A DNA stretch of 64,000 nt, taken from NCBI RefSeq assembly GCF_004365915.1, contig NZ_SODI01000001.1:1612001-1676000 (forward strand). The letters are read 5' to 3'. Position numbers and translations under genes: made by a program. Each line of letters begins with the position of its first letter. Position 1 is the stretch's first letter. Of this stretch, positions 1 to 64,000 are shown in pieces. Below the pieces are notes generated by a model. The model was given only the letters and a program-made list of their open reading frames with translations. It searched no databases and was not told the DNA's origin. This DNA is from Cryobacterium psychrophilum (lineage in GTDB: Bacteria > Actinomycetota > Actinomycetes > Actinomycetales > Microbacteriaceae).

Positions 1-27
1 AGGCACCCGTCCGCTCCGCACCACCCC

Positions 28-65
28 GACGATGCCCCGGTTGCCGCCGCAACCGGGGCATCGTC
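28..65. terminator. Intergenic hairpin, probable terminator
   Basis: A perfect 17-bp inverted repeat (28-44 and 49-65) with a 4-nt loop lies about 60 bp past the stop of the minus-strand DyP gene. It has no clear T-tract, so termination is inferred from position and stem strength. Confidence 0.6.
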
Positions 66-121
66 GCGTCCGGAGCCAACCAGTCGACGGCGGCAGGCCT
101 CGCTGAACCCCACGGGGCACG

Positions 122-1354
122 CTAGAAGAGAGTGTCACCGATGTAACCGCCCGGGGAGCATCCCGGCGGGATGGCGAACACGGCGGAGCCGATCGGAGTG
201 ATCCACTCGTTGAGCAGGTCGAGGGTGTCGAGGCGCTGCTGGATGGGAACGAATTGCCGGTCCACATCGGCCTGGAACGAGACGAAGAGCAGCCCGGAAT
301 TGGAGATGCCCTCCCCGACACGCACGTCGTCGTAGTTGTAGCCACGCCGCACAATTCGCTCCGCTGGGTTCTCTGACCGGGCACGCCGCAGGTGCGAGTA
401 CTCGGGGATGACCGGGAAGCCAAGCGGCGTCGTGGCCGCGAAATCCGGTTCGTCTCGTTCGTTCGTGCCGGTCAGTGGCGCCCCGTTGGCGAGCGTGCGC
501 CCGACAGCCGATTCGCGACCGGAGCGGTCGAGCTGGTCCCATTTGTCGAGGTCCATGCTGACCCGGCGGAGCACGAAGCCCGTGCCGCCGGTCAGCCACC
601 CGGGGTTCTCGCCGGTCGCCCAGACCAGTTGCTCGAAGTCGTGGGTACCGGGGCCCGCATTCACGGTGCCGTCGACCTGGCCGAACAGGTTGCGCATGGT
701 CGTTCCCGGCTTTTCGGATCCCGGGGCCCGCCGGAACCCCGTCTGCACCCAATGGACGGTGGCAAAGGACCGGAGGTCCTTGAGGAGCATCCGGGTTGCG
801 TGCGCGATTGTCACCGGGTCGTCGGCAGCAACCTGGAGCAGGAGATCGCCGCCGGTCCAGGCCGGGTCGAGCCGGTCGATGCCAAAGGCGGGCAGGGGCC
901 GAAGCCAGCCGGGCGCCTGCCCTCCGGCGCGTGACACCAGGCCCGGCCCGAAGCCGAACGTGATGGTGAGGCGCGCGGGGGTGACCGCCAGTTCGGGCTC
1001 GGAGTCGGCCAGTGCCCCCTCGCCCCGGGTGAGGCGAGCCGCGTCATCGGTCAGGATGCGCATCATCCGTCTGAGCGCTTCCCGGTCGACGTCGGCGCGC
1101 AGGTTCAGCGCGACCAGAGTGGCGTGGCCCTGGGGCGTCGTTTCGATGCCCGCCTGGTGGATGCCGTAGAAGGGCACGATTTGCGTGCCGTTGAGGGGCA
1201 CATCGACGGCTGGCGACAAGGATGTCGCGCCAGCCCTTCCGGCGAGGTCGATACCGATGGCACCGGCCGCGCCGATGCCGGCGGCGGCACCGCCCAGAAG
1301 GAGGTGCCGCCTGCTGAGGCCGCGTGCCGTCGGGGGCTGCTGGCCGGCGGTCAT
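122..1354 (-). CDS. Tat-exported DyP-type heme peroxidase
   Basis: 410 aa. A twin-arginine signal (SRRHLLLGG, residues 14-22) precedes an alanine-rich hydrophobic stretch, so folded export is expected. The family GxxDG motif is at residues 225-229 with catalytic Asp228, and His321 (EYSHLRRA) is the candidate proximal heme ligand. DyP peroxidases oxidise dyes, phenols or metals with H2O2; the EfeB branch works in iron uptake. Here the gene is last in a copper-chaperone operon and its start overlaps the stop of the PCu(A)C gene by 1 nt, which recalls DtpA of Streptomyces lividans, a DyP linked to extracytoplasmic copper trafficking. Family is certain; the copper role is inferred from context. 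Confidence 0.93.
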   Translation of the reverse strand: MTAGQQPPTARGLSRRHLLLGGAAAGIGAAGAIGIDLAGRAGATSLSPAVDVPLNGTQIVPFYGIHQAGIETTPQGHATLVALNLRADVDREALRRMMRILTDDAARLTRGEGALADSEPELAVTPARLTITFGFGPGLVSRAGGQAPGWLRPLPAFGIDRLDPAWTGGDLLLQVAADDPVTIAHATRMLLKDLRSFATVHWVQTGFRRAPGSEKPGTTMRNLFGQVDGTVNAGPGTHDFEQLVWATGENPGWLTGGTGFVLRRVSMDLDKWDQLDRSGRESAVGRTLANGAPLTGTNERDEPDFAATTPLGFPVIPEYSHLRRARSENPAERIVRRGYNYDDVRVGEGISNSGLLFVSFQADVDRQFVPIQQRLDTLDLLNEWITPIGSAVFAIPPGCSPGGYIGDTLF

Positions 1355-1902
1355 TACTCCGTGTCCATGTTCATCTCGCCCGTGTACGTTTCGTTGGCGC
1401 CGGAGAAGTCCTTGGCCGCTGCGGTGAACTCAGACGCGGAGCCGTCGGAGAGGGTCAACGTGACGGTAATCTCGTCACCGGCGTTGATCGGCCCCGTCAA
1501 CGCCATGAACATGATGTGATTGCCGCCGGGGGCGAGCGTGAGGGAGCCGCCGGCCGGCACGACGAAACCGGTCTGCTTTTTCTGCATCACCATGTCCCCC
1601 GCGTCGTTGACGACGGTCTCGTGCAACTCCAGCATGCCCGCCGCCGGGGATTCGGCTGACACGACGGTCACGACGGTCGTGCCTGAGTTTTCGAGAATGC
1701 CGAAGGCGGCGGACATGCCCGTATCGGCGGCCTTCACCCAGGCATCCGTGACATTCAGTGCGTCTGCGGCCACGGCCTCGGCCGGCGTCGAGGCCGGGGC
1801 CGCGGCACTGCCGGCGCCAGCGCAGCCGGTGAGGGCGAGGATCAGGACGACGGCGCCAACGGCAAGTCGACCGGTGATGGTGGTGGTGGTGGTCTTGTTC
1901 AT
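1354..1902 (-). CDS. PCu(A)C-type copper chaperone lipoprotein
   Basis: 182 aa. A type II signal with lipobox LTGC near residue 26 suggests a membrane-anchored extracytoplasmic lipoprotein. The Cu(I)-binding pattern of the family is visible: a His in MLELHE, Met residues in DMVMQ, and a C-terminal HIMFM (HxM). These proteins carry Cu(I) to oxidase or other cuproenzyme sites. It sits between copC and the DyP gene, like ECuC in streptomycetes. The stop overlaps the DyP start, so the two are probably translationally coupled. Confidence 0.92.
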   Translation of the reverse strand: MNKTTTTTITGRLAVGAVVLILALTGCAGAGSAAAPASTPAEAVAADALNVTDAWVKAADTGMSAAFGILENSGTTVVTVVSAESPAAGMLELHETVVNDAGDMVMQKKQTGFVVPAGGSLTLAPGGNHIMFMALTGPINAGDEITVTLTLSDGSASEFTAAAKDFSGANETYTGEMNMDTE

Positions 1903-1981
1903 GGGGAGTACTCCTGGGTTGCGTGGTGATGTTCGTGGCGGTGTGCGGGCGCGGGCGCGGTGGTGCCGAGCCTGCTGAGAC

Positions 1982-2590
1982 TCAGGTTCGGCGACGACGC
2001 GCCCGCTTCCGGACCAGAAGCGAGACGAGCGCGAAGAGCACGATCCCGATCAGGGCGCCGCTGACGCCCACGACTACGATCGGGATTCCACCGTCGGGAG
2101 CGGTGGCCGCAGCCGCGCGAACCTCGGCGGTGGCGTCGGCGTTGGCCGGCATCGATGGCGATGTCGATCGCGACACTGGCGGGGCGGAAGCCGTCGGCGC
2201 GAGCACCCCGACCGAGAAGGCGAAGACCCCGGAGATCGGGTGCCCGTCGACCGAGACGACCCGCCAGCGCACCTGGTAGGCGCCGTCGGGCAGTCCAGGC
2301 TTGAGGGCCTGGGTAGCCTCAGCTCCGTCGAGCCGCGCTGTTCCGTCTGCCCAGTCCGTGCCGCGGCTGTCGACGACGAGGACGATTGCGCCGATGCTCA
2401 GCACGTCCTCTGTAAAACGCAGGCTCACCTCTGTCGGCGCCTCCATGACCTGCTGTTTGTCTTCGGGGGTCGTCGACGAGATCTGGTCATGGGCGCTCGC
2501 CGGCACCGTGGAAGTCACGACGACAGCAAGTGCGAGGGCGACAGCCGCGAGGGCGCCGCCGGCCCAGCGGGATCGTTTCGGGTCGGACAT
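1982..2590 (-). CDS. copC: CopC-domain copper resistance protein with C-terminal membrane anchor
   Basis: 202 aa. A signal peptide ends at SAHD, which leaves His as the first mature residue, as in CopC where the N-terminal amine and His bind Cu(II). A second conserved His lies in the DGHPISG motif near residue 118. A low-complexity linker leads to a single C-terminal TM helix (about 172-192) and an Arg-rich tail. It is the first gene of the CopC/PCu(A)C/DyP run. No CopD permease domain is fused, but the preceding membrane-protein gene could partner it. Confidence 0.93.
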   Translation of the reverse strand: MSDPKRSRWAGGALAAVALALAVVVTSTVPASAHDQISSTTPEDKQQVMEAPTEVSLRFTEDVLSIGAIVLVVDSRGTDWADGTARLDGAEATQALKPGLPDGAYQVRWRVVSVDGHPISGVFAFSVGVLAPTASAPPVSRSTSPSMPANADATAEVRAAAATAPDGGIPIVVVGVSGALIGIVLFALVSLLVRKRARRRRT

Positions 2591-2699
2591 GGATTAGCCT
2601 CCGGGGTCAGCGTTGCGAGCGGCTCGCAAACCGTCATGCGGGGTCGGAGCTGCCGCGGCGCGGGCACCGGGGCGCTCCGAAAGAAGGCCAGAAGCCCAG

Positions 2700-2726
2700 A
2701 AAGGTCAGAAAGGTCAGAAAGGTCAG
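2700..2726. repeat. Three tandem copies of a 9-bp unit
   Basis: The unit AAAGGTCAG occurs three times in a row and runs into the stop codon of the minus-strand membrane-protein gene, whose TGA is inside the third copy. Copy-number change here would mostly affect the intergenic stretch. Confidence 0.85.
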
Positions 2727-3355
2727 AAGACGATTCGAATGACCGGCGGACCACGACGGGTCAGGCATGACCGCAAGACCGCTAACGGAGACGGCACAAA
2801 CGCATCGGCCGCGACCAGGGGAGCCGGCACGGCATGAACGAAAACCGGCACGAGGTCGCGGGTACCGCGAAGCACGACGGCGAGGCCCGAAGCCGCGAGA
2901 TCGACGAGGAACCAGAACGCTCTCTCGCCGCGGTGCAGGGCAACGATCGTGAGGACTGCGGCAACACCGTGGGCGGCCCACATCCAGGCGTCGGTACCCG
3001 ACGTCCCGGCCACGGACATCCCCATGGAGTCGACGGCGGCCGCGGTTCCCGGTGAGATCGACACGGGACCGTGATGGCCGGAACCGGTCAGGATCGGTGA
3101 CGTGGCGCCGCTGCCAAGTCCGAACAATGCATGGAGGGCGATCTGGCTGACGGCCACGGAGGCTGAAGACCGCAGCAGGGAGAGGGTCTTTCCCGCCAAC
3201 GCGACGCAGACCATGCCAGAAAACGCCAGGGCGAGGGAGATACTCACCGGCGCCGGCGCCGCGCCACCGGCCACGACGTGGGAGAAGGCCGCGACGAACA
3301 CGGCGAAAGACGCCGTGATCCAGCCACGGACGAACCTTCCCCACCGTGACGACAT
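2723..3355 (-). CDS. Multi-spanning membrane protein of unknown function beside copC
   Basis: 210 aa from ATG at 3355, chosen because a good ribosome site (GGGAG) lies 5 nt upstream; an in-frame start at 3409 has none. Several hydrophobic segments are visible (about 12-32, 38-57, 65-85, 125-145, 150-185), so this is an integral membrane protein. The sequence is not recognised. Position upstream of copC on the same strand suggests a role in copper or heme metabolism, possibly the CopD-like partner, but no CopD signature could be confirmed. Confidence 0.7.
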   Translation of the reverse strand: MSSRWGRFVRGWITASFAVFVAAFSHVVAGGAAPAPVSISLALAFSGMVCVALAGKTLSLLRSSASVAVSQIALHALFGLGSGATSPILTGSGHHGPVSISPGTAAAVDSMGMSVAGTSGTDAWMWAAHGVAAVLTIVALHRGERAFWFLVDLAASGLAVVLRGTRDLVPVFVHAVPAPLVAADAFVPSPLAVLRSCLTRRGPPVIRIVF

Positions 3356-3449
3356 GCGATCTCCCGAACGACGATTCTTCTCCGCTTGGAGAATTACTAT
3401 CTCTGACAACCTTATCGAGTCGAGCTTCCGAGGGCGATGATCTGCCCGG

Positions 3450-4214
3450 TTAGCCGATCAGCGCCTGCACAGCCACATAGACCGCGACGCCGAGCACCAG
3501 GACAGCGAAGCCCCGCTTGAGGACCTTGTCGGACAGGCCTCGGCCGAGCCGGCCCGCCACGAGGGACGCGGCCATGGCAGATACCGCGAATGCGCCGGTG
3601 ACCGCCCAGTCGATCTGAACGGTGCCGAGGTGCGCGGTGAATCCGGCGACAGAATTGATGACGATAATGACCAACGAGGTGCCCACCGTCACACTCATTG
3701 GCAGGCCGAGGACCAGCGTGAGCGCGGGCACGATGAGGAATCCCCCACCGACGCCGAGCAGACCGGTGAGAAAGCCGACGACCGCACCGGTGGCCAGCGC
3801 CCTGGGTAGGCAGCTGCGCCAGTTGATGCCTCCACCGGGGAGCGCGCAGGGACCACCCACCGACCTGGTCGGCAGGAACATCCGCACGCCAGCGATGACC
3901 ATGATCACGGCGAAGGCCCCGAGGAGCAACCGCGGGTCGAGCATCCGGTTGACCATCGTGCCCAGATAGGCGGTGGCCACGCCGGCCGCGCCCACGATGA
4001 GGGCGAGGCGCCAGTTCACGCCGCGGCGAAGCCGAGGGATCACCGCAACGGCGGAGGCCGCTCCCACCACGATCAGGGAGGTCGGGATCGCCTCGGACAA
4101 CGGCAAACCCACGCCGTAGACGAGGGCGGGGACGGCGAGAATTGACCCGCCCCCGCCGACCAGGCCCAGCAATGCCCCGACGATCAGCCCCAGGACGAGG
4201 GCAGTGATGATCAC
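3450..4214 (-). CDS. TauE/SafE-family sulfite/organosulfur exporter
   Basis: 254 aa from GTG at 4214, which overlaps the rhodanese stop (GTGA) and so is probably translationally coupled. It has about eight TM helices in two halves, each with the glycine-rich family motif (LLGLVGGGGSILAVPAL near the N terminus and LLGVGGGFLIVPAL in the middle). TauE proteins export sulfite, thiosulfate or sulfonates; in Staphylococcus aureus tauE belongs to the cst persulfide-detoxification operon. As last gene after a rhodanese it probably removes oxidised sulfur made by the upstream enzymes (inference). Confidence 0.92.
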   Translation of the reverse strand: MIITALVLGLIVGALLGLVGGGGSILAVPALVYGVGLPLSEAIPTSLIVVGAASAVAVIPRLRRGVNWRLALIVGAAGVATAYLGTMVNRMLDPRLLLGAFAVIMVIAGVRMFLPTRSVGGPCALPGGGINWRSCLPRALATGAVVGFLTGLLGVGGGFLIVPALTLVLGLPMSVTVGTSLVIIVINSVAGFTAHLGTVQIDWAVTGAFAVSAMAASLVAGRLGRGLSDKVLKRGFAVLVLGVAVYVAVQALIG

Positions 4215-4522
4215 GGAGTCTGGGTGAAGACCGTCGGGAGTCCCTCCACAGCCCACTCGAGCATGCCACCCGTCATCGTGTGTGCGTCAAACCCGGCGGC
4301 GGACAGGTGCTCCGCGGCGTTGGCACTTCGGCGCCCACTGCGGCACACCAGGATGACCGGTCGAGTCGAATCCAGGGCCGCGTGGCTTTCCGGGATCATG
4401 CCCAGCGGAATGTGCACGGCACCGGGAATCATGCCGTCGACCAGCTCCGCGGCCTCTCGAACGTCGACGATCTGGGCTTCGTCCAGTCGGGTCGATACTT
4501 GCTGGGGGGTGATTTCCATCAT
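4211..4522 (-). CDS. Single-domain rhodanese (sulfurtransferase)
   Basis: 103 aa. This is one complete rhodanese domain with the active-site loop CRSGRRS, whose Cys carries the persulfide, preceded by VILV. The start at 4522 (ATG ATG) overlaps the stop of the Ni/Co permease gene in an ATGA arrangement, and the stop overlaps the TauE start. It probably moves persulfide sulfur in the cytoplasm between the metallo-beta-lactamase enzyme and thiol acceptors. Confidence 0.93.
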   Translation of the reverse strand: MMEITPQQVSTRLDEAQIVDVREAAELVDGMIPGAVHIPLGMIPESHAALDSTRPVILVCRSGRRSANAAEHLSAAGFDAHTMTGGMLEWAVEGLPTVFTQTP

Positions 4523-5583
4523 GAGTGTCTTTCTTGTGCGGTGTTGGGGCGGAATCTCCACCACAGGACTGCGGAGAGCCAGATCATCGCAAAAACGCCG
4601 ATCAGGAACACTCCAAGGAAGTTGAGGTCGACGGCTGCGAACACATCGAGGGTCCTGCCGCCGATCCCGAGGTCGGTGAGCATGGACATGAGGCCCATCC
4701 CGCCGACCAGGAAGGCAACGAAAACGGATACCCCGGTCACGATCAGGTTGTAGTAGACCTTTCGCAGCGGGTCGGCGGATGCCCATCGGTAGACGTGGTT
4801 CATCAGGATTCCGTCTGCGCTGTCGAACAGGGTCATCCCGGCCATGAAGACGACCGGGAGAACCATCGCCGCGTACCAGGGAAGGCCTGGCGTGAGCACT
4901 CCCGCGAAGACAAAGAGGCTGACCGATACGGCCGTGTCCAGACCGAGGCCGAAGAGCACTCCGATCGGGAACATCTTCCAGGGGGTGTCCACGAGCCGGG
5001 ACATGGGCCGAAGGATCTTGTTGATCAGCCCCCGATTGTCGAGGTGCCCGTCTAATTCGCTTTGCACAAACCGCCCCGAGCGAACGTCTCGAAGGACCTG
5101 TCGCAGACCTTTCAGGGAGGACAGGTTGAGCGCTCCCATCAGGATCAGGAACGCGCCGGAGATGGCGGCACCCCATACGCCGGTGATCTGCCTGAGGGCG
5201 GAGCCTTCGTCAGCGAGGCTGCCGGCGAAGGCGTTGATGCCCACGATCAGCAGTACCACGGAGATCAGGACGACGGTGGAATGCCCCAGGGCGAACCAGA
5301 ACCCCACGGACACCGGACGCCGTCCACCGGCAACCAGACGGCGGGTGGTGTTGTCGATCGCGACGATGTGGTCGGCATCGAAGGCGTGCCGAACCCCGAG
5401 CAGATAGGCGCTGACTGCCAATCCGAGCAGAACCGCCGTGTTGCCGCCCGACCGGGCCAGGTTCGGCAGAACCAACAGGAACAGCGTTCCCCATCCAATT
5501 AGGTGGAGGGCAACCACGGCCGCACCCATGCCGAGAAGACTGCGCTTCTCGGCGGGGTGGAAAGCCATTCGGAGCACCGTCAC
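4519..5583 (-). CDS. HoxN/NixA-family nickel/cobalt permease
   Basis: About 354 aa. It contains the family signature RHAFDADHIVAIDN (HX4DH) in an early TM helix and about eight TM segments. The start is uncertain: GTG at 5583 has an AAAGG site 7 nt upstream; 5610 (GTG) and 5568 (ATG) are alternatives. It is translationally coupled to the rhodanese and lies between sulfur genes. That is unusual, because these permeases normally sit with urease, hydrogenase or cobalamin genes, none of which is here. Its presence in a CstR-like regulon suggests metal demand linked to sulfide stress (inference). Confidence 0.9.
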   Translation of the reverse strand: MTVLRMAFHPAEKRSLLGMGAAVVALHLIGWGTLFLLVLPNLARSGGNTAVLLGLAVSAYLLGVRHAFDADHIVAIDNTTRRLVAGGRRPVSVGFWFALGHSTVVLISVVLLIVGINAFAGSLADEGSALRQITGVWGAAISGAFLILMGALNLSSLKGLRQVLRDVRSGRFVQSELDGHLDNRGLINKILRPMSRLVDTPWKMFPIGVLFGLGLDTAVSVSLFVFAGVLTPGLPWYAAMVLPVVFMAGMTLFDSADGILMNHVYRWASADPLRKVYYNLIVTGVSVFVAFLVGGMGLMSMLTDLGIGGRTLDVFAAVDLNFLGVFLIGVFAMIWLSAVLWWRFRPNTAQERHS

Positions 5584-5662
5584 AGTGTTGCCTTTCACAA
5601 AGTCGGCCACGTGGGTCGTGCGTCGGGTGCGAGCCGCAGCGCCGCCCCCAACGAGCGGATTC

Positions 5663-7024
5663 CTAGACGGTCAGCTCGGCCATCGATACTCCGGCAGTTG
5701 CCGCCTCGTCGAAGTTCGCGTCGACGTGAACGACGTCCCGTCCGGTGCGCTGCAAGAGGCTGGCGGCGACCCCGGCACGGTAGCCGGAACCGCAGTGTAC
5801 CCAGACCTTGCCCGCGGGGATCTCGTCCGTGCGGGAGAGGATCTCGTGCAGGGGCACGTTCACGGCGCCGAGCAGGTGGGATGCGGCGTACTCGTCGGTG
5901 CGCCGCGTGTCCAGGAGCACGTCGTCCGCAGCGCGGCCCTCAAGCAGCCCTTCCCAGCCCACGCGGGGGTAGGAGGCGACGGGGGCATCCGGAGCCACGG
6001 CGTGCGGCTCGGTGCCGATGGCGGCATCCGGTGAGTCGATGCCGATCCGGGACAGGTCCCGAATCGCGTCCTCGACGTCGGCGTGCTCTCCAACGAGGGT
6101 GAGCTTGTCGCTCCAGGGCAGGACCCAGCCGAGGTACGTGGTGAAGTTGGACCCGTTGCCGTATTCAAAGCTCACAGCGCCCTGGAGGTGGTTACTGGAG
6201 AAGGCCACGCGGTTGCGAAGGTCGACCACCCATTCGCCGTCAGCCAGCCTGCGGGTGAGCTCGGCGGCATCCAGCGACTCGGGCACCTGCAGGTTCGCGG
6301 GGCCGGGGCCCTGGGCGTTGGCGGGTGCCATGTGCGCGTAGTACGACGGGTAAGCCGTGAGGTTGGCGATGAGGTCGCGAACGAAGTGCTCCTCATCGGC
6401 ATCAGTCAGGGCGTGGTTCGCCGTGAGCTGTTCGCCCATGGTCGATGAGCCGGCACCGGTGGCGGGGCCACTGGAGCAGAACGAGCCAAACCCATGAGTC
6501 GGGAAGAGCTCAGCGTCGTGCTCGGCTTCATGTACGAGCCGGCGGGCCGAGGCGTACTGGTCGTGGGTGAGTCCGACCGTGTCGGAGGCGGCAACCAGGT
6601 CGGTGCGTCCAACGGACCCGAAGAGCAGGCTTCCGCCGGAGAACACGGCCTCGGTGGTGCCATCGCTGGCGATGTAGGAGAGGTGGGTGTGGGTGTGCCC
6701 CGGGGTGGCGACCACGGTGACGCTGAAGTTGCCGATCTGGATGACCTGGCCGTCCGTGACCGGCTCCCGGTCGAACTTCACGGGGTCAGCGGCGTTGACC
6801 AGATACTTCGCGCCATGCGCCCTGGCAAGATCGTAACCACCGGTCACATAGTCATTGTGCAGGTGGGTCTCTGCGACGTGGGTGATCACGACCCCTGCTT
6901 CGCGGGCGGCGGCGTCCACACGGTCGGTGTCGCGTTGCGGGTCGATGACCAGCGCAACAGCGCCGTCATGCACCAGGTAGCTGCGGTCTCCCAGTTGCGG
7001 GGTTTCGATAACGATGACGTCCAT
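5663..7024 (-). CDS. CstB-like persulfide dioxygenase-rhodanese fusion
   Basis: 453 aa from ATG at 7024, with GGAGGA about 9 nt upstream. Residues 1 to about 235 form a metallo-beta-lactamase fold with metal motif THLHNDY and TPGHTHTH, as in ETHE1/persulfide dioxygenases. A degenerate rhodanese domain follows (about 260-350, VVDLRNR, no active Cys seen), then a C-terminal rhodanese with active loop HCGSGYRAG (about 430). The MBL/pseudo-rhodanese/rhodanese order matches staphylococcal CstB, which converts low-molecular-weight persulfides to thiosulfate. A CstR-type palindrome lies 44-66 bp upstream. Enzyme class is secure; exact substrate is inferred. Confidence 0.92.
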   Translation of the reverse strand: MDVIVIETPQLGDRSYLVHDGAVALVIDPQRDTDRVDAAAREAGVVITHVAETHLHNDYVTGGYDLARAHGAKYLVNAADPVKFDREPVTDGQVIQIGNFSVTVVATPGHTHTHLSYIASDGTTEAVFSGGSLLFGSVGRTDLVAASDTVGLTHDQYASARRLVHEAEHDAELFPTHGFGSFCSSGPATGAGSSTMGEQLTANHALTDADEEHFVRDLIANLTAYPSYYAHMAPANAQGPGPANLQVPESLDAAELTRRLADGEWVVDLRNRVAFSSNHLQGAVSFEYGNGSNFTTYLGWVLPWSDKLTLVGEHADVEDAIRDLSRIGIDSPDAAIGTEPHAVAPDAPVASYPRVGWEGLLEGRAADDVLLDTRRTDEYAASHLLGAVNVPLHEILSRTDEIPAGKVWVHCGSGYRAGVAASLLQRTGRDVVHVDANFDEAATAGVSMAELTV

Positions 7025-7067
7025 GGTCAGAAGTCCTCCAAGTCTCAAGCGGATCGTTCTACCCTTC

Positions 7068-7090
7068 AAAATATACCCCCGGGGATATTT
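7068..7090. promoter_or_regulatory. CsoR/CstR-type operator upstream of the cstB-like gene
   Basis: An AT-flanked C-run/G-run dyad (ATACCCCC then GGGGATAT) lies between the cstB-like start at 7024 and the thioredoxin gene. CsoR-family repressors (Cu(I)-responsive CsoR, persulfide-responsive CstR) bind such sites. The sulfur-gene context favours CstR. No repressor gene is adjacent. Confidence 0.7.
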
Positions 7091-7164
7091 AATGGCAAGT
7101 CAGGGCACCCCGCCTGGCACTCGTCTCCACGCGCCGACGAATGCCCCGACGGGTGTTTACAACA

Positions 7165-7180
7165 ATACCCCATAGGGTAT
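7165..7180. promoter_or_regulatory. Second CsoR/CstR-type operator, upstream of thioredoxin
   Basis: ATACCC and GGGTAT form a perfect 6-bp inverted repeat around CATA, 12 nt before the thioredoxin ATG. Together with the site at 7068-7090 it suggests that the two divergent transcription units belong to one persulfide-sensing regulon. Confidence 0.75.
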
Positions 7181-7191
7181 ATTCTGGGTTC

Positions 7192-7560
7192 ATGGCTACC
7201 ATTGACATCACCGAAAAGACATTCGACGCGACCATCACCGACAACAGCATCGTGCTCCTGGACTTCTGGGCCGGCTGGTGCGCACCCTGCCGCATGTTCG
7301 CGCCGACCTTCACCGCGGCTTCGGAGAAGCACCCGGAGATCGTCTTCGCCAAGGTCGACACCGAGGCAGAACAGGGGCTGGCCGCTGCGGCCGGCATCAG
7401 TTCCATTCCCACCCTGATGGCATTCCGGGACAAGGTTCTCGTATTCTCCCAGCCCGGAGCGCTCAACGCCTCGTCCTTGGACGAGGTGATCGCCGGCGTG
7501 CAGAACCTGGACATGGCGGCCGTGCACGCCAGCATCGCCGCCCAGCAAGCCTCCGCCTGA
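7192..7560 (+). CDS. Thioredoxin
   Basis: 122 aa from ATG at 7192; an upstream in-frame ATG at 7141 would place the operator inside the gene, so it was rejected. It has the canonical active site FWAGWCAPCRM near residue 30 and the cis-Pro segment SIPT near residue 75. It reduces disulfides and persulfides. Divergence from the cstB-like gene across two CstR-type operators suggests that it regenerates thiols after persulfide attack. The MFS gene begins 24 nt downstream. Confidence 0.95.
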   Translation: MATIDITEKTFDATITDNSIVLLDFWAGWCAPCRMFAPTFTAASEKHPEIVFAKVDTEAEQGLAAAAGISSIPTLMAFRDKVLVFSQPGALNASSLDEVIAGVQNLDMAAVHASIAAQQASA

Positions 7561-7583
7561 CCGGTCGAACGCCAGGCATCACG

Positions 7584-8876
7584 GTGACCGTCCCGCCACT
7601 CCGCCCTGTCCGCGCGCGCCAGCAGGTTACGTTGGGCCTGAAGCAGAATCTTGCCCAGTTCCTGCTGCTCGTCGCCGTCAACGCTCTCGTCGGCGGCACG
7701 CTTGGTCAGGAGCGCACCGTGCTGCCGCTGCTGGCAGACCAGGTCTTCCATCTGGACCTCTACACGAGCGCCCTGACCTACATTGTCGCCTTCGGGCTGG
7801 CGAAGGCCGGCACGAACTACTTCGCCGGAACTCTCTCCGACCGCTACGGTCGCAAACCCGTGCTCATCGCCGGCTGGCTGATCGCCATCCCGGTGCCGCT
7901 ACTGCTGATCTTCGGCCCCTCGTGGGAGTGGATCGTGGCGGCCAACGTCGTGCTCGGGATCAGCCAGGGCCTGACCTGGTCCACCACCGTCATGATGAAG
8001 ATGGACCTCGTCGGCCCGCAGCGGCGCGGACTGGCCATGGGCTTCAACGAAGCCGCCGGATACCTCGGCGTCGCCGGTGCGGCGCTGGCCACCGGGTACA
8101 TCGCCGCCACCTCCGGGCTTCGACCCGGCCCGTTCCTGCTCGGCGCCGTCTTCATCGCGCTGGGCCTCGGACTCTCCGTCGTCTTCGTTCGCGAGACTCA
8201 CCACCATGCAAAGGTCGAAGCGGCCAACCACGTCGCCCGGCACGCCAACGCCGGCGCTTCCCTGAGCAACCGTCAGGTGTTCACCCTCACCAGCTTCCGG
8301 GACAAATCACTGTCCTCGGTCAGCCAGGCCGGCCTGGTCAACAACCTCAACGACGGCCTGGCCTGGGGACTGTTCCCGATCCTTTTCGCGGCGGCCGGTC
8401 TCAGCATCGAACGTATCGGCATCCTCGCCGCCGTCTACCCGGCGGTCTGGGGAGCCGGCCAGCTCATCACCGGCGGCCTCTCCGACCGAATCGGCCGCAA
8501 ATGGCTGATCGTCGGGGGGATGCTGGTGCAGGCGGTGGCGCTGGTCATGGTCGGGGTGGGCCACAGTTTCGGCTTCTGGCTGGCCGCCGCCGTGTTGCTC
8601 GGGGCCGGGACCTCCATGGTTTACCCGACCCTGCTGGCCGCCATCGGCGACGTCGCCCACCCCGAATGGCGCGCTCGCTCCGTGGGAATCTACCGCTTGT
8701 GGCGTGACGGAGGGTTCGCGATCGGTGCCCTGCTCTCCGGCCTGCTCGCCGACGCGTTCGGCATTCCCACCGCCGTCCTGGTCGTGGCTGCACTCACCGC
8801 GGCATCCGGAGCTGTGGTTGCCGTGCGCATGCGCGGAACGGACTACGAGGCGGGGGTGGCCGCACCGCCCAGGTAG
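7584..8876 (+). CDS. MFS transporter
   Basis: About 430 aa. GTG at 7584 is the first plausible start after the thioredoxin stop; TTG at 7632 is an alternative. Twelve TM segments are apparent, with two family A-loops (GTLSDRYGRKPVL in the N half and GGLSDRIGRKWLI in the C half) and a central His-rich cytoplasmic loop (RETHHHAK). The substrate is not predictable from sequence. Operon position with thioredoxin suggests export of a sulfur species or toxicant. The 3' end overlaps convergent livF by 34 bp. Confidence 0.88.
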   Translation: MTVPPLRPVRARQQVTLGLKQNLAQFLLLVAVNALVGGTLGQERTVLPLLADQVFHLDLYTSALTYIVAFGLAKAGTNYFAGTLSDRYGRKPVLIAGWLIAIPVPLLLIFGPSWEWIVAANVVLGISQGLTWSTTVMMKMDLVGPQRRGLAMGFNEAAGYLGVAGAALATGYIAATSGLRPGPFLLGAVFIALGLGLSVVFVRETHHHAKVEAANHVARHANAGASLSNRQVFTLTSFRDKSLSSVSQAGLVNNLNDGLAWGLFPILFAAAGLSIERIGILAAVYPAVWGAGQLITGGLSDRIGRKWLIVGGMLVQAVALVMVGVGHSFGFWLAAAVLLGAGTSMVYPTLLAAIGDVAHPEWRARSVGIYRLWRDGGFAIGALLSGLLADAFGIPTAVLVVAALTAASGAVVAVRMRGTDYEAGVAAPPR

Positions 8877-9559
8877 GCGTTGTGCACTTCGGGAAGCTTC
8901 ACGAGTTCAGCCGGCGTCCCCGTCAGCGTGACCCGCCCGCGGTGCATGACCACCGCGCGGTGCGCGATCTTGAACGATGCGTGCACGTTCTGTTCCACGA
9001 GCAGCACCGCGAGCTGCTTCTCGACGCAGAGCCGGGAAAGCACCTCCATGATCTCGGCGACCACCTTCGGCGCCAGGCCGATGGACGGCTCATCGAGGAT
9101 GATCGCCGTCGGATCCGCCATGAGACCGCGCCCAATGGCCACCATCTGCTGCTCACCACCCGAGAGCGTTCCGGCGGCTTGTCCCATGCGGGTACGCAGT
9201 CGGGGGAACAGCTCGAGGATCGAATCGACGTCACCGTGGCCACCCTTGGCCCACGCGCCCAGCATGAGGTTGTCCCGCACCGAGAGGCTCGGGAAGCACA
9301 GCCGGTTCTCGGGCACGTGGGTCAGACCGAAGCCTGCCATCTTCTCCGCTGGCTTGCCGGTGATCGTGCGGCCCTCGAGGGTCACACTGCCCGCGGTGGG
9401 CCGGATAAGACCGCTAATGGCTCGCAGCAGGGTCGTCTTTCCGGCCCCGTTCGAACCCACGACGGCGACGATTTCACCGCGCGCCACCTCGAAGGAGATG
9501 TCATGCAGCACCGCGAGCTGCCCATAGCCGGCGTCGAGGCCGGAAACGACTAGCGTCAT
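8843..9559 (-). CDS. livF: Branched-chain amino acid ABC transporter ATP-binding protein LivF
   Basis: 238 aa. Walker A GSNGAGKTT (about 36-44), signature LSGGEQQ (about 136-142) and Walker B TAIILDEPSIGL are present. The short length without the extra C-terminal insert is typical of LivF rather than LivG. Its start overlaps the stop of the livM-livG fusion by 4 nt. It powers import with the LivH/LivM permeases. Confidence 0.95.
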   Translation of the reverse strand: MTLVVSGLDAGYGQLAVLHDISFEVARGEIVAVVGSNGAGKTTLLRAISGLIRPTAGSVTLEGRTITGKPAEKMAGFGLTHVPENRLCFPSLSVRDNLMLGAWAKGGHGDVDSILELFPRLRTRMGQAAGTLSGGEQQMVAIGRGLMADPTAIILDEPSIGLAPKVVAEIMEVLSRLCVEKQLAVLLVEQNVHASFKIAHRAVVMHRGRVTLTGTPAELVKLPEVHNAYLGGAATPAS

Positions 9560-11475
9560 ACGTTCTTCTCCAACTCGTTCAGGTCCGCTTCGGTTTCGGC
9601 AAGGTCGGTGCCCAGATACGCGGCCACCACGGCCGGGTCGGTGCGCACGGACTCCGGTTCACCGTGCGCGATGAGCACGCCATCGTCGAGTACCGCGACG
9701 TTGTCAGCCAGGGACATCACCTGCGCCACATCGTGCTCGACAAGCACAATGGTGAGTCCGGCGGTCCGCAGCCGCCGCAGCAGCTCGGCCATCACTTCCC
9801 GTTCCTCCCCGGACAGGCCAGCCATCGGCTCATCGAGGAGCAGCAGGGCCGGCTCGGCTGCCAGTGCCCGGCACACCTCCATAATGCGCTGCTTACCGAA
9901 CGGCAGTGCCGAGGCCGAGTCGTCCGCGGCATCCGTCAGTCTCATCGACTTCAGGATCTCGTAGGACGCAGCGCGGTGCGTGCTCTGCTCGTGCGCCTGC
10001 AGGCCCAGCATTCCGCGCAGGACGCCCGCGCTTCCCTTGCGGTACCGGCCCATGTACACGTTGCCGACGACATCCGTCGAGGTGAACACCTGAAGGTTCT
10101 GGAACGTGCGGGTCAATCCGTGGGAGGCGGCGACGTGCGGCTTTCGGCCGGAGATGACCTGGCCGAGGAACGTCACGGTGCCCGAGGTCGGGTCCAGGGC
10201 GCCGGAGATCATGTTGAAACAGGTCGTCTTCCCTGCGCCATTGGGCCCGATCAGGCCCAGGATGCTTCCGGCCGGCACGGTGAGGTTCACCTCGTCGACG
10301 GCAACGACGCCGCCGTACCGCTTGGTCAGACCCGAGAGCACGAGGATCGGTTCACCCGCCGCGAGCGGGGTGCTGACCGCCGGGAGCGTTGGAATCGTCA
10401 GGTCATCGTCCTCCGTGGCCTGGGCATGGGCGTCCTTGGACGGGCGTTTCCCGGAGAAGGGCAGCATCTTCCACAAAGTTGTCGTCGCCTGGTGGAGTCC
10501 GCCCGGGAGAAGCAGGATCACGAGGATCAGCACGATGCCATAACCGAGCAACTGCACCTCGCCGGTGGCACCGGGGAAGATGGCCGGAATGACATCGCGC
10601 ATCCCCTCGCCGAGGAACTGCACGAGGAATGCCCCTGCCACGGCGCCCCAGACCGATCCGAGGCCGCCGATGACGACCATCAGCAGGATCGAGACCGACA
10701 GGTGGAACTCGGAGGTCGTCGGGCTCACGATGGCGACCTGGTAGGCGTAGAAGACACCGCCCAGGCCGGCGAATCCGGCGGAAAGCACGAAGACCTTCAA
10801 CCTCAGCGCATAGGTGCTGACGCCGAGGCTCTCCGCGGCGAGTTCGGAGTCGTTGACGGCCGAGAGGGCACGACCGGCGCGGCTGCGGGTGAGGTTGAGG
10901 GCCAGGATGAGCCCAATCACCACGAACGGAGTGACGAACCACAGGAAGAATCCGTTGTTGTCGATCGGGATTCCGAAGACGGTGGGCCGCGAGATGCCGT
11001 AAATACCTGTGGTGCGTCCGGTGACGTCCCATTCGCGCACACCGATCATCACGATGAAGCCGAGCCCCAGCGTCGCCAGTGCGAGATAATGACCGCGCAG
11101 GCGCATGATCGGAAGGCCGACGAGCAAAGCGACGAGCATCGCGGCGACCACACCGATGGTGGCGGCGACCGGGCCGGGCAGATTGAGTTTGGTCAGCATG
11201 ATCGCGTGGGTGTACGCGCCGATCGCGAAGAACGCGGCCTGCCCGAGGCTGACCTGTCCGGCCAGGCCCATCAGCAGGTTGAGCCCGATGGCAGGGAGGG
11301 CGAAGATCATGGCGAACACGACGATGTTCATGGCCGTGGAACTGGCCGTGAAGGGGATCACGATCATCAGCGCGACGAGGATGCCGCAGCCGATGATCGT
11401 GCCCTTGTTATTGATCCAGAAACGCGCCTTCGGGGACAGCGTCCCGGCGAAGGTTGGAGTGGTTACGTGTGTCAT
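9556..11475 (-). CDS. livM: Fused LivM permease and LivG ATPase
   Basis: 639 aa. Residues 1 to about 330 form a LivM-type permease with about ten TM helices and the ABC-2 membrane EAA-like region (VNDSELAAESLGVS). Residues about 375-639 are a LivG ATPase with Walker A GPNGAGKTTC and Walker B LLLLDEPMAGL; the loop before Walker B (SALPFGKQRIMEVCRAL) has the divergent LivG-type signature. The fusion removes one translation boundary and fixes one permease to one ATPase. livH lies 6 bp upstream and livF overlaps downstream. Confidence 0.94.
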   Translation of the reverse strand: MTHVTTPTFAGTLSPKARFWINNKGTIIGCGILVALMIVIPFTASSTAMNIVVFAMIFALPAIGLNLLMGLAGQVSLGQAAFFAIGAYTHAIMLTKLNLPGPVAATIGVVAAMLVALLVGLPIMRLRGHYLALATLGLGFIVMIGVREWDVTGRTTGIYGISRPTVFGIPIDNNGFFLWFVTPFVVIGLILALNLTRSRAGRALSAVNDSELAAESLGVSTYALRLKVFVLSAGFAGLGGVFYAYQVAIVSPTTSEFHLSVSILLMVVIGGLGSVWGAVAGAFLVQFLGEGMRDVIPAIFPGATGEVQLLGYGIVLILVILLLPGGLHQATTTLWKMLPFSGKRPSKDAHAQATEDDDLTIPTLPAVSTPLAAGEPILVLSGLTKRYGGVVAVDEVNLTVPAGSILGLIGPNGAGKTTCFNMISGALDPTSGTVTFLGQVISGRKPHVAASHGLTRTFQNLQVFTSTDVVGNVYMGRYRKGSAGVLRGMLGLQAHEQSTHRAASYEILKSMRLTDAADDSASALPFGKQRIMEVCRALAAEPALLLLDEPMAGLSGEEREVMAELLRRLRTAGLTIVLVEHDVAQVMSLADNVAVLDDGVLIAHGEPESVRTDPAVVAAYLGTDLAETEADLNELEKNV

Positions 11476-11481
11476 TTTTCG

Positions 11482-12354
11482 CTACACCCTGACCGCTGTC
11501 GGCTTGAGAACGAGGCCCTGGGGGCGGACGACGAGAACAAGGATGAGGATGAGGAAGGCGGCGCCGTCCCTCAGGCCGGAGGCGATATAGCCGGCCACGT
11601 AGGCCTCGATCATTCCGAGGAGGAGAGCCCCAATGATCGCGGCGCGGAAGGAGACGAAGCCGCCCAGAACGGCGGCGACGAAGCCCTTGAGCCCGAGCAG
11701 CACGCCGCCCGACCACAGCGACAGGTAGATCGGGGAGGACACCAGGCCAGCGACCGCCCCAACGAATCCTGCAATCGCGAAGGCCAGCACGGACGCGGTG
11801 ACGGGAGAGATCCCCACGATGCGCGCGGCAACGGGTTGCTCAGCACACGCGCGCAGGGCCTTGCCCCAGCGGGACTTCTCGTAGAAGAGCACGATTCCGC
11901 CGCCGACCACGACGAGGGCGCCGATCATCCAGAACTCCTGTGAGCGGATGCTCACACCGCCGATCAGAATGTTACTGCCGGGGAACCGGGGCACCCCTTT
12001 CGCCTCAGGGCCCCAGATCAGCAACATGGTCGCCTGCAGCAGAGTCGAGACCCCGAGGGTCAGGATGATCGAAATGAGCGGCGTCAGCTTCTTCACCCTC
12101 GCGATGATCAGTCGTTCCATCACGATGGCGACGAGAGTCACCGTGAGAATGGCGATCAGAATCGCGAGGAAGAGCGGCATACCGGCCGCGGTAAGCCAGG
12201 CAGAGCCCAGCCCGGCCAGCATCGCGAACTCGCCCTGGGCGATGTTGATGACGTGGCGCACCGTGTAGACGGCGATCAGGCCGACAGCGAGCAGGGCGTA
12301 CACAGATCCCTGTGATAGCCCTGCCACTGTCAACTGCAGGAAATCAGTGAGCAC
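11482..12354 (-). CDS. livH: Branched-chain amino acid ABC transporter permease LivH
   Basis: 290 aa, about eight TM helices. The N terminus has the family segment QGSVYALLAVGLIAVYTVRH, and the central loop (RACAEQPVAARIVGI) is the ATPase-contacting EAA-type region. It forms the membrane channel with the LivM half of the next gene. Only 2 bp separate it from livK upstream. Confidence 0.95.
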   Translation of the reverse strand: MLTDFLQLTVAGLSQGSVYALLAVGLIAVYTVRHVINIAQGEFAMLAGLGSAWLTAAGMPLFLAILIAILTVTLVAIVMERLIIARVKKLTPLISIILTLGVSTLLQATMLLIWGPEAKGVPRFPGSNILIGGVSIRSQEFWMIGALVVVGGGIVLFYEKSRWGKALRACAEQPVAARIVGISPVTASVLAFAIAGFVGAVAGLVSSPIYLSLWSGGVLLGLKGFVAAVLGGFVSFRAAIIGALLLGMIEAYVAGYIASGLRDGAAFLILILVLVVRPQGLVLKPTAVRV

Positions 12355-12356
12355 AA

Positions 12357-13541
12357 TCAGCCCTCGAGGAGGTTCCAGCGACCATCCTGAGCCTCAGCAA
12401 GGATGAGGGCTGAGGCGGTGAGGCCGGAGTGGTTCTCTGCAGTCATCTGGAAGACCCCGGAGACACCCGTCCACTGAGCGGTTTCGAGTTCCTCGCGCAG
12501 GTCACTAGCGTCGGTTCCGACTGCCTCGATCGCGTTGACGGCGATGTGCCAGGCGTCGAACGCGTGGCCGGCGAAAGCGTTCGGCTGCTCGCCGTATGCC
12601 GCGCTGTAGTCAGCCTGGAACTGTGAGATGACGTCGCGCTGGGCGTTGTCGTCCGCCAGCTGGTCGGCGACGAGCAGGCGGCCCATCGGCGCGATGACGC
12701 CGTTGGCGGCGTCGCCGGCCGTGTCGAAGAACGACTGGTTCGCGATGCCGTGAGACTGGTACACCGGCTTGTTCACGCCGAGCTGAACGAATGCCTTCTG
12801 TGCCAGGGCCGCCGACGGGTTGATGCCCCAGATGATGACGGCGTCTGCGTCCGAGCTGCGCACGTTGGTCATCTGCGGGGTGAAGTCGGTCGCGCTCGGC
12901 TCAAATGACTCCGTGGTGACGAGGGTGATGCCACGATCTGCACCGAGCTCGGTGATGTATTCCGCAACGCCTTCGCCGAATCCGGTTGCGTCTCGAACGA
13001 GGGCCACCTCGGTGTATCCCTTGGCCTGGGCGTCGTCGAGCATGCGCTCGATCACGATCACGTCGTTCTGCGTGGTCTTGAAGACCCACTCTGAGCCCTC
13101 CACGATGGCCACGTTCGCCGCGACGGAGATCATCGGGATTTTCGCGGCTTCCGCAAGCGGGCGCATGGCCAGGCTGGGCCCGGTGCGTGAGGCGCCGATG
13201 ATGATGTCGACCTTTTCGCTCTCGATCAACTTGCTCGTGGCCTTGGCCGCGCCGTCTTCGGTTGACTGGTTGTCGAGGACGGTGAGCTCGACGTCGCGGC
13301 CGTCGATACCGCCGTCGGCCTTGAGCTGCTTGGCCAGCATGTTCAGTGTGTTCTGCTCCGGGACGCCGAGGCTGGCGCCAGCGCCGGTAACGTCGAGAAC
13401 CGCACCGATCTTGATCGGCCCGCTGTCCCCCGCGGGGTCATCGGGGCTGCTGCCGCCGAGGTTGGAGGTGCTACAGCCGGTCAGCGCGAGGGCTGTGACG
13501 ACGGCAATCGGCGCGATGAGACGCAGACGAGACTTCTTCAT
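12357..13541 (-). CDS. livK: Branched-chain amino acid-binding lipoprotein LivK-like
   Basis: 394 aa. Lipobox LTGC at about residues 20-23 gives a lipid-anchored binding protein. It has the periplasmic-binding-fold type I motif (IKIGAVLDVTGAGASLG) typical of Leu/Ile/Val- or amide-binding proteins. First gene of livK-livH-livMG-livF. A perfect 14-bp inverted repeat lies 27-56 bp upstream of the start, indicating control by a TetR-family repressor. The ligand may be a branched amino acid, amide or aromatic acid; sequence alone does not decide. Confidence 0.93.
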   Translation of the reverse strand: MKKSRLRLIAPIAVVTALALTGCSTSNLGGSSPDDPAGDSGPIKIGAVLDVTGAGASLGVPEQNTLNMLAKQLKADGGIDGRDVELTVLDNQSTEDGAAKATSKLIESEKVDIIIGASRTGPSLAMRPLAEAAKIPMISVAANVAIVEGSEWVFKTTQNDVIVIERMLDDAQAKGYTEVALVRDATGFGEGVAEYITELGADRGITLVTTESFEPSATDFTPQMTNVRSSDADAVIIWGINPSAALAQKAFVQLGVNKPVYQSHGIANQSFFDTAGDAANGVIAPMGRLLVADQLADDNAQRDVISQFQADYSAAYGEQPNAFAGHAFDAWHIAVNAIEAVGTDASDLREELETAQWTGVSGVFQMTAENHSGLTASALILAEAQDGRWNLLEG

Positions 13542-13567
13542 TGGAATCTCCTATAAGAGGAACAGTT

Positions 13568-13597
13568 AATTAGTGACCGACCAGTCGGTCACTAATT
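13568..13597. promoter_or_regulatory. TetR-type operator of the liv operon
   Basis: A perfect inverted repeat with 14-bp arms (core GTGACCGAC / GTCGGTCAC) and a 2-bp spacer lies upstream of livK. The GACCGACnnGTCGGTC core is typical of TetR/AcrR repressors that sense acyl-CoA or aromatic ligands in actinobacteria. No TetR gene is adjacent; the nearest, at 21037-21612, is 7.4 kb away. Confidence 0.85.
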
Positions 13598-13793
13598 CAG
13601 GGTATGCACCGACAATACAATGACGACGGCGCGCGCGGCAAGCGTTCAGCCCCTCCGAAAAGTAACAAATCCGCAACCTCTGGTTCGTGAGTCACGCGCG
13701 ATGGCGAGCACGCCAGCAGTTTGGGGCTGAATTCTCAGAATGAACCGCTGACATTTCGGATGATCCCCGTGCTGGAAGCAATTCGATAAATCC

Positions 13794-14102
13794 TCATCCG
13801 CGAGATAGCAGCGCATGGTGCAGTTGTTCGAGGGTAGGCCAGCCGGCGAGGCCATCGGGGGTCAGGTAGATCCGGCATACGAGATCGGTGTCGCGCCCCT
13901 CAGACGGGAACAGATCGGTACCGTCAACGAGGATCGTGGGCGAACCCGCGAACGGCACCTGCGTCGCGGCGGCCTCTGAAGCGATAAGCGTGTATGTGAT
14001 ACCCGCGTCCCGATGACCGGTCGAGTCCAGGGCCTCCCGGAGGAGTCGACCCGCTTCTACCCAACTGGGGCAATCGTCGATATGTAAGATTTCCGCTTTC
14101 AC
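13794..14102 (-). CDS. Small thioredoxin-fold protein, alkylmercury-lyase-associated type
   Basis: 102 aa. The start MKAEILHIDDCPSW resembles the first strand and Cys-containing loop of thioredoxin-like domains, and FAGSPTILVDGTDLF is the cis-Pro region seen in small actinobacterial proteins annotated as thioredoxin-like or alkylmercury lyase-like. Only one Cys is at the active-site position, so it is unlikely to be a dithiol oxidoreductase. Function unknown; it is not obviously part of an operon. Confidence 0.75.
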   Translation of the reverse strand: MKAEILHIDDCPSWVEAGRLLREALDSTGHRDAGITYTLIASEAAATQVPFAGSPTILVDGTDLFPSEGRDTDLVCRIYLTPDGLAGWPTLEQLHHALLSRG

Positions 14103-14221
14103 GCCTTAGTCCTTTGCTCGCCCCGCGCATCGAACTCTACCGCTGCGAGCGCAAGCGCCGCTCCTAATCGCCCCTATGGTGGATGGCACGGCACTGCGGC
14201 GCCTGACTAAGGAGAAGCAAC

Positions 14222-15037
14222 ATGAGTGAACAGTCCGGCGCGCACCTTCCGACAAGTGCCTATTTCGACGCGATCTCCCCCGGCCACTATCGGCCGACCG
14301 AGGCTGCCGGCGGCGCGTGGAATTCCGACGAGATCCATTTCAGCCCACTGGGCGGCCTGATCGTGCACGCCATCGACCTGCACCGAGCCGCCGCAGAGGG
14401 CGGGGTCAACGGCAAGGAGCTCGGGCGCATCAGCTTCGATATCCTGGGCTTCCTCGCCGCGACCGACTGCGAGATCCGGGTCGAGACGATTCGCCCCGGC
14501 CGCACCATTGAACTCATCGAAGCCACCGTGATCATCGCAGGCCGTCCCGCCGTGCTCGCCCGCGCCTGGTTCATCGCCACCACCGACACCAGCGGGGTCG
14601 CCGGTGGCCAACCGGCCCCCCTGCCATCTCCCGACCGGTCTGCCCCGTGGTCGATGGTGGACATCTGGCCCGGCGGTTACATCGCCTCCCTTGATTTCAG
14701 GAGCGTCGCCCCTCCGCTGCCCGGAAAAGCGAGCGCCTGGCTTCGAACCGAAAAGGCACTCGTCGCCGGGGAGCCAAGCAGCCCGCATGCCATGTTCATC
14801 GCGCTGGTCGACACCGCCAACGGGATCGCTGTGCGCCAGTCCCCCCTGGACTGGGCGTACCCCAACCTTGACCTCACCATCCACTTTCATCGGCAGCCGA
14901 CCGGGAACTGGGTGGGGCTGGATACCACCGTCACGTTCGGGCCGGCCGGCCACGGCCTCACCAGTAGCGTGCTCCACGATGAGGACGGGCCGGTTGGCCG
15001 CGCCGAGCAGATACTCACCGTGCGACCCCTGAGCTGA
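14222..15037 (+). CDS. Thioesterase-family (double hotdog) protein
   Basis: 271 aa. Good ribosome site AAGGAG 6 nt before ATG. Two hotdog-like halves resemble the TesB-type acyl-CoA thioesterase group: an N half with DLHRAAAEGGVNGKELGRISFDILGF and a C half with LDWAYPNLDLTIHFHRQP. Probably hydrolyses an acyl-CoA; chain specificity is unknown. It stands alone and converges with the MhqD-like gene, overlapping it by 23 bp. Confidence 0.85.
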   Translation: MSEQSGAHLPTSAYFDAISPGHYRPTEAAGGAWNSDEIHFSPLGGLIVHAIDLHRAAAEGGVNGKELGRISFDILGFLAATDCEIRVETIRPGRTIELIEATVIIAGRPAVLARAWFIATTDTSGVAGGQPAPLPSPDRSAPWSMVDIWPGGYIASLDFRSVAPPLPGKASAWLRTEKALVAGEPSSPHAMFIALVDTANGIAVRQSPLDWAYPNLDLTIHFHRQPTGNWVGLDTTVTFGPAGHGLTSSVLHDEDGPVGRAEQILTVRPLS

Positions 15038-15671
15038 CCGGCGGCCGCGTTCCGTTGCCCCGCACCCAACGATGGGCTTCCGCCACTTCCTCGGGTGTGA
15101 TTCCGTGTCCTCCCGTTCGGGTGAACCGGGTGACGGATGCGCCGTGCCGAAGCAGCTCGGATTCGAGACGGTCCACTGAGCTTGCGGGCGCCAACGGGTC
15201 AGCGCTCCCGTTCAACATGAGCGCGTCCGTCTCCGAGATCTGGGCAGGTGCATCCCGGTCTGCGAAGGGGTACATCCCCGAGAACGCGACCACGCGCGTG
15301 ATCGTCGTCGGGTGAAGCATCATCGTTGCCAGGGCAATGTTCGCTCCGTTGGAGAACCCGACGGCGACGAGGGGTCGGTTTTGCAGGCCATATTCGCGCT
15401 GGGCAGACTCGACAAGTTCCGCAAGCTCGCCGGCTCTCTGCACAACGTCGTCGACATCGAAGATCCCTTCCTCGAGGCGGCGGAACCAGCGATTCGACCC
15501 GTTTTCACGCACCCTGCCTCGGGGAGCCAGCACTGCAGCATCCGGGTCGAGCTGCTGGCCGAGCTCGGCGATTTCCTGCTCGTTGCCGCCCGTGCCGTGA
15601 AGCATGAGAAGCACCGTTCCCACACCTTCCCGGTAGAGATACGGCCACTCGGCCAGCTCGATCGCGTGCAC
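15015..15671 (-). CDS. MhqD-like carboxylesterase/phospholipase (alpha/beta hydrolase)
   Basis: 218 aa. The oxyanion segment LMLHGTGGNEQE, nucleophile elbow VGFSNGANIA (GxSxG, Ser near residue 111) and C-terminal GGHGI with catalytic His define the carboxylesterase/phospholipase family. It starts 2 nt after the stop of the dioxygenase gene, so the two are co-transcribed. The pair matches the Bacillus subtilis arrangement of MhqO (ring-cleaving dioxygenase) and MhqD (hydrolase), induced by quinones under MarR-type MhqR. Confidence 0.88.
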   Translation of the reverse strand: MHAIELAEWPYLYREGVGTVLLMLHGTGGNEQEIAELGQQLDPDAAVLAPRGRVRENGSNRWFRRLEEGIFDVDDVVQRAGELAELVESAQREYGLQNRPLVAVGFSNGANIALATMMLHPTTITRVVAFSGMYPFADRDAPAQISETDALMLNGSADPLAPASSVDRLESELLRHGASVTRFTRTGGHGITPEEVAEAHRWVRGNGTRPPVSSGVAR

Positions 15672-15673
15672 GG

Positions 15674-16645
15674 TTAGATCTCAACTGACTGAGGGTTGTT
15701 CTCCACCGGAATCTCGATCGGAATCACCGCGTGCTCAATTGCCTCTCGCGAGGGCTCCAGCCACGGCGGCAGTTTGAGGCTGCGTCCGAGTTCGAGCAGC
15801 GGTTCGTCGATGTCGAAGCCGGGCGTGTCGGTGGCGATCTCGAAGAGCACACCGCCGGGCTCGTGGAAATAGATGGATGTGAAGTACTGGCGATCGAGAA
15901 TCTGGGTCACCTGGTAGCCATGGTCGACCAGTTGCTGGCGCCACACCTGCTGCGTTTCGCCGTCGGGAACCCGGAAGGCAATGTGATGCACGGTTCCCCC
16001 GGCGGTGAGGCCCTCCTGCGCTCCGGGATCGACAATGACGTCAACAATATGCCCGGCGGCACCGTCGCCTGCGGCGAAGCGCAGCCGGTCGCCCTGCTCA
16101 GAGACCAGGTGCATGCCGAGCTCCTGCGTGAGCACCTGCGCGGTACCTGCCGCATCACGAACAGTCAGAACCGAGGAGTGCTGGCCGCGCACGGCGAATT
16201 CGGCGGGAACGGATGCAGAATCCCAGGGTGCACGAGGATCGGCGACCGATGACGCCACAAGATCGAGTTGCAGCCCATCAGGGTCACGAAGCGACAAACG
16301 TTCTTCGACAGAATCTGTCGTGCTGATCCGGGAGTCGATGCCGAGCGCCGCAAAATGCGACTCCCACCAACCGATGCTTCCCGCGGGAACCGAGAAGGCA
16401 GTCGTTGTCGACTGGCCAGCGCCGATGCGCCCTGCCGGAACGTTTTTCCACGGGAAGAAGGTCATCAGCGAGCCGGGACGCCCCGAATCGTCACCGTAAT
16501 AGAGGTGATAGGTGCTCGGGTCGTCAAAATTGACGGTCTTCTTCACCAACCGGAGTCCGAGACCCTTGATATAGAAGTTGATGTTGTTCTGGGGGGCGCC
16601 ACCGATGGCAGTGACGTGATGCAGGCCGGATGTCTCCGCGATCAT
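15674..16645 (-). CDS. MhqO-like ring-cleaving dioxygenase (VOC fold)
   Basis: 323 aa. Two vicinal-oxygen-chelate modules: N half with GLHHVTAI (metal His) and C half with TVHHIAFRV and a Glu in GGVLFEIAT. The family cleaves hydroquinones or catechol-like rings using a divalent metal. First gene of a two-gene operon with the MhqD-like esterase; together they detoxify quinones (inferred from the Bacillus mhq system). A MarR-type palindrome lies 44-61 bp upstream of the start. Confidence 0.9.
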   Translation of the reverse strand: MIAETSGLHHVTAIGGAPQNNINFYIKGLGLRLVKKTVNFDDPSTYHLYYGDDSGRPGSLMTFFPWKNVPAGRIGAGQSTTTAFSVPAGSIGWWESHFAALGIDSRISTTDSVEERLSLRDPDGLQLDLVASSVADPRAPWDSASVPAEFAVRGQHSSVLTVRDAAGTAQVLTQELGMHLVSEQGDRLRFAAGDGAAGHIVDVIVDPGAQEGLTAGGTVHHIAFRVPDGETQQVWRQQLVDHGYQVTQILDRQYFTSIYFHEPGGVLFEIATDTPGFDIDEPLLELGRSLKLPPWLEPSREAIEHAVIPIEIPVENNPQSVEI

Positions 16646-16688
16646 GATGGTTCTCTCCTCTGGCGCACGAGATTGAGTGATCGTGCTC

Positions 16689-16706
16689 TATATGCGAACG
16701 CATATA
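16689..16706. promoter_or_regulatory. MarR-type operator upstream of the mhqO/mhqD-like pair
   Basis: TATATGCG and CGCATATA form a perfect 8-bp inverted repeat around AA. Size and symmetry fit a MarR/DUF24-family dimer. No such regulator lies beside it; the MarR-like gene at 30956 is inside the island and is not an obvious match. Confidence 0.75.
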
Positions 16707-16894
16707 ACACGAGAGTATTCCCGAACTCCGTCACTGCCAGAGATCGACGGGCAGGCCGTTAGCCGCCACCCCGATCGGGAGCGCAGCAGCAGGGGACTTT
16801 CCACGAGCGCGGGCGCTCCCCCGCTACTCGAATAAGTCACCACAGGGGGGCTGGCGTACGCAGCATCTGCTTCGGCAGCGGCGGCCCGTGGCGT

Positions 16895-18181
16895 CTACTC
16901 GCTGTGCGTTCTCCCACGGGCCGCGATGGCCTGAGCGATGATGATCGCTGCAGCGACCGATGCCGCAACGATGACGGTGAGGAGGTCGTTCTGAAGTTTC
17001 AGGACCGTGAAGGGGACCAGGATCGCAAGATCGAGCACGATCGAGAGCACCGGAACCCAGAAGTTCGCCTGGATCTTCGAGCGGAGGTGGCGGACGACGC
17101 CCCACTGCACGGAGATATCCATAGCAAGGTAGAGGAATGCGCCCATCGAGGCGATCTGGCTGAGATCGAGAAACGCGGTGGCGAGAACGGCGAGACCTGC
17201 GGTGATGATCATCGGCTGGTGCGAGATTCTCTGGGGCAGTGCTGGCGCCTGCCGCATGTCTTGCAGCATGGCGTAGAGGCGTGACACCGAGTAGAGGCTG
17301 GCGAGGAGCCCCGACAAGGTCGCGACGACGGCGATCGCGACGGTGATCCCGACTCCCCACGCGCCGAAGAGGGGTTCGGCGGCTTGCGCGAGCGCGTAGT
17401 CACGGGCCTTAACGACGCCTTCGGCGCCGATGCTCGACTCCACCGACACCGTGATGAGCAGATACAGAACGGTGCAGATCAGCAGTGAGATGATGATCGA
17501 TCGTGCGATGTTCTTCTTCGGGTCGCGGATGTCGTCACCCTGGTTGGTAATGGTGGTGAAACCTTTGTAGGCGAGCACGCAGAGTGTGGTGCCTGCCAGG
17601 AGTCCGACGATGCCTGGCGAGTCACCGGAAGACTTCGAGAAGAATCCGTTGCCGGATACCGCGGCGCCGATGAGGCCGGCAATCGCGAGTACGGCGATGC
17701 CGAGGATCTTCAGCACCGCGGTGGTGGTCGCTGAGCCTTCGACGAGCTTGTTGCCCACGAGGTTCACGATCGCAGCGGCGACGATCGCGGCGACGCCCAG
17801 CACGGGCACGAGTATCGCCGAGTCCTGCAGGCCGAAGGGGCGCAACAGGTAGGTACCGAATGTGCGCGCCAGGAGGCTCTCCGCGACCACCATCGACACG
17901 TACATGAACAGCGAGACTGACCCGGCGACCACACCCGGTCCGTAGGCGTCTTTCAGCAGCATCGCGATACCGCCGGAGGACGGGTTCACGCTGGAGTAGC
18001 GAACATAGGAATAGGAACTGACTCCGGCGACAATCGCGCCGAGGAGAAAGGCGAGCGGAAACCAGTCGCCGGCGAATTCGGCCACTTGACCCACTAGGGC
18101 GAAGATCCCCGCACCGATCATTACCCCGGTGCCGAGGGAGATCGATCCTGTCAGCGAAATCTTGTCAGTGCGATTGGGCAT
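16895..18181 (-). CDS. APC-superfamily amino acid permease
   Basis: 428 aa with 12 TM helices. The first helix carries the unwound APC motif GTGVMIGAGIFALVG (about 18-32), and a conserved Lys/Gly segment (AYKGFTTITNQGDDI) follows near residue 220. Likely amino acid/polyamine import by H+ or Na+ symport; substrate unknown. Transcribed alone. Nothing but weak intergenic sequence separates it from copZ upstream. Confidence 0.92.
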   Translation of the reverse strand: MPNRTDKISLTGSISLGTGVMIGAGIFALVGQVAEFAGDWFPLAFLLGAIVAGVSSYSYVRYSSVNPSSGGIAMLLKDAYGPGVVAGSVSLFMYVSMVVAESLLARTFGTYLLRPFGLQDSAILVPVLGVAAIVAAAIVNLVGNKLVEGSATTTAVLKILGIAVLAIAGLIGAAVSGNGFFSKSSGDSPGIVGLLAGTTLCVLAYKGFTTITNQGDDIRDPKKNIARSIIISLLICTVLYLLITVSVESSIGAEGVVKARDYALAQAAEPLFGAWGVGITVAIAVVATLSGLLASLYSVSRLYAMLQDMRQAPALPQRISHQPMIITAGLAVLATAFLDLSQIASMGAFLYLAMDISVQWGVVRHLRSKIQANFWVPVLSIVLDLAILVPFTVLKLQNDLLTVIVAASVAAAIIIAQAIAARGRTHSE

Positions 18182-18338
18182 GAGTCATTATCTCCACACG
18201 CGAGCTGTCTCTGCAGCGTGGTAGTCGTCAGCGACCTGAACCGGAGGTTCGGCACGGCATGCCGTGGTGCCAAAAGATCTGCCTCATCAACACCTTGTCC
18301 GGTTTGGGACCTGACGACAAGTTCGACCTGTTGGCCAC

Positions 18339-18719
18339 TCATCGGGACTGGGCAACCCAGTCGTAGCCGGCCTCGTCGATCGCGGCGGCGACCGCGTCAC
18401 GGTCCAATTCGCCGACGCTCGAGACTGTCACCTGGGAGAGGCCGCCGGAGACAAGCGCGACCTCCACGTTGGTCGCGCCCTGCAGTCGGCCCAGTTCCTC
18501 CGTCACGCTCTTCACGCAGTGACTGCAGGTCATTCCAGACACCGCCCAAGTGCTCGTGATCGTGGCCCGTTCGGCACTGTCGGATGACGTTGCGGCTGCT
18601 TTCTCGTGCGTGGGGGTTCCGCACGCACACGAGCCTGTGCCCGCTGTCTCGTGGGCGTGGGTTCCACACGCGCAGGAAGCGTCGGTCAGGCCGAGGTCAT
18701 TCTGGTTCGTTGTGCACAT
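18339..18719 (-). CDS. copZ: CopZ-like heavy-metal-associated (HMA) copper chaperone with Cys/His-rich N-terminal tail
   Basis: 126 aa from ATG at 18719 with AAAGGA about 9 nt upstream. Residues about 62-126 are an HMA domain with the metal loop GMTCSHC. The preceding 55 residues are unusual: two near-repeats of the type CACGTHAHE (SCACGTHAHETAG and SCACGTPTHEKAA), which look like extra Cys/His metal sites. Two CsoR-type palindromes separate it from the divergent remnant of csoR, so it was probably Cu(I)-induced before the repressor gene was lost. No CopA ATPase gene is next to it. Confidence 0.92.
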   Translation of the reverse strand: MCTTNQNDLGLTDASCACGTHAHETAGTGSCACGTPTHEKAAATSSDSAERATITSTWAVSGMTCSHCVKSVTEELGRLQGATNVEVALVSGGLSQVTVSSVGELDRDAVAAAIDEAGYDWVAQSR

Positions 18720-18743
18720 AAGCTGCAGTCCTTTCAATCAGCT

Positions 18744-18760
18744 GTACCCCCCGGGGGTAC
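18744..18760. promoter_or_regulatory. CsoR operator proximal to copZ
   Basis: GTACCCCC and GGGGGTAC form a perfect 8-bp dyad around a single C, 25 bp upstream of the copZ start. This is the classical GC-rich CsoR site. Confidence 0.8.
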
Positions 18761-18779
18761 CTGAACCCACTATACCCTT

Positions 18780-18796
18780 ATACCACCCTGGGGTAT
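18780..18796. promoter_or_regulatory. CsoR operator proximal to the csoR remnant
   Basis: ATACCACCC followed by TGGGGTAT is a pseudo-palindromic CsoR-type site 10 bp before the csoR ATG. It would have allowed autoregulation of the now broken csoR gene. Confidence 0.75.
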
Positions 18797-18805
18797 AGCG
18801 CTCCC

Positions 18806-18951
18806 ATGAATGAACCCACCGAAACGGAGACCGCGCCCCATCATCACGGGTACATCTCCAACAAGGATGACTACCTCAAGCGCCTGCGCCGCATCGAGGG
18901 AAACTCCCGCGGCTTGCAAAGCATGGTGACGGACGAGAAGTACTGCATCCC
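18806..18951 (+). pseudogene. csoR: 5' remnant of csoR (copper-sensing repressor)
   Basis: The first 48 codons are recognisable: a His-rich start (APHHHGYISNKDDYLKRL) then RRIEGNSRGLQSMV and EKYCI. The CsoR helix 2 Cys (YCI) is the last conserved position. After about 18951 the sequence turns into IS110 debris, so the His and second Cys of the Cu(I) site and the tetramer helices are missing. The reading frame runs on to 19060 as an unrelated tail. No functional repressor can be made. Confidence 0.9.
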
Positions 18952-19215
18952 GGTGACCAACTCAACCACCCGCAGACGCGGGCTGAAAGCCGTTGCCGAC
19001 CCGCTCCAGTGCAGGGCGGATTGGGTGAGCAGCCCGCGGATACGTTTGCTGGCGGCCTGACCGCGATCGGCAGAGCGCCGATGGTCGCGGGCTGGTCCAC
19101 GATCATCAAGACCGTGCCGTGCTGTTTCAGTTTCTGCAGCACTGCACTCATCTGGGCTTCGTCCTGGGGCAGTGCCTCGTCGAAGAGCACTTTCCCGACC
19201 CAGTTGAGGGCACCG
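18952..19215 (-). pseudogene. Decayed IS110-family transposase fragment
   Basis: Read on the minus strand, ALPQDEAQ...HGTVLMIVDQPATIGALPIAV matches the N-terminal DEDD domain of IS110 transposases. It is followed, after an internal deletion, by ASKRIRGLLTQ in another frame, then by IRPALERV in a third. These are the helix around NRIRGLLTQIHPALERV of the intact family. At least one deletion and two frameshifts have occurred. The fragment replaces the 3' part of csoR. Confidence 0.82.
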
Positions 19216-19611
19216 GCGTGGCGCTCGCCTGGGTCGTCCACACCGACCCCACCCTCGGCCGGGCCTATTACCTCAAAGAAGGCCTCCGGGTGATATTCAA
19301 ACTCTCTCTCGACGAAGCCGCAGAAGCACTCGACAAATGGGTCGCCTGGGCGAGACGCTGCCGGATCCCCGCGTTCGTGAAACTCCAACGCAGCATCGTC
19401 AAACACCGCTCCGCGATCCTCGCCTCCATCGAGCACGGGCTCTCCAACGGACGCATCGAATCCATGAACACCAAGATTCGACTCATCACCCGCATCGCCT
19501 TCGGCTTCAAATCCCCCGACGCCCTCATCGCCCTCGCCATGCTCAGCGTCGGCGGCCACCGTCCCGTGCTCCCCGGCCGGAATTAACCCACGGTTACGTC
19601 ACAAGAGCCTG
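19205..19611 (+). pseudogene. C-terminal remnant of an ISL3-family transposase with right IS end
   Basis: From about 19218 the plus strand encodes the last ~120 residues of an ISL3 transposase (LKEGLRVIFKL, ARRCRIPAFV, IEHGLSNGRIESMNTKIR, FGFKSPDALIALAML, GGHRPVLPGR), with stop at 19586. The N-terminal DDE part is missing. The inverted-repeat-like tail to about 19611 (ending CACAAGAGCC) is probably the IS right end. It directly abuts the IS110 debris, giving two IS scars in tandem. Confidence 0.85.
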
Positions 19612-19757
19612 AAAATTTTCCTGTTTAATTTGCGCAGGGGTGCATCCAAGAGGGCAGCGGATCGGGAAGAAACAGTAAGTCCGAAACAATTCAATCCACT
19701 AAGGACAAGTTCGGACCGCGCACCACTCCACGACCTATTCGCTCACCGGAGGACACC

Positions 19758-20636
19758 GTGATACCCGATTCGCTGAACCAAGCTCAATACGACACCGTTT
19801 ACAACTTCTTCTCCCTCGTGATCGCGGCGCAGCTCTTCGCCTCGATCTTCATGCTGGTCAGCCTCAACCGGGTTCTGCCGAGGTACCGGCAGGCGATGAC
19901 CGTGGCAGCGGTGGTGTGCGGCATTGCCGCGTACCACTACTTTCGCATTTTCGACTCGTTCAAGACGGCATTCGTGACCGACGCCGTCGGCGGCCGCGGG
20001 GACTATGTGCAGGTCGCCGGCGCCAGTTTCAACGAGGGCTACCGCTACGTCGACTGGCTGCTGACGGTGCCGCTACTCCTCCTCGAACTCATCGCCGTGC
20101 TGGCCCTCGCCCGCCGCGTGCAGACGCGCCTCCTCGCGCGACTCATCCCGGCATCGGCCCTGATGATCGCGCTCGGGTACCCGGGTGAGATCAGCGGGGA
20201 CGACGGTCTTCGCGGACTGTTCGGCGTGCTCTCCACGATCCCGTTCGTATATATTCTGTACGTTCTCTTCGTCGAGTTGACCCGATCGCTCGACCGGCAG
20301 CCGGCGAGCGTGCGCAAGACGATCAGTCAGCTCCGCCTGTTACTCCTCCTGACCTGGGGCGTCTACCCGATCGCATACTTCCTGCCCATGCTCGGCCTCG
20401 ATGGGGCGGATGCCTGGGTCGGCAAACAGCTCGGCTACTCGATCGCCGACATCCTCGCCAAGGCGCTTTACGGCCTGATCATCTACCGGATCGCCCGGAT
20501 GAAGTCGTTCGCCGATGACGACGCCTTCGCCACCAGGGAGCTGTCGGTCGACGAGGTGCGCGAGGTGACGGCAGGCGCCCCGCCCCGGAACGGGGCGCCA
20601 GTGCCCAAGCGGGTACGGGGCCGCGACACCGATTAG
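19758..20636 (+). CDS. Actinorhodopsin/xanthorhodopsin-type light-driven proton pump
   Basis: 292 aa, GTG start with GGAGGA 4 nt upstream. Seven TM helices. Helix C reads RYVDWLLTVPLLLLE, giving Asp99 (proton acceptor), Thr103 and Glu110 (donor), the DTE set of proton pumps. Leu107 at the tuning position predicts green-light absorption. His60 (AAYHYFRIF) matches the His of proteorhodopsin. Helix G has Asp231 and Schiff-base Lys235 (IADILAKALYG). Gly156 in LFGVLSTIPF may be the small residue that opens a carotenoid antenna site. No retinal or carotenoid synthesis gene is in the window. The Arg/Asp-rich C-terminal tail (about 250-292) is cytoplasmic. Confidence 0.96.
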   Translation: MIPDSLNQAQYDTVYNFFSLVIAAQLFASIFMLVSLNRVLPRYRQAMTVAAVVCGIAAYHYFRIFDSFKTAFVTDAVGGRGDYVQVAGASFNEGYRYVDWLLTVPLLLLELIAVLALARRVQTRLLARLIPASALMIALGYPGEISGDDGLRGLFGVLSTIPFVYILYVLFVELTRSLDRQPASVRKTISQLRLLLLLTWGVYPIAYFLPMLGLDGADAWVGKQLGYSIADILAKALYGLIIYRIARMKSFADDDAFATRELSVDEVREVTAGAPPRNGAPVPKRVRGRDTD

Positions 20637-21036
20637 GAGTGTGTCAGGTTGCCACCAAGTGCGGTCGGACCGTCGACGAACAGACGGCTCGGCCGCACAG
20701 GACCTGTGACAGTCATGACGTGCTGCCGGAACGAGCCGGGGATACAGCTGGCCCACGCCATGGATGCTGATGCGGTCATGATCGATCGCATCGTTGCGGC
20801 CAACACATCAGGCCGCGCCTTCGGGATATCGTCTCCTGATTCACGGCGTCGAAGCACGCGCGTTCGCCGATGGTATGCCTGAACTCCTGTGGCACGCGTG
20901 GACAGAAGCAGTGTAATCGCGTGCTCCTTCGAGAGATGCACTCAAGAGCGAGGACATCTACCGACAAACGGCGGTTCACGGAACACGTTCGACGCCTGCG
21001 ATCCAGGCGGAGTTCAGTTCTCCGTGCGGGTCTGTC
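20637..21036. other. 400-bp region without a recognisable gene
   Basis: Between the rhodopsin stop and the TetR gene. Short open frames exist on both strands but none has a ribosome site or recognisable motif. It may be a decayed gene; nothing firm is seen. Confidence 0.5.
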
Positions 21037-21612
21037 TCAGCGCTTGAGGGCGAGGAGCCGGGTGGTCCACAACGACATCACGGGCAGCAGGCTGAGCAGT
21101 TCGGGTGCGGCCGATTGGTCGAGGGCATCAGAGACCAGATCTCGTACGGCGTCGACGCTCCCAATGTGATCGCTGAGCGGGGCGGGCGGAGTGTCACTGA
21201 TCGCGGCTTGTGCGTCGCGCATGAGGGCGGCGAGGCGGGTGGTGTCAGCACGTCGGCATTTCCGAGCAGCGGCACCGAGAGATTCGAATTCGACGTGGAC
21301 CGCGCGGGCCGCGACGAGGTCGAGCTGCAGGGTGCTGAGGTAGGCCTCGATGAAGCGCTCGTACGCAGCGAACACGCAGGCGTCCTTGTCATCGAAGGCT
21401 GCGTAGAACCCGGCCCGGGAGACGCGGGCGCGGGCTGTGATCTCTCGCACGCCGACGCCTCGATAGCCTTCGGATGCGAGCAACTCGGTCGCGGCGATCA
21501 TCAGGCTTTCCCGGTGGATGGCCGGCACCTCACCGCGCCTGAGTACGGGTGGCATCGTGAAAAAGATGCCGTCGGCAATGTTTACCGGCGTCTCGTCGAG
21601 ACGCTCGCTCAT
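21037..21612 (-). CDS. TetR/AcrR-family transcriptional regulator
   Basis: 191 aa. N-terminal helix-turn-helix at about residues 32-78 (IAATELLASEGYRGVGVREITARARVSRAGFYAAF), with F/Y in the recognition helix; the C-terminal ligand domain is divergent. The first 25 residues extend beyond the usual start, so translation may begin later. Divergent from the fadD pseudogene across about 195 bp, so it probably controlled that gene in response to acyl-CoA. It is the only TetR gene in the left half and a candidate for the orphan TetR operator at 13568. Confidence 0.9.
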   Translation of the reverse strand: MSERLDETPVNIADGIFFTMPPVLRRGEVPAIHRESLMIAATELLASEGYRGVGVREITARARVSRAGFYAAFDDKDACVFAAYERFIEAYLSTLQLDLVAARAVHVEFESLGAAARKCRRADTTRLAALMRDAQAAISDTPPAPLSDHIGSVDAVRDLVSDALDQSAAPELLSLLPVMSLWTTRLLALKR

Positions 21613-21809
21613 ACGGCCATCATGTTTGACCTACTTCGATTAAAGCAACTAATGTTTCTTTAAACGAGAGGGGCCTCAGTCGATGGAGAGTAAGGCCGAA
21701 TCGCAACGCGACGGGGCGCGTCGTATGTGACACGCACCCTTCCCACGTTGCTTGGCCGGATGACGGCTCCGATTGTGAGAACCTCCCCGGTCGCGGCAGC
21801 GGCCTGTTG

Positions 21810-23473
21810 ATGGAGCGCGTCGCCGCAACGCCAGAACTGGTGCTCTTCTCCCGTGTTGTGGAGTCCGGGAGGTTGGATATCACGGCAGCGGAGTTTCTGG
21901 CGCAAGTGAAGAGTCTCGCGAAGGGATTCATTGCGGCCGGCCTTCAGCCGGGGCAGCGCATCGGACTGATCGCCGGTACCCGCTACGAGTGGAGCCTGAT
22001 TGATTTTGCGGCCTGGTTCGCCGGGGTCGTCCTCGTCCCGATCTACGAAACGTCGTCGCCGTTCCAGATCCGCTGGAACCTGGGTGACTCTGGGGCCGTT
22101 GCTGTGATCGTTGAGGACGCCGCGCTGCGCGCTCGAGTGGGGGAGGTGTTGCCGGAGCTGCCGGAGGTCGAACGGGTCTGGACGATCGATGACGGTGACC
22201 TCGACGTGCTCACCACCCAAGGGACCACGATCGGCGACGTCGAGCTTGAACGTCGACGCAGCCTCGCGAACGAAGATGACATCGCCACGATCATCTATAC
22301 TTCGGGCACGACAGGCACCCCCAAGGGCTGCGTGCTGACCCACGGCAACTTCGTCGAGTTGAGTCGCAACACGGCCAACGAACTCCCCGAGGTATTCGCG
22401 TCCGGAGCATCCACGCTGCTCTTCCTCCCGATGGCGCACGTTTTTGCGCGCTTCATCGCTGTCGTGAGCGTGTATGGCGGGGTGAGGATCGCCCACGAGG
22501 GAGACACGAAGAAGCTGATCGAGAGACTCGGGGAATTCAAACCGACATTCCTCTTCGCCGTCCCACGCGTGTTCGAAAAGATCTACAACTCCAGCGAGCA
22601 ACGCGCCGAAGCAGGCGGGCGCGGAAAACTGTTCCGACAGGCGGTGGAAACGGCGATCGCCCGCTCGAAGGCCCTTGACCAGGGCCACGTCCCGCTCGGA
22701 CTCCGTGTGCGCTTCGCAGTGCTCGACCGACTGGTGCTATCCAAGCTGCGGACCGCGCTTGGCGGGAGAGTGCAGTTCGCAGTGTCCGGAGGCGGTCCTC
22801 TCGGGGAGCGACTCGGGCATTTCTACCGAAGTCTTGGCGTCAGCATCCTCGAGGGGTACGGGCTGACGGAGACGACCGCCCCGGCCACCGTATGTCGGCC
22901 GGGTTCGGTCAAGATCGGCACGGTCGGACCACCCCTGCCCGGTGTGTCCGTGCGCATCGCTGACGATGGCGAAGTCGAGATCGCAGGTGTGAACGTGTTC
23001 AAAGAGTACTGGCGCAATCCCGACGCCACCGCTGCCGTATTCGATGACGGCTGGCTCCGAACCGGAGATCTCGGCACACTCGACGAGAAGGGCAACCTGG
23101 CCATCACCGGCCGCAAGAAGGAGATCCTCGTCACCGCCGGCGGCAAGAACGTGGCACCAACAGCTCTCGAAGTCCCCATCACGAGTAACCCGATCGTCGG
23201 GCAGGCGGTGGTCGTCGGCGACCGCCGCCCGTTCATCACCCCGCAGTACGAGCCGAGGTACAGCGGGCGATCGATCACGGCAACTCGTTCGTCTCACGAG
23301 CAGAGTCGATTCGCAGCTTCGTCATCCTTTCAACCGAATTCACCGAAGCGAGTGGGCATCTCACGCCGAAACTCTCAACGAAACGCTCGGTCATCCTTGA
23401 CGACTTCGCCGGCGAGATCGAGCTCCTCTACGCGGGCACCCCGGGCCACATCGACGCCGCGCCCCACCGGTGA
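21810..23473 (+). pseudogene. fadD: Long-chain fatty acyl-CoA ligase (FadD15-like), frameshifted by an internal deletion
   Basis: AMP-binding core is intact: YTSGTTGTPKG (P-loop, about 168-178), GYGLTETTAP, and GWLRTGDLG with GRKKEIL. After VVVGDRRPFIT (about codon 478) the frame changes. The family C terminus reappears in another frame from 23252 (AEVQRAIDHGNSF, then ESIRSFVILSTEFTEASGHLTPKLS) and stops at 23473. About 35-40 family residues are missing at the junction, consistent with an internal deletion of roughly 110-120 bp. The original frame instead runs to 23597 as a basic Ser/Arg-rich tail. The N-terminal start is uncertain; no ribosome site precedes ATG 21810 and the frame is open further upstream. 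Confidence 0.85.
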
Positions 23474-23959
23474 CAACGATCAGCGGCGGCGACAGCAGCG
23501 GCAGCACAGGCAGCACAGGCAGCACAGGCATAGGTTTTCGTCGACATCACGGCAACGCTACACACGCCGCCGGCCGAACGGTTATTTCGGAACGTAGGAA
23601 GAGAGCTGTTGGGCAACGTACGGGGTGAATGGATCACAATCTGAATTGTGCCAGTTTTCATACCACCGTCTTGCTGGCGGCTTCGTCCTTCTGCGAGGCG
23701 TTAGTTTCAGCGAAGTATGCGAAAGCGACCATCTCGTTGCTCAGGGAGAGCGTCGGCGCGACAGACTCGGTGACAGCCACTGCACAGGTCATCGGGGAAG
23801 ACACGAGGCATCCCCGAAACGGATGACTCGCCTCGCGCCGTCCCTCAATCGCAGGACGACCCGAAACCCCATTACATGCCAGCAGTGCCCGGACAATTCA
23901 GTGCACGAGGGCCGTGCCACGGCGCGCTGGCTAGATTCGTGATTGTGAGCGTTTGCTGG
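23474..23959. other. Intergenic region with a short tandem repeat, no gene recognised
   Basis: The 486 bp after the fadD remnant contain three tandem copies of GCAGCACAG (23501-23527). Small open frames follow but none has coding signals or recognisable motifs. Confidence 0.5.
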
Positions 23960-24307
23960 TCAGATACCGGTGACCAACCTGATGCCGGCGGCGATTTTCG
24001 ACAGCACATATCCTGGCACATGACCGGCCGGATACGGGTCTAGAAACTCCCGGCTGACCGGACCAAGTTGGGAGACAACTGCGACAGACTCCCTGTCGAG
24101 AGCGGAGGCTTCTCTCGGCACGAGGACGTTGCCGGGGAATGCTTCGAGTGCGACGTTCGAGGTGAGCGGCACCACAAGGACTGTGGCTATGTCGGTTGCA
24201 AGAAGCCAGTTCTCTTGCATAACGATTGCGGGTCGAACCTTGGCTGGTTCTGATCCTCGAGGCACGCCGAAGTCCACCCACACGACATCACCGTGGGCGA
24301 TCACCAC
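23960..24307 (-). CDS. mazF: MazF/PemK-family endoribonuclease toxin
   Basis: 115 aa. The family N terminus GDVVWVDFG...KVRPAIVMQ and strand VLVVPLTSN define the PemK/MazF fold; the basic region around KVRP and the Thr/Ser of PLTSN form the RNA cleavage site in this family. The GTG start overlaps the antitoxin stop by 7 nt (or 4 nt if it begins at 24304), typical of coupled toxin-antitoxin translation. Toxin ribonucleases of this type cut mRNA at short specific sequences. Confidence 0.93.
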   Translation of the reverse strand: MVIAHGDVVWVDFGVPRGSEPAKVRPAIVMQENWLLATDIATVLVVPLTSNVALEAFPGNVLVPREASALDRESVAVVSQLGPVSREFLDPYPAGHVPGYVLSKIAAGIRLVTGI

Positions 24308-24552
24308 TCCACGCCATCTCGCTTCATCTGCTCAGACTCACGAAGAAAAATAGCGTCCCCAGACGGCTGCCCAACGCGAGCGATCACCGCGTTCGCTATC
24401 GCGGTCAGTTCGGACTCGCCCTCGAGCTCGTTGGCGAGACGCTGACCGGCGAGCCGGTAGAACTCTGATCGGTTCATCCCGTGTCTCGCCGCAACCCGTT
24501 CGAACCGCTCGAAATCACCGTCAGGTACTGAAATGGCAGTCTTCATAAGCAT
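24301..24552 (-). CDS. mazE: MazE-like ribbon-helix-helix antitoxin
   Basis: 83 aa. The N-terminal ribbon-helix-helix segment MKTAISVPDGDFERFERVAARHGMNRSEFYRLA is typical of CopG/RHH antitoxins; the acidic C-terminal half would wrap the toxin. The start is either 24552 or the second Met at 24546. An imperfect dyad just upstream probably serves autorepression. The pair lies immediately left of the island boundary, in the chromosomal flank. Confidence 0.9.
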   Translation of the reverse strand: MLMKTAISVPDGDFERFERVAARHGMNRSEFYRLAGQRLANELEGESELTAIANAVIARVGQPSGDAIFLRESEQMKRDGVEW

Positions 24553-24554
24553 GA

Positions 24555-24570
24555 GTATAACTGGTCATAC
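24555..24570. promoter_or_regulatory. Candidate operator of the mazEF operon
   Basis: GTATAAC and GTCATAC form an inverted repeat with one mismatch around TG, directly upstream of the antitoxin start, where RHH antitoxins usually bind. Confidence 0.6.
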
Positions 24571-24653
24571 CCGTCTGTCGCCAAAAAGCATGCGAAGAAT
24601 GTTCACGTGTCGTTGTGCTGTGCCCTCGGGAGCTCATGGTGGCAATGACGAAG

Positions 24654-24695
24654 CCCCTTACTTCCCAGTGAAAAACTGGGATGTAAGGGGTTTTT
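24654..24695 (+). terminator. Intrinsic terminator at the left island boundary
   Basis: Stem CCCCTTAC.TCCCAGT / ACTGGGA.GTAAGGGG (one mismatch) with loop GAAAA, then TTTTT on the plus strand. It is the homologue of the hairpin beside tRNA-Ser at 48324-48365 and probably was the original tRNA-Ser terminator before the island separated them. Confidence 0.85.
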
Positions 24696-24724
24696 CGTGG
24701 CGGTACCGGTGCGATTTGAACCCA
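24687..24724. repeat. Left attachment site of the genomic island (copy of tRNA-Ser 3' end)
   Basis: 38 bp identical, except for C instead of G at 24712, to 48357-48394. It covers the CCA end, acceptor strand and half the T-arm of tRNA-Ser(CGA) (core GGCGGTACCGGTG then GATTTGAACCCA). Similarity continues leftwards through the terminator (71 bp in all, 6 mismatches). No tRNA body follows it, so this is the displaced half-site. Confidence 0.92.
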
Positions 24725-24820
24725 AATGCTTACCCAATCAGAAGCCCGAATGGGCCTGAGATCCGCATGATTACGCGGGTTTTCAATCATTTAAGCCCGG
24801 TTGGAATGGGAGCAATTTCA

Positions 24821-24845
24821 TTCAAATGTTGCCAAAATGTTGCCA
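24821..24845. repeat. Left arm-type repeat of the island
   Basis: TTCAAA then TGTTGCCAAAATGTTGCCA, itself two direct TGTTGCCA boxes 11 bp apart. The same 25 bp (one mismatch) occurs in the same orientation at 48274-48298. In the reconstructed circular form the two would flank the att core, as integrase arm sites do. Confidence 0.8.
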
Positions 24846-24885
24846 CGCTTCGGGGCCGCGTTTCAACACTGTGAATCATCTTGCA

Positions 24886-26010
24886 CTAGAAGAGAGTCGG
24901 TTCATCGCTGGGCGTGGCAGAATCCGGGCGCACGAGCAAGTCAAAGAAGTCGGTATTGACAAAAAGTCGCTCACGCCCAACCTTGACGTCGATCAAGGTT
25001 CCCGCTTCCACGAGCGAATTGAGCCATCCCGTCGCCGTCGGTCGGGACACCTTGCACCGCGTCATGACGCTCGTAATGCGACAGTACGGCTGTTCGAACA
25101 GGACGGAGAGCAGGTCCGCGTTGGCGCCCCCGGTGGTGACCGCGCGGATGATCTCCTGGGTCGCCGCTTCGAGGTCATGGATGGCGTCGATCTTCTGGAC
25201 GGTCGACAGGGATGTCTGTCGAATTCCCTCCAGAATGAACAGAATCCATTCCTCCCAGGCACCCGATTCGGTGACCGCCAGCAGGAGCCGGTAGTAGTCG
25301 GCCTTGTTCTCCATGATGTACCGCGACAGGTAGAGGACCGGGTGGTGAAGCAGGCCCGCCTGCATGAGGAGCAGGATATTGAGGATGCGACCCGTGCGGC
25401 CGTTGCCATCAGCAAATGGGTGAATTGCTTCGAACTGATAGTGGGCAACGGCGAGCGTAACCAGCGGGTCGAGATCGTTCCCGGCATGGATGAACTGTTC
25501 CCAATTGAAGAGCTTGTCGCGGAGCAACCGCTCCCCTGCGGGCGGGGTATAGATGGCCTTCTTGGTTACGGGGTTGCCAATGAACGTGCCGGGCAGGTTG
25601 CGTATGATCATTTCGCGCGAGTGGATGATGGAGCACGCTTCGATCGCCGTGGTGACCGACAACGGCCGGGCTCGCATGCTCTCAATTCCGCTGAACAGAG
25701 CAGTCCTGTAGCGCAGCGTTTCCTTGGTTTCCGAGTTGGTCGCACGTGACTCGTCCTGGGCAAATTTGAAGAGGTCATCGGCCGTCGTGACGATGTTCTC
25801 AATTTCGGAGCTTGCCTGCGCTTCCAGCAGGGGAATCGTGTTGATGAGTACCGTCGGGTTGGGGATCCGCCGTGACGCCTGATCGAGTGAAGCAAGAGCT
25901 GTACGTGCTTGGATCGTCGCCTTTAAGACTTTCTTGGATTCTAGGTCGACCGCCGGCGGTAGGGCCGGCAAGTCGTTGTAGGGCTTCCCGGCAATCCACG
26001 TCATATGCAA
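24886..26010 (-). CDS. Fic-family AMP transferase, class II (N-terminal inhibitory helix)
   Basis: 374 aa. The Fic core HPFADGNGRTGR (197-208) is complete, with catalytic His197 and Mg-binding Asp201. The inhibitory motif (S/T)xxxE(G/N) is present at residues 67-72 (SSEIEN), with Glu71 expected to block ATP. A winged-helix-like C-terminal domain follows (about 295-374, CKVSRPTATGWLNSLVEAG). Such proteins transfer AMP to Ser/Thr/Tyr hydroxyls. First gene inside the left island end, transcribed toward the boundary, with no separate antitoxin as expected for a self-inhibited class II enzyme. Confidence 0.95.
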   Translation of the reverse strand: MHMTWIAGKPYNDLPALPPAVDLESKKVLKATIQARTALASLDQASRRIPNPTVLINTIPLLEAQASSEIENIVTTADDLFKFAQDESRATNSETKETLRYRTALFSGIESMRARPLSVTTAIEACSIIHSREMIIRNLPGTFIGNPVTKKAIYTPPAGERLLRDKLFNWEQFIHAGNDLDPLVTLAVAHYQFEAIHPFADGNGRTGRILNILLLMQAGLLHHPVLYLSRYIMENKADYYRLLLAVTESGAWEEWILFILEGIRQTSLSTVQKIDAIHDLEAATQEIIRAVTTGGANADLLSVLFEQPYCRITSVMTRCKVSRPTATGWLNSLVEAGTLIDVKVGRERLFVNTDFFDLLVRPDSATPSDEPTLF

Positions 26011-26057
26011 ACTCTAGGCGCACATTCGTTAAACGTGTAAAAAAATAAGCCGAAATT

Positions 26058-26342
26058 TCAAACGTTGACGGCACGCGTAAATCTTCTTGGCATGTTCTCA
26101 CGGAGCACATTTTCGGCAGCGAATGGATCTCGCTCCGGATCAGCGTGACTCTCCAACTCCCCGCTTCCGAAGATTCGCACAGCACTGACGATCGCAGTGA
26201 CCATGATGAGTAGAGGGGTTCCTCCACCAAGAATGCCTGCGTAAAGAAGACTGTGCGAGCAGAACACGCTCCCCAAAGCCCAACCTCCTGCGGGACGAGC
26301 CGGGATGGAGTCGGGCGACGTGCTTGGAGCGCTACCGTGCAA
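26058..26342 (-). CDS. Possible small membrane protein
   Basis: Up to 94 aa with a TTG start. One or two hydrophobic segments (LGSVFCSHSLLYAG and PLLIMVTAIVSAVRIF) precede an acidic then basic tail (ESHADPERDPFAAENV). The composition looks like a real small actinobacterial membrane protein, but no ribosome site is clear and no family is recognised. It could begin later. Confidence 0.4.
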   Translation of the reverse strand: MHGSAPSTSPDSIPARPAGGWALGSVFCSHSLLYAGILGGGTPLLIMVTAIVSAVRIFGSGELESHADPERDPFAAENVLRENMPRRFTRAVNV

Positions 26343-26422
26343 AACTCGAGGCGCGGTCGAGCCCCCGTAACGATCGCTTACCGTCTCCGTGCGGAGTTAG
26401 TCTTCGCCCATAGAATCTGACC

Positions 26423-26839
26423 ATGAGTCCGAATCGACCCGCGCTGATCGCGATTGCCGTAGCAGTCGGCATGTGTGGGTGCACGGCTGAGCCGCCGACA
26501 GTAATTCCAGCGGGGGCTGCAACGACCGCATATCCTGGCCAGCCGACACCTCTGCCCAGTGGTCTGGTTGACCCCATTGCGGGCTACGCAACAGTCGTCG
26601 ATGGGCGGCTCGCGATTGTCCTGTCCGGCAGCTCGAGTTGTCCGCCACACGCCGAATCAGCGGATCTAGCCACGATGACGTTCGGATTCTCGGCCGATAC
26701 TGAAGGCCCATGCACGGCAGATTTGGCCCCCTCTACTTTCGAGTTCTACGTGCCATCAACCGACAATCTGCCGACGTTCATCACGATAAACTTCACGGCC
26801 GGCGAGACGTCCAGCTCTCAGCTGCCGGTTCTGCGGTAA
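26423..26839 (+). CDS. Small putative lipoprotein of unknown function
   Basis: 138 aa. N-terminal hydrophobic segment (PALIAIAVAVGMCGC) ending in a candidate lipobox Cys at about residue 18 or 20, then a Pro/Thr-rich linker and a short beta-rich domain with two Cys (about 72 and 92) that could form a disulfide. A TAGAAT box ends 6 nt before the ATG, so the mRNA is probably leaderless. No family recognised. Confidence 0.72.
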   Translation: MSPNRPALIAIAVAVGMCGCTAEPPTVIPAGAATTAYPGQPTPLPSGLVDPIAGYATVVDGRLAIVLSGSSSCPPHAESADLATMTFGFSADTEGPCTADLAPSTFEFYVPSTDNLPTFITINFTAGETSSSQLPVLR

Positions 26840-26980
26840 ACATCGATCGCGCACGGCCGTGCCGGCGTCGAGACTCACCATGCTGCGCGCTCTGGCTGAA
26901 AGGCCACTATTTGCCGCTGTCATTCGCAGCGACCTCTATTGCAGTTCCTTCCCCCGCCTACGCCTTGTTCGTGGGAACGA

Positions 26981-27232
26981 CTATCGATCTGTGCTCGGCT
27001 GCACTTGGGCGAGACCTGATCTACGTCCAATTGAAAGCCATGCCACCGGACCGAGGACCGGCACGAAAATCGTCACGAGCACCCAGATCAGGGCTTGGGT
27101 TGAGGTGAGGCGTTTAGCGGTTCGAGCGATCGAGAAGAGCGCTACGACGATCAGGGCAATGACCAGAACCGAGACCATTGTCCACGCGATGTCATACCCG
27201 ACGGGAATGATTGGATTAATAGAGCTCCCCAT
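26981..27232 (-). CDS. PLDc_N-domain small membrane protein
   Basis: 83 aa with two TM helices (about 10-35 and 48-68). The second has the WVLVTIFVPVLGPVAWLSIGR pattern of the phospholipase D N-terminal (PLDc_N) domain found in many short actinobacterial proteins. Enzymatic HKD motifs are absent. Role unknown. Confidence 0.82.
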   Translation of the reverse strand: MGSSINPIIPVGYDIAWTMVSVLVIALIVVALFSIARTAKRLTSTQALIWVLVTIFVPVLGPVAWLSIGRRSGLAQVQPSTDR

Positions 27233-27424
27233 GTCGTCAGCTTACGGTGAAGAATCTGCTTATACGGTACCGGCAGCAAAGACCATGCCTTGTCGTTTGT
27301 GTGGTCAGTCCGTACGGGGAACCCTCTACGGGACTCCCCTCTGGTTGTGTCAACTAGGCGTGGCTCACGATGACGGCTTGATTGACTCCACCCGATTGCG
27401 GGCCGCAAGCACCTTCGTGCTAAC

Positions 27425-27450
27425 GTACCTATGTCTTGATACATAGGTAC
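27425..27450. promoter_or_regulatory. GntR/YtrA-type operator
   Basis: GTACCTATGT and ACATAGGTAC form a perfect 10-bp inverted repeat with a 6-bp spacer. It ends immediately before the GGAGG ribosome site (27451) of the membrane protein/GntR operon, so repressor binding would block transcription start or elongation. The regulator encoded at 28408 is the obvious ligand. Confidence 0.85.
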
Positions 27451-27460
27451 GGAGGGTTTT

Positions 27461-28408
27461 ATGCATATACTCGTCTTTGTCGCCGCGCTAGCGGTGCTCC
27501 TCGCAGCGGTTCCCCTGATCGCCACACCGCCCACAACGCGCGTTGCCTCTTGGCTTCGAGCTCGAGATCCGGCCGTACCCGAGTCGGCCGTCATCGCGTC
27601 GCGAGCCGCCCTGCAACACATCAACGTCACCAGCGGTGCCGTGATCGTCGTGCTGGCGATCGCATGGGTGATCAGTGATGTCGACTTCTACCTGTCCATA
27701 GTGGGTTATGCGGTCGCAGTCATCGTCGGGACGGCCACACGCCTGGGGGGAAGCGAGCAACGCCGCGCCGGTCTCACCCCCGCCAACACCAGCCCAGGAC
27801 TGTGGACAAGACGGGTCTTCCGGCTGTCCCTCGGCCTGGCGTCTACCACCCTGGTCCTATCGCTGGCGATGCTCGCCGTGTTCACGGATCGTGCCGGGAA
27901 CACGGCAACCTATCTGACTCTCATGAACCCCTTCGAGCTCCCCGACATCAGTACGCGCTCTCTCATCATCACGGCAAGCGTGTCCGCCCTTCTCACCCTC
28001 CTCGCGGTGGCCGGCTGGGCAGTGGTCGGGCGGAGGCAGTCCGCAGCGGGTACCTCACCGGAGATCGACGGCATGATCCGCGCCCTCTGCTTCCGCCGCA
28101 TAGCCTTGGCATCTCTCGGTGCCCAAGCAGTGCTTCTCGGCGCTCTCCTGCCCGCTGTTCAGATCACAACTCTCGAGGTAGCGCGGCTCTCCTCCTACTC
28201 AGTCGACGAAGACCTCGTCGCCCTCACGTCCATCTCGGGGCTCGCACTCATCGTCATCGGGATCGCAGCGTGCGCGTACGCCGTGCTGCAGCCCGTCTGG
28301 ATACAGCCAAAGCGAACAACCAGATATCGGCGGACTGAGAACTCAGACGCCGAAACCACTCACCCAGAGGTCACGCTTCCCGCGGCGACCGGGAACAGCT
28401 CCCACTGA
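27461..28408 (+). CDS. Multi-TM membrane protein paired with a GntR regulator
   Basis: 315 aa with about seven to eight TM segments, a ribosome site GGAGG 5 nt upstream and a perfect palindromic operator before that. It overlaps the GntR start (TGATGA). The sequence is not recognised. The arrangement of a short YtrA-type GntR with a permease-like protein resembles cell-envelope-stress (YtrA) or bacteriocin-immunity loci, but no ABC ATPase is present, so function stays open. Confidence 0.82.
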   Translation: MHILVFVAALAVLLAAVPLIATPPTTRVASWLRARDPAVPESAVIASRAALQHINVTSGAVIVVLAIAWVISDVDFYLSIVGYAVAVIVGTATRLGGSEQRRAGLTPANTSPGLWTRRVFRLSLGLASTTLVLSLAMLAVFTDRAGNTATYLTLMNPFELPDISTRSLIITASVSALLTLLAVAGWAVVGRRQSAAGTSPEIDGMIRALCFRRIALASLGAQAVLLGALLPAVQITTLEVARLSSYSVDEDLVALTSISGLALIVIGIAACAYAVLQPVWIQPKRTTRYRRTENSDAETTHPEVTLPAATGNSSH

Positions 28409-28815
28409 TGATCGAGATCACTGTAGACACGCGAAGCCCCACCCCGCACTACGAACAGATCAGAAGCCAGATCACCGGCTTCGTCCTCACCGGTGCGCTG
28501 CCCCCCGGAACGCAACTGCCACCCATCCGGCAACTCGCCGGCCACCTCGGACTCTCCAACGGGGCCGTCGCCCGGGCCTACAAAGAACTCGAACGCGAAG
28601 GCACCGTCACCACCAACGGCAAAAAGGGCACCGCCATCGCCCCACAGGACAAACGAACCGCTCCAGGCAGGACCAGTCCCGATCGCCTCGCCGTCCTGAG
28701 CGATGCTGCAAGAGAGTACGCGGCCATCGCCCACTCACTGGGCTACGACCTCACCGCCGCATCCGCAGCGCTGCACAGCGCCATGACCTCCCCTTTCACC
28801 AAGGCCCCCTCGTGA
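28408..28815 (+). CDS. GntR-family transcriptional regulator, YtrA subfamily
   Basis: 135 aa. Winged helix at residues 10-75 (HYEQIRSQITGFVLTGAL, PPIRQLAGHLGLSNGAVARAYKELEREG), then only a short C-terminal dimerisation helix, the defining feature of the YtrA subfamily. Start codon overlaps the stop of the membrane-protein gene, so both are made together. It likely binds the 27425-27450 palindrome and represses its own operon. Confidence 0.93.
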   Translation: MIEITVDTRSPTPHYEQIRSQITGFVLTGALPPGTQLPPIRQLAGHLGLSNGAVARAYKELEREGTVTTNGKKGTAIAPQDKRTAPGRTSPDRLAVLSDAAREYAAIAHSLGYDLTAASAALHSAMTSPFTKAPS

Positions 28816-28930
28816 CGGAGCAGCGTGAGAGCAGGACCGCGCGTGGAAGATCCGACCTGACGCGCTCGAGCAGCCCTTAACCGCTGATTCAGGCTCGCTG
28901 CCCGTCGTGCGCAGTCGCACGGCTCGAACT

Positions 28931-29122
28931 TCACTTGATCCGCCCGATCTCCGACTGCTTTCTGGCGCTGGCGAGTCGGTACGAGTCGGTGCCGGTCTAG
29001 TTGATCGTGCCACTGAAGGTGAGCCGGCCCACGATCGCCGCACACGGTCTGGGATCGATGAACGACTTCGTCCACTTGGAGAATGACTCATTCGACGCGA
29101 TCGCGACGCCTCTCACGGCGAC
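28931..29122 (-). pseudogene. C-terminal remnant of an IS21-family istB gene
   Basis: Read on the minus strand from about 29122: RGVAIASNESFSKWTKSF, AAIVGRLTFSGTIN, an internal TAG (28997-28999), then TGTDSYRLASARKQSE, ending at a TGA (28931-28933). These match the end of IstB helper ATPases (SN.SFS.W, DRL.F.G, SYRL..ARK). No istA or inverted repeats are nearby. This IstB type differs from the intact istB at 44701. The rest of 28816-29200 holds nothing recognisable. Confidence 0.8.
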
Positions 29123-29200
29123 GGCGCACCCTGCATTAGAGGAACCCTGATCGGGCGCTAAAGCCGACCAAGCCCTTCGCTGGCCTTCAAGAACTGGATT

Positions 29201-29692
29201 TCACGCCAATTCCTTCCGGAACCAATGGTTCGCGTACGGGTCCGTGTTGTGGGCTTCACCTTCGATGTAGCCAAGGGACGCATACAGGCTTCGCGCTTCG
29301 ACGAGGTCCGTTCGTGTGTCCAACCGCAATGCGTCGAGTCCTAGTTCGCGGGATTTGCCTTCCAGTTCCTTCATGAGCAGGCGTCCCACGCCCTTACCGC
29401 GCGCCGCCGGTTCCACGAAGACTCTGGTCACCTCGCCGATGTCGCCGGGGCGCACCCGCATTCCTGCACAGCCGAGAACGGTGGCTCCTTGGCGGGCCAG
29501 CAGAAGGATGCCGAGGGGTACGACCAGGTCGTCACTGGGGTATCCGGCCTGGGCGGCCAGAGTCTCCTGCCGAGACGCGGGTCGCCCGTGGTAGCGACCC
29601 ACAATGTCCTCATAGTACCGAAGTGACACGTCCTTGGCCTCTGCGGACGTCGGTGATGTCGCGGAGATGACGATCGGCATCGTTGGGGTCAT
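29201..29692 (-). CDS. GNAT-family acetyltransferase
   Basis: 163 aa from ATG 29692. Acetyl-CoA-binding motif A is VTRVFVEPAARGKGVGRLLMKEL (R/Q-x-x-G-x-G/A), and the motif B region is LRLDTRTDLVEARSLYASLGY. The N terminus VSLRYYEDIVGRYHGRPA is typical of a small-molecule GNAT group. A TACGGT box ends 7 nt before the ATG, so the transcript is probably leaderless. The promoter and first codons resemble those of the upstream VOC gene. Substrate unknown; possibly an antibiotic or toxic amine. Confidence 0.92.
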   Translation of the reverse strand: MTPTMPIVISATSPTSAEAKDVSLRYYEDIVGRYHGRPASRQETLAAQAGYPSDDLVVPLGILLLARQGATVLGCAGMRVRPGDIGEVTRVFVEPAARGKGVGRLLMKELEGKSRELGLDALRLDTRTDLVEARSLYASLGYIEGEAHNTDPYANHWFRKELA

Positions 29693-29706
29693 GCGTTCCA
29701 CCGTAC
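29643..29706 (-). repeat. Duplicated promoter plus first codons, copy 1 (GNAT gene)
   Basis: 64 bp covering the TANNNT box, ATG and about the first 17 codons of the GNAT gene aligns without gaps to 30245-30308 at the VOC gene, about 73% identical. Encoded starts are MTPTMPIVISATSPTSA versus MPTSPILVSAASARSA. Confidence 0.7.
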
Positions 29707-29769
29707 TTCTTGAGCCACGGACCAAGTCGGAGTGAGCTTGCACCTACGGAGCGGCGTTCGGCTGCAGTG

Positions 29770-30294
29770 TTAGAGGCTGTCAGTCTCGGTAGGCCTGCGG
29801 CCCAGGGACGCTTGGAATCGGATCAAGTATCCATCCGGGTCTTGCACCAGGAACTGGGCCACGCCAGCCTCGGTCGTGCCGGTCCGGTACCACTTCGTCT
29901 CCGGCTCCATGAAGAGTGCCCAACTCGCGACCTCAAGAGCACCTAACAGCGGTTGTATCGACGCCACAGTGATCTGGAAGTTGATCCCGCGGCCGAGAGG
30001 CAGTTCCAGCGGGGCAGGTATCCAGTTCCGTCCCGATCCTCTTTGTTCAAGCATGATGTGCGCCGTGCCGCTGGTGATGTAGGCAAAACCTTCATCGGGG
30101 CGGTCGTAGAGCACCTCGAATCCGCAAAGGCGGCACCAGAAATCCAGGCTCGCCTCGAGGGAGGTGATCAGTAGCTCCGGGACCAGGCCGGGACCTGGTG
30201 TGCTGTCCGCTTTTGCCATGACTTCGGTGACTTCTTGGTCCGGAGCGGACCTGGCCGATGCGGCGGAGACAAGGATCGGCGACGTGGGCATCAT
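29770..30294 (-). CDS. VOC-family (glyoxalase/bleomycin-resistance-like) protein with a GNAT-derived N-terminal leader
   Basis: 174 aa from ATG 30294. The VOC domain (from about MAKADST at 30219) has LVPELLITSLEASLDFW, GFEVLYDRPDEGFAYI and IMLEQRG, then a C-terminal FLVQDPDGYLIRF, matching bleomycin-binding-like proteins that sequester toxic compounds. The first 25 residues are not VOC-like; they copy the start of the neighbouring GNAT gene, including its leaderless promoter (TAGGGT, 7 nt before ATG). Translation could also restart at 30219. Confidence 0.88.
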   Translation of the reverse strand: MMPTSPILVSAASARSAPDQEVTEVMAKADSTPGPGLVPELLITSLEASLDFWCRLCGFEVLYDRPDEGFAYITSGTAHIMLEQRGSGRNWIPAPLELPLGRGINFQITVASIQPLLGALEVASWALFMEPETKWYRTGTTEAGVAQFLVQDPDGYLIRFQASLGRRPTETDSL

Positions 30295-30308
30295 GCGGAC
30301 CACCCTAC
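30245..30308 (-). repeat. Duplicated promoter plus first codons, copy 2 (VOC gene)
   Basis: The counterpart of 29643-29706, aligned codon by codon. Conservation includes the -10 box, the 7-nt gap and the ATG, suggesting a promoter-capture duplication. Confidence 0.7.
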
Positions 30309-30604
30309 GCGCCGAACGAGCGAGCGGATTTGTCGCGGCTTGATCCCTCAAAAGCGCTCTTGATCAGCATCAGGGCGCCTGATGCACTGCTGTCCGCCGG
30401 ACGCGAGCGGTCTCCGGAAAGCGAACCTCCTGTGCTTCTGCAGGGCGGGCGTACACTCGGCGGCAGGGCTGAACGGCGCCGTTCCGCGGCCGGCCGGCCA
30501 TCCGCCACGTTGGGGCGGGTAGTTGTTCAGGCGGAAAGCTGTGCAGTCGGCTGGATGGATCACCCAGTTGGACGCTGCGGGCTGACAAGAGGAAGGTGAA
30601 CACC

Positions 30605-30793
30605 ATGGACGCGGACGAGATCGTTCAGGAGGATGAGCCTGGTCCAGTTGCCGCGGTCACACGGGACCGCTCGCGAGCCTTGCCGGCTCGGGTGCGAGTA
30701 GAGGACCAGAGCACGTCCGTACCGGCTTCGGATGCACCGGACCCTGAGGGTGGCAGGAACCCTGACAATGACTGGTTGCTCCGTGGGGTGTGA
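30605..30793 (+). CDS. Possible small acidic protein
   Basis: 62 aa from ATG 30605, preceded by AGAGGAAGG about 8 nt upstream. The product is acidic and disordered-looking (MDADEIVQEDEPGP, then PASDAPDPEGG). No family recognised. The flanking stretches 30309-30604 and 30794-30955 hold nothing else supportable. Confidence 0.35.
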   Translation: MDADEIVQEDEPGPVAAVTRDRSRALPARVRVEDQSTSVPASDAPDPEGGRNPDNDWLLRGV

Positions 30794-30955
30794 GCCGGCG
30801 TATAAATCCAATCACCTGGGAGAGTCGGCTCTCGCAGTGCGTTGTCTGGCTGGTCGCCGAACGATCCGGAACGACAGATGGGTCAACAACTGTGCTTTGG
30901 CGGACGCAATGTCCGTTGCGAGGTACTCGCGGTAGCAGCAGAGAAGAGAATAACC

Positions 30956-31372
30956 ATGCCGATGACCGATGAACAGCTTCTGGGCCGTCCAGTGGGTTGG
31001 TGGCTCAAGGAAGCGGACGACCGACTGAATGCAGCCTTCGACCGCGCCCTTGAGTGCTCCGACGTGAGCCGCCGGGGATGGCAGGTCCTCAGCTCTCTGT
31101 CCAAGCGGCCGTCCACTCTCACGGACCTGGTAGCTACGCTCAAGTCCTTCGACTCACCTGACGCGATCCACGGCGTCGTGGCAGAACTTGAACGGCGCAG
31201 TTGGGTTCATGAAGAGGACGAGGTCCTGCGGCTCACGACCTACGGTGCCCAGATGTATACGGACCTCACGCCCGTCGTCGATCGAGTCCGGCGGCAAGTT
31301 CAGACTGCTCTCCCGCCCGACGATTACATCAACCTCATCCGGCTACTCGCCCGACTCACCGAAGCACTGTGA
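30956..31372 (+). CDS. MarR-like winged-helix regulator
   Basis: 138 aa from ATG 30956. MarR-type layout: N-terminal dimer helix (LGRPVGWWLKEADDRLNAAF), helix-turn-helix (RRGWQVLSSLSKRPSTLTDL), wing (LERRSWVHEEDEVLRLTTYG) and C-terminal dimer helix. Not adjacent to a clear target gene; it converges on the ParDE pair. It may regulate itself or the preceding small frame. Confidence 0.82.
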   Translation: MPMTDEQLLGRPVGWWLKEADDRLNAAFDRALECSDVSRRGWQVLSSLSKRPSTLTDLVATLKSFDSPDAIHGVVAELERRSWVHEEDEVLRLTTYGAQMYTDLTPVVDRVRRQVQTALPPDDYINLIRLLARLTEAL

Positions 31373-31409
31373 ACGCCCGCATCGAGCGCAACGGTTCGTA
31401 AGCGGAACC

Positions 31410-31742
31410 TCAAACGGGCGGATCTGCGCGCTCGTTGCTGTCGAGGAGAATCTGCTCGTGGTCGCGACCGCCGTAGAAAACGCCGATGATGGCCACGGTC
31501 TCCTCTAGGACAACAAAGGCGATCACGACCCGTTTCCGAAAGCCAATCGTCCGCAACCCTGGGCGGAGGTCTTCCCGCGCCACACCGCGATAGGGGAAAT
31601 CGGACAGGGCTTCGCAGAAAGTGACAATCGATTCAGCGAAGCCCGCAGCGTTGGCGGGAGAGCCGGCGTCGGCGATGAAGTCGTAGAGGTCCTCGAGTTG
31701 TTGCAGTGCTTCGCGCCGGAATACGACCCGATAGTGGGTCAC
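31410..31742 (-). CDS. parE: ParE/RelE-family toxin
   Basis: 110 aa. ParE fold: N-terminal YRVVFRREALQQLEDLYDFIA helix, NAAGFAESIVTFCEAL and core strand motif PYRGVAREDLRPGLRTIGFRKRVVIAFVV, then VAIIGVFYGGRD. ParE toxins poison DNA gyrase; RelE relatives cut mRNA, and the family boundary cannot be settled here, but the partner is ParD-like. Its start overlaps the antitoxin stop by 4 nt. Confidence 0.92.
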   Translation of the reverse strand: MTHYRVVFRREALQQLEDLYDFIADAGSPANAAGFAESIVTFCEALSDFPYRGVAREDLRPGLRTIGFRKRVVIAFVVLEETVAIIGVFYGGRDHEQILLDSNERADPPV

Positions 31743-32008
31743 TGCTGGTCGGCGTGCTTCGCTGAAAGCCGCGCACGCACGTCATCGGCGCTGACCACGG
31801 CGGAGGGATCAGCCACGAGCGCGTCATAGGCGCTGACAACCTCCTCGCGAAGCCAGGATTCGAGCACCTGGTCTCGTGCGAACAAGGTGCGCAATCCGTC
31901 TCGGATGACTTCGCTCTCACTTGCGTACGCACCTGAACTCACTCGCTGGCGCAAGGCGTCGGCCATCTCGTTCGGAAGGGTGATGCTCAGTTGCCGTGTC
32001 GTGCGCAT
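31739..32008 (-). CDS. parD: ParD-family ribbon-helix-helix antitoxin
   Basis: 89 aa. RHH DNA-binding N terminus RQLSITLPNEMADALRQRV then SGAYASESEVIRDGLR, diagnostic for ParD. The C-terminal half should bind and neutralise ParE. A ribosome site GGGAG precedes the ATG; three GTCGGT repeats lie 15-32 bp upstream and may be part of the operator. Confidence 0.93.
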   Translation of the reverse strand: MRTTRQLSITLPNEMADALRQRVSSGAYASESEVIRDGLRTLFARDQVLESWLREEVVSAYDALVADPSAVVSADDVRARLSAKHADQQ

Positions 32009-32502
32009 GGTCGCTCCCAGTGTCGGTGTCGGTGTCGGTAGGACTAAATCCTATCCGAATACGGTTGCGCTTTTGAAGTGAATTCGGGAGAAGGATGAAC
32101 CGCACTCGCCCCTGGCAACGGCCAATCCCTTGGCCGATGGCCCGTTACAGGAACCCCTTACGAGAGGCTTCGCTTCGAGGTATCCGAGTTCGCGGCCACC
32201 GAAGCAGGCAGCGCCCGACTCATCTACTCATACCGATTGTGACCGACCGCCGAATGCACGTGTAGCTGAGTCGCCGGGGCTCCGGAGTCGTCGGTCCGAA
32301 TTTTGGGAGCGGAGGGCTGGCATCGACGATCGCCTGCGAGCGGCGTTCAATAGCTCAAAGCCGGACCACAAGAGGCGCTTGAGACGCAACTACCGATCAA
32401 CGCCGTTTTTTTTGGTTGCACCCGCCATCGGATCATGGCTATTCTGACGCCATACAGTTTCCTCAGGGGGGGGAGATTGAAGGAGACTAGGGGGAATTGA
32501 AC
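32009..32502. other. Intergenic region, no gene recognised
   Basis: 494 bp between parD and the secreted-protein gene. It contains the GTCGGT direct repeats near 32022-32040 and, at its right end, a G-rich ribosome-site region. Open frames here lack start signals or motifs. Confidence 0.5.
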
Positions 32503-33162
32503 ATGAAACACGTTTCAACTCTGAGGACCGCAGGGCTTATTGGAGCACTGGCGCTTGCCTTCATGACCATAGCGGCAGCGAACCCCGTCGCGAGTTACAC
32601 TGCGCCGGACAACGGAACGAATGCTGTCGCGGTGGATCAAATCATCGATCGAATGTCCGACCGGATGCCGGTGGATGCCACCGCAATCAACGCGCTGCAG
32701 GAGCGCCAACAGACGGCATCGGCGAATCAACAGCCGGTAACGGTCCACACGCCCATCCCTCTCCCGGCTGGAGTCGCGCTGCGGACCGGGGAGAATGTTC
32801 AGGTGAACTACAGTGACGGCGTGGTTGTGCATCAGTCCCTCGCTGCCTCGTGTACCGCCACGTCGAGCGTCGGGAATCCGTACGTCTCAAACGGGGTTGC
32901 GTTGGCGAGCCACTCATATGGACTCAGTGGAGGCTGTTCAGCAACGGCATCGGTGAACGGCATCCTGTCGTCCTTTGCCTGGCCCTGGTGGCATCAGAGG
33001 GACTTCCACACCGTCAATGTGTCCCCGTCGAGTACTACGTACTGGGCAACGAGGAAGATCTGCGTGAACACCGGAAGCACGACCTGGCACGCGGAGAATT
33101 CAGTAGGTTCCTCCAGCATATCCTTGACGCCCGATGTCAACCTGGCGTGCAATCCGGGATGA
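32503..33162 (+). CDS. Secreted protein of unknown function
   Basis: 219 aa from ATG 32503, with AGGGGGA 5-8 nt upstream (TTG at 32497 is an alternative). A Sec signal peptide (LIGALALAFMTIAAANPVAS) is followed by a Thr/Ser/Asn-rich domain with four Cys (in AASCTATS, LSGGCSATA, KICVNTG, NLACNPG) that could pair in two disulfides. No family recognised. The next membrane-protein gene begins 29 bp downstream and may be co-transcribed. Confidence 0.78.
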   Translation: MKHVSTLRTAGLIGALALAFMTIAAANPVASYTAPDNGTNAVAVDQIIDRMSDRMPVDATAINALQERQQTASANQQPVTVHTPIPLPAGVALRTGENVQVNYSDGVVVHQSLAASCTATSSVGNPYVSNGVALASHSYGLSGGCSATASVNGILSSFAWPWWHQRDFHTVNVSPSSTTYWATRKICVNTGSTTWHAENSVGSSSISLTPDVNLACNPG

Positions 33163-33191
33163 TGGTACGGCTGCTGGAGTGAGGAGACATC

Positions 33192-33620
33192 ATGGTTGAA
33201 TCCAACGTGCCCGCTGAGATGAGCGGGACAGGACGCGCTTTCCTCAGGATCGTCGTGTCGCTGGGGATTGGTCTCGTAGTGGGGGCATTGACCTATTACG
33301 TCACGGCAGTGGTGGCGGCCCTGCAGATCTCAGGCAATTTTACGAACAACCCTCTGATGTTGGCCACAGTCGCTATCGTCGGCGCACTCGCGGTCGCCGT
33401 TGGATGGCGCTGGCCGATCGTTGGTCTGACTGCCGGCATCGTCATCATCGCCGTCGTCGCGTGTGCCGTAACCGGACGAATGGGATGGTCTCCTTCCAAT
33501 GGTGCGCTGAATCCATACAACGCAGTGGCATTCGGCGCGATGAGCGTGGCTCCGACAATCGTCGGGGCCACGATGGTCGCCGCTTCAGCCCTGAAATTGC
33601 GCTCTCGCCGGACTCGCTAG
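33192..33620 (+). CDS. Four-TM membrane protein of unknown function
   Basis: 142 aa. Four hydrophobic helices (about 15-38, 50-68, 73-90, 108-130) and a basic C terminus. Good ribosome site GAGGAG about 7 nt before ATG. Position after the secreted protein suggests a two-gene unit. Not recognised. Confidence 0.75.
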   Translation: MVESNVPAEMSGTGRAFLRIVVSLGIGLVVGALTYYVTAVVAALQISGNFTNNPLMLATVAIVGALAVAVGWRWPIVGLTAGIVIIAVVACAVTGRMGWSPSNGALNPYNAVAFGAMSVAPTIVGATMVAASALKLRSRRTR

Positions 33621-33649
33621 GGAAACCGCGAAGGACCCAGGCTGCCAGC

Positions 33650-34126
33650 ATGACGGATAGCGATGAGCGGGGTCGATACGGACCGATCCGACGAGGACCG
33701 GTCTGCATTGAGCCCGTTCAACGCCTGCCTTTCGACATTTCCATCCTGTCAGTGACTGGTCTGGTCATCATCTGCGAACTCGATGATCCGCCTCCAGGAA
33801 ACTCCCGGCCAACCATGAGTATGAAGATCACCCAGTATTTGCGCCTCTCCGATGAATCGATGATTCGTCTCGATATGGATCGGGGAGTGTCCTCGTTCAA
33901 GCATGGGCATATCGAGGCCATCTCCTGGAAACGCTCCGCAGTCGACGTGATTTCAGAGGTCCTCACGCTGGTGCAAGCGGAAGCCTCTGTACCGGATTCA
34001 TTTCCGTGGGAACAATATACGGAGGCCGCACGGCTGAGGGGAATCGCGGTTGACGCCGAGGCACTGCGCGATCTTCCCCACACGGTGCTGCTGTCGGATG
34101 AGCTCGCCACGATCTACGAATTCTGA
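33650..34126 (+). CDS. Cytoplasmic protein of unknown function
   Basis: 158 aa from ATG 33650. No signal peptide or TM helix. A mixed beta/alpha layout (SILSVTGLVIICELDD strand, then VISEVLTLVQAEASVP helix) resembles small immunity-type proteins, but no family can be assigned. The start is uncertain because the frame is open upstream and the ribosome site is weak. Confidence 0.6.
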   Translation: MTDSDERGRYGPIRRGPVCIEPVQRLPFDISILSVTGLVIICELDDPPPGNSRPTMSMKITQYLRLSDESMIRLDMDRGVSSFKHGHIEAISWKRSAVDVISEVLTLVQAEASVPDSFPWEQYTEAARLRGIAVDAEALRDLPHTVLLSDELATIYEF

Positions 34127-34185
34127 TCGACAACGGCCACACTGCGACAGTTCTCTCGGTCCTGCAAGCTGGCGTCCCGCAAGCC

Positions 34186-34259
34186 GGACGGTCAGCGACG
34201 CAGGTCGAGCGCGAAAGTCGCCATCCCAGGGTGGAGCTCGTCGAGTGTCACAAGGGAAC
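34186..34259. repeat. 74-bp direct repeat, left copy
   Basis: Matches 36311-36384 with a single mismatch. The two copies flank the alpha/beta-hydrolase/TetR/DUF4260 cassette. On the minus strand each copy reads as the same protein C terminus (LVTLDELHPGMAT, ending LDLRR-stop), so it derives from a gene end. The remaining 34127-34458 has no gene. Confidence 0.92.
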
Positions 34260-34423
34260 CCAGTGCGGGATGCTTGCCCGAAAGATTCGGTGGCGCCTAG
34301 TTGTACTGAGTCATGACGTTGGTGACATTCGGCTGATGGGAGTTGTTCCGATGCCGGTGTGTTCGCAAGCGTTCCTGGCGATGAGGTCCAGGCCAGCGCC
34401 CAAACCGCTTCAAGAAAGAACTA

Positions 34424-34458
34424 TTGACATTAGCCCTGCGGCTAATTAGATTAGCCGC
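34424..34458 (+). promoter_or_regulatory. Leaderless promoter with overlapping operators for the hydrolase/TetR operon
   Basis: TTGACA (34424-34429), 17-bp spacer and TAGATT (34447-34452), with the ATG at 34459 only 6 nt after the -10, so the mRNA should be leaderless. Two dyads overlap it: ATTAGCC/GGCTAAT (34429-34446) and GCGGCTAAT/ATTAGCCGC (34438-34458, perfect 9-bp arms). The TetR protein encoded downstream is the likely binder. Confidence 0.88.
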
Positions 34459-35295
34459 ATGAATACTCAACACGCAACACCGCCACCAGCGACGCGATTC
34501 CTTGCCCAGCCGGAAGGCAGAATCGCATACGACATCCAGGGCGCCGGGCCGCTCGTGCTTCTCGTACCAGGCATGGGCGACCTTCGATCCACCTACCGGT
34601 TTCTCACTCCCGCCCTCGTTGCCGCCGGCTACACGGTTGCGACCACCGACCTTCGCGGCCATGGGGACAGCAGCAGCGTGTTCTCCAGCTATGGGGATGC
34701 CGTTACTGCGAGCGACCTTGTGGCGCTTCTTGACGACCTGGGGACACCGGCAGTCGTCATCGGGAACTCCATGGGGGCAGGAGCGGCGGTGATCGCCGCG
34801 GCCGATCGCCCGGAGCTTGTCAACGGCCTGGTCCTGGTGGGGCCCTTCGTCCGTGAGCCGGCATCCAACACCCCCTTCAAACGCTTGTTTCTGCGCCTGC
34901 TCATGGCGCGGCCCTGGGCTGCGGCCGCGTGGAAGGCGTACCTGCCTAAGCTTTATGTAGGAAGGCCGCCGACCGATTTCAGCCAGTACAAGAAGGACGT
35001 GATCGCGAGCATCAGGCGCCCCGGCTACACGCGGGCCTTCAGCCTGACGACGCGAACCGACCACGTCCAGGCCGGCGACAGTCTGGACCGCGTCACAGCT
35101 CCCGTCCTCATCGTCATGGGTGAGAAGGATCCCGATTTCAAGGACCCAAAGGCAGAAGCTGACTGGATCGCGCGCACGCTGCACGGTGAAGCGGTGATGG
35201 TCCCGGACGCCGGGCACTACCCCCAGTCGCAGCAACCGGAACGCACCTCGGCCGCCATCATCCGGTTCCTCAGCACCCTGAAGAACCATGCCTAG
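34459..35295 (+). CDS. Alpha/beta hydrolase
   Basis: 278 aa. GxSxG-type nucleophile elbow IGNSMGAGAA (Ser near residue 104), acid in VMGEKDPDF and His in DAGHYPQS complete the triad; oxyanion region LLVPGMGD. Ester, lactone or epoxide hydrolysis is possible; the substrate is unknown. First gene of a three-gene unit whose TetR regulator overlaps its 3' end by 8 nt, so it is probably induced by the compound it degrades. Confidence 0.93.
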   Translation: MNTQHATPPPATRFLAQPEGRIAYDIQGAGPLVLLVPGMGDLRSTYRFLTPALVAAGYTVATTDLRGHGDSSSVFSSYGDAVTASDLVALLDDLGTPAVVIGNSMGAGAAVIAAADRPELVNGLVLVGPFVREPASNTPFKRLFLRLLMARPWAAAAWKAYLPKLYVGRPPTDFSQYKKDVIASIRRPGYTRAFSLTTRTDHVQAGDSLDRVTAPVLIVMGEKDPDFKDPKAEADWIARTLHGEAVMVPDAGHYPQSQQPERTSAAIIRFLSTLKNHA

Positions 35296-35857
35296 GCCCA
35301 GACTAAACACGGCCATGGTCGTCGATCACGCCGCTCAGATGCTCGACGAACGCGGCTCAGCCGGGTTCAACCTCGCTGCTCTGGCCGAAAGCCTCGATGT
35401 GCGCATCCCGTCGCTGTACAAGCACATCGAGGGGATGCCCGGCCTTCGACGCGGCATCATGATCCAAGCCAAGGCAAGCCTCGCCCACGCCCTCGGGCAG
35501 GCGGCCATCGGACGCTCCCGAGACGACGCGATCGAGAGGATGTCGTTCGCGTACCGCCGCTGGGCGCTCGAGCACCCCGGGCAGTACCCGATGACGGTGC
35601 ACGCACCGGCACCCGGCGACGACGAAGACCTGAAGGTGTCCTCCGCGATCGCCGACGTCGTCTACAACGTCCTCGCCGGCTACGACCTCCGTGACGACGA
35701 CGCGGTAGACGCCACCCGTTTCCTCCGGTCCGCGCTGCACGGTTTTGTGGCCCTCGAGACCAGCGGCGGCTTCGAGTTGCCGGTGGACCTGGAACGCAGC
35801 TTCATGAGGCTCGTCACGAGCGTCGTCACCGCTTTGGCGAGCTGGTCCGGGTCATGA
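35288..35857 (+). CDS. TetR/AcrR-family regulator of the hydrolase cassette
   Basis: 189 aa. N-terminal helix-turn-helix at residues 5-50 (VVDHAAQMLDERGSAGFNLAALAESLDVRIPSLYKHI), with the SLYKH recognition helix. The C-terminal domain resembles the WHG type of TetR regulators. It overlaps the hydrolase gene and the next gene (ATGA). It probably binds the twin palindromes at 34429-34458. Confidence 0.93.
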   Translation: MPRPRLNTAMVVDHAAQMLDERGSAGFNLAALAESLDVRIPSLYKHIEGMPGLRRGIMIQAKASLAHALGQAAIGRSRDDAIERMSFAYRRWALEHPGQYPMTVHAPAPGDDEDLKVSSAIADVVYNVLAGYDLRDDDAVDATRFLRSALHGFVALETSGGFELPVDLERSFMRLVTSVVTALASWSGS

Positions 35858-36240
35858 AAAGGAGCGCCGCGCCCAAGGCAGAGCACCCGGCGAAGGCCCC
35901 ATCCAGTCCGGTGAGCCCTATCCACCGGGTTGAGGGTGCCGCGGTCGCTGCGTCCGCCGCGACCCTTTTCATTCTGGGGGGATTCAGCTGGTGGTGGCTG
36001 CCGGTGTTGTTCCTGGTCTTCGACCTTTCCTTCATCGGATACGCCGTCAGCAACCGGGCCGGAGCCTACGGATACAACCTCGTTCACAACTACGCGGCCC
36101 CCGCGATCCTGATCGCCGTCTATAGCCTCCTTCACGTGATCGGGATCCCGCTGTGGCCACTGGCATTCATCGCCGGATACTGGTTCTTCCACGTCGGCGC
36201 CGACCGAGCCATGGGCTACGGCCCACGGCCACCGAGATAG
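35854..36240 (+). CDS. DUF4260-family membrane protein
   Basis: 128 aa. Three to four TM helices with the DUF4260 hallmarks VFDLSFIGYAVSNRAGAYG, YNLVHNYAAPAIL and a C-terminal ADRAMGYG. Function unknown. Its start overlaps the TetR stop (ATGA), so it is the third gene of the cassette. In this context it may help with membrane partition or uptake of the hydrolase substrate (speculative). Confidence 0.88.
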   Translation: MKRSAAPKAEHPAKAPSSPVSPIHRVEGAAVAASAATLFILGGFSWWWLPVLFLVFDLSFIGYAVSNRAGAYGYNLVHNYAAPAILIAVYSLLHVIGIPLWPLAFIAGYWFFHVGADRAMGYGPRPPR

Positions 36241-36310
36241 GACGGTCCAGCACGTCTTCCAGCCGGACTTCCCGCCGAACAAGCACAGTCAGCAGGCTCT
36301 CGCTCATGCG

Positions 36311-36384
36311 GGACGGTCAGCGACGCAGGTCGAGCGCGCAAGTCGCCATCCCAGGGTGGAGCTCGTCGAGTGTCACAAGGGAAC
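36311..36384. repeat. 74-bp direct repeat, right copy
   Basis: Partner of 34186-34259, one mismatch (C for A at the position after GAGCGCG). It ends 2 bp before the stop codon of the small minus-strand membrane-protein gene. Confidence 0.92.
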
Positions 36385-36386
36385 GC

Positions 36387-36548
36387 TCAGCGAGATGGCG
36401 CCCCAGGCTTTTGAGCAGCAGCCTGCGCCTCGAGAAGTGCGACAGTCTTTTCGCTCGCATCCCGAATTCGATGAAGGGCGCCGACGATGCTGATGCTCGC
36501 GAACACGACTACGAGGATGAGCACAACGAGCAGCCAGACGGGGTCCAT
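36387..36548 (-). CDS. 53-residue single-TM membrane protein
   Basis: Starts MDPVWLLVVLILVVVFAS, one TM helix (about 4-24), then a short amphipathic helix (HRIRDASEKTVALLEAQAAA) and a basic C terminus. AAAGGA lies about 7 nt before the ATG. Small actinobacterial proteins of this shape are common but uncharacterised. The ribosome site and clean topology support it. Confidence 0.6.
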   Translation of the reverse strand: MDPVWLLVVLILVVVFASISIVGALHRIRDASEKTVALLEAQAAAQKPGAPSR

Positions 36549-36595
36549 GTCCCTATCCTTTCAGTAGCTCCTACCTGCGCCCGCAGGTGGAACGG

Positions 36596-37123
36596 CTATC
36601 GGACGCCGGCAGGATTCAGCTCCCATCGAATCTCGCCCTGTTGAATCGTGCTCGTTGGGTTGAGACCCTGATGTTTTGCAACCGCCACCGAGGCCCGATG
36701 CTGAGGGTGAACGAAAGCGCCGAGGGAGTCGACGCCGTGTTCCCGCAACCATCGGATCATTCCGCGCGTCGCTTCGGTAGCCACACCATTTCCTTGGGCT
36801 CGTGGTGCCACGACCCACTCAATATCGGCGCTGAGCCTCCCTGCGTCTTCTTCAACGGTGGCCTGAACAAAACCGACCAGCGCGCCGGAAGCATTATCTC
36901 GGATGACCCAGTTGAGCCACCACTGCGATCCGTCGTCCGACTCACCAACTGATTGGGCGGTGTAACGCCGGACCAGCCCTTCGAGAGTGGGCGGCTCTCC
37001 GCCGATGAACTCATAGAGCGATGGGTCAGCTAGTACGACGACCATCTCTGGAGCATGGTTGACGGAAACCGGTTCCAACGCGAACCGTTCCGTTTCCACC
37101 CGCTGGGGCGCTGGCCACACCAT
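36596..37123 (-). CDS. GNAT-family acetyltransferase (RimJ/RimL-like)
   Basis: 175 aa. N-terminal VETERFALEPVSVNHAPEM and motif A IEWVVAPRAQGNGVATEATRGMI with PQHRASVAVAKHQGL are typical of the RimJ/RimL-type GNATs that acetylate protein N termini or small amines. Upstream of the 53-residue gene on the same strand, 47 bp apart. Substrate unknown. Confidence 0.92.
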   Translation of the reverse strand: MVWPAPQRVETERFALEPVSVNHAPEMVVVLADPSLYEFIGGEPPTLEGLVRRYTAQSVGESDDGSQWWLNWVIRDNASGALVGFVQATVEEDAGRLSADIEWVVAPRAQGNGVATEATRGMIRWLREHGVDSLGAFVHPQHRASVAVAKHQGLNPTSTIQQGEIRWELNPAGVR

Positions 37124-37283
37124 TGCTCCAGTCTTCCACCGACAGTCGTGCTATCGCCCGCATGCCGAACCTCTGCTGGCACACATTCCGGCATTGATCG
37201 GATGCCATTTTGTCCATTGCCTTGATCGATGACCTTCAACCAGGAAAGGCCGCTTTGTAAAGCGGGGCGCTAGAGTCTCGGTC

Positions 37284-37766
37284 ATGTCTGTTTCCGACCA
37301 TCCCCTGATCCCCGACACAGAGATTCGACTTTCCGTACTGCTCAACCGAATCCACGTGCTCGGCAAGGTCGAGGGAGTAACAGTTGTTGCCGAACGGGTC
37401 GATTTAACAGAGGAGCGAGTGTGGCTGCACGCGCGCGCCGTGCCGAACAGCTCGACTGAGCAGCTGACCACTGAGTTCTGGAGTGCCGGCCAGCGCTGGC
37501 GCCACGTGCAACAGACACAAGGTTGGGAAGCCGCAGGGGAACCGCCGCGAGGGCCTGGTGAAATGATGACCCGCATCGAGGTCACGCTGACCAAAAATGG
37601 TCCGGGAGTGAACTTTGATCGCCAACTCTCGGTTGGGGGATCAGGGACCGAATGGTCAATTGAATGGTCGTGGCCGAGACCCAACGGCGGCTCGGTGACA
37701 TTTATCGGAACATCACCGGAGGCAGGAGACACCGAACTCATCGTCGAGATGCCATCGCCCAAGTAA
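37284..37766 (+). CDS. Cytoplasmic protein of unknown function
   Basis: 160 aa, no signal or TM helix. Mostly beta-strand pattern with conserved-looking Trp residues (TTEFWSAGQRWRHV, EWSIEWSWPRP). TAGAGT ends 7 nt before the ATG, suggesting a leaderless mRNA. No family recognised. Confidence 0.65.
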   Translation: MSVSDHPLIPDTEIRLSVLLNRIHVLGKVEGVTVVAERVDLTEERVWLHARAVPNSSTEQLTTEFWSAGQRWRHVQQTQGWEAAGEPPRGPGEMMTRIEVTLTKNGPGVNFDRQLSVGGSGTEWSIEWSWPRPNGGSVTFIGTSPEAGDTELIVEMPSPK

Positions 37767-37980
37767 GTCCCAACACCTGAACTCCGGACGCGGACGCCCG
37801 CAAGTGGAACCTCCTGCGGGCTCATAGGAGTCGCGGATCAAGTTCGAGCAGCGGAATAAAGGATTTCCGGCATAGGGAAGGGGGTCTCCCAACCCTATTT
37901 TGGGGGGTGGCGTCGGTTCGCCGGGCGCCCATATGATCCGACTAGTCGCTGGGGACTGGGCGGCGATCTCAAAACGGGGG

Positions 37981-39289
37981 TTGAAACGTGCAAGGTCGCA
38001 AACGGGTCTTCGTCGAAGGTGACCTTGCCGTTCTCTCTCGACTTCTACGGACAGACCTACGACGGACTGTACGTCAACAACAACGGCGACGTCTCCTTCG
38101 GCGCTCCGTTGAGCACATACACGCCCTTCGGACTCGCGTCTGCAAGCGTCCCTCTCATCGCTCCCTTCTTTGCTGATGTAGATACCGGAGGCAGCGGTTC
38201 GCAGCCTGTCCAGTACGGCTATGGGGAAACAACATACGAGGGACGCCCTGCCTTCTGCGTGAACTGGCTCAACGTTGGATACTTCTCCAACCATTTCGAC
38301 AAACTCAACTCCTTCCAGCTTCTCCTGGTCTCCCGGCAGGACAAGGCTGTTGGAGCATTCGACATTGTCTTCAACTACGACACCATCAATTGGGAAACCG
38401 GCGACGCCAGTGGAGGTAGCGAAGGACTTGGGGGCGTCTCCGCCCGCGTCGGTTTCACCGCCGGTACCGGCCAAGACGGAACTTTCACCGAGTTTGCCGG
38501 CTCCGGTACGCCCGGCGTCTTCCTGGACGGCGGGCCGACGCCATTGAACGTCGGCCAGCAAGATAGCTCCGTCAGGGGCAGATACATCTTCTCGGTTCGA
38601 AACGGAGGGACGCTGGTCAACGGATACGTCGCACTAGGCGACTCGTACCAGAGCGGCGAAGGAACCTTTGACTACATCGACGGGACGAACGTCGATGGGA
38701 TCAATCAGTGCCACCGCTCTGACTTCGCTTACCCGAGCCTCCTTGTGGATCAGGGCGTCGTCAAACTTGATCTGGACTTCCGGGCCTGTTCCGGCGCGAC
38801 CGTGAGTACGATGCTCATCCCAAGCAGCACGAGTGGTCCGCCGTGGAATGACGGCATCGCACAGGTAAACGCCCTCGACACTTCGACTCGACTGGTCACT
38901 GTCGGCATCATCGGCAACGACCTCGGCTTCGGCGATTTCATCACGAAGTGCGTGACATTGAGCCTGACGACAAGCAAGACATGCGAGAACGAGCTTGGCT
39001 CGAGCTTGAAAGGCCAGCTCACCTCCCTTGAATCAGGCGCGCTGAAGAAGTCCCTGATCGAGCTGTACCGGCTCATCCGGGCCAAAGCGCCAAACGCGCG
39101 TGTCGTCGTCGTGTCCTACCCACACTTCTTTCCCGAGTTCAACAAGGAGAAGAACTGCGGCCTCATCTACCGAACCAGCGATCAAACATGGATGAATTCT
39201 GCGGTAGACCGTGCGGACACTGCGATCGGAGTTGCGGCACGTAGCGCTGGATTCGAGTACGCGAATACGGAAGATGTCAACCTTTATGA
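37981..39289 (+). pseudogene. Nidogen-like plus SGNH-hydrolase secreted protein, broken at both ends
   Basis: From about 38019 the frame encodes a nidogen-type extracellular domain (TLPFSLDFYGQTY, LYVNNNGDVSFG, LIAPFFADVD) to about residue 195, then an SGNH/GDSL hydrolase with block I VALGDSYQSGEG (Ser209) and block III GIIGNDLGF. The expected signal peptide is absent. Instead a TTG-initiated start MKRARSQTGLRRR (37981, GGGGG upstream) ends at a TGA exactly where the nidogen frame begins, suggesting a deletion that fused the two out of frame. The 3' end is cut by the IS3 element near 39290, losing the DxxH block V. Probably inactive. Confidence 0.75.
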
Positions 39290-39480
39290 GTCAGTTTCTT
39301 TAGCCGGTCATTGAGTTCGTTCCTTCCTTTTCGGGTTCGTTGATCCACGTCGTCGTCGGGAATGTTGGCGGCTGCGGGAGCTTCCGAACGAAGCGTTCAG
39401 GGTGCGTGGCATAGGCGGTCCTGAGAACGCGGGCACGAGCGTGCTGGATGGCGGGTGCGCGGCCGTGGTGAACGTTGAAC
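39290..39480 (-). pseudogene. C-terminal piece of an IS3-family transposase (OrfB) and IS end
   Basis: On the minus strand: PFNVHHGRAPAIQHARARV, then RTAYATHPERFVRKLPQPP and TTTWINEP, ending at TAA 39300-39302. This is the end of an IS3-family OrfB. It continues exactly the fragment at 45575-46016; the IS21 element lies between them. Sequence starting TGAGTCAGTTTC at about 39289 is probably the IS3 terminal repeat and marks the cut in the SGNH gene. Confidence 0.85.
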
Positions 39481-39485
39481 GGGGT

Positions 39486-39531
39486 TGGCGAGTAGCGCTT
39501 GGTGGTAGCGGCAGTCCGGCGAGTTGGTAGC
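39486..39531. repeat. IS21 left terminal inverted repeat
   Basis: 46 bp matching the complement of 45524-45569 with two mismatches. Contains TGGTAGCG and GAGTTGGTAGC, internal repeats of the type recognised by IstA. Confidence 0.92.
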
Positions 39532-39630
39532 ACGTTTCCGGGAACACGGTAGCGCCGCCGGGCGGTGTACTGCTCTGCTGTGGAAGGACAACGCATACGG
39601 CGTTGTCGTTTCATTGCTAAGGGCGGGTTC

Positions 39631-40374
39631 ATGGCGGACTATCGAAAAATATTGGGACTGTTGCTGGAAGGGCGCAGTTACCGCGAGGTTGTCGAGATCG
39701 CGGGGTGCTCGCATCGCGACGTGGCCCGGGTCCGGCAGGAGGTCCAGGAGCGGGGTCTGACCTCGGCGGTCGCGATCACCGACGCTGACGTCGCGGAATG
39801 GTTCCCGGACGGGCGCCGGAAAGTGTCGGAAGAGTACGACCAGCCCGACCTCTCGCGGGTGCTGGCCTCGATGAAAGCGAACCGGCACTTCACGTTGCTG
39901 TTGGCCTGGCGCCGATACGTCGACACCAAAGACGCGGGAAAGAAGTACGGGTATTCGCAGTTCTGCGCCCTGTTCACCGACTACCTCCGCAGCCACGATC
40001 TGGTGGCGGTACTCCGCCACGAGCCGGGCCGGGCGATGCTGGTGGACTGGGCCGGCGACACGATGGATGTCGTCGACACCATCACCGGCGAGGTGGTCCG
40101 GGCAATCTTGTTCGTCGCGGTGCTGCCATTCTCGGGGCTGATGTTCTGCCGCGCCTACGCGGACATGAAGTCCCCGGCCTGGCTCGACGCCCACGTTCAA
40201 GCGTTCGCGTTCTTCGGCGGCGTGACGCAGATTATCGTGCCGGACAACCCGACGACCTCCACGCACCAAACTCATAAGGGCGACGCGGAGCGGGTCGTGA
40301 ACGCCCGATATCAGCAGCTCGCAGACCATTACCAGACTGCAATTGTCCCGGCCAGAGTGAAAAAACCGCGCGAC
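39631..40374 (+). pseudogene. istA: istA, N-terminal part (interrupted by the RIT element)
   Basis: 248 codons from ATG 39631. Helix-turn-helix YREVVEIAGCSHRDVARVRQEV, then the first two DDE residues: Asp in LVDWAGDTMDVVD and Asp in IIVPDNPTT. It stops being istA at KKPRD (40374), immediately before the conserved DKASAE segment that carries the catalytic Glu, which lies on the second part. Precise loss of 40375-43849 would restore a 531-residue IstA. Confidence 0.93.
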
Positions 40375-40456
40375 TATCCCGAGGATTTTGTTATCCCGAG
40401 TTCTGGCCGTGAGGCCTGTGCGTTGGCGGCCTGAGCGACCATTTCCTCGGGATAAT
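40369..40456. repeat. RIT left terminal inverted repeat
   Basis: 88 bp, 79 of which match the complement of 43734-43821. The outer 32 bp and inner 22-bp and 16-bp blocks are perfect. Contains three TTATCCCGA-like boxes (at 40375, 40391 and, inverted, 40446). Confidence 0.9.
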
Positions 40457-41475
40457 CATTTCAGGCCAGCGAGTTGGAGGATGAGATCGTCGCCTCCCGT
40501 CCAAAGCGGTGCGAGCTCGGGGTTGGCGCTGCCGGCTTTCTGGATCGCTTGACGCACCATCTCGTTATCCGCTGACGCGTAGATACTCGTGGTCGCGATG
40601 TTGGCGTGGCCGAGGAACTCCTTGATATGGGGAAGAGGAACCCCGGCGCGCAGCATCTGCATCGCGCGGGCGTGCCGCAGCTGGTGGGCATGGATCTTCT
40701 CCGGGACCTCCGGACATTCCTGTTGTGCGATCGCGGCGTGTTTGTTGAGCAGGTAGGTGATGTTGTCCTGGCTCATCTGCTGTCGGTGGCCCGCCCGGAT
40801 TGTGAAGAACAACGGGGAAGCTGCTTCGGGGGTGCCGGGATGGAACTCGGCCAGATACTGCTCCAGGTGGCGCGCAGTTTTATCCATCAGGGGAACAGTT
40901 CTGATCTTGTGGCCTTTGCCGGTCAGCGTCACCCGGGCGGCGCCGACTGTGGTGTCGATATCGGCCGGAGTCAGATCCAGCATTTCCTGGATCCGTGCTG
41001 CGGCGTCAAACATGAGCAGGATTAGAGTCGTGTCTCGCCTGCCCCGGTTGGTGTTCTGTCCGGGCGCGCGGATCAACGCGTCGACGGCAGGCATACTCAA
41101 CCCATCCGGTGCCCGCGCGGGTATTCGGGCGGGTTTGACCTGTCGGACGCCTAACCAGATCGACACCAGCGCCGGATCCTCGCCAGCGCAATAGGACAGG
41201 AACGACTTGATCGCGGCAAGGCGTTGGTTCGCCGAGGACACGCTCAGATGCTGGGTGTCGAGCAGCCAGGTGAAAAAGGCGGTGATGGTGGCGCGGTCGA
41301 TCGCCTCGAAGCTGACCTCCGCGAGGGTGAGGTGCTGGGTTTCGCGCAGGAAGTCCAGCAGCGTGTTTAGCGCCGTTTTATAGGAGCGGATGGTGTGCGG
41401 GCTGAGCCGGCGGGCCCGCGGCAGATGGATAGTCAGCCATGCACGGACCAGGGCGAAGAACTCAACGGAGGCCAT
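40456..41475 (-). CDS. ritC: RIT tyrosine recombinase C
   Basis: 339 aa, third gene of the trio. SAM-like N-terminal core-binding domain (RAWLTIHLPRARRLSPHTIRSY) and catalytic domain with Arg in MFDAAARIQEMLDLTP, HAHQLRHARAMQML (HxLRH), LGHANIATTSIY with nucleophile Tyr. All catalytic residues appear present. Its start overlaps the ritB stop by 14 nt. The stop codon lies at the inner edge of the left inverted repeat. Confidence 0.92.
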   Translation of the reverse strand: MASVEFFALVRAWLTIHLPRARRLSPHTIRSYKTALNTLLDFLRETQHLTLAEVSFEAIDRATITAFFTWLLDTQHLSVSSANQRLAAIKSFLSYCAGEDPALVSIWLGVRQVKPARIPARAPDGLSMPAVDALIRAPGQNTNRGRRDTTLILLMFDAAARIQEMLDLTPADIDTTVGAARVTLTGKGHKIRTVPLMDKTARHLEQYLAEFHPGTPEAASPLFFTIRAGHRQQMSQDNITYLLNKHAAIAQQECPEVPEKIHAHQLRHARAMQMLRAGVPLPHIKEFLGHANIATTSIYASADNEMVRQAIQKAGSANPELAPLWTGGDDLILQLAGLK

Positions 41476-42478
41476 CGGGCGCCTCCGGCAGAGCGCCTTC
41501 GATGCCGGTGTTGGCGAGGCGGCGCAGATCAGGATGGAAATCCGCCGCGAGGTGGAAGTAGTACCAGGTGTCTTCGGTGTTGCTGTGTCCGAGGTGCAAA
41601 CTCAGATAGGGCACCAACGATTCCGGATCTTTCCCGGCGACCGTCCACCGGTTGATGTTCTCGACCACGTGGGCGTGACGGAGGTCATAAACGCGCGGCG
41701 GAGAACCCGGGCTGGACGCGATGTGCGGATCGGCGGCGCCTAACAGCTGCTGGAACCAATAGTCGATGGTGCAATGGCTATAGAAGTTTCCCGAACGGTT
41801 GGGGAAGAACGGCATCCGATCTGGATGGTGGGCGCTGATCGTGGCGTCATAGTTTTGGCAGTACTCGTGCAAATCCGGGGACAGGAACACGATGCGGTCC
41901 TTGTGGCCCTTGGACTGCCGAATGTTCACGGTGCCACGAAGCAGGTCGACGTCGTTGCGGTGCAGCGTGCGGGCTTCGCTGGGACGCAGTCCCAGACAGT
42001 AGACCATCCGGAAGATTACCGGGATGATCACTTCCCGCCTGCCGCCGAAGCTGGTGGCCTGGATGGTATCGGCGGCGTCGAAGAGGGCTCGCAGCTCCTC
42101 GTGGGTGAAGATGTGCGGGCGGTAACGGATTTGTTTTCCCGGGATTCCTGACGGGATGACGTAGGCGGTCATGCCGAGCCCATTCATGTGTTTGGCCAGT
42201 TGCCGGATCGGGCTCATCCGCCGCATCTGGCCGTTGACGTGTTCTGCGGGCCGGGCGACGGCCCAGGCCATCGCCATCTCCTTCGTTAACGCCACCTGGC
42301 CGGGAAAGTCCTCCGCACACATCTGGTCGAAACGATGCAGATGCCGCTCGGACTCCTCGTAGGGCAACCCGAGCGCGTGTTTGACCTCGAGCAGGGACCG
42401 CAATGGCTCGGCCAGACCGCTGTAAAAGCCGCTCATGATCGTGTCCCTCGAGGTGCAATGCCCGCGAAGTCCAGACAA
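41462..42478 (-). CDS. ritB: RIT tyrosine recombinase B
   Basis: 338 aa, middle gene. Catalytic domain with Arg in YCLGLRPSEARTLH, VYDLRHAHVVENI and SLHLGHSNTEDTWYYFHL carrying the nucleophile Tyr. Overlaps ritA by 46 nt and ritC by 14 nt, so all three are translationally linked and probably act as a hetero-complex. Confidence 0.92.
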   Translation of the reverse strand: MSGLRGHCTSRDTIMSGFYSGLAEPLRSLLEVKHALGLPYEESERHLHRFDQMCAEDFPGQVALTKEMAMAWAVARPAEHVNGQMRRMSPIRQLAKHMNGLGMTAYVIPSGIPGKQIRYRPHIFTHEELRALFDAADTIQATSFGGRREVIIPVIFRMVYCLGLRPSEARTLHRNDVDLLRGTVNIRQSKGHKDRIVFLSPDLHEYCQNYDATISAHHPDRMPFFPNRSGNFYSHCTIDYWFQQLLGAADPHIASSPGSPPRVYDLRHAHVVENINRWTVAGKDPESLVPYLSLHLGHSNTEDTWYYFHLAADFHPDLRRLANTGIEGALPEAPDGLR

Positions 42479-43677
42479 CAGGCCCGCATCCGCGTCTCAT
42501 CGGTGGACAGGTAGTGTTTCGCCGAGTCGATCGTCCGGTGCCCGAGCGCTCCGGAGATCACCGGTAGTAGCGTTCCGCCCTCGAGTAGCCGGGTGGCGAA
42601 CGAGGCTCGCAATACTCTGAACCCGCGGCCCGTGCCGTTCTGGGTGATGGTCCCGCTGCGGGCAAAGGCGCGTGAGGCCACCCAATACAAACTGTCACAT
42701 GGGCGAAGGCCGACGTAGGGAGCATGAGAGCGAAGGAACACATGATCGTCTTCACCACCAACCGGTCTGCCGTGCAGGAGATAGTCCGCGATCGCCTCAC
42801 CAACATCGGCAAGCAGCGGCAACGTCAACACCGCCCCCGTTTTGTGTTGGACGAGGGTGATCTTCGCCTGCGCCCAATCGATATCACGCAACCGCAAACC
42901 GGCGATGTCCACCGGCCGCAGGCCCGTCCTGGCGCCCAGCAGCAACAGCGCCCTGTCCCGCAGACCCATCGGCGTGGAGATATCCGTGGAGTTCACCAGC
43001 GCGTCGATTCCGTCGGCTGGGACAACTCCCACCGAGCGGACACGTCGCACCATCTGAGCTGGGATCGCGTGTGAGAGTCCGGTGACGCTGCCGGATTCTT
43101 CCAAGAATCGACACAGCACGCGCAGCGCCGACACCACCGTCCTCATACTCCCCGGCTGATACCGGCCGCCGAGGAACACCACCATCGCTGACACGTCCGA
43201 GACAGATATCGACTGGGCATCAGCCACTGCGCGTTCGGGCAACCACGCCAACGCGGTGCGGGACACCGTGGCATACAAACTCTGGGTCGCAACGGCCACC
43301 GACTGGCTCTGCAACCAGACCTCGAACTGTTCCTGGACGGGACGGAAGACAGCATTCAGCGCATCATTAGGATGAGCCTGGCGAGACAAACACCACTGGT
43401 AGGAGCCCGTCCGTGCCACCTCGGACAAGACCAGAACAGCCTTGCGAAGAAGCCTGTGTTTCCAGTCCTTGAACCGGCCAGCCCGGTGTTCCGCCGCAAT
43501 GAAGGCGACAAACGAGGCAACAGCCTCCTCGGAGAACTCCTCGATGCCGTCGCGGGAACAGAACCTCGCGAACTGGGACCAAGCCCACCGGTATTGCATG
43601 GTCGTCGACGGCGCATGTCCCAGCGGACCAATTGCCGCGTCAGCCTGCACGATCACATCGCTGATAGAAACACTCAT
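42433..43677 (-). CDS. ritA: RIT tyrosine recombinase A
   Basis: 414 aa, first gene of the trio. Catalytic domain: Arg in GARTGLRPVDIAGL, then GFRVLRASFATRLLEGG and GALGHRTIDSAKHYL with candidate nucleophile Tyr. In the HxxR box the usual His is replaced (FRVLR) and the second His (LRH) is Ala, so this subunit may have altered or structural activity, as one RIT member often diverges. The gene starts just inside the right inverted repeat. Confidence 0.92.
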   Translation of the reverse strand: MSVSISDVIVQADAAIGPLGHAPSTTMQYRWAWSQFARFCSRDGIEEFSEEAVASFVAFIAAEHRAGRFKDWKHRLLRKAVLVLSEVARTGSYQWCLSRQAHPNDALNAVFRPVQEQFEVWLQSQSVAVATQSLYATVSRTALAWLPERAVADAQSISVSDVSAMVVFLGGRYQPGSMRTVVSALRVLCRFLEESGSVTGLSHAIPAQMVRRVRSVGVVPADGIDALVNSTDISTPMGLRDRALLLLGARTGLRPVDIAGLRLRDIDWAQAKITLVQHKTGAVLTLPLLADVGEAIADYLLHGRPVGGEDDHVFLRSHAPYVGLRPCDSLYWVASRAFARSGTITQNGTGRGFRVLRASFATRLLEGGTLLPVISGALGHRTIDSAKHYLSTDETRMRACCLDFAGIAPRGTRS

Positions 43678-43733
43678 CTCTGGCTCACCTCCAGTGAAAA
43701 TCGATAGAGATGAGCCAGCGTAAACAGGCCGCG

Positions 43734-43821
43734 ATTATCCCGAGGAAATGGCCACTCAGGCCGCCAACGCACAGGCTCCGCGACTGAAACTCGGGATAAC
43801 AAAATCCTCGGGATAGTCGCG
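43734..43821. repeat. RIT right terminal inverted repeat
   Basis: 88 bp complementary to 40369-40456 (9 mismatches, 7 of them clustered in a 13-bp central patch). Boxes TTATCCCGA at 43735 and inverted at 43790 and 43808. Confidence 0.9.
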
Positions 43822-43849
43822 CTTATCCCGAATTCGGGATAAGCGCGAC
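43816..43849. repeat. 34-bp perfect palindrome at the right RIT junction
   Basis: GTCGCGC, then the palindrome TTATCCCGAATTCGGGATAA (43823-43842), then GCGCGAC. The outer 7-mers are the istA target in inverted and direct orientation. No counterpart exists at the left junction, so the element is asymmetric by 27 bp. Confidence 0.95.
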
Positions 43850-44701
43850 AAGGCATCAGCCGAGAATGCGGTGAATGTGGTCAACAAACGCGTCATCGGC
43901 TACCTCGAGGACGATGTCTTCACCACGCTGAGCGAGTTGAATGCTGCGATCCAGGAGCGGGTGCGGGTGCGGGAGATCAACCATGACATCCGCCGCGCCG
44001 ACGACACGACCCGGTGGGAGAGGTTCGACGCTGAGGAGCGGGAGCTGCTGGGCGCGTTGCCCGACGCCGGGTTCGAGGACGTCGAGTGGAAGGAGCTCAA
44101 GGCCGCCCGGAACTACCACGTCACCGCGGACACACAACGGTATTCCGTGCCCTTCGCTCTGGCGGGCAAGCTGCTGCGGGTGAGGCTGACGTCTTCCCGA
44201 GTGACGATTTTCGACGGACACGAGAGCATCTGCGAACACACTCGGCTGACGGGCCGCAAAGGCCAATACTCGACCCTGCCCGAACACGTCCCGCCGCAGC
44301 ACCGCAACATCGACGGGCTGTGGTCCAGGCGGTGGTTCACCGACCGGGCGCGCAGCTTTGGGCCGGCCACAGTCACGGTGATCGAGCAGATCCTCGACGG
44401 CCAGGTGATCGAGGCGCAGGGCTACCTGTCCTGCCAGAACATCCTCGACGGGCTCGGCAAGAACAACCGGGAACGGTTGGAGGCGGCCTGCCAGGAGCTC
44501 GTGAACCGCAGCGCCCACCCGACCTACTCCACCCTGAAACGTTTGATGGCGGCCATCGACAGCGACGCGAAGAAACCCCGGCCAGTCGTCCCGGCGGCCT
44601 CGACACGCAAACGCGTCAGCACCGTCGTTTTCCGCGACAGCATGCCAGACGTTTATGTTCGCGACGCCTCACACTACGCACGCGGCGAGGAGGGCAAGTG
44701 A
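43850..44701 (+). pseudogene. istA: istA, C-terminal part
   Basis: In frame with 39631-40374 if the RIT insertion is removed. Begins KASAENAVNVVNKRVIGYLE, supplying the catalytic Glu of the DDE triad, followed by the C-terminal IstA domain (VPFALAGKLLRVRL, LSCQNILDGLGK). A GTG at 43871 could start translation, but the catalytic core would be incomplete. The stop overlaps istB (TGATG). Confidence 0.93.
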
Positions 44702-45468
44702 TGTTCACCAGCGTCGATTACGACAAGTTCCGGGCCCTTCGCGTCACCCACGTTGCGACCCGGCTGGAGGAACTGATCCAGGACGAGGGCAACGACACCC
44801 TCACCCCCGAGCAGCTCTTCCTCACCGCCGTCGACGACGCGCTGGAGTCCCGGCGCATCAACAAGGTCGACAAACTCATCCGCCAGGCCACCTTCCCGAT
44901 CCCGGGCGCGACGGTTGCCGAGGTCGACTACCGCGAGGGGCGCGGGATCACACCGGTCAGAATGCGTCGCTATGCCGACCATGCCTGGCGGGCAGATCCG
45001 ACGAATCTGCTCATCATCTCGCCCACCGGAGGCGGGAAAACCTACCTCGCCTGCGCGCTGGCCATCGGCGCCTGCCAGAGCGAGCACTCGGTTCTTTACT
45101 TCCGGATGGACGACCTCGCCCGACGGCTCATCATCGCCCGCGGCGACGGCATCGCCCACCAAAAGCTATTGAACGAGCTCTCCAACATCGACCTGCTCAT
45201 CATCGACGATTTCCTCACCGTCGGCATCGACAGCGACGCCGCCAGCGACCTGTTCGCGATCCTCGCGAACCGCGAACACCGGCTCCCGACAATGATCGCC
45301 TCGCAAACCGGACCCGCGCACTGGGTTGCCGAGCTGCCTGACCGGGTCGCAGCGGACTCGATCGTGAACCGCCTCGCCAACAACGCCCGAATCATCAACC
45401 TCGGCCAGATCGACATGCGCAGGCACCGCAACGACCAAGCCCGCGCCCACGAGACCTACTGGGAATAA
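44701..45468 (+). CDS. istB: IstB, IS21 transposition helper ATPase
   Basis: 255 aa from ATG 44701, which overlaps the istA stop. AAA+ motifs: Walker A SPTGGGKTYLACAL (about 105-118), Walker B LLIIDDF (about 163-169), sensor-like MIASQTG. IstB assembles on target DNA and activates IstA. The gene itself is intact, but its partner IstA is split, so the IS cannot move by itself unless a second copy supplies IstA. Confidence 0.94.
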   Translation: MFTSVDYDKFRALRVTHVATRLEELIQDEGNDTLTPEQLFLTAVDDALESRRINKVDKLIRQATFPIPGATVAEVDYREGRGITPVRMRRYADHAWRADPTNLLIISPTGGGKTYLACALAIGACQSEHSVLYFRMDDLARRLIIARGDGIAHQKLLNELSNIDLLIIDDFLTVGIDSDAASDLFAILANREHRLPTMIASQTGPAHWVAELPDRVAADSIVNRLANNARIINLGQIDMRRHRNDQARAHETYWE

Positions 45469-45523
45469 CACCGGAGGCGGCCCGGGCAACCCGACCGGGC
45501 CGCTACCACCTCGTCAGAACTGC

Positions 45524-45569
45524 GCTACCAACTCGCCGGACTGGCGCTACCATCAAGCGCTACTCGCCA
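45524..45569. repeat. IS21 right terminal inverted repeat
   Basis: Complement of 39486-39531 with two mismatches; ends CTCGCCA before the duplicated GGGGT. Confidence 0.92.
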
Positions 45570-45574
45570 GGGGT

Positions 45575-46016
45575 GTGCATTCCAATGCCGGAGTGGCGAT
45601 GTTCACCGTTGTACCAGTCGTAGAATTCGGTGCAGAATGAGCGTGCCTCGGCGAGGCTGTGGAACCGGTCTGGGAACTCGGGCCGGTACTTCAGAATTTT
45701 GAAATGCGACTCCGAAAATGGATTGTCATTACTCGTATGCGGGCGGGAGTGCGACTTGGTCACGCCCAGGTCGGCAAGCAGAAACGCGACGGGTTTCGAC
45801 GCCATCGAGGACCCGTTATCGGAGTGGATCGTCAGCTGATCACGGCGAATGTTCTGCTTCTCGATCGTGTCGAGCAGGAGCCGCTCGGCCAGATCGGCGG
45901 ACTCCCGGGTGGCGACCATCCACCCGACGACGTACCGCGAGTAAATGTCGATAATCGTATACAAGTAGAAGTACGACCATGTGGCCGGACCCTTGAGCTT
46001 CGAGATGTCCCACGAC
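45575..46016 (-). pseudogene. Central piece of an IS3-family transposase (OrfB)
   Basis: On the minus strand from the palindrome edge: KSWDISKLKGPATW, YTIIDIYSRYVVGW (first DDE Asp), LTIHSDNGSSM (second Asp), HTSNDNPFSESHFK (Glu), then YDWYNGEHRHSGIGMHTP, where IS21 interrupts. The DDE core is complete but the N-terminal HTH part and OrfA are missing upstream of 46016; the C terminus lies at 39290-39480. Confidence 0.9.
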
Positions 46017-46042
46017 TTATGCCGACGTCGGCATAAGTCGTG
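46011..46042. repeat. 32-bp perfect palindrome, near twin of the RIT palindrome
   Basis: CACGAC, then TTATGCCGACGTCGGCATAA (46017-46036), then GTCGTG. The central 20 bp differs from the RIT palindrome at 43823-43842 only at position 5 of each arm and the central two bases, and as there the 6-7 bp on either side are inverted copies of one another. It marks the point where the IS3 gene is cut off. Confidence 0.92.
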
Positions 46043-46082
46043 AGACCTCACCGAGCGCACGGAACGCTCGCAACTCGAGGCC

Positions 46083-46295
46083 ATGCGCGAACTGATCGCC
46101 AGCCTGCGGGAGCGCCGCCGCCTCACCATCAACGTGTCCATCGAAGCAGAGCTCACCCCCGCCAGCGAAGTCACCACCGAACCCCCGATCTGGGACACCT
46201 CCCAAGAACAACTCGCCGAGGCAAACCGTCGCATAAAACAGCTCAGCACCTACCTCGCCGATACGGGGTGGGACATCGAAGGCTGGGCCCAGTAA
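46083..46295 (+). CDS. Small hypothetical protein, probably the C-terminal remnant of a larger gene
   Basis: 70 aa from ATG 46083; the frame is open back to the palindrome (preceding residues DLTERTERSQLEA). Predicted helical and charged (RELIASLRERRRLT, EEQLAEANRRIKQLSTYLAD), ending GWAQ. The gene this end belonged to is not recognised. Since it starts at the palindrome scar it may be truncated. 46296-46368 holds no gene. Confidence 0.4.
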   Translation: MRELIASLRERRRLTINVSIEAELTPASEVTTEPPIWDTSQEQLAEANRRIKQLSTYLADTGWDIEGWAQ

Positions 46296-46368
46296 CCACT
46301 GGAATCAAGCCAAAGCATTGTCGCGAGGGAGCCGCAGAGAACTGGCCCGCCAGTTGTAATCTGTGCGC

Positions 46369-46503
46369 GTGACGAACTTTCTGGCACGAGTTCGGATCGG
46401 CAACCGCATTCATGCGATCCGCAAACAGCGCGGCATCCACTCGATGTCGGTGGGTCCGAGGATAGTAAGACCAGATTCACGATCACTGACGATCCCGAGG
46501 TGA
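46369..46503 (+). CDS. Possible 44-residue truncated XRE-type regulator or leader before the integrase
   Basis: GTG start. VRIGNRIHAIRKQRGI resembles the first helix of an XRE helix-turn-helix, but the rest of the domain is missing. It ends 4 nt before the integrase ATG, so it could act as a translational leader, or be a shortened excisionase/regulator. Confidence 0.35.
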   Translation: MTNFLARVRIGNRIHAIRKQRGIHSMSVGPRIVRPDSRSLTIPR

Positions 46504-46507
46504 GGTC

Positions 46508-47611
46508 ATGGGAAGCATCGAGTCTTACGCCACGACGAGCGGCAAGCGCTATCGAGTGATTTATCGGCGTCCCGATCATCTGCAGACTCAGAAGCGCGGG
46601 TTCCGAACGAAGAGAGACGCCGAGCTCTACCTGTCGGCCATAGAGATCAAGAAGGCTACCGGTGAATACATCGATGCCACCGCCTCGAAGGCCCTAATCG
46701 CCGTGTTGGGTGCTGACTGGTTGGCATCTCAGACACACCTCAAGCCGTCTTCACTTCACCCCGTTGAGGTTGCGTGGAGGCGATACGTCCTTCCGACCTG
46801 GGGCACCTACAAGGTCGGCCAGATTCGCCACAGCGACGTGCAGATTTGGATCTCGCAGCTGGTTGCGGGCCGCAGCGCGACGACCGTTTTGCGGATCTAT
46901 GGTGTGCTGGCCGCGATCCTTGATGTTGCGGTGAAGGATCGGCGCATTCCCTCGAATCCTGCGCGGGGAGTGACCCTGCCGCGTAAGACGAAGGGCCAGC
47001 ACGCATACCTGTCGCACAGACAGGTCGCGCTGCTCGCACAAAACTCCCGTAAGCACTCGACTCTCGTTCTCGCCTTGGCCTATACCGGGTTGCGCTCGGG
47101 TGAAGCGACCGCGTTGCGAATTCGCGACGTGGACACGGTGCGACGGCGTATTCAGGTGCACGAAAATGCGGTGAGCGTTAGTGGGACGATCCACGTCGGC
47201 ACACCCAAGACGCATCAAGCGCGCGCGGTCCCCTATCCAACGTTTCTCAATCCGCTCTTCGTCGAACTCATGAAAGACTCGACTGGGGGCACTCGTGGTC
47301 GCGGCGAGCTGCTTTTTGGAAGTGGCCTCGACTACGTCCGCAGCCCCGATTCCCGGCGCGGTTGGTTTGTGTCGGCGGTGCGCAAATCGCAGACTGCCGA
47401 CAGCACGTTTCCGCGAATGACTTTGCACGATCTACGCCACACCGCAGCGAGCCTGGCCATCTCCGCTGGCGCCAATGTGAAAGCCATCCAACGAATGCTT
47501 GGCCACGCGTCGGCAGCCATGACTCTCGACACCTACGCCGATCTTTTCGACGACGATCTCGACTCAGTGGCTGACGCGCTCGACGACGCTCGAACTCTCA
47601 GCATCGACTGA
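46508..47611 (+). CDS. int: Tyrosine integrase of the genomic island
   Basis: 367 aa. N-terminal AP2-like arm-binding domain (SYATTSGKRYRVIYRRPDHLQTQKRG), core-binding domain (about 65-150), catalytic domain with Arg in LAYTGLRSGEATALR, HDLRHTAASLAI and LGHASAAMTLDTYADLF (Tyr nucleophile). It lies 0.76 kb from tRNA-Ser, the usual place for an integrase, and is the likely user of the 38-bp att core and the TGTTGCCA arm repeats. Appears intact. Confidence 0.95.
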   Translation: MGSIESYATTSGKRYRVIYRRPDHLQTQKRGFRTKRDAELYLSAIEIKKATGEYIDATASKALIAVLGADWLASQTHLKPSSLHPVEVAWRRYVLPTWGTYKVGQIRHSDVQIWISQLVAGRSATTVLRIYGVLAAILDVAVKDRRIPSNPARGVTLPRKTKGQHAYLSHRQVALLAQNSRKHSTLVLALAYTGLRSGEATALRIRDVDTVRRRIQVHENAVSVSGTIHVGTPKTHQARAVPYPTFLNPLFVELMKDSTGGTRGRGELLFGSGLDYVRSPDSRRGWFVSAVRKSQTADSTFPRMTLHDLRHTAASLAISAGANVKAIQRMLGHASAAMTLDTYADLFDDDLDSVADALDDARTLSID

Positions 47612-47657
47612 GCCCCGTTCCACCCATCAGTTTGGAGGCCGTGTGGGGATCATGTCC

Positions 47658-48134
47658 TTAGACAGGCCACGACGTCGGTGTCAGTTCGCTCGGCAGATAC
47701 AGCGGATGACTCGGATGCCCTCGCTTCGTCGTCCGCAGGCAGGTAAGCATGTCGAATCCAGGAATTGACAGCACTTCTCTGACGCGCTCTGGTTTGGCGT
47801 GCATGCCCCAGGCTGCGACCAGTACCTCACCGCTCGCGCCAGCCTCGTCCAGATAGCGGTCGTTCTCTGGACCGATGGGATCCGCTGCGGTCCACAAGTC
47901 GGCCGGCTGCGTTGCCCGGAACGCGTAGAGGTTCACGACGTTCAGCCCTCCGAGCCCCCAACGCCGGGAGAATCCGATACATCGCCGAAGCGTTGGATCA
48001 TCCGAATGCTCATCCGCGGTGGAGGGATTCAGCATTACGAAAGTCGCGCGCGGACCATCAGACCACACTCGGGAAAGTCGGTAGCGATACATTCGATTTT
48101 TCGAAAGTTCGGCTCGCTTGTCGACTTCGATCAT
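47658..48134 (-). CDS. DUF1643-domain protein
   Basis: 158 aa. Family motifs ATFVMLNPSTADEHSDDPTLRRC, GLGGLNVVNLYAFRAT and VLVAAWG are clear. DUF1643 proteins are small, often carried on phages and islands, with unknown biochemical function. It converges with the integrase gene and is the last gene before the attachment site. Confidence 0.9.
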   Translation of the reverse strand: MIEVDKRAELSKNRMYRYRLSRVWSDGPRATFVMLNPSTADEHSDDPTLRRCIGFSRRWGLGGLNVVNLYAFRATQPADLWTAADPIGPENDRYLDEAGASGEVLVAAWGMHAKPERVREVLSIPGFDMLTCLRTTKRGHPSHPLYLPSELTPTSWPV

Positions 48135-48273
48135 TCATCACTATCTCACGGTGATCCGAGCGGGCAAAAATGGGCCTGGACCTGCCTCGTGAGCGTGCTC
48201 CCTCTATGCGCAGCACGAGGCTCGACCGGCCACTTTTCATCACGTTGATGCTCGTTTTTCACACCGAAATTTT

Positions 48274-48298
48274 TTCAAGTGTTGCCAAAATGTTGCCA
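48274..48298. repeat. Right arm-type repeat of the island
   Basis: TTCAAG then TGTTGCCAAAATGTTGCCA, same orientation as 24821-24845 with one mismatch, 58 bp inside the right att core. Confidence 0.8.
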
Positions 48299-48323
48299 AA
48301 ACGGCCATCTGGGCAAAGAAGAA

Positions 48324-48365
48324 CCCCCTACTCCCCAGTGAAACACTGGGATGCAGGGGGTTTTT
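48324..48365. terminator. Hairpin terminator beside tRNA-Ser
   Basis: Stem around CCCCAGT / ACTGGG with flanking CCCCC/GGGGG, followed by TTTTT on the plus strand and TTCTTC on the minus side. It serves the minus-strand tRNA and possibly leftward-reading transcripts. It is brought in by the island and is homologous to 24654-24695. Confidence 0.8.
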
Positions 48366-48394
48366 CGTGGCGGTACCGGTGGGATTTGAACCCA
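48357..48394. repeat. Right attachment site (within tRNA-Ser 3' end)
   Basis: 38 bp matching 24687-24724 with one mismatch; covers the tRNA CCA end, acceptor strand and T-loop. Here the tRNA is intact, showing that the island restored the gene on insertion. Confidence 0.92.
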
Positions 48395-48457
48395 CGGTGG
48401 AGTCTCCCCCACACGACTTTTCGAGAGTCGCACCTTCGGCCGCTCGGACACGGTACC
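48368..48457 (-). tRNA. serX: tRNA-Ser (anticodon CGA)
   Basis: 90 nt with encoded CCA. Acceptor GGTACCG/CGGTACC, anticodon stem CGACT/AGTCG with loop CTCGAAA (anticodon CGA, reads UCG), long class II variable arm (GTGTGGGGGAGACTCCACC) and T-arm GTGGG-TTCAAAT-CCCAC. It is the integration target of the island to its left. The symbol is only a placeholder; no specific name can be assigned. Confidence 0.95.
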
Positions 48458-48542
48458 GAGAGAGATCTTAGTTCACTCTGCGGCCCCACGCGAATCGAGA
48501 GTTTCCCTGTACCGTTTCATCCGCTCGCTGTAGTCTCTGCTC

Positions 48543-49328
48543 GTGAGGATTCTGAGTCCCAGCATTCGTGCTTTCATCAGTGCGGTCGGCATCGGCTTCG
48601 CCGCAGCACTGCAGCCCAGGGGCTTTCGCGCGCGACTGGCGATCAGCGCTGCGGAGCTCAACGAGACACTTCCGGTGCACTCACTCTGGTGGCGTGACCA
48701 CGCCAAAGAAGACGGCGAGCTGCTCTACGTGGCGGTCGGCGACAGCGCGGCGCAGGGAATCGGCGCGAGCCGACCGAACAACAGCTACGTGGGCATCCTC
48801 GCCGACCATGTGCGGGCGCGCACGGGCCGCACGGTGCGCGTGATCAACCTCAGCGTGTCGGGTGCCACGGTCGAGCTAGCCGTGCGCGACCAGCTGCCCC
48901 GCTTCGCCGCCCTCTCCCCCGACCTCGTGACCGTCGCCATCGGCGCCAACGACATCGCCCAGTGGAATGCCGTGCTCTTCGAAGCGGGCATTCGTCGCGT
49001 CTTCGAGGTGCTTCCAAGCCACGCGCTCGTGGCCGAACTGCCGTGCTTTCACCTGCCATCAGCCGAACGCAAGGTAGCCGTGGCCAACCGCATCGTGCGC
49101 GACGTCGCCGCCGAACGGGGCCTCACCGTGGTGCCGTTGCACGCCGCAACCAAGCGCCCGGGGCTGCGCAGCGTCGCGACACATGTGGCGAAAGACCTCT
49201 TTCACCCCAATGATCTCGGGTACCGCGTGTGGGCCGATGCCTTTCTCCCCTCCCTCACCGCCCGGGTCGCCCGCCGTTTCGCCATGACCAATGACCCCGC
49301 GCCCGAGAGTGTCGGAGGCCGCGGCTAG
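48543..49328 (+). CDS. SGNH/GDSL-family hydrolase
   Basis: 261 aa, GTG start. Block I VAVGDSAAQGIGAS (Ser near residue 64), block III TVAIGANDIAQWN, block V HPNDLGYRVWAD (Asp-x-x-His type replaced by FHPND) complete an SGNH esterase. An N-terminal hydrophobic stretch may anchor or export it. Likely acyl-esterase or lipase activity. radA begins 10 nt downstream. Confidence 0.92.
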   Translation: MRILSPSIRAFISAVGIGFAAALQPRGFRARLAISAAELNETLPVHSLWWRDHAKEDGELLYVAVGDSAAQGIGASRPNNSYVGILADHVRARTGRTVRVINLSVSGATVELAVRDQLPRFAALSPDLVTVAIGANDIAQWNAVLFEAGIRRVFEVLPSHALVAELPCFHLPSAERKVAVANRIVRDVAAERGLTVVPLHAATKRPGLRSVATHVAKDLFHPNDLGYRVWADAFLPSLTARVARRFAMTNDPAPESVGGRG

Positions 49329-49338
49329 GCTCGATTAC

Positions 49339-50703
49339 ATGGCCAAACTCGTCTCCAGCTTTCGTTGCACGGAGTGTGGCTGGACCACACCCAAATGGGC
49401 CGGCCGCTGCGGCGAGTGCCAGCAGTGGGGCACGGTGCAAGACGCCGGCCAGTCGGCGGGCATCATCCGCACGCTCAAGGCAACACCGGTCGTCGGCGAC
49501 GGCATCGCCCGCCCCATCACGCATGCCCAAACGGATGCTGCCGAGCACTGGCCCACCGGAATCAACGAGTTCGACCGCGTGCTCGGCGGTGGCATCGTTC
49601 CCGGTTCCGTCATTCTGCTCAGCGGCGAGCCCGGCGTCGGAAAGTCCACGCTGCTGCTCGAGGTGGCCTCCATGGCGGCGGCAGCCAAGTCCCGCGTGCT
49701 CTATGTGAGCGCCGAGGAATCCGTGAACCAGGTGCGCCTGCGCGCCGAACGCACCAACGCTCTCCAGGAGGAGCTGTACATCGCCGCCGAAACTGACCTC
49801 GGCACCATCCTCGGCCAGATTGACGCGATCAAGCCCGACCTGCTCATCGTGGACTCCGTGCAAACGGTGTCGAGCGCGCTCTCCGAGGGATCGGCGGGCA
49901 TGCCCAGCCAGGTGCGGGAGGTGGCATCCACTCTCATTCGCGTGGCCAAAGACCGTGACCTGCCCGTGCTGCTCGTCGGCCACGTCACCAAAGACGGCTC
50001 GATTGCCGGCCCGCGCGTGCTGGAGCACCTGGTCGACGTCGTGTGCCAGTTCGAGGGCGACCGGCAGACCTCGTTGCGCTTCGTGCGTGCGCTCAAGAAC
50101 CGATTCGGACCAACCGACGAGGTGGGCTGCTTCACAATGACCGGCGAGGGCATCGAAGAGGTGCCAGACCCCAGCGGCCTGTTTCTCAGCCGCGGCGCCG
50201 AGCCGGTTTATGGCACGTGTGTCACCATCACGATGGAGGGGCGGCGCGCGATGCCGGTCGAGGTGCAGGCACTCGTCACGAAAACCTCGGCGCCGAACCC
50301 TCGTCGCGTCACGAGCGGGATCGACGCATCGCGGGTGGCCATGCTGCTCGCCGTGCTGCAGGAGCGCGTCAACATGGACCTCTCCGGCATGGACGTCTAC
50401 GTGTCGACCGTGGGCGGCATCCGCCTCACCGAACCGGCAGCCGACCTCGCCATAGCCCTTGCCATCGCGTCGGCCATGACGTCGCTGCCCATCGGGCACG
50501 AGGTGGTGGCGTTTGGAGAGATCAGCCTGGCCGGCGAGATTCGGGGCACGTCGGCGGCCAAGCAGCGCGCGAACGAAGCGAAACGGCTGGGTTTCAGCAC
50601 CCACGTGGATGCCGCGAGCGGCTCGATCCAAGCGGCCGTCGCTTATGCGCTCACCACCGGCCGCGACCCGCGCGACGCCGAGCTCGACGAGGCCTTTCGC
50701 TAG
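49339..50703 (+). CDS. radA: DNA repair protein RadA/Sms
   Basis: 454 aa from ATG 49339. N-terminal zinc finger CTECGWTTPKWAGRCGEC (about 10-27), RecA-like ATPase with Walker A GEPGVGKST and Walker B DLLIVDSV, RadA-specific KNRFG motif (LKNRFGPTDEVG, about 253) and a Lon-like C-terminal domain (GMDVYVSTVGGI, GEISLAGEIR). It drives branch migration during recombinational repair. Core chromosomal gene, so the island ends before it. Confidence 0.97.
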   Translation: MAKLVSSFRCTECGWTTPKWAGRCGECQQWGTVQDAGQSAGIIRTLKATPVVGDGIARPITHAQTDAAEHWPTGINEFDRVLGGGIVPGSVILLSGEPGVGKSTLLLEVASMAAAAKSRVLYVSAEESVNQVRLRAERTNALQEELYIAAETDLGTILGQIDAIKPDLLIVDSVQTVSSALSEGSAGMPSQVREVASTLIRVAKDRDLPVLLVGHVTKDGSIAGPRVLEHLVDVVCQFEGDRQTSLRFVRALKNRFGPTDEVGCFTMTGEGIEEVPDPSGLFLSRGAEPVYGTCVTITMEGRRAMPVEVQALVTKTSAPNPRRVTSGIDASRVAMLLAVLQERVNMDLSGMDVYVSTVGGIRLTEPAADLAIALAIASAMTSLPIGHEVVAFGEISLAGEIRGTSAAKQRANEAKRLGFSTHVDAASGSIQAAVAYALTTGRDPRDAELDEAFR

Positions 50704-50705
50704 GT

Positions 50706-51146
50706 CTAGTCGAGGCTGCTGATGTCGGGCGCGGCGCCCTCGTCTGGCTGCTCACCGAGCGCACGCATGAGGTCGGCCGGGGCGGCCTGCATGACGTGAG
50801 GTCCGGCGATGTCGAAGAACACCATCTCGAGGGTGCTCTCGTGCACGGTGAGAAACTCGCGCAGCCATTGGCCGTCACCGACCATCACCTGCGGGTTCAC
50901 ATCGTCGGGCACCATTCGGGTGTAGTTCTCCGCGGAGGAGAAAAGCAGGAGCATGCGCTTGTCGGTCCCCTCGCGACCGAAGACGCGCACCTGCTCGGCC
51001 TGTCCGTTGACCACGAGTTGCGGGATGATCATCACGTCATTACGGAGAGCATAGGCGACCGCCACCACGTCCTGGGCGGCGAGGGCTGCGGCGAGAGCCT
51101 CTGACTGGGTGGGAGTGGCAGGGTCTGGGGAGAGAGAATCGGTCAC
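50706..51146 (-). CDS. SseB-like domain protein
   Basis: 146 aa from GTG 51146 (TTG 51158 is an alternative). Motifs VVAVAYALRNDVMIIPQLVVNG, RMLLLFSSAENYTRM and TLEMVFFDIAGPHVM resemble SseB/type III secretion-like N domains of actinobacterial cytoplasmic proteins. Function unknown. Converges with radA, stops 2 bp apart. Confidence 0.75.
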   Translation of the reverse strand: MTDSLSPDPATPTQSEALAAALAAQDVVAVAYALRNDVMIIPQLVVNGQAEQVRVFGREGTDKRMLLLFSSAENYTRMVPDDVNPQVMVGDGQWLREFLTVHESTLEMVFFDIAGPHVMQAAPADLMRALGEQPDEGAAPDISSLD

Positions 51147-51215
51147 CCCTTCATTCAATCAGGCCGCGCGCTGCGCGCGCAGTCCTCGAGGCACGCCGCG
51201 AGCGAACGCGGAAGT

Positions 51216-51323
51216 GTTATCGAGAAAGAGGTCACGGGGTCTCGACAGGCTCGACCAACGAGACGGGGCGTTATCGAGAAAGAGGTCACGGGGTCTCGAC
51301 AGGCTCGACCAACGAGACGGGGC
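51216..51323. repeat. Two tandem 54-bp copies of a Microbacteriaceae-type intergenic repeat
   Basis: Each unit begins GTTATCGAGAAAGAGG and contains GGTCTCGACAGGCTCGACCA followed by ACGAGACGGGG; GTCTCG and CGAGAC can pair as a hairpin. The two copies are identical. Similar GGTTTCGACAGGCTCGACCA elements are scattered in Microbacteriaceae genomes (recollection, not searched). Confidence 0.9.
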
Positions 51324-51327
51324 GGAG

Positions 51328-51966
51328 TTAGTAGAGGAGGATCTGTTTGGGGCTCGTGGAGGCTATTCCGTCGACCGTGACGTTCAGAAAGTAGGAGGCA
51401 CCGCCCCCGGGAGCGGCCTCACGCGTCGGGTCCTCACACGTGCCCGCGGCGGAACGGGTGCGGTCCCACGCGATGGGCGTCGACGAACTCACGGTCACAC
51501 CGGGCTTGAGCGTGACCTCGGAGTCCGCGGCATCGGTCTGGCAGTCCGTCGACGTCCAGTACGTGTCGTTGCCGCTCGTCACCGTGAACACCTGCTGAGC
51601 CGTGCCGGCGTTGATCGCGCAAGCGTTTGAGCCATTGTTCGTGAGGCTCAGGGACAACTGCGGCAGCTCCCCCGATTCGTAGGTGCTCTTGTCGGTGAGC
51701 GCCTCGATCGCCACATTGCCGGCGTCGCACGGAGCACCATCGACCGTGGCTGCCGCTGACGGGGCCGGACTCGCCGAAGCATCCGTCGCGGTGCTCGCCG
51801 GCGATGCCCCCGAACCCGCGCCGGGTTCTCCGCTGCTCGCGCCAGGTTTCACGATCACCAGGGTAATGACGACCGCCACCAGGAGCAGTCCGAGTAGCGC
51901 TACGAGACGACGGCGCCGGTATACCTTGCTGGACTGGCGGCCGAGAGGCTGCTTGATCGTCGACAT
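51328..51966 (-). CDS. Membrane-anchored secreted protein, DUF4232-like
   Basis: 212 aa. Basic N terminus (SSKVYRRRR), one TM helix (about 23-40), an Ala/Ser/Pro-rich linker, then a beta-sandwich-like domain with LTDKSTYESGELPQLSLSLTNNGSNACAINAGT and Cys residues (about 80, 119, 145, 180) that may form two disulfides. The pattern resembles DUF4232 and related extracellular domains. Orientation places the domain outside. Confidence 0.8.
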   Translation of the reverse strand: MSTIKQPLGRQSSKVYRRRRLVALLGLLLVAVVITLVIVKPGASSGEPGAGSGASPASTATDASASPAPSAAATVDGAPCDAGNVAIEALTDKSTYESGELPQLSLSLTNNGSNACAINAGTAQQVFTVTSGNDTYWTSTDCQTDAADSEVTLKPGVTVSSSTPIAWDRTRSAAGTCEDPTREAAPGGGASYFLNVTVDGIASTSPKQILLY

Positions 51967-52042
51967 GCCCCAAGGTTAATGACGTTCGGAGCTCGCACCC
52001 GGTAATGGTGAGCGTGTCGGAGGCATTTGTTGCAGGAATGCA

Positions 52043-52089
52043 CACTGCCCGCCTGCAACCGGAGAGGTTCCGGTTGCAGGCGGGCAGTG
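52043..52089. terminator. Strong bidirectional hairpin terminator
   Basis: A perfect 21-bp stem with a 5-nt loop (GAGGT), between the nuclease/nucleotidase gene and the upstream region of the DUF4232-like gene. It ends transcription of the large minus-strand gene. Confidence 0.85.
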
Positions 52090-52103
52090 TCAAAGCCGAC
52101 GGG

Positions 52104-55100
52104 TTAGCGCTGCACGCCCTTCGGCGGCTTCGGTGCCTTCTTGGCCTTATCGACCTTGACGTCGGTCCAGCCGATCACGTCACCGTCCGCGTTCTGCGCG
52201 GAGATGGTGTGCTTGCTCTGCTTGAGACCCTCGTCGAGCGTGACGCTCACGGTGCCCTCAGCGCTCACCAGTAGCCATCCGCCCAGATTGTGGGCCTCCT
52301 TCTTGGCGTAGGCCCACACCGACACGTACTCTCCGGCGTGTTCCACCCCGACGTCGACAACCATCGTGGCACCGGCCACATAGGAGTCCTTGTCGGTGTC
52401 GATCGCGTTCTTGAGCACCTTGGTCAACGACTTCTCGGGGACTGCGGTGGGCGCATCCCCCGGTGCGGCGCTGACGGCCACCGCGATCGCAAGGCGCACG
52501 ATGGTGCCTGACGGGGCGGCGGTCATCTCCAGCACGCTGTTCTCGACGGCGTCGGCCGGCACTGTGACGGTGACGGTAGCCGTACCGGTGGCGTCAACGG
52601 ATGCCGTACCCACGTCGGTGCCCGACCAGCGCAGCGCGAGCTGCGTGTTCTTCGGGGCACCGAGCGAGGTGAGGTTGAGGTCGCCCACCGTGAAGGTGAT
52701 CGTGTCACCCGGGTTGACCGCGGTGGTCGGAGCGCCGGTGATCGAGGCCTGGTTGGCCTTGAACGACGGGGACAGCGGGCTGCTGGTCTGGATGTAAGAG
52801 ATCCAGGCTTCCCGGTCGACGAGACCAGAGTCACGGGTGGCTGTTCCATTGAGGAACTCACGGAAGTTGTCGCCTCCGGTGAGCAGGAAGTTGAACGAAC
52901 CGATGCGGTAGCTCTGCGCCGCATCGATGGCCACGCCGTCGATCCAGATGCCCGTCACGCGGTCGCCCGCAGCACGGCTGGCATCGAATGTGTAGTTCAC
53001 GTTGTCGCTCAGGCCCAGCTGCAGGAATGGACGGCTCGGGATCGTGCCATCCGCGTTGGTCTGCCACTGCTGCTCAAGAATCACCTTGAACTGCGCGCCG
53101 GTGAGGCTCGTGGTCCAGAGGTTGTTCAGGAACGGCAGCACGGCGTTCGCCTCGGCGTAGGTGATGACACCGTCGGGAGCGTACAAGAGGTCGGACCGCA
53201 TTCCACCCGGGTTGACGACGCCAATTTCGGCGCCGCCGATCGTGGGGTCGGAAAGCGAGGCGCGCAGCGAGTTCGCCACGAGGGTGCCCAGGGTCGACGG
53301 CGCCATGCGGTTCTCGGAGCACGGCGCAACGCCGTCAACGCAGGCCCGGGTGATGTCGGCGGTCAGCGTACCCACCGGCACGTTACCGAGAACGGCGGCC
53401 TCGGCCAGCGCCGCGTTCGTGATTGCCTGCACCGTTGCAACACGCGGGTACATGGTCACGAGCTCGGCATCCGGGGTGGCAACACGAGCTACGTTTCGGT
53501 TCTTGACCGTGGTCGTGTCACCGGAGGTGCGATCGTAGCTGAGCACGACCTGGCCGATGTTGGAGCCGTAGCTTCCCGTCTGCAGCACCGGGCGCGTTAC
53601 GCCGTCCGCGGCACCGGGAACCTGTGCGTCCCACGCGTACTGCTTGTGCGTGTGACCGGTGAAGATGGCGTCGACCTCGGGTGAGGTTCCGTTGACGATG
53701 TTCTCGAAGGCGCTGCCGGTGAGGGCGAGTTCCTGCTCAAGCGTCGCTTGGTCGGGGGTGCCCCCGCTGGCGCCCTCGTGGAATTCGGCGATCAAAACAT
53801 CCGCTTCGCCGTTTGCCGGGTCACCGTCGGTGAGTTCCGCTGCGACACGGTTGACCGCCTCGACCGGGTCGCCGAAGCTGAGCGCCGCGATTCCGGTGGG
53901 CGTCACGAGCGACGGGGTCTCCTTGGTGACAGCGCCGATCACGCCGACCTGCACACCATCGATCGTGAAGACCTCGAACTCCTGCATGGCCGGCGTTGTG
54001 GTTCCCGCGTTGTACACGTTGGCGCCGAGGTAGCTGAAGTCCGCTGCATCGTTGACTCGACCCTGCAGGTCGGCGAAGCCCTTATCGAACTCGTGGTTTC
54101 CCACGGCGGAGGCGTTGAGACCCAGCGCGTTGAGCACGTCGATCGTGGGCTTGTCGAGCTGTGAGGAAGAGGCGAACAACGAGGCCCCGATGTTGTCTCC
54201 ACTGGAGAGGAACAGGGTGTTGGCGTCACCGTACTCGGCCCGCAGCTGCTCCACCGTTCCGGCGAACTTGACGGTCTTGGCGTCAATGCGCCCGTGGAAG
54301 TCGTTGATGTTGAGCAGGTTGAGCTCGACAGCAGACGAGGTGGCGATGTTGAGCCCGACAATGACCGGGTCGTGATCGGACGAGCGGTACGCGTCTGCCG
54401 AGTAGAAGTTGGTGACGTTGCTGTTGTAGCGGCTGTATTCCAGGGCGACCGATTCAACCGAGTTGATGTTCCACACGTCAACGTCGTTCACCGTGGCATC
54501 CGCTTCGGGGGAAGCAAACACGTGGTCGAGCGAACCAACCGTGCCGCCGTAGGCGTACGTGTACTCGCCGCTCTTGGCCTCCTGGGTGATATAGCCGGCG
54601 TCGGTGATGACCTTGATCGGGTCTTCCTGGTCGTAGGCGTTGAAGTCCCCGGTGAGGAACACCCGGTCAATGCCCGTGCTGCCCTTCAATCCATCGGCGA
54701 AGGCGACGAGTGCGGTGGCCTGGTTGACGCGTGAGGCGTTGGATGCACCCTGACCGTCTCCCATGTCGGCATCGACGCCCGTGCCTGAACCCTTGGACTT
54801 GAAGTGGTTGACGATGGCGAGGAAACGACTGCCCTCGTCACCGGTCAGCTGGAAAGCCTGCGCGAGCGGCTGGCGTGCGTTGCTGAAGGCGGCCGAGCCG
54901 GTGAGGATCGTGGATGCTCCCACGGTTTCGACGGTGCCGACCTTGTAGATGAACGCGGTGCGGATGACGTCCTCGTTGACGGGAAGCAAGGCGGGCGAGG
55001 CCACGAAGGCCCAGACCGTGCTGCCGGCGGCGGCGTTGAGCGCGTTCACCAGGTTGGAGAGGGCATCGTCGCGAACCTTGCCGAACACGGCGGAGTTTTC

Positions 55101-56858
55101 GATCTCTTCGAGCGACACCACGTCGGCGTCGAGCGCGTTGATCGCCGCGACGATCTTGGCCTGCTGACGCAGGAAGTTCACCTCGTTCGCCGCGCCGCGT
55201 GCGTCGCATCCGCTGCGCACGGTGATCGGGTTTCCGGCCCGGTCGTTGTAGTACGTGCAGCCGGTAAGGGAGTCACCGGTTGTGGAGAAATAGTTCAAAA
55301 CGTTGAAACTTGCGAGGCGGATGTCGCCTCCCACGTTCTCGGGAACGTCCGTGCGGGTGTTGGCGAAGGTTGCGGGCTGTACCGATGCGGCGTTTGCCGC
55401 CGTCAGCACCTCGGTCGGCTGGAATTTCCAGGCGCTGAAGCGATAGTCGAGGATCACCGGCTTCGTGAACGTGACGGCCGCACCGATGCGCAGCGGGTCA
55501 CTCACCGTGAGGTACGGAACCGGGGTGCCCTGGTTGGAGGATGAGAGGTAGTTGGTGCTCGCGCCATCATCAAGCGTCACAGCGCGGGCCGCGTTGTCTG
55601 CGATGGCCGCCGTGTACTCCGCCGAACCGGGACGTGCCGTCACCGTGGGGTTGACCAGCGGCGTCGTTCCGGCCGCAAGGCCGATCTCGGCGTACTGGTT
55701 GGTCGCGTAGTTGTTGGTGACGGTGAAGTCGCCGACCGGGGCGATGAGCATGCCTTCGAGCGACTCGCGCCCGGCATCCGTGCCGGGCAGGCCAACGGTC
55801 GCGGGCAGCGGGTCGACAATGTCCGTCCCGTTGAGCGAGGTGATGTCGCTTAGTGATGCGACGTTGAGTTCGGTGAGGCCGTAGTACTCGGTGATATTGC
55901 CGACCACGGAAACGTAGTCGCCGATGGCAACGTCGGCCGTGAGCCCGGTTCCCGTGTAGACGAACAGGCCGTCGGATGCGGCGTGTGTGCCGAGGTCAAT
56001 GGCGCCGCCGGTGCCGGGGGTCTGCAGGTAGAAGCCCGCGAAGCCGCCGGTCGGATACGCTGCCGTGACGATTCCCGTGGTCTTCACCGTGGCGCCCACG
56101 AGGGGGCTGTCGGCTGTTGTGCCCTGAATCGCGCTGATGGCGGTCACCTCGCTGGGCGGGTCCGTGGGAACAGGTGGATCGGTGGGCGGGGGCGTCTGGG
56201 ACGTCGAGTTTGTGGGGGTAATTTGCGCAGAGAGGCTGAAGTCGGCCCGGTTGTTGTCCGTGTCGGCGAATCCCGTGCGGTTCAGGGACTTGACGTCAGT
56301 GTTGCTGTTCGGGGCGACGGATGCCGCACCTTCGAAGGTCAGCGACGTGCCGTAACCGATCGCGTCGACGACGCTGGCGTTACCGGCGATGTTTCCCGAC
56401 GGGAGAGTGAGGGTCGACTGGGTGTTGGCGAGTACGAGGGTTCCACCCGACCCACTGGGGTTGAGCTTGCCGACGAGGTCGGGTGTCGGAAGGGCCTCAC
56501 CGGGTGTCGTCGAACCATTGGAGCCGCCGGAGATGAGGAAGTATCCGCCGGCCGCGATCGTGCCCGACAGCGTGTCGTTGCCGCTGAAGGCGTCAACCGA
56601 CGAACCGGTGGCTTTGCGGTACTGCAGCGACCACGTGCTGAGGTCGATGGCGGCATCCGTGGGATTGTAAAGTTCCACAAATTTGTTCGTGAAGGCAGCG
56701 CCGGCGCTACCGCCGCTCAAATATGCCTCGTTGATGACCACGCCGGTGCCACCGGTATTGGCCATCGCGGGTAGGGCAACCAATGGGGCAGCCACGAGGC
56801 TCACTCCCAGAACTGCCGCGGATATAAGCGTAGAAACGCTCCTGAACGAATTTTTCAT
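52104..56858 (-). CDS. Secreted bifunctional extracellular nuclease/5'-nucleotidase with lamin-tail domain
   Basis: 1584 aa. Signal peptide (1 to about 33, cleaved at AMANT). Lamin-tail domain (about 38-160, VVINEAYLSGG, NKFVELYNP). Nuclease domain of the ExeM/NucH type (about 512-840): LASFNVLNYF, SLEEIEN, LTGDFNAYDQ, SSDHDPVIVG. 5'-nucleotidase (about 846-1400): LNINDFHGR, SSGDNIG, AVGNHEFDKG, then the C-terminal substrate domain (NPGGMRSDL, LPFLNNL). It would cut extracellular DNA and then dephosphorylate nucleotides to supply phosphate and nucleosides. Two short repeat-like domains end the protein; no LPxTG or TM anchor seen, so it is probably released. Confidence 0.96.
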   Translation of the reverse strand: MKNSFRSVSTLISAAVLGVSLVAAPLVALPAMANTGGTGVVINEAYLSGGSAGAAFTNKFVELYNPTDAAIDLSTWSLQYRKATGSSVDAFSGNDTLSGTIAAGGYFLISGGSNGSTTPGEALPTPDLVGKLNPSGSGGTLVLANTQSTLTLPSGNIAGNASVVDAIGYGTSLTFEGAASVAPNSNTDVKSLNRTGFADTDNNRADFSLSAQITPTNSTSQTPPPTDPPVPTDPPSEVTAISAIQGTTADSPLVGATVKTTGIVTAAYPTGGFAGFYLQTPGTGGAIDLGTHAASDGLFVYTGTGLTADVAIGDYVSVVGNITEYYGLTELNVASLSDITSLNGTDIVDPLPATVGLPGTDAGRESLEGMLIAPVGDFTVTNNYATNQYAEIGLAAGTTPLVNPTVTARPGSAEYTAAIADNAARAVTLDDGASTNYLSSSNQGTPVPYLTVSDPLRIGAAVTFTKPVILDYRFSAWKFQPTEVLTAANAASVQPATFANTRTDVPENVGGDIRLASFNVLNYFSTTGDSLTGCTYYNDRAGNPITVRSGCDARGAANEVNFLRQQAKIVAAINALDADVVSLEEIENSAVFGKVRDDALSNLVNALNAAAGSTVWAFVASPALLPVNEDVIRTAFIYKVGTVETVGASTILTGSAAFSNARQPLAQAFQLTGDEGSRFLAIVNHFKSKGSGTGVDADMGDGQGASNASRVNQATALVAFADGLKGSTGIDRVFLTGDFNAYDQEDPIKVITDAGYITQEAKSGEYTYAYGGTVGSLDHVFASPEADATVNDVDVWNINSVESVALEYSRYNSNVTNFYSADAYRSSDHDPVIVGLNIATSSAVELNLLNINDFHGRIDAKTVKFAGTVEQLRAEYGDANTLFLSSGDNIGASLFASSSQLDKPTIDVLNALGLNASAVGNHEFDKGFADLQGRVNDAADFSYLGANVYNAGTTTPAMQEFEVFTIDGVQVGVIGAVTKETPSLVTPTGIAALSFGDPVEAVNRVAAELTDGDPANGEADVLIAEFHEGASGGTPDQATLEQELALTGSAFENIVNGTSPEVDAIFTGHTHKQYAWDAQVPGAADGVTRPVLQTGSYGSNIGQVVLSYDRTSGDTTTVKNRNVARVATPDAELVTMYPRVATVQAITNAALAEAAVLGNVPVGTLTADITRACVDGVAPCSENRMAPSTLGTLVANSLRASLSDPTIGGAEIGVVNPGGMRSDLLYAPDGVITYAEANAVLPFLNNLWTTSLTGAQFKVILEQQWQTNADGTIPSRPFLQLGLSDNVNYTFDASRAAGDRVTGIWIDGVAIDAAQSYRIGSFNFLLTGGDNFREFLNGTATRDSGLVDREAWISYIQTSSPLSPSFKANQASITGAPTTAVNPGDTITFTVGDLNLTSLGAPKNTQLALRWSGTDVGTASVDATGTATVTVTVPADAVENSVLEMTAAPSGTIVRLAIAVAVSAAPGDAPTAVPEKSLTKVLKNAIDTDKDSYVAGATMVVDVGVEHAGEYVSVWAYAKKEAHNLGGWLLVSAEGTVSVTLDEGLKQSKHTISAQNADGDVIGWTDVKVDKAKKAPKPPKGVQR

Positions 56859-57027
56859 TGGTTCCCCTGCGAATATTCATTGTCCCGAGTGGTGCTCGCA
56901 GACTATCCAGCGCGCGTGCCCAGTTGGTTAACAAAGCGAAGTTTGCTCACATGAGCGCCCGAGCGGAAGGCGCCTCATGCTCGCCGTCAAGCGGATGCCG
57001 GCGCTCGCGCGGCCTCGGCCCGTGGCG

Positions 57028-57546
57028 CTAAGCCGCCGAAACGGCCTTCACCATGCGGGTATTGCCCAGGGTGTTTGGCTTGACTCGGGCGAGGTCGAGG
57101 AACTCCGCCACGCCCTCGTCATGGGAGCGCACGAGTTCGGCATAAATGGCCGGATCGACCGTCTCGGAGCCCATGTCGACAAATCCGTTGCGGCTGAAGA
57201 ACGGCACCTCAAACGTGAGGCAGAACAGGCGGGTCAGGCCGAGCTCGTGGGCATCCACTTCGAGGCGCCCGAGCAGGGCGCGGCCCACCCCGTAGCCAAG
57301 CCACGCGGCATCCACGGCCAGGGTGCGAACCTCGCCGAGGTCTTCCCAGATGACGTGGACGGCGCCGCAGCCGATCAGGCGGCCGGTGGAGTCTTCGGCG
57401 ACACGAAATTCCTGCACGGCTTCGTAGAACACGACGAGATCTTTGCCGAGGAGGATGCGCTGCTGCACGAGCGGCTCGACGAGCGCCTGGATTCCGGGCA
57501 CGTCACTCGTACGAGCGCGGCGCACCGTGAAGTCGTTCTGCGTCAT
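57028..57546 (-). CDS. ArgA-like N-acetyltransferase (GNAT)
   Basis: 172 aa from ATG 57546; a longer frame upstream has no coding support. Motif A VRTLAVDAAWLGYGVGRALLGRL and the C-terminal NGFVDMGSETV fit the short amino-acid N-acetyltransferase (N-acetylglutamate synthase) type that in actinobacteria starts arginine synthesis. The segment VEPLVQQRILLGKDL is diagnostic for this group. Not in an arg operon. Confidence 0.9.
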   Translation of the reverse strand: MTQNDFTVRRARTSDVPGIQALVEPLVQQRILLGKDLVVFYEAVQEFRVAEDSTGRLIGCGAVHVIWEDLGEVRTLAVDAAWLGYGVGRALLGRLEVDAHELGLTRLFCLTFEVPFFSRNGFVDMGSETVDPAIYAELVRSHDEGVAEFLDLARVKPNTLGNTRMVKAVSAA

Positions 57547-58118
57547 CGGATGGCCCTTTCGTCGTGGAACCTCAAGTTTAGGGAGTGCCCCCGGACGCGT
57601 CCGACCAGCGTGGCGGACCCCGCGAGGCGCCGCGGCACTCATTAGGCACCCTCGCACTCGTTGGAACAAGTGCCACGCGTCCTGACGAGTGCCGCGCACG
57701 GGGCCCCAAACGCCCCGGTCGCCCACGCGCGCGCTCGCTCGCTCGCTCGCTGGGTGATGTTGCTACTTCAGGAGATCCGGCCGGGAACATCCACTCGCCC
57801 GCGAGACTACGCGGCGGTCGGGTACTGTCGACCGCGGATCTCCTGAAGTAGCAACCGGAGGGGGCGGATGCCGAGGGCGCGTTCGGAGTGCGGCGCAGGG
57901 TGCGCTGGGTGCGCTGGGTGCGCTGGGTGCCCATCTCCGGGCCGAGGAATGGCCGGTAGGCGGGCTGCGTTGGCGCCCGGAACCGGCGCCAACCGCGCCC
58001 GTGAGGGCGCTGGCGGGTTCGTTTACGGGCTTCGGTCGGCAGAATTACTTACTAAGATCTATAAAGAAACAGGTGAGCAACTCTCGCGTTTACGTTCGAT
58101 TCGCGCTAAAATGGGGGT
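57547..58118. other. Intergenic region with repeats and a leaderless promoter
   Basis: Holds a run of GCTC tetramers (57731-57752), a MITE-like inverted repeat (57759-57855), three tandem TGCGCTGGG units (57901-57927) and, at 58107-58112, TAAAAT 6 nt before the ATG of the HNH gene. No gene is supportable here. Confidence 0.6.
57759..57855. repeat. MITE-like 21-bp inverted repeat
   Basis: GTTGCTACTTCAGGAGATCC at 57759-57778 and its complement ending GAAGTAGCAAC at 57855 form perfect 21-bp arms separated by 55 bp. The whole 97-bp unit could fold as a hairpin or be a miniature transposable element. Confidence 0.7.
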
Positions 58119-59603
58119 ATGTTCACGACGGTGAAGTCCGGAGCTGAGATGGTCGCCCTGCTACTGCAGGCCGGCGAACTCGTCACGGCCGCCCTCGCCG
58201 GAGTGCAGTTCAGCCTCCTCGATGATGACGATGCACTCAGCGTGATGGGCGCGTTGGAGGCCGTGGGGCGTCGGGTGGATGGTGGCCGGATCAGCTCCGC
58301 CGCCAACGTGGCTTTTCGCGCCGACTCCGGCCTCGGTCATGACTCGCTCGCGTGGAAGAACGGATGCCGCGGCAAGTTCGAACTGATCACCGGGGTGACG
58401 CGTATCTCGAGTAGCGAGGCGAAGCGGCGGATGCGCCTCGGCGGCACCATCACCGGGGTCTCGTCCGCGACCAGCGGACTGGTCGGGCAGGTCATGCCGG
58501 TGCGGCACCCCGCCGTCGCCGAGAGTCTGGCCGCCGGGGAACTCGGGGTCGACGCCGCCGACGTGATCGTCACCGCACTCGAACAGATCTCGACCCGGGT
58601 CGCCCCGGACGACCTCGACCGGGCCGAACGCGCCCTGGTGGCGTCGGCGACGGGGGCGATCACCGCCGAGACCGAGGGCCTCCCGGGTGCGGGGATCGCG
58701 TTCAGTGCCGACCTCATTCGGGCGCAGGCCCACGAATGGGCGGCGATGCTCGACCCTGATGGGGCGGCGCCGAGCGACGACAAGACGGCCGCGAAGAGCA
58801 CGTTCGGGTTCGGGCTCCTGCGGGATGGGCTGTATCCGCTGCGCGGCGGTGTGACGCCCGACCTTCGCGGCGTGATGAACGGGGTGTTCAACACGTTCCT
58901 CAGTGCCCACGCGGCACCGGCGTTTCCGTCGGCGGAGGACCAGGCGCGCCTGGAGGCCGGGGAACTCATCCCCGGCGCCGAAGAAGCCGTCGATGACCGT
59001 ACCGGCGGGGAGAAGTGCGCCGACATTCTGCGGGCGGTGTTCGAGAAGACCGCCCGAGACCCGAAAACCCCGACCATGGGCGGCGCGGCGCCCGTCGTGA
59101 TGGTGCACGTGAACGCCCGCGACCTGAAGAACGGTCGCGGCGTCGGCTGGATCGACGGCGTGGACGCCCCGATCAGCCTTCGCAGCGTAAACCAGCGGCT
59201 GTGCGCGGGCGGCTACCAGCAGGTCATCATCGGCGACGACGGTCACGTACTGCACCTCGGAGCGAAGGAACGCTTCTTCAGCCCCGCCCAGCGCCGCGCG
59301 ATCGCCGCCCGCGACGGCGGCTGCGTCATCCCCGGCTGCAAAATCGCCGCCGCCTGGTGCGAGGTGCACCACGTGATTCCGTGGCAATCTCAGGGAAAGA
59401 CCGACGTGGAAAACGGTGTTCTGTTGTGCTGGTTCCACCACCACACCATTGACACCGCCGGGTGGGACATCCGAATGATCACCGGCCGCCCCCACCTGCG
59501 CGGCCCGGTGCTCTTCGACCCCACTCGAACCTGGCGGCCCGCCGCCACCCACCGCGCCAATACGCCCAGCAGCGATCCGCCGTGGAGCCGGTCGAAGCAG
59601 TAG
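58119..59603 (+). CDS. DUF222/HNH endonuclease-domain protein (13E12 repeat family)
   Basis: 494 aa. The large N-terminal DUF222 helical region (about 30-330, with VGRRVDGGRISSAANVAF and STFGFGLLRDGLYPLRGGVTP) is followed by an HNH nuclease (about 395-445): RDGGCVIPGCKI, CEVHHVIPWQ, NGVLLCWFHHHTID with zinc-type Cys/His. Such proteins are multicopy in actinobacteria and behave like selfish or recombination-related genes. TAAAAT lies 6 nt before the ATG, so the transcript is probably leaderless. Confidence 0.92.
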   Translation: MFTTVKSGAEMVALLLQAGELVTAALAGVQFSLLDDDDALSVMGALEAVGRRVDGGRISSAANVAFRADSGLGHDSLAWKNGCRGKFELITGVTRISSSEAKRRMRLGGTITGVSSATSGLVGQVMPVRHPAVAESLAAGELGVDAADVIVTALEQISTRVAPDDLDRAERALVASATGAITAETEGLPGAGIAFSADLIRAQAHEWAAMLDPDGAAPSDDKTAAKSTFGFGLLRDGLYPLRGGVTPDLRGVMNGVFNTFLSAHAAPAFPSAEDQARLEAGELIPGAEEAVDDRTGGEKCADILRAVFEKTARDPKTPTMGGAAPVVMVHVNARDLKNGRGVGWIDGVDAPISLRSVNQRLCAGGYQQVIIGDDGHVLHLGAKERFFSPAQRRAIAARDGGCVIPGCKIAAAWCEVHHVIPWQSQGKTDVENGVLLCWFHHHTIDTAGWDIRMITGRPHLRGPVLFDPTRTWRPAATHRANTPSSDPPWSRSKQ

Positions 59604-59650
59604 ACCGTGACGAGGGTGTTGGGTTTGAGTCTGTTGTCGCCGGTGAACAG

Positions 59651-59686
59651 CGAAGGGCCCGACGGAGTATTCCGTCGGGCCCTTCG
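59651..59686. terminator. Bidirectional terminator between convergent genes
   Basis: A perfect 16-bp stem (CGAAGGGCCCGACGGA and complement) with loop GTAT between the stops of the HNH gene and clpC. Symmetric, so it can serve both strands. Confidence 0.9.
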
Positions 59687-59699
59687 TTACTGCGTGTGG

Positions 59700-62225
59700 C
59701 TAGTCGCTCGTGATGGCGAGGTCCGGGGTACCCGGGCCCGTGCCAACGCTCGCCGTTGTGTTCACGCCGACACCCACCGCGTCGTCACGCGTCGTGGTGG
59801 TGAAGACGAACGCGCCGTCGGCCCAGTCAACGTCAACGTGGTCTCCCGCGTTCAGCTCGCCCTGCAGGATCTTCTCCGACAGACGGTCCTCCACCTCACG
59901 CTGGATGGCCCGACGCAGCGGACGCGCTCCGAGAGTGGGATCGAAGCCGATCTCGATGAGGCGCTCCTTGGCGGCCAGTGTGAGGTCCACCGTCATGTCG
60001 CGGTCGAGCAGACGCACGCCGAGACGCTTGATGAACAGGTCCACGATCTGAAGCAACTCGGGCTTCGTCAGCTGCGGGAAGACGATGATCTCGTCCACGC
60101 GGTTGAGGAACTCGGGCTTGAAGTTCTTCTTCAGCTCGTCTTTCACCTTGCCGGCCATACGCTCATAGCCCGTGGTGGAGTCACCCTCGAGCTGGAAACC
60201 AACGGGTCCACCGCTGATGTCTTTCGTGCCGAGGTTGGTGGTCATGATGATCACGGTGTTCTTGAAGTCAACAACGCGACCCTGGCCATCCGTCAGACGT
60301 CCCTCTTCCAGAATCTGGAGGAGCGAGTTGAAGATGTCGGGGTGAGCCTTCTCGATCTCATCGAACAGCACCACGGAGAACGGCTTGCGGCGCACCTTCT
60401 CGGTGAGCTGGCCACCCTCTTCGAAGCCGACGAATCCGGGAGGGGCACCGAACAGACGCGAGACGGTGTGCTTCTCGCCGTACTCACTCATGTCGAGCGA
60501 GATCATGGCGGCCTCGTCATCGAACAGGAACTCGGCGAGCGCCTTGGCGAGCTCGGTCTTGCCCACACCGGTGGGTCCGGCGAAGACGAAGGAACCCGAC
60601 GGACGCTTCGGGTCCTTGAGCCCGGCACGGGTGCGACGGATGGTCTTGGCGAGCGCCGAGATGGCCTGTTCCTGACCGATGACGCGCTGGTGCAGGGCCT
60701 TCTCCATGAACACGAGGCGAGCGGACTCTTCCTCGGTCAGCTTGAAGACGGGGATGCCGGTGGCCTGGGCCAGAACCTCGGCGATCAGACCCTCATCAAC
60801 AACAGCCGTGGACTTGACGTCGCCCGACTTCCACTTTTTCTCCAGGCGCAGGCGCTCTCCGAGGAGGTTCTTCTCCTCGTCGCGCAGTCCGGCAGCCTTC
60901 TCGAAGTCCTGCTCCTCAATCGCGAGCTCCTTCTTGGAGCGAACGACGGCGATCTTCTCATCGAATTCGCGCAGCTCGGGCGGGCTCGACAGGATCGACA
61001 GACGCAGGCGGGCGCCAGCCTCGTCGATCAGGTCGATGGCCTTGTCCGGCAGGAACCGGTCGGAGACGTAGCGGTCAGCGAGGTTCGCCGCGGCGACGAG
61101 TGCACCATCGGTGATCGACACCTTGTGGTGCGCCTCGTAGCGGTCGCGCAGGCCCTTCAGAATGTTGATCGTGTGGGGCAGCGACGGTTCGTTCACCTGG
61201 ATCGGCTGGAAGCGGCGCTCGAGCGCGGCATCCTTCTCGAAGTGCTTGCGGTACTCATCGAGCGTGGTGGCACCAATGGTCTGCAGTTCACCGCGGGCCA
61301 GCAGGGGCTTCAAAATGCTGGCGGCGTCGATGGCGCCCTCGGCGGCACCCGCACCCACGAGGGTGTGGATCTCGTCGATGAAGACGATGATGTCACCACG
61401 CGTGCGGATCTCCTTGGTGACCTTTTTCAGTCGCTCTTCGAAGTCACCGCGGTAGCGGCTGCCAGCGATGAGCGAGCCGAGGTCGAGCGAGTAGAGCTGC
61501 TTGTCCTTCAGCGTCTCGGGGACATCGCCCTTGACGATCGCCTGGGCGAGGCCCTCAACGACGGCCGTCTTACCGACACCGGGTTCACCGATGAGCACAG
61601 GGTTGTTCTTGGTACGCCGAGACAGGATCTGCATGACCCGCTCGATCTCCTTCTCGCGCCCGATGACCGGGTCGAGTTTGTTGTCGCGGGCGGACTGCGT
61701 GAGGTTCCGACCGAACTGGTCGAGAACCTGGCTGCCCGCCGTGTTGGCGGTCTGCTCGTTGGCGCCGACCTGCACCTGCTCCTTGCCCTGGTAACCAGAA
61801 AGGAGCTGAATGACCTGCTGGCGCACCCGGTTGAGGTCTGCACCGAGCTTCACGAGCACCTGGGCAGCAACGCCCTCACCCTCACGAATGAGGCCGAGCA
61901 GAATGTGCTCGGTACCGATGTAGTTGTGGCCAAGCTGCAGCGCTTCGCGCAGGCTCAACTCAAGAACCTTCTTCGCACGCGGCGTGAAGGGGATGTGGCC
62001 GGTGGGCTGCTGCTGCCCCTGACCGATAATGTCCTGAACCTGCTCGCGCACGGCATCCAGCGAGATGCCGAGGCTCTCCAGAGCCTTCGCAGCGACGCCT
62101 TCACCCTCGTGAATCAGCCCGAGCAGAATGTGCTCCGTACCGATGTAGTTGTGGTTGAGCATCTTGGCCTCTTCCTGGGCCAAAACGACGACGCGACGAG
62201 CTCGGTCGGTAAATCTCTCAAACAT
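59700..62225 (-). CDS. clpC: ClpC, AAA+ unfoldase of the Clp protease
   Basis: 841 aa. Two N-terminal Clp repeats ([34 protein letters not shown] twice), D1 ATPase (Walker [10 protein letters not shown]), a UVR/M domain ([24 protein letters not shown]), D2 ATPase (Walker [13 protein letters not shown]) and a C-terminal D2 small domain. It unfolds substrates for ClpP. Actinobacterial ClpC is usually essential. A core gene; no Clp partner is in the window. Confidence 0.97.
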
Positions 62226-62379
62226 ATGATCGCTCCCTTGGCGCCAGGGCAGTTGGTGCCGTTACATCGAGAATAACGAGACTGCGCGGGCAATGGGCCG
62301 ATGTTCGCCCTAGGCGTGACGGATGCTTATCCCGCCCCCTCTTGCGGGGCCCCACCGACGACGTAAATCGACGACGTCG

Positions 62380-63843
62380 CTACTGCACGGCGGAGGTCAG
62401 CCGGGCGAGATTGTCGAGCACGGTGGAACGCAGCGACTGCTTCATCCACGCCTCGAGGGTGAGCTCACGACTGTTCGCCCGGTAACCGTCCTCGACCGCA
62501 CGCAGCTCCTGCACGAACGACTCCCCGCGCACCATGAGCGACACCTCCATGTTCAGGCTGAAGGAACGCTGGTCCATGTTGCTCGAGCCGATCACGGCAA
62601 CGTCGTCGTCGATCGTGAAGTGCTTGGCATGCAGGATGTACGGTGCCTTGTACATGTAGATCTTCACCCCGGCCCGCAGCAGTTCCTCATAGTACGAACG
62701 CTGCGCGTGGTAGACGAGCGCCTGGTCGCCGATCTCCGACACGAACAGTTCCACGTGCAGGCCCCGCTGGGTGGCGGTCGTGATTGCGTACATCATGGCC
62801 TCGTCCGGAACGAAGTAGGGGCTCGTGATGACGATGCGGTTCTGGGCGTAGTACAGCAGAGCCAGGAACAGTCGTAGGTTGTTTTCGCCTGTGAACCCGG
62901 GGCCGCTCGGCACCACCTGGCAATCGAGGGCAGCGCTGCCAATCTGCGGGTGTACCGGTTCCACATCGCGCGTGAGCAACTCGTTGGTCTCGCTGTACCA
63001 GTCGGTGATGAAGATGGCGTTGAGCCCTGCCACGATCGGGCCCTCGACCCGGGTCATGAGGTCTTTCCATTGCAGGCCCCGGCGAATGTTGCGGCGAATG
63101 TTGTAGGACCGGTCAATGATGTTCTGCGAGCCCATGAAGCCCACGATGCCGTCCACGATGAGGAGTTTGCGATGGTTGCGCAGGTCTGGGCGCTGCCATT
63201 TTCCTTTGAGGGGCTGCAACGGCAACATGAGTTCCCAGTGCACCCCGGACGCGGTCATCCGCTTCTTGGTGCGCCCGAACCCCGGCTTGCGCAGGCATTG
63301 CAGGTGGTCCATGAGCACGCGTACGGTCACGCCGCGCGCGACGGCCCGTTCCATGGCGTCGAAGAACGGGGCCGTGGTGTCGTCGAGGGAGAGGATGTAG
63401 AACTCCACGTGCACGTACTTCGTCGCCGCATCGATGTCCGCGATCATTGCGTCGAACGCGTCCTGGTACCCGCCGATCAGGCTCGCGCTGTTGTCACCCA
63501 CGAGCGGCATCGCCCCGAGGTTGCGGTTGAGTTCCACCACGGATTCCAGCCAGGTCGGCCACGGATGGTCGCGCTGCACGCGTTCCACTCCCTCGGTGCT
63601 TTCGAGGATGAACTGGTTGATCTCGGCCTGCATCGCGAGCCGCTTCTTCGGCAGGGTGCGGTAACCGATGAGCAGGAACAGCAGCACTCCCACATAGGGA
63701 ATGAAGAAGATCGTCAGCAGCCAGGCCATGCCCGACATGGGCCGCCGATTGCGCGGCACGACGATGATCGCCACCACCCTGACAGCGAAGTCAACGACGA
63801 AGGCCAGAAGAACGACGATGGTCGTTCCATCGATGCCGAACAT
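62380..63843 (-). CDS. cls: Cardiolipin synthase (phospholipase D superfamily)
   Basis: 487 aa. Two N-terminal TM helices (PLDc_N domain, about 8-27 and 40-60), then two HKD motifs: HRKLLIVDGIVGFMGS (about 227) and HAKHFTIDDDVAVIGSSNMD (about 400). It makes cardiolipin at the inner membrane from phosphatidylglycerol. Start at ATG 63843 with no gene coupling visible other than the partial gene 5 bp upstream. Confidence 0.95.
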   Translation of the reverse strand: MFGIDGTTIVVLLAFVVDFAVRVVAIIVVPRNRRPMSGMAWLLTIFFIPYVGVLLFLLIGYRTLPKKRLAMQAEINQFILESTEGVERVQRDHPWPTWLESVVELNRNLGAMPLVGDNSASLIGGYQDAFDAMIADIDAATKYVHVEFYILSLDDTTAPFFDAMERAVARGVTVRVLMDHLQCLRKPGFGRTKKRMTASGVHWELMLPLQPLKGKWQRPDLRNHRKLLIVDGIVGFMGSQNIIDRSYNIRRNIRRGLQWKDLMTRVEGPIVAGLNAIFITDWYSETNELLTRDVEPVHPQIGSAALDCQVVPSGPGFTGENNLRLFLALLYYAQNRIVITSPYFVPDEAMMYAITTATQRGLHVELFVSEIGDQALVYHAQRSYYEELLRAGVKIYMYKAPYILHAKHFTIDDDVAVIGSSNMDQRSFSLNMEVSLMVRGESFVQELRAVEDGYRANSRELTLEAWMKQSLRSTVLDNLARLTSAVQ

Positions 63844-63848
63844 TCGAA

Positions 63849-64000
63849 TCAGGTGACGGGCTTGTCGAGACCGAGGCGCGCACGCTCTTCGGCCTCGATC
63901 TGGGCATAAACCTTACGTTCGGTGCGGTCGGCGTGGAGAATCGAGCGCAGCAGCATCCAGAACAGCAGCCCCAGAAAAATGGTGGGGATTACTGAAAAGA
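63849..64000 (-). CDS. Partial small membrane protein (5' end beyond the window)
   Basis: The last 50 codons are present: a TM segment (VIPTIFLGLLFWMLL), then RSILHADRTERKVYAQIEAEERARLGLDKP and stop TGA at 63849-63851. One TM helix followed by a basic/acidic coiled tail fits a small actinobacterial membrane protein. It lies 5 bp upstream of cls, so the two are probably co-transcribed. Family not recognised. Confidence 0.6.
   Translation of the reverse strand, partial: FSVIPTIFLGLLFWMLLRSILHADRTERKVYAQIEAEERARLGLDKPVT

Follow-up and report, generated by a model that had tools for sequence, protein, structure and literature searches.

A RIT element beside the catalytic-glutamate codon of an IS21 transposase gene, in a nest of insertions of Cryobacterium psychrophilum

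In a stretch of 64,000 nucleotides of the Cryobacterium psychrophilum genome (hereafter the window), an SGNH gene is cut by an IS3, the IS3 is split by an IS21 flanked by GGGGT repeats, and the istA gene of the IS21 is split by a RIT (recombinase in trio) element with three tyrosine recombinases. How was this nest built, and why does the RIT lie where it does in istA? We consider it probable (about 78%) that the RIT uses a 6-bp core as its specific insertion site, in this istA beside the codon of the catalytic glutamate, that the IS21 and its RIT have spread as a unit, and that the RIT would move as a circle with two crossover sites.

The nested layers and their order

The outer layers and the IS21 consist of the following features.

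38019..39267, + strand: NIDO and SGNH/GDSL gene, truncated by the IS3 (Pfam PF06119, PF13472)
39268..39485, − strand: outer (orfB 3′) part of the IS3, left border at about 39268 (93.6% identical to the uninterrupted IS3 in L058)
39481..39485: left GGGGT target repeat of the IS21 (sequence; comparison with L058)
39486..45569, + strand: IS21-family element carrying the RIT, 6,084 bp (identical copy at G000:C1:905453-911537)
39631..40373, + strand: N part of istA, 247 codons, reaching almost to the catalytic-Glu motif (NCBIfam NF033546, tblastn, structure alignment)
43850..44701, + strand: C part of istA, 283 codons and stop, in which the catalytic-Glu motif comes 5 residues past the split codon (PF22483, tblastn, structure alignment)
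44701..45468, + strand: istB, the helper ATPase (PF01695, NF038214)
45570..45574: right GGGGT target repeat of the IS21 (sequence; comparison with L058)
45570..46016, − strand: inner part of the IS3 orfB, up to the first-Asp motif (W/D) (96.9% identical to L058; PF00665, NF033516)

The original prediction had described four levels, and all four stand. In L161, the homologue of the SGNH gene has 1121 amino acids in one open frame, and the protein of the window matches it only up to residue 421, where the IS3 begins; the left border of the latter was placed at 39268 because the match to the SGNH homologue and the matches to IS3 meet there. An uninterrupted IS3 was found in a genome of the same genus (L058); it matches both stretches given above, which overlap in it by 5 bp, confirming that orfB was split by the IS21 with duplication of GGGGT. 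The predicted extent of the IS3, from 39290 to 46016, has to be corrected on both sides, since homology starts at about 39268 and 46016 is a cut inside orfB, not the end of the element. The family assignment relies on the DDE core of orfB (PF00665, PF13683), the NF033516 score of the gene, a fragment, being below the cut-off; two complete IS3 ends with a target repeat are not present at the locus, whose right side is cut within orfB.

The assignment to IS21 is based on the succession of istA and istB (NF033546, NF038214; PF01695 is over its cut-off) and on short target repeats and inverted ends, with terminal arms of 69 bp that are 83% complementary. IstB scores 161 against a curated NF038214 cut-off of 200, and istA is below the curated NF033546 cut-off because it is in two pieces. 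As had been predicted, removing 3475 bp restores istA to 531 codons: 247 (39631-40373), one D codon and 283 (43850-44698). Four intact istA relatives, with frames of 532 amino acids, are found in the same genome; they align on both sides of the one split codon, and in them the flanks of the insertion site are exactly 6 bp apart. In intact relatives, the two flanks of each interruption are contiguous, with nothing missing or added. This speaks against an origin of the two IS3 fragments or the two istA parts from different parent copies; on the basis of these alignments, each of the two split genes stems from a single parent.

The order of events is another matter. It had been considered fixed, the SGNH gene being interrupted first, the IS21 then entering the IS3 and the RIT finally entering the IS21, but a second IS21::RIT of 6,084 bp, 100% identical to that of the window, lies at G000:C1:905453-911537 between 6-bp repeats of its own (CTTCAC), so that the composite must have been mobile as one piece on at least one occasion. 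The proposed order was rejected as a fixed sequence of events. Judging from the two copies, the IS21 may already have contained the RIT when it entered the IS3 of the window. Plain nesting in the predicted order, with the RIT in istA by chance, is compatible with the layers and the GGGGT repeat, but this identical copy and the occupation of the same codon in diverse istA genes make it very unlikely. That the two copies result from homologous recombination or from an assembly error, as identity over 6,084 bp could suggest, is slightly less plausible still, considering that each has its own flanking repeat (GGGGT or CTTCAC) in unrelated DNA. We rather favor spread of IS21::RIT as a unit, presumably with IstA provided in trans by the four intact relatives.

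The RIT element and its target codons

The RIT and its borders are organized as follows.

40368..40373, + strand: left 6-bp core, GCGCGA (sequence; comparison with intact istA)
40368..40457: left terminal inverted repeat, a 90-bp arm including the left core, 90% complementary to 43733-43822 (inverted-repeat comparison)
40374..43842, − strand: RIT element between its two outer cores (gene content, inverted repeats, cores)
40456..41475, − strand: ritC-type tyrosine recombinase, 339 aa (PF00589; Xer-like NCBIfam matches below cut-off)
41462..42478, − strand: ritB-type tyrosine recombinase, 338 aa from TTG (PF00589)
42433..43677, − strand: ritA-type tyrosine recombinase, 414 aa (PF00589)
43733..43822: right terminal inverted repeat arm, including the inner core (inverted-repeat comparison)
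43817..43822, − strand: inner core, inverted (GCGCGA on the − strand)
43823..43842: 20-bp palindrome P, TTATCCCGAATTCGGGATAA, found at 75 loci of the genome contig collection
43843..43848, + strand: right (P-side) 6-bp core, GCGCGA (sequence; comparison with intact istA)

Three adjacent recombinase genes in the order A-B-C, all matching PF00589, overlap by ATGA between A and B (an internal ATG of ritB at 42436 overlaps the ritA stop) and by 14 bp between B and C. The element is 3,475 bp long and has 90-bp arms and a 34-bp perfect palindrome at 43816-43849. The gene trio, the length of about 3.5 kb and the terminal inverted repeats with a palindrome are those of known RIT elements, as described in the available portions of PMC3414803 and PMC2864759; none of the recombinases has a RIT-specific NCBIfam match, the matches being Xer-like and below cut-off. 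A core of 7 bp (GCGCGAC) was discarded: the seventh base is not the same on the target side as on the element side, and the core is therefore 6 bp long.

In the structure alignment, the split in istA falls at residues aligned to IstA 227-228; 225-228 is the wedge loop and E233 is catalytic. Since the insertion lies next to this Glu, the transposase is split between the catalytic Asp pair and the Glu. The same istA codon is occupied in 11 of the 11 same-genus loci that have a RIT of this type and an istA flank; the pattern-based class "istA" also contained L143, a locus other than istA, and L106, for which tblastn gave no confirmation. The istA-inserted RITs of the genus are found in IS21s down to 30–40% amino acid identity, and in both orientations. 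It could be argued that the shared site results from descent, a single ancient RIT having entered an IS21 ancestor, and indeed the IS21 and the RIT of G000 and G007 diverge similarly (about 82–84% DNA identity). We find this hardly credible, however: G007 has RITs identical over 3,455 bp that occupy two distinct types of istA and point in opposite directions, and many intact istA genes are devoid of RIT.

Other RITs occupy catalytic codons in the transposase genes of IS3, IS30 and IS66 or in the genes of IstB or ArdC, or lie near mobilisation genes, with exceptions; sites outside transposase genes include the gene fused at 46037 (see below) and the site of a single RIT copy in G021 (L060/L061). 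A group II intron is indicated by an Rfam match in L114 only, and in L127 by resemblance. Among the targets of the P family, 38 of 55 have YAAG after the core, including non-coding sites near mobilisation genes, and a preference at the level of DNA may therefore suffice to account for part of the motif rule. The recombinases might thus prefer a short word (a 6-bp spacer, then about CAAG) that catalytic codons happen to hold in multicopy genes. This deserves attention but is rather unlikely, for RITs with other palindromes use other motifs (the first Asp of IS3, the ArdC metalloprotease site, the IstB Walker B, IS66), and a four-base word is far too common to give one site per gene. Targeting of catalytic codons would explain the presence of RITs inside transposase genes, and it suggests that RITs naturally hold insertion sequences in check.

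Inteins and homing introns also occupy conserved active-site codons, but they are spliced out; the RIT, on the contrary, shows no sign of splicing at the locus. The IS21 and IS3 resemble other members of their families in gene content and 5-6-bp repeats, and are here both hosts, both broken. Tn554 differs from RIT in having two recombinases, TnpC and a fixed radC target. It resembles RIT in its tyrosine recombinases, 6-bp footprint and fixed target, according to passages of PMC10214605. These passages describe the strand-biased circularizing integrative elements (SE), one of which entered insJ of an IS3: like RIT, they have tyrosine recombinases, a 6-bp core and a donor flank carried to one side, unlike RIT, they have four different genes and one carried core, and these passages describe no central palindrome for them; the target specificity of RITs is given there as not tested. 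The GInts are site-specific and have three recombinase-type genes, as RITs do, but they need a fourth gene and insert near ssb and at gene ends, not at active-site codons; their excision makes att variants able to drive target specificity (excerpts of PMC5385486). Between the terminal repeats of the RIT in the window, the frame list shows no recognisable gene besides the three recombinase frames, hence no fourth small gene of the SE/GInt kind. RITs are already known, as are single insertions in the tnpA of IS66, in a Tn6049-like transposase gene and in radC; the available portions of PMC3414803 and PMC2864759 state no target rule, variable cores or two-core palindrome for them (the main RIT paper, Ricker et al. 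2013, lies outside this comparison).

Cores, palindromes and a proposed circle

A 6-bp core stands on either side of each RIT palindrome. The outer core is the insertion border, and the inner one tends to match the outer core of another copy. This match was found in 17 of 42 same-genome pairs, versus 62 of 803 between-genome pairs, an excess that was reached in 0 of 5,000 label shuffles, which treat related copies as independent. In the two G007 RITs the cores are exactly swapped; the same is seen in L072/L110 and, for a second RIT family, in L163/L164. The palindrome adjoins ritA 16 times and ritC 13 times.

From these observations we infer a circular form that would read: end, core 1 inverted, palindrome, core 2, end. 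Two crossover sites would thus lie back to back, and either could be used; the choice would set the orientation of the RIT, both orientations being allowed, and with the order of strand exchange that we suppose, the palindrome would always end on the same side of the target. The core of the host would be left on one flank, the carried core on the other. This agrees with L053, the one case compared, where an empty site of 96.5% identity has the left core, and not the right one, as its native core. The unused core, kept by the element, would be the record of an earlier host. Alternatively, the likeness of the inner core may come from gene conversion driven by the palindrome or from replication slippage, since inner and outer cores are the same in 21 of 59 instances and differ by one base in 16; we regard this as improbable in view of the exact swaps in three pairs and of the inner cores that match other copies within one genome. 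A palindrome with RIT ends on both sides, as expected at a circle junction, was seen for 0 of 76 palindromes, and a strict pattern retrieved none from the viral contig collection. If cores do record earlier hosts, they provide a trace, readable in the sequence, of the past sites of an element. RITs are widespread; their movement and targeting, given as untested in PMC10214605, would become testable with the target rule and this record.

Junctions made of a palindrome only

The IS3 of the window is also cut at 46016, which the original prediction did not include: the palindrome of the second RIT family stands there and joins the IS3 to an unrelated gene.

46011..46016 (−) and 46037..46042 (+): GTCGTG cores of the second-family palindrome
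46017..46036: 20-bp palindrome of the second RIT family, TTATGCCGACGTCGGCATAA, with no recombinase genes left (sequence; comparison with L058)
46037..46300, + strand: right half of an unrelated gene, joined to the IS3 at the palindrome (gene whole in G009 and L159)

The whole frame of this gene (204 aa) has no Pfam match. Its left half was not found in the same genome, so that the partner product of the fusion is missing. If the second crossover site of an inserted RIT recombined with another target, two target halves would remain connected by the palindrome, the arrangement seen at 46017-46036. Such junctions would explain head-to-head fusions of transposase halves that otherwise resemble assembly errors.

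It may be, at about even odds, that RITs in general parasitize other mobile elements, homing on catalytic-motif codons (or mobilisation regions), and that they move through a circle whose two crossover sites surround a palindrome, each with a 6-bp core copied from a host. The cores would then act as an address book for two types of targets, in opposite orientations, and the use of both would join target halves and rearrange the chromosome. Palindrome-only junctions of two targets are also found in L096, L074 and L108, and one RIT is flanked by two left halves of an IS3 orfB.

Nested insertions and the entry of the RIT into IS21

The nested insertion described from the sequence is present at 39268-46042. 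An SGNH gene is interrupted by an IS3, itself interrupted by an IS21, whose istA contains a RIT (an element of three tyrosine recombinase genes, ritA-ritB-ritC).

39268-46016, IS3
39486-45569, IS21, carrying istB and an istA in which one D codon separates a part of 247 codons from one of 283
43823-43842, 20-bp palindrome at one RIT end (palindrome P)

An uninterrupted IS3 from a same-genus genome (L058) matches 39268-39485 (93.6%) and 45570-46016 (96.9%), the two matching stretches sharing five overlapping bases, and the predicted GGGGT target repeat flanks both sides of the IS21. The window's genome also has four intact IS21 relatives (DNA identity 85-86%; protein identity about 91% for istA and 92.5% for IstB), in which the RIT site is empty and its flanks are exactly 6 bp apart. 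The SGNH gene is indeed truncated: its protein matches the homologue of L161 (open frame, 1121 aa) just to residue 421. A second SGNH/GDSL gene (PF13472) lies at 48543-49328, 9 kb from the truncated one.

The original prediction also held that the nesting fixes the order of events, which has to be given up for the RIT. A second IS21::RIT in the same genome (C1:905453-911537) is identical across all 6,084 bp and has CTTCAC on both flanks; therefore the composite moved as a unit, and nesting alone gives no date for the entry of the RIT into IS21, which may have occurred at the window site, at the 905 kb site, or at some third place.

Insertion sites of RITs

In an alignment with the IstA structure of IS5376, the split in the window falls at positions 227-228. 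The catalytic residues are D124, D187 and E233, and 225-228 is a loop beside the glutamate (PMC10122671, partial text), so that the RIT parts the two aspartates from the glutamate. The same istA codon is broken in all 11 loci holding a window-type RIT and an istA flank, among stretches fetched from same-genus genomes and the window's own genome; among them are half-insertions at the ends of contigs, of which L055/L056 and L059/L062 may pair up. The host IS21s are only 30-40% identical in protein in 6 of these loci. The counter-cases are a contig consisting of the RIT alone (L026) and two loci of one genome, G021 (L060 and L061), where the flanking gene is not istA and reads, without family search, as a transporter binding-protein gene. 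Another genome, G007, contains two RITs identical across 3,455 bp, in opposite orientation and in two different istA types.

RITs were also sampled without the palindrome. A RitB search matched 322 plasmid records, and 16 were chosen for diversity among the 60 matches listed. The RIT lies within a recognisable gene in 10 of these loci, the other 6 having no assigned target gene (L176-L180, L188). Of the 10 genes, 8 are broken at a catalytic motif or next to one (HEXXH, IS66 DDE, Walker B or PDDEXK, positioned from translations), and the breaks of L182 and L189 lie beyond the domain.

An exact scan of genome_contigs for palindrome P gave 76 palindromes in 75 stretches, many of them in Lachnospiraceae and other Clostridia and the rest in actinobacteria and elsewhere, including genomes already sampled (L083, L096, L118, L135, L141, L143). 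Classed by motif, 56 adjoin a RIT end on one of their sides, and the opposite side is readable in 55: 28 are GC|AAG, 14 istA-motif (12 confirmed by tblastn, L106 and L143 unconfirmed, the latter being the G021 exception), 3 the second Asp of IS3, 1 the second Asp of IS30, and 9 other. IS3 sites start at position 281 of the IS3 model in three loci, without exception, and IS30 sites at position 196 of the IS30 model in three loci. A relaxase or NikA/MobC gene is nearby in all 7 GC|AAG loci given a Pfam search; since these are 7 of 28, and several of the remaining 21 have no relaxase visible by eye, we only tentatively regard GC|AAG loci as origin-of-transfer regions.

Targets in the sampled plasmid loci, and "other" targets of palindrome P
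Plasmid, ArdC-type metallopeptidase: L175, L184, L186, L187
Plasmid, IS66 transposase: L182, L183, L185
Plasmid, IstB: L181
Plasmid, YhcG nuclease: L174
Plasmid, AAA_34 protein: L189
Other, IS3, near third catalytic residue (our reading): L124
Other, IS66 TnpB: L129, L134
Other, C5 DNA methylase, at PCQ-P motif (position by our reading): L086
Other, group II intron (Rfam RF01998): L114
Other, resembling the L114 intron: L127
Other, istA-like, cut by contig end: L142
Other, without gene assignment: L078, L116

The 20 palindromes with no RIT end comprise 3 IS3/IS30 fusions (L074, L108, and L100 with a stop), 1 istA/istA fusion (L096), 1 with GC|AAG on both sides, 5 with GC|AAG and other, 9 with other on both sides, some of which may be chance matches, and 1 at a contig end. 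The short contig of L142 is binned as Micrarchaeota, which may be a binning error.

Single RIT insertions are on record in a Tn6049-like transposase gene (PMC3414803, partial text) and in IS66 tnpA and radC (PMC2864759, partial text); target specificity is given as not tested in the part seen of PMC10214605. No statement of an active-site rule or of a two-core palindrome for RITs was found in the literature searched, which covers few subscription journals.

A second RIT family and a palindrome-only fusion

The IS3 of the window is cut a second time, at 46017-46036, by the palindrome TTATGCCGACGTCGGCATAA, with GTCGTG on either side. This palindrome also terminates a second RIT family; a member of it at C1:3508.2-3511.6 kb in the window's genome splits a different IS3 orfB at the W|D codons that are cut in the window. 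Recombinase genes are absent from 46017-46036, where the palindrome links half of the IS3 with an unrelated gene, of which the right half is present. This gene is whole in another genome, G009 (L159), its native six bases being GTGGCG, versus GTCGTG in the window; its left half was not found in the window's genome, except for a 35-bp match. A tyrosine integrase gene (PF00589) at 46508-47611, downstream of the fused gene and syntenic with G009, is probably part of an integrated element.

A third RIT, at C1:3511.9-3515.2 kb, has a left half of IS3 orfB on each side, the two halves being inverted. The whole region (L021 2194-9236, C1 about 3508.2-3515.2 kb) has two different RITs in one IS3 orfB region, one at the first-Asp motif and the other near the third catalytic residue. 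Further long perfect or near-perfect palindromes of the window (27-66, 13568-13597, 59651-59686) are not RIT-like and are perhaps terminators.

RIT ends and a possible circular form

RITs have been described as trios of about 3.5 kb with end variation and an inverted repeat with an overlapping palindrome (PMC3414803, partial text). Read inward, the ends consist of a 6-bp core followed by (C/T)TATNCCGA; one of them also has an outer core, separated from the first by the 20-bp palindrome, and this outer core borders the insertion, the inner core being inverted. The cores are swapped in the G007 pair (L051, outer GCGCGA and inner CAAAGA; L052, outer CAAAGA and inner GCGCGA) and in L072/L110. So are those of L163/L164 in the second family, where the visible ends are alike and the bodies lie beyond the contig ends. 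Both ends were located in 16 distinct copies, of which 6 have unequal left and right outer cores (L053, L102, L103, L127, L133, L137); a close empty site (L191, 96.5%) is available for L053 alone, which has the native core on the left and a non-native one on the right. The palindrome adjoins ritA in 16 and ritC in 13 of 29 instances with a recognised neighbouring rit frame, drawn from the 56 palindromes with a RIT end; it is at both ends in L089.

Cores were compared over 59 palindrome instances, the pairs being restricted to the 38 copies whose own cores differ. The inner core is another same-genome copy's outer core in 17 of 42 ordered pairs, versus 62 of 803 pairs that join different genomes within one target class. 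With genome labels shuffled 5,000 times within class, 17 matches were never attained, a figure to be taken as a guide and not a probability, since same-genome copies are related.

These sequences suggest a RIT circle that would read end, core 1 (inverted), palindrome, core 2, end, and would offer two crossover sites that overlap, each made of inverted 10-bp arms around a 6-bp spacer. The choice of site would set the orientation of the RIT, the palindrome would fall on the same side of the target whichever site is used, and the unused core would stay behind as a record. Use of both sites on two targets would give a palindrome-only fusion, as seen at window 46017-46036, L165, L167, L074, L096 and L108, and a RIT between two left halves, as seen at C1:3511.9-3515.2 kb. 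A palindrome with RIT ends on both sides occurs in 0 of 76 cases in genome_contigs and was not found in viral_contigs with a strict pattern; the circle is therefore a form that we infer. According to the parts seen of these papers, SEs take a 6-bp core of the donor along to the new site (PMC10214605), and GInts are described as having their target choice driven by att variants (PMC5385486).

Two loci depart from the usual gene arrangement. In L057 (G018:C25, 6509-17673), ritA is itself interrupted by about 10 kb of other DNA, and in L068 (plasmid NZ_CP097321.1) genes of the ritB and ritC types lie side by side, the ritA type gene being about 5 kb off, with genes of ATPase and integrase-core type in the interval.
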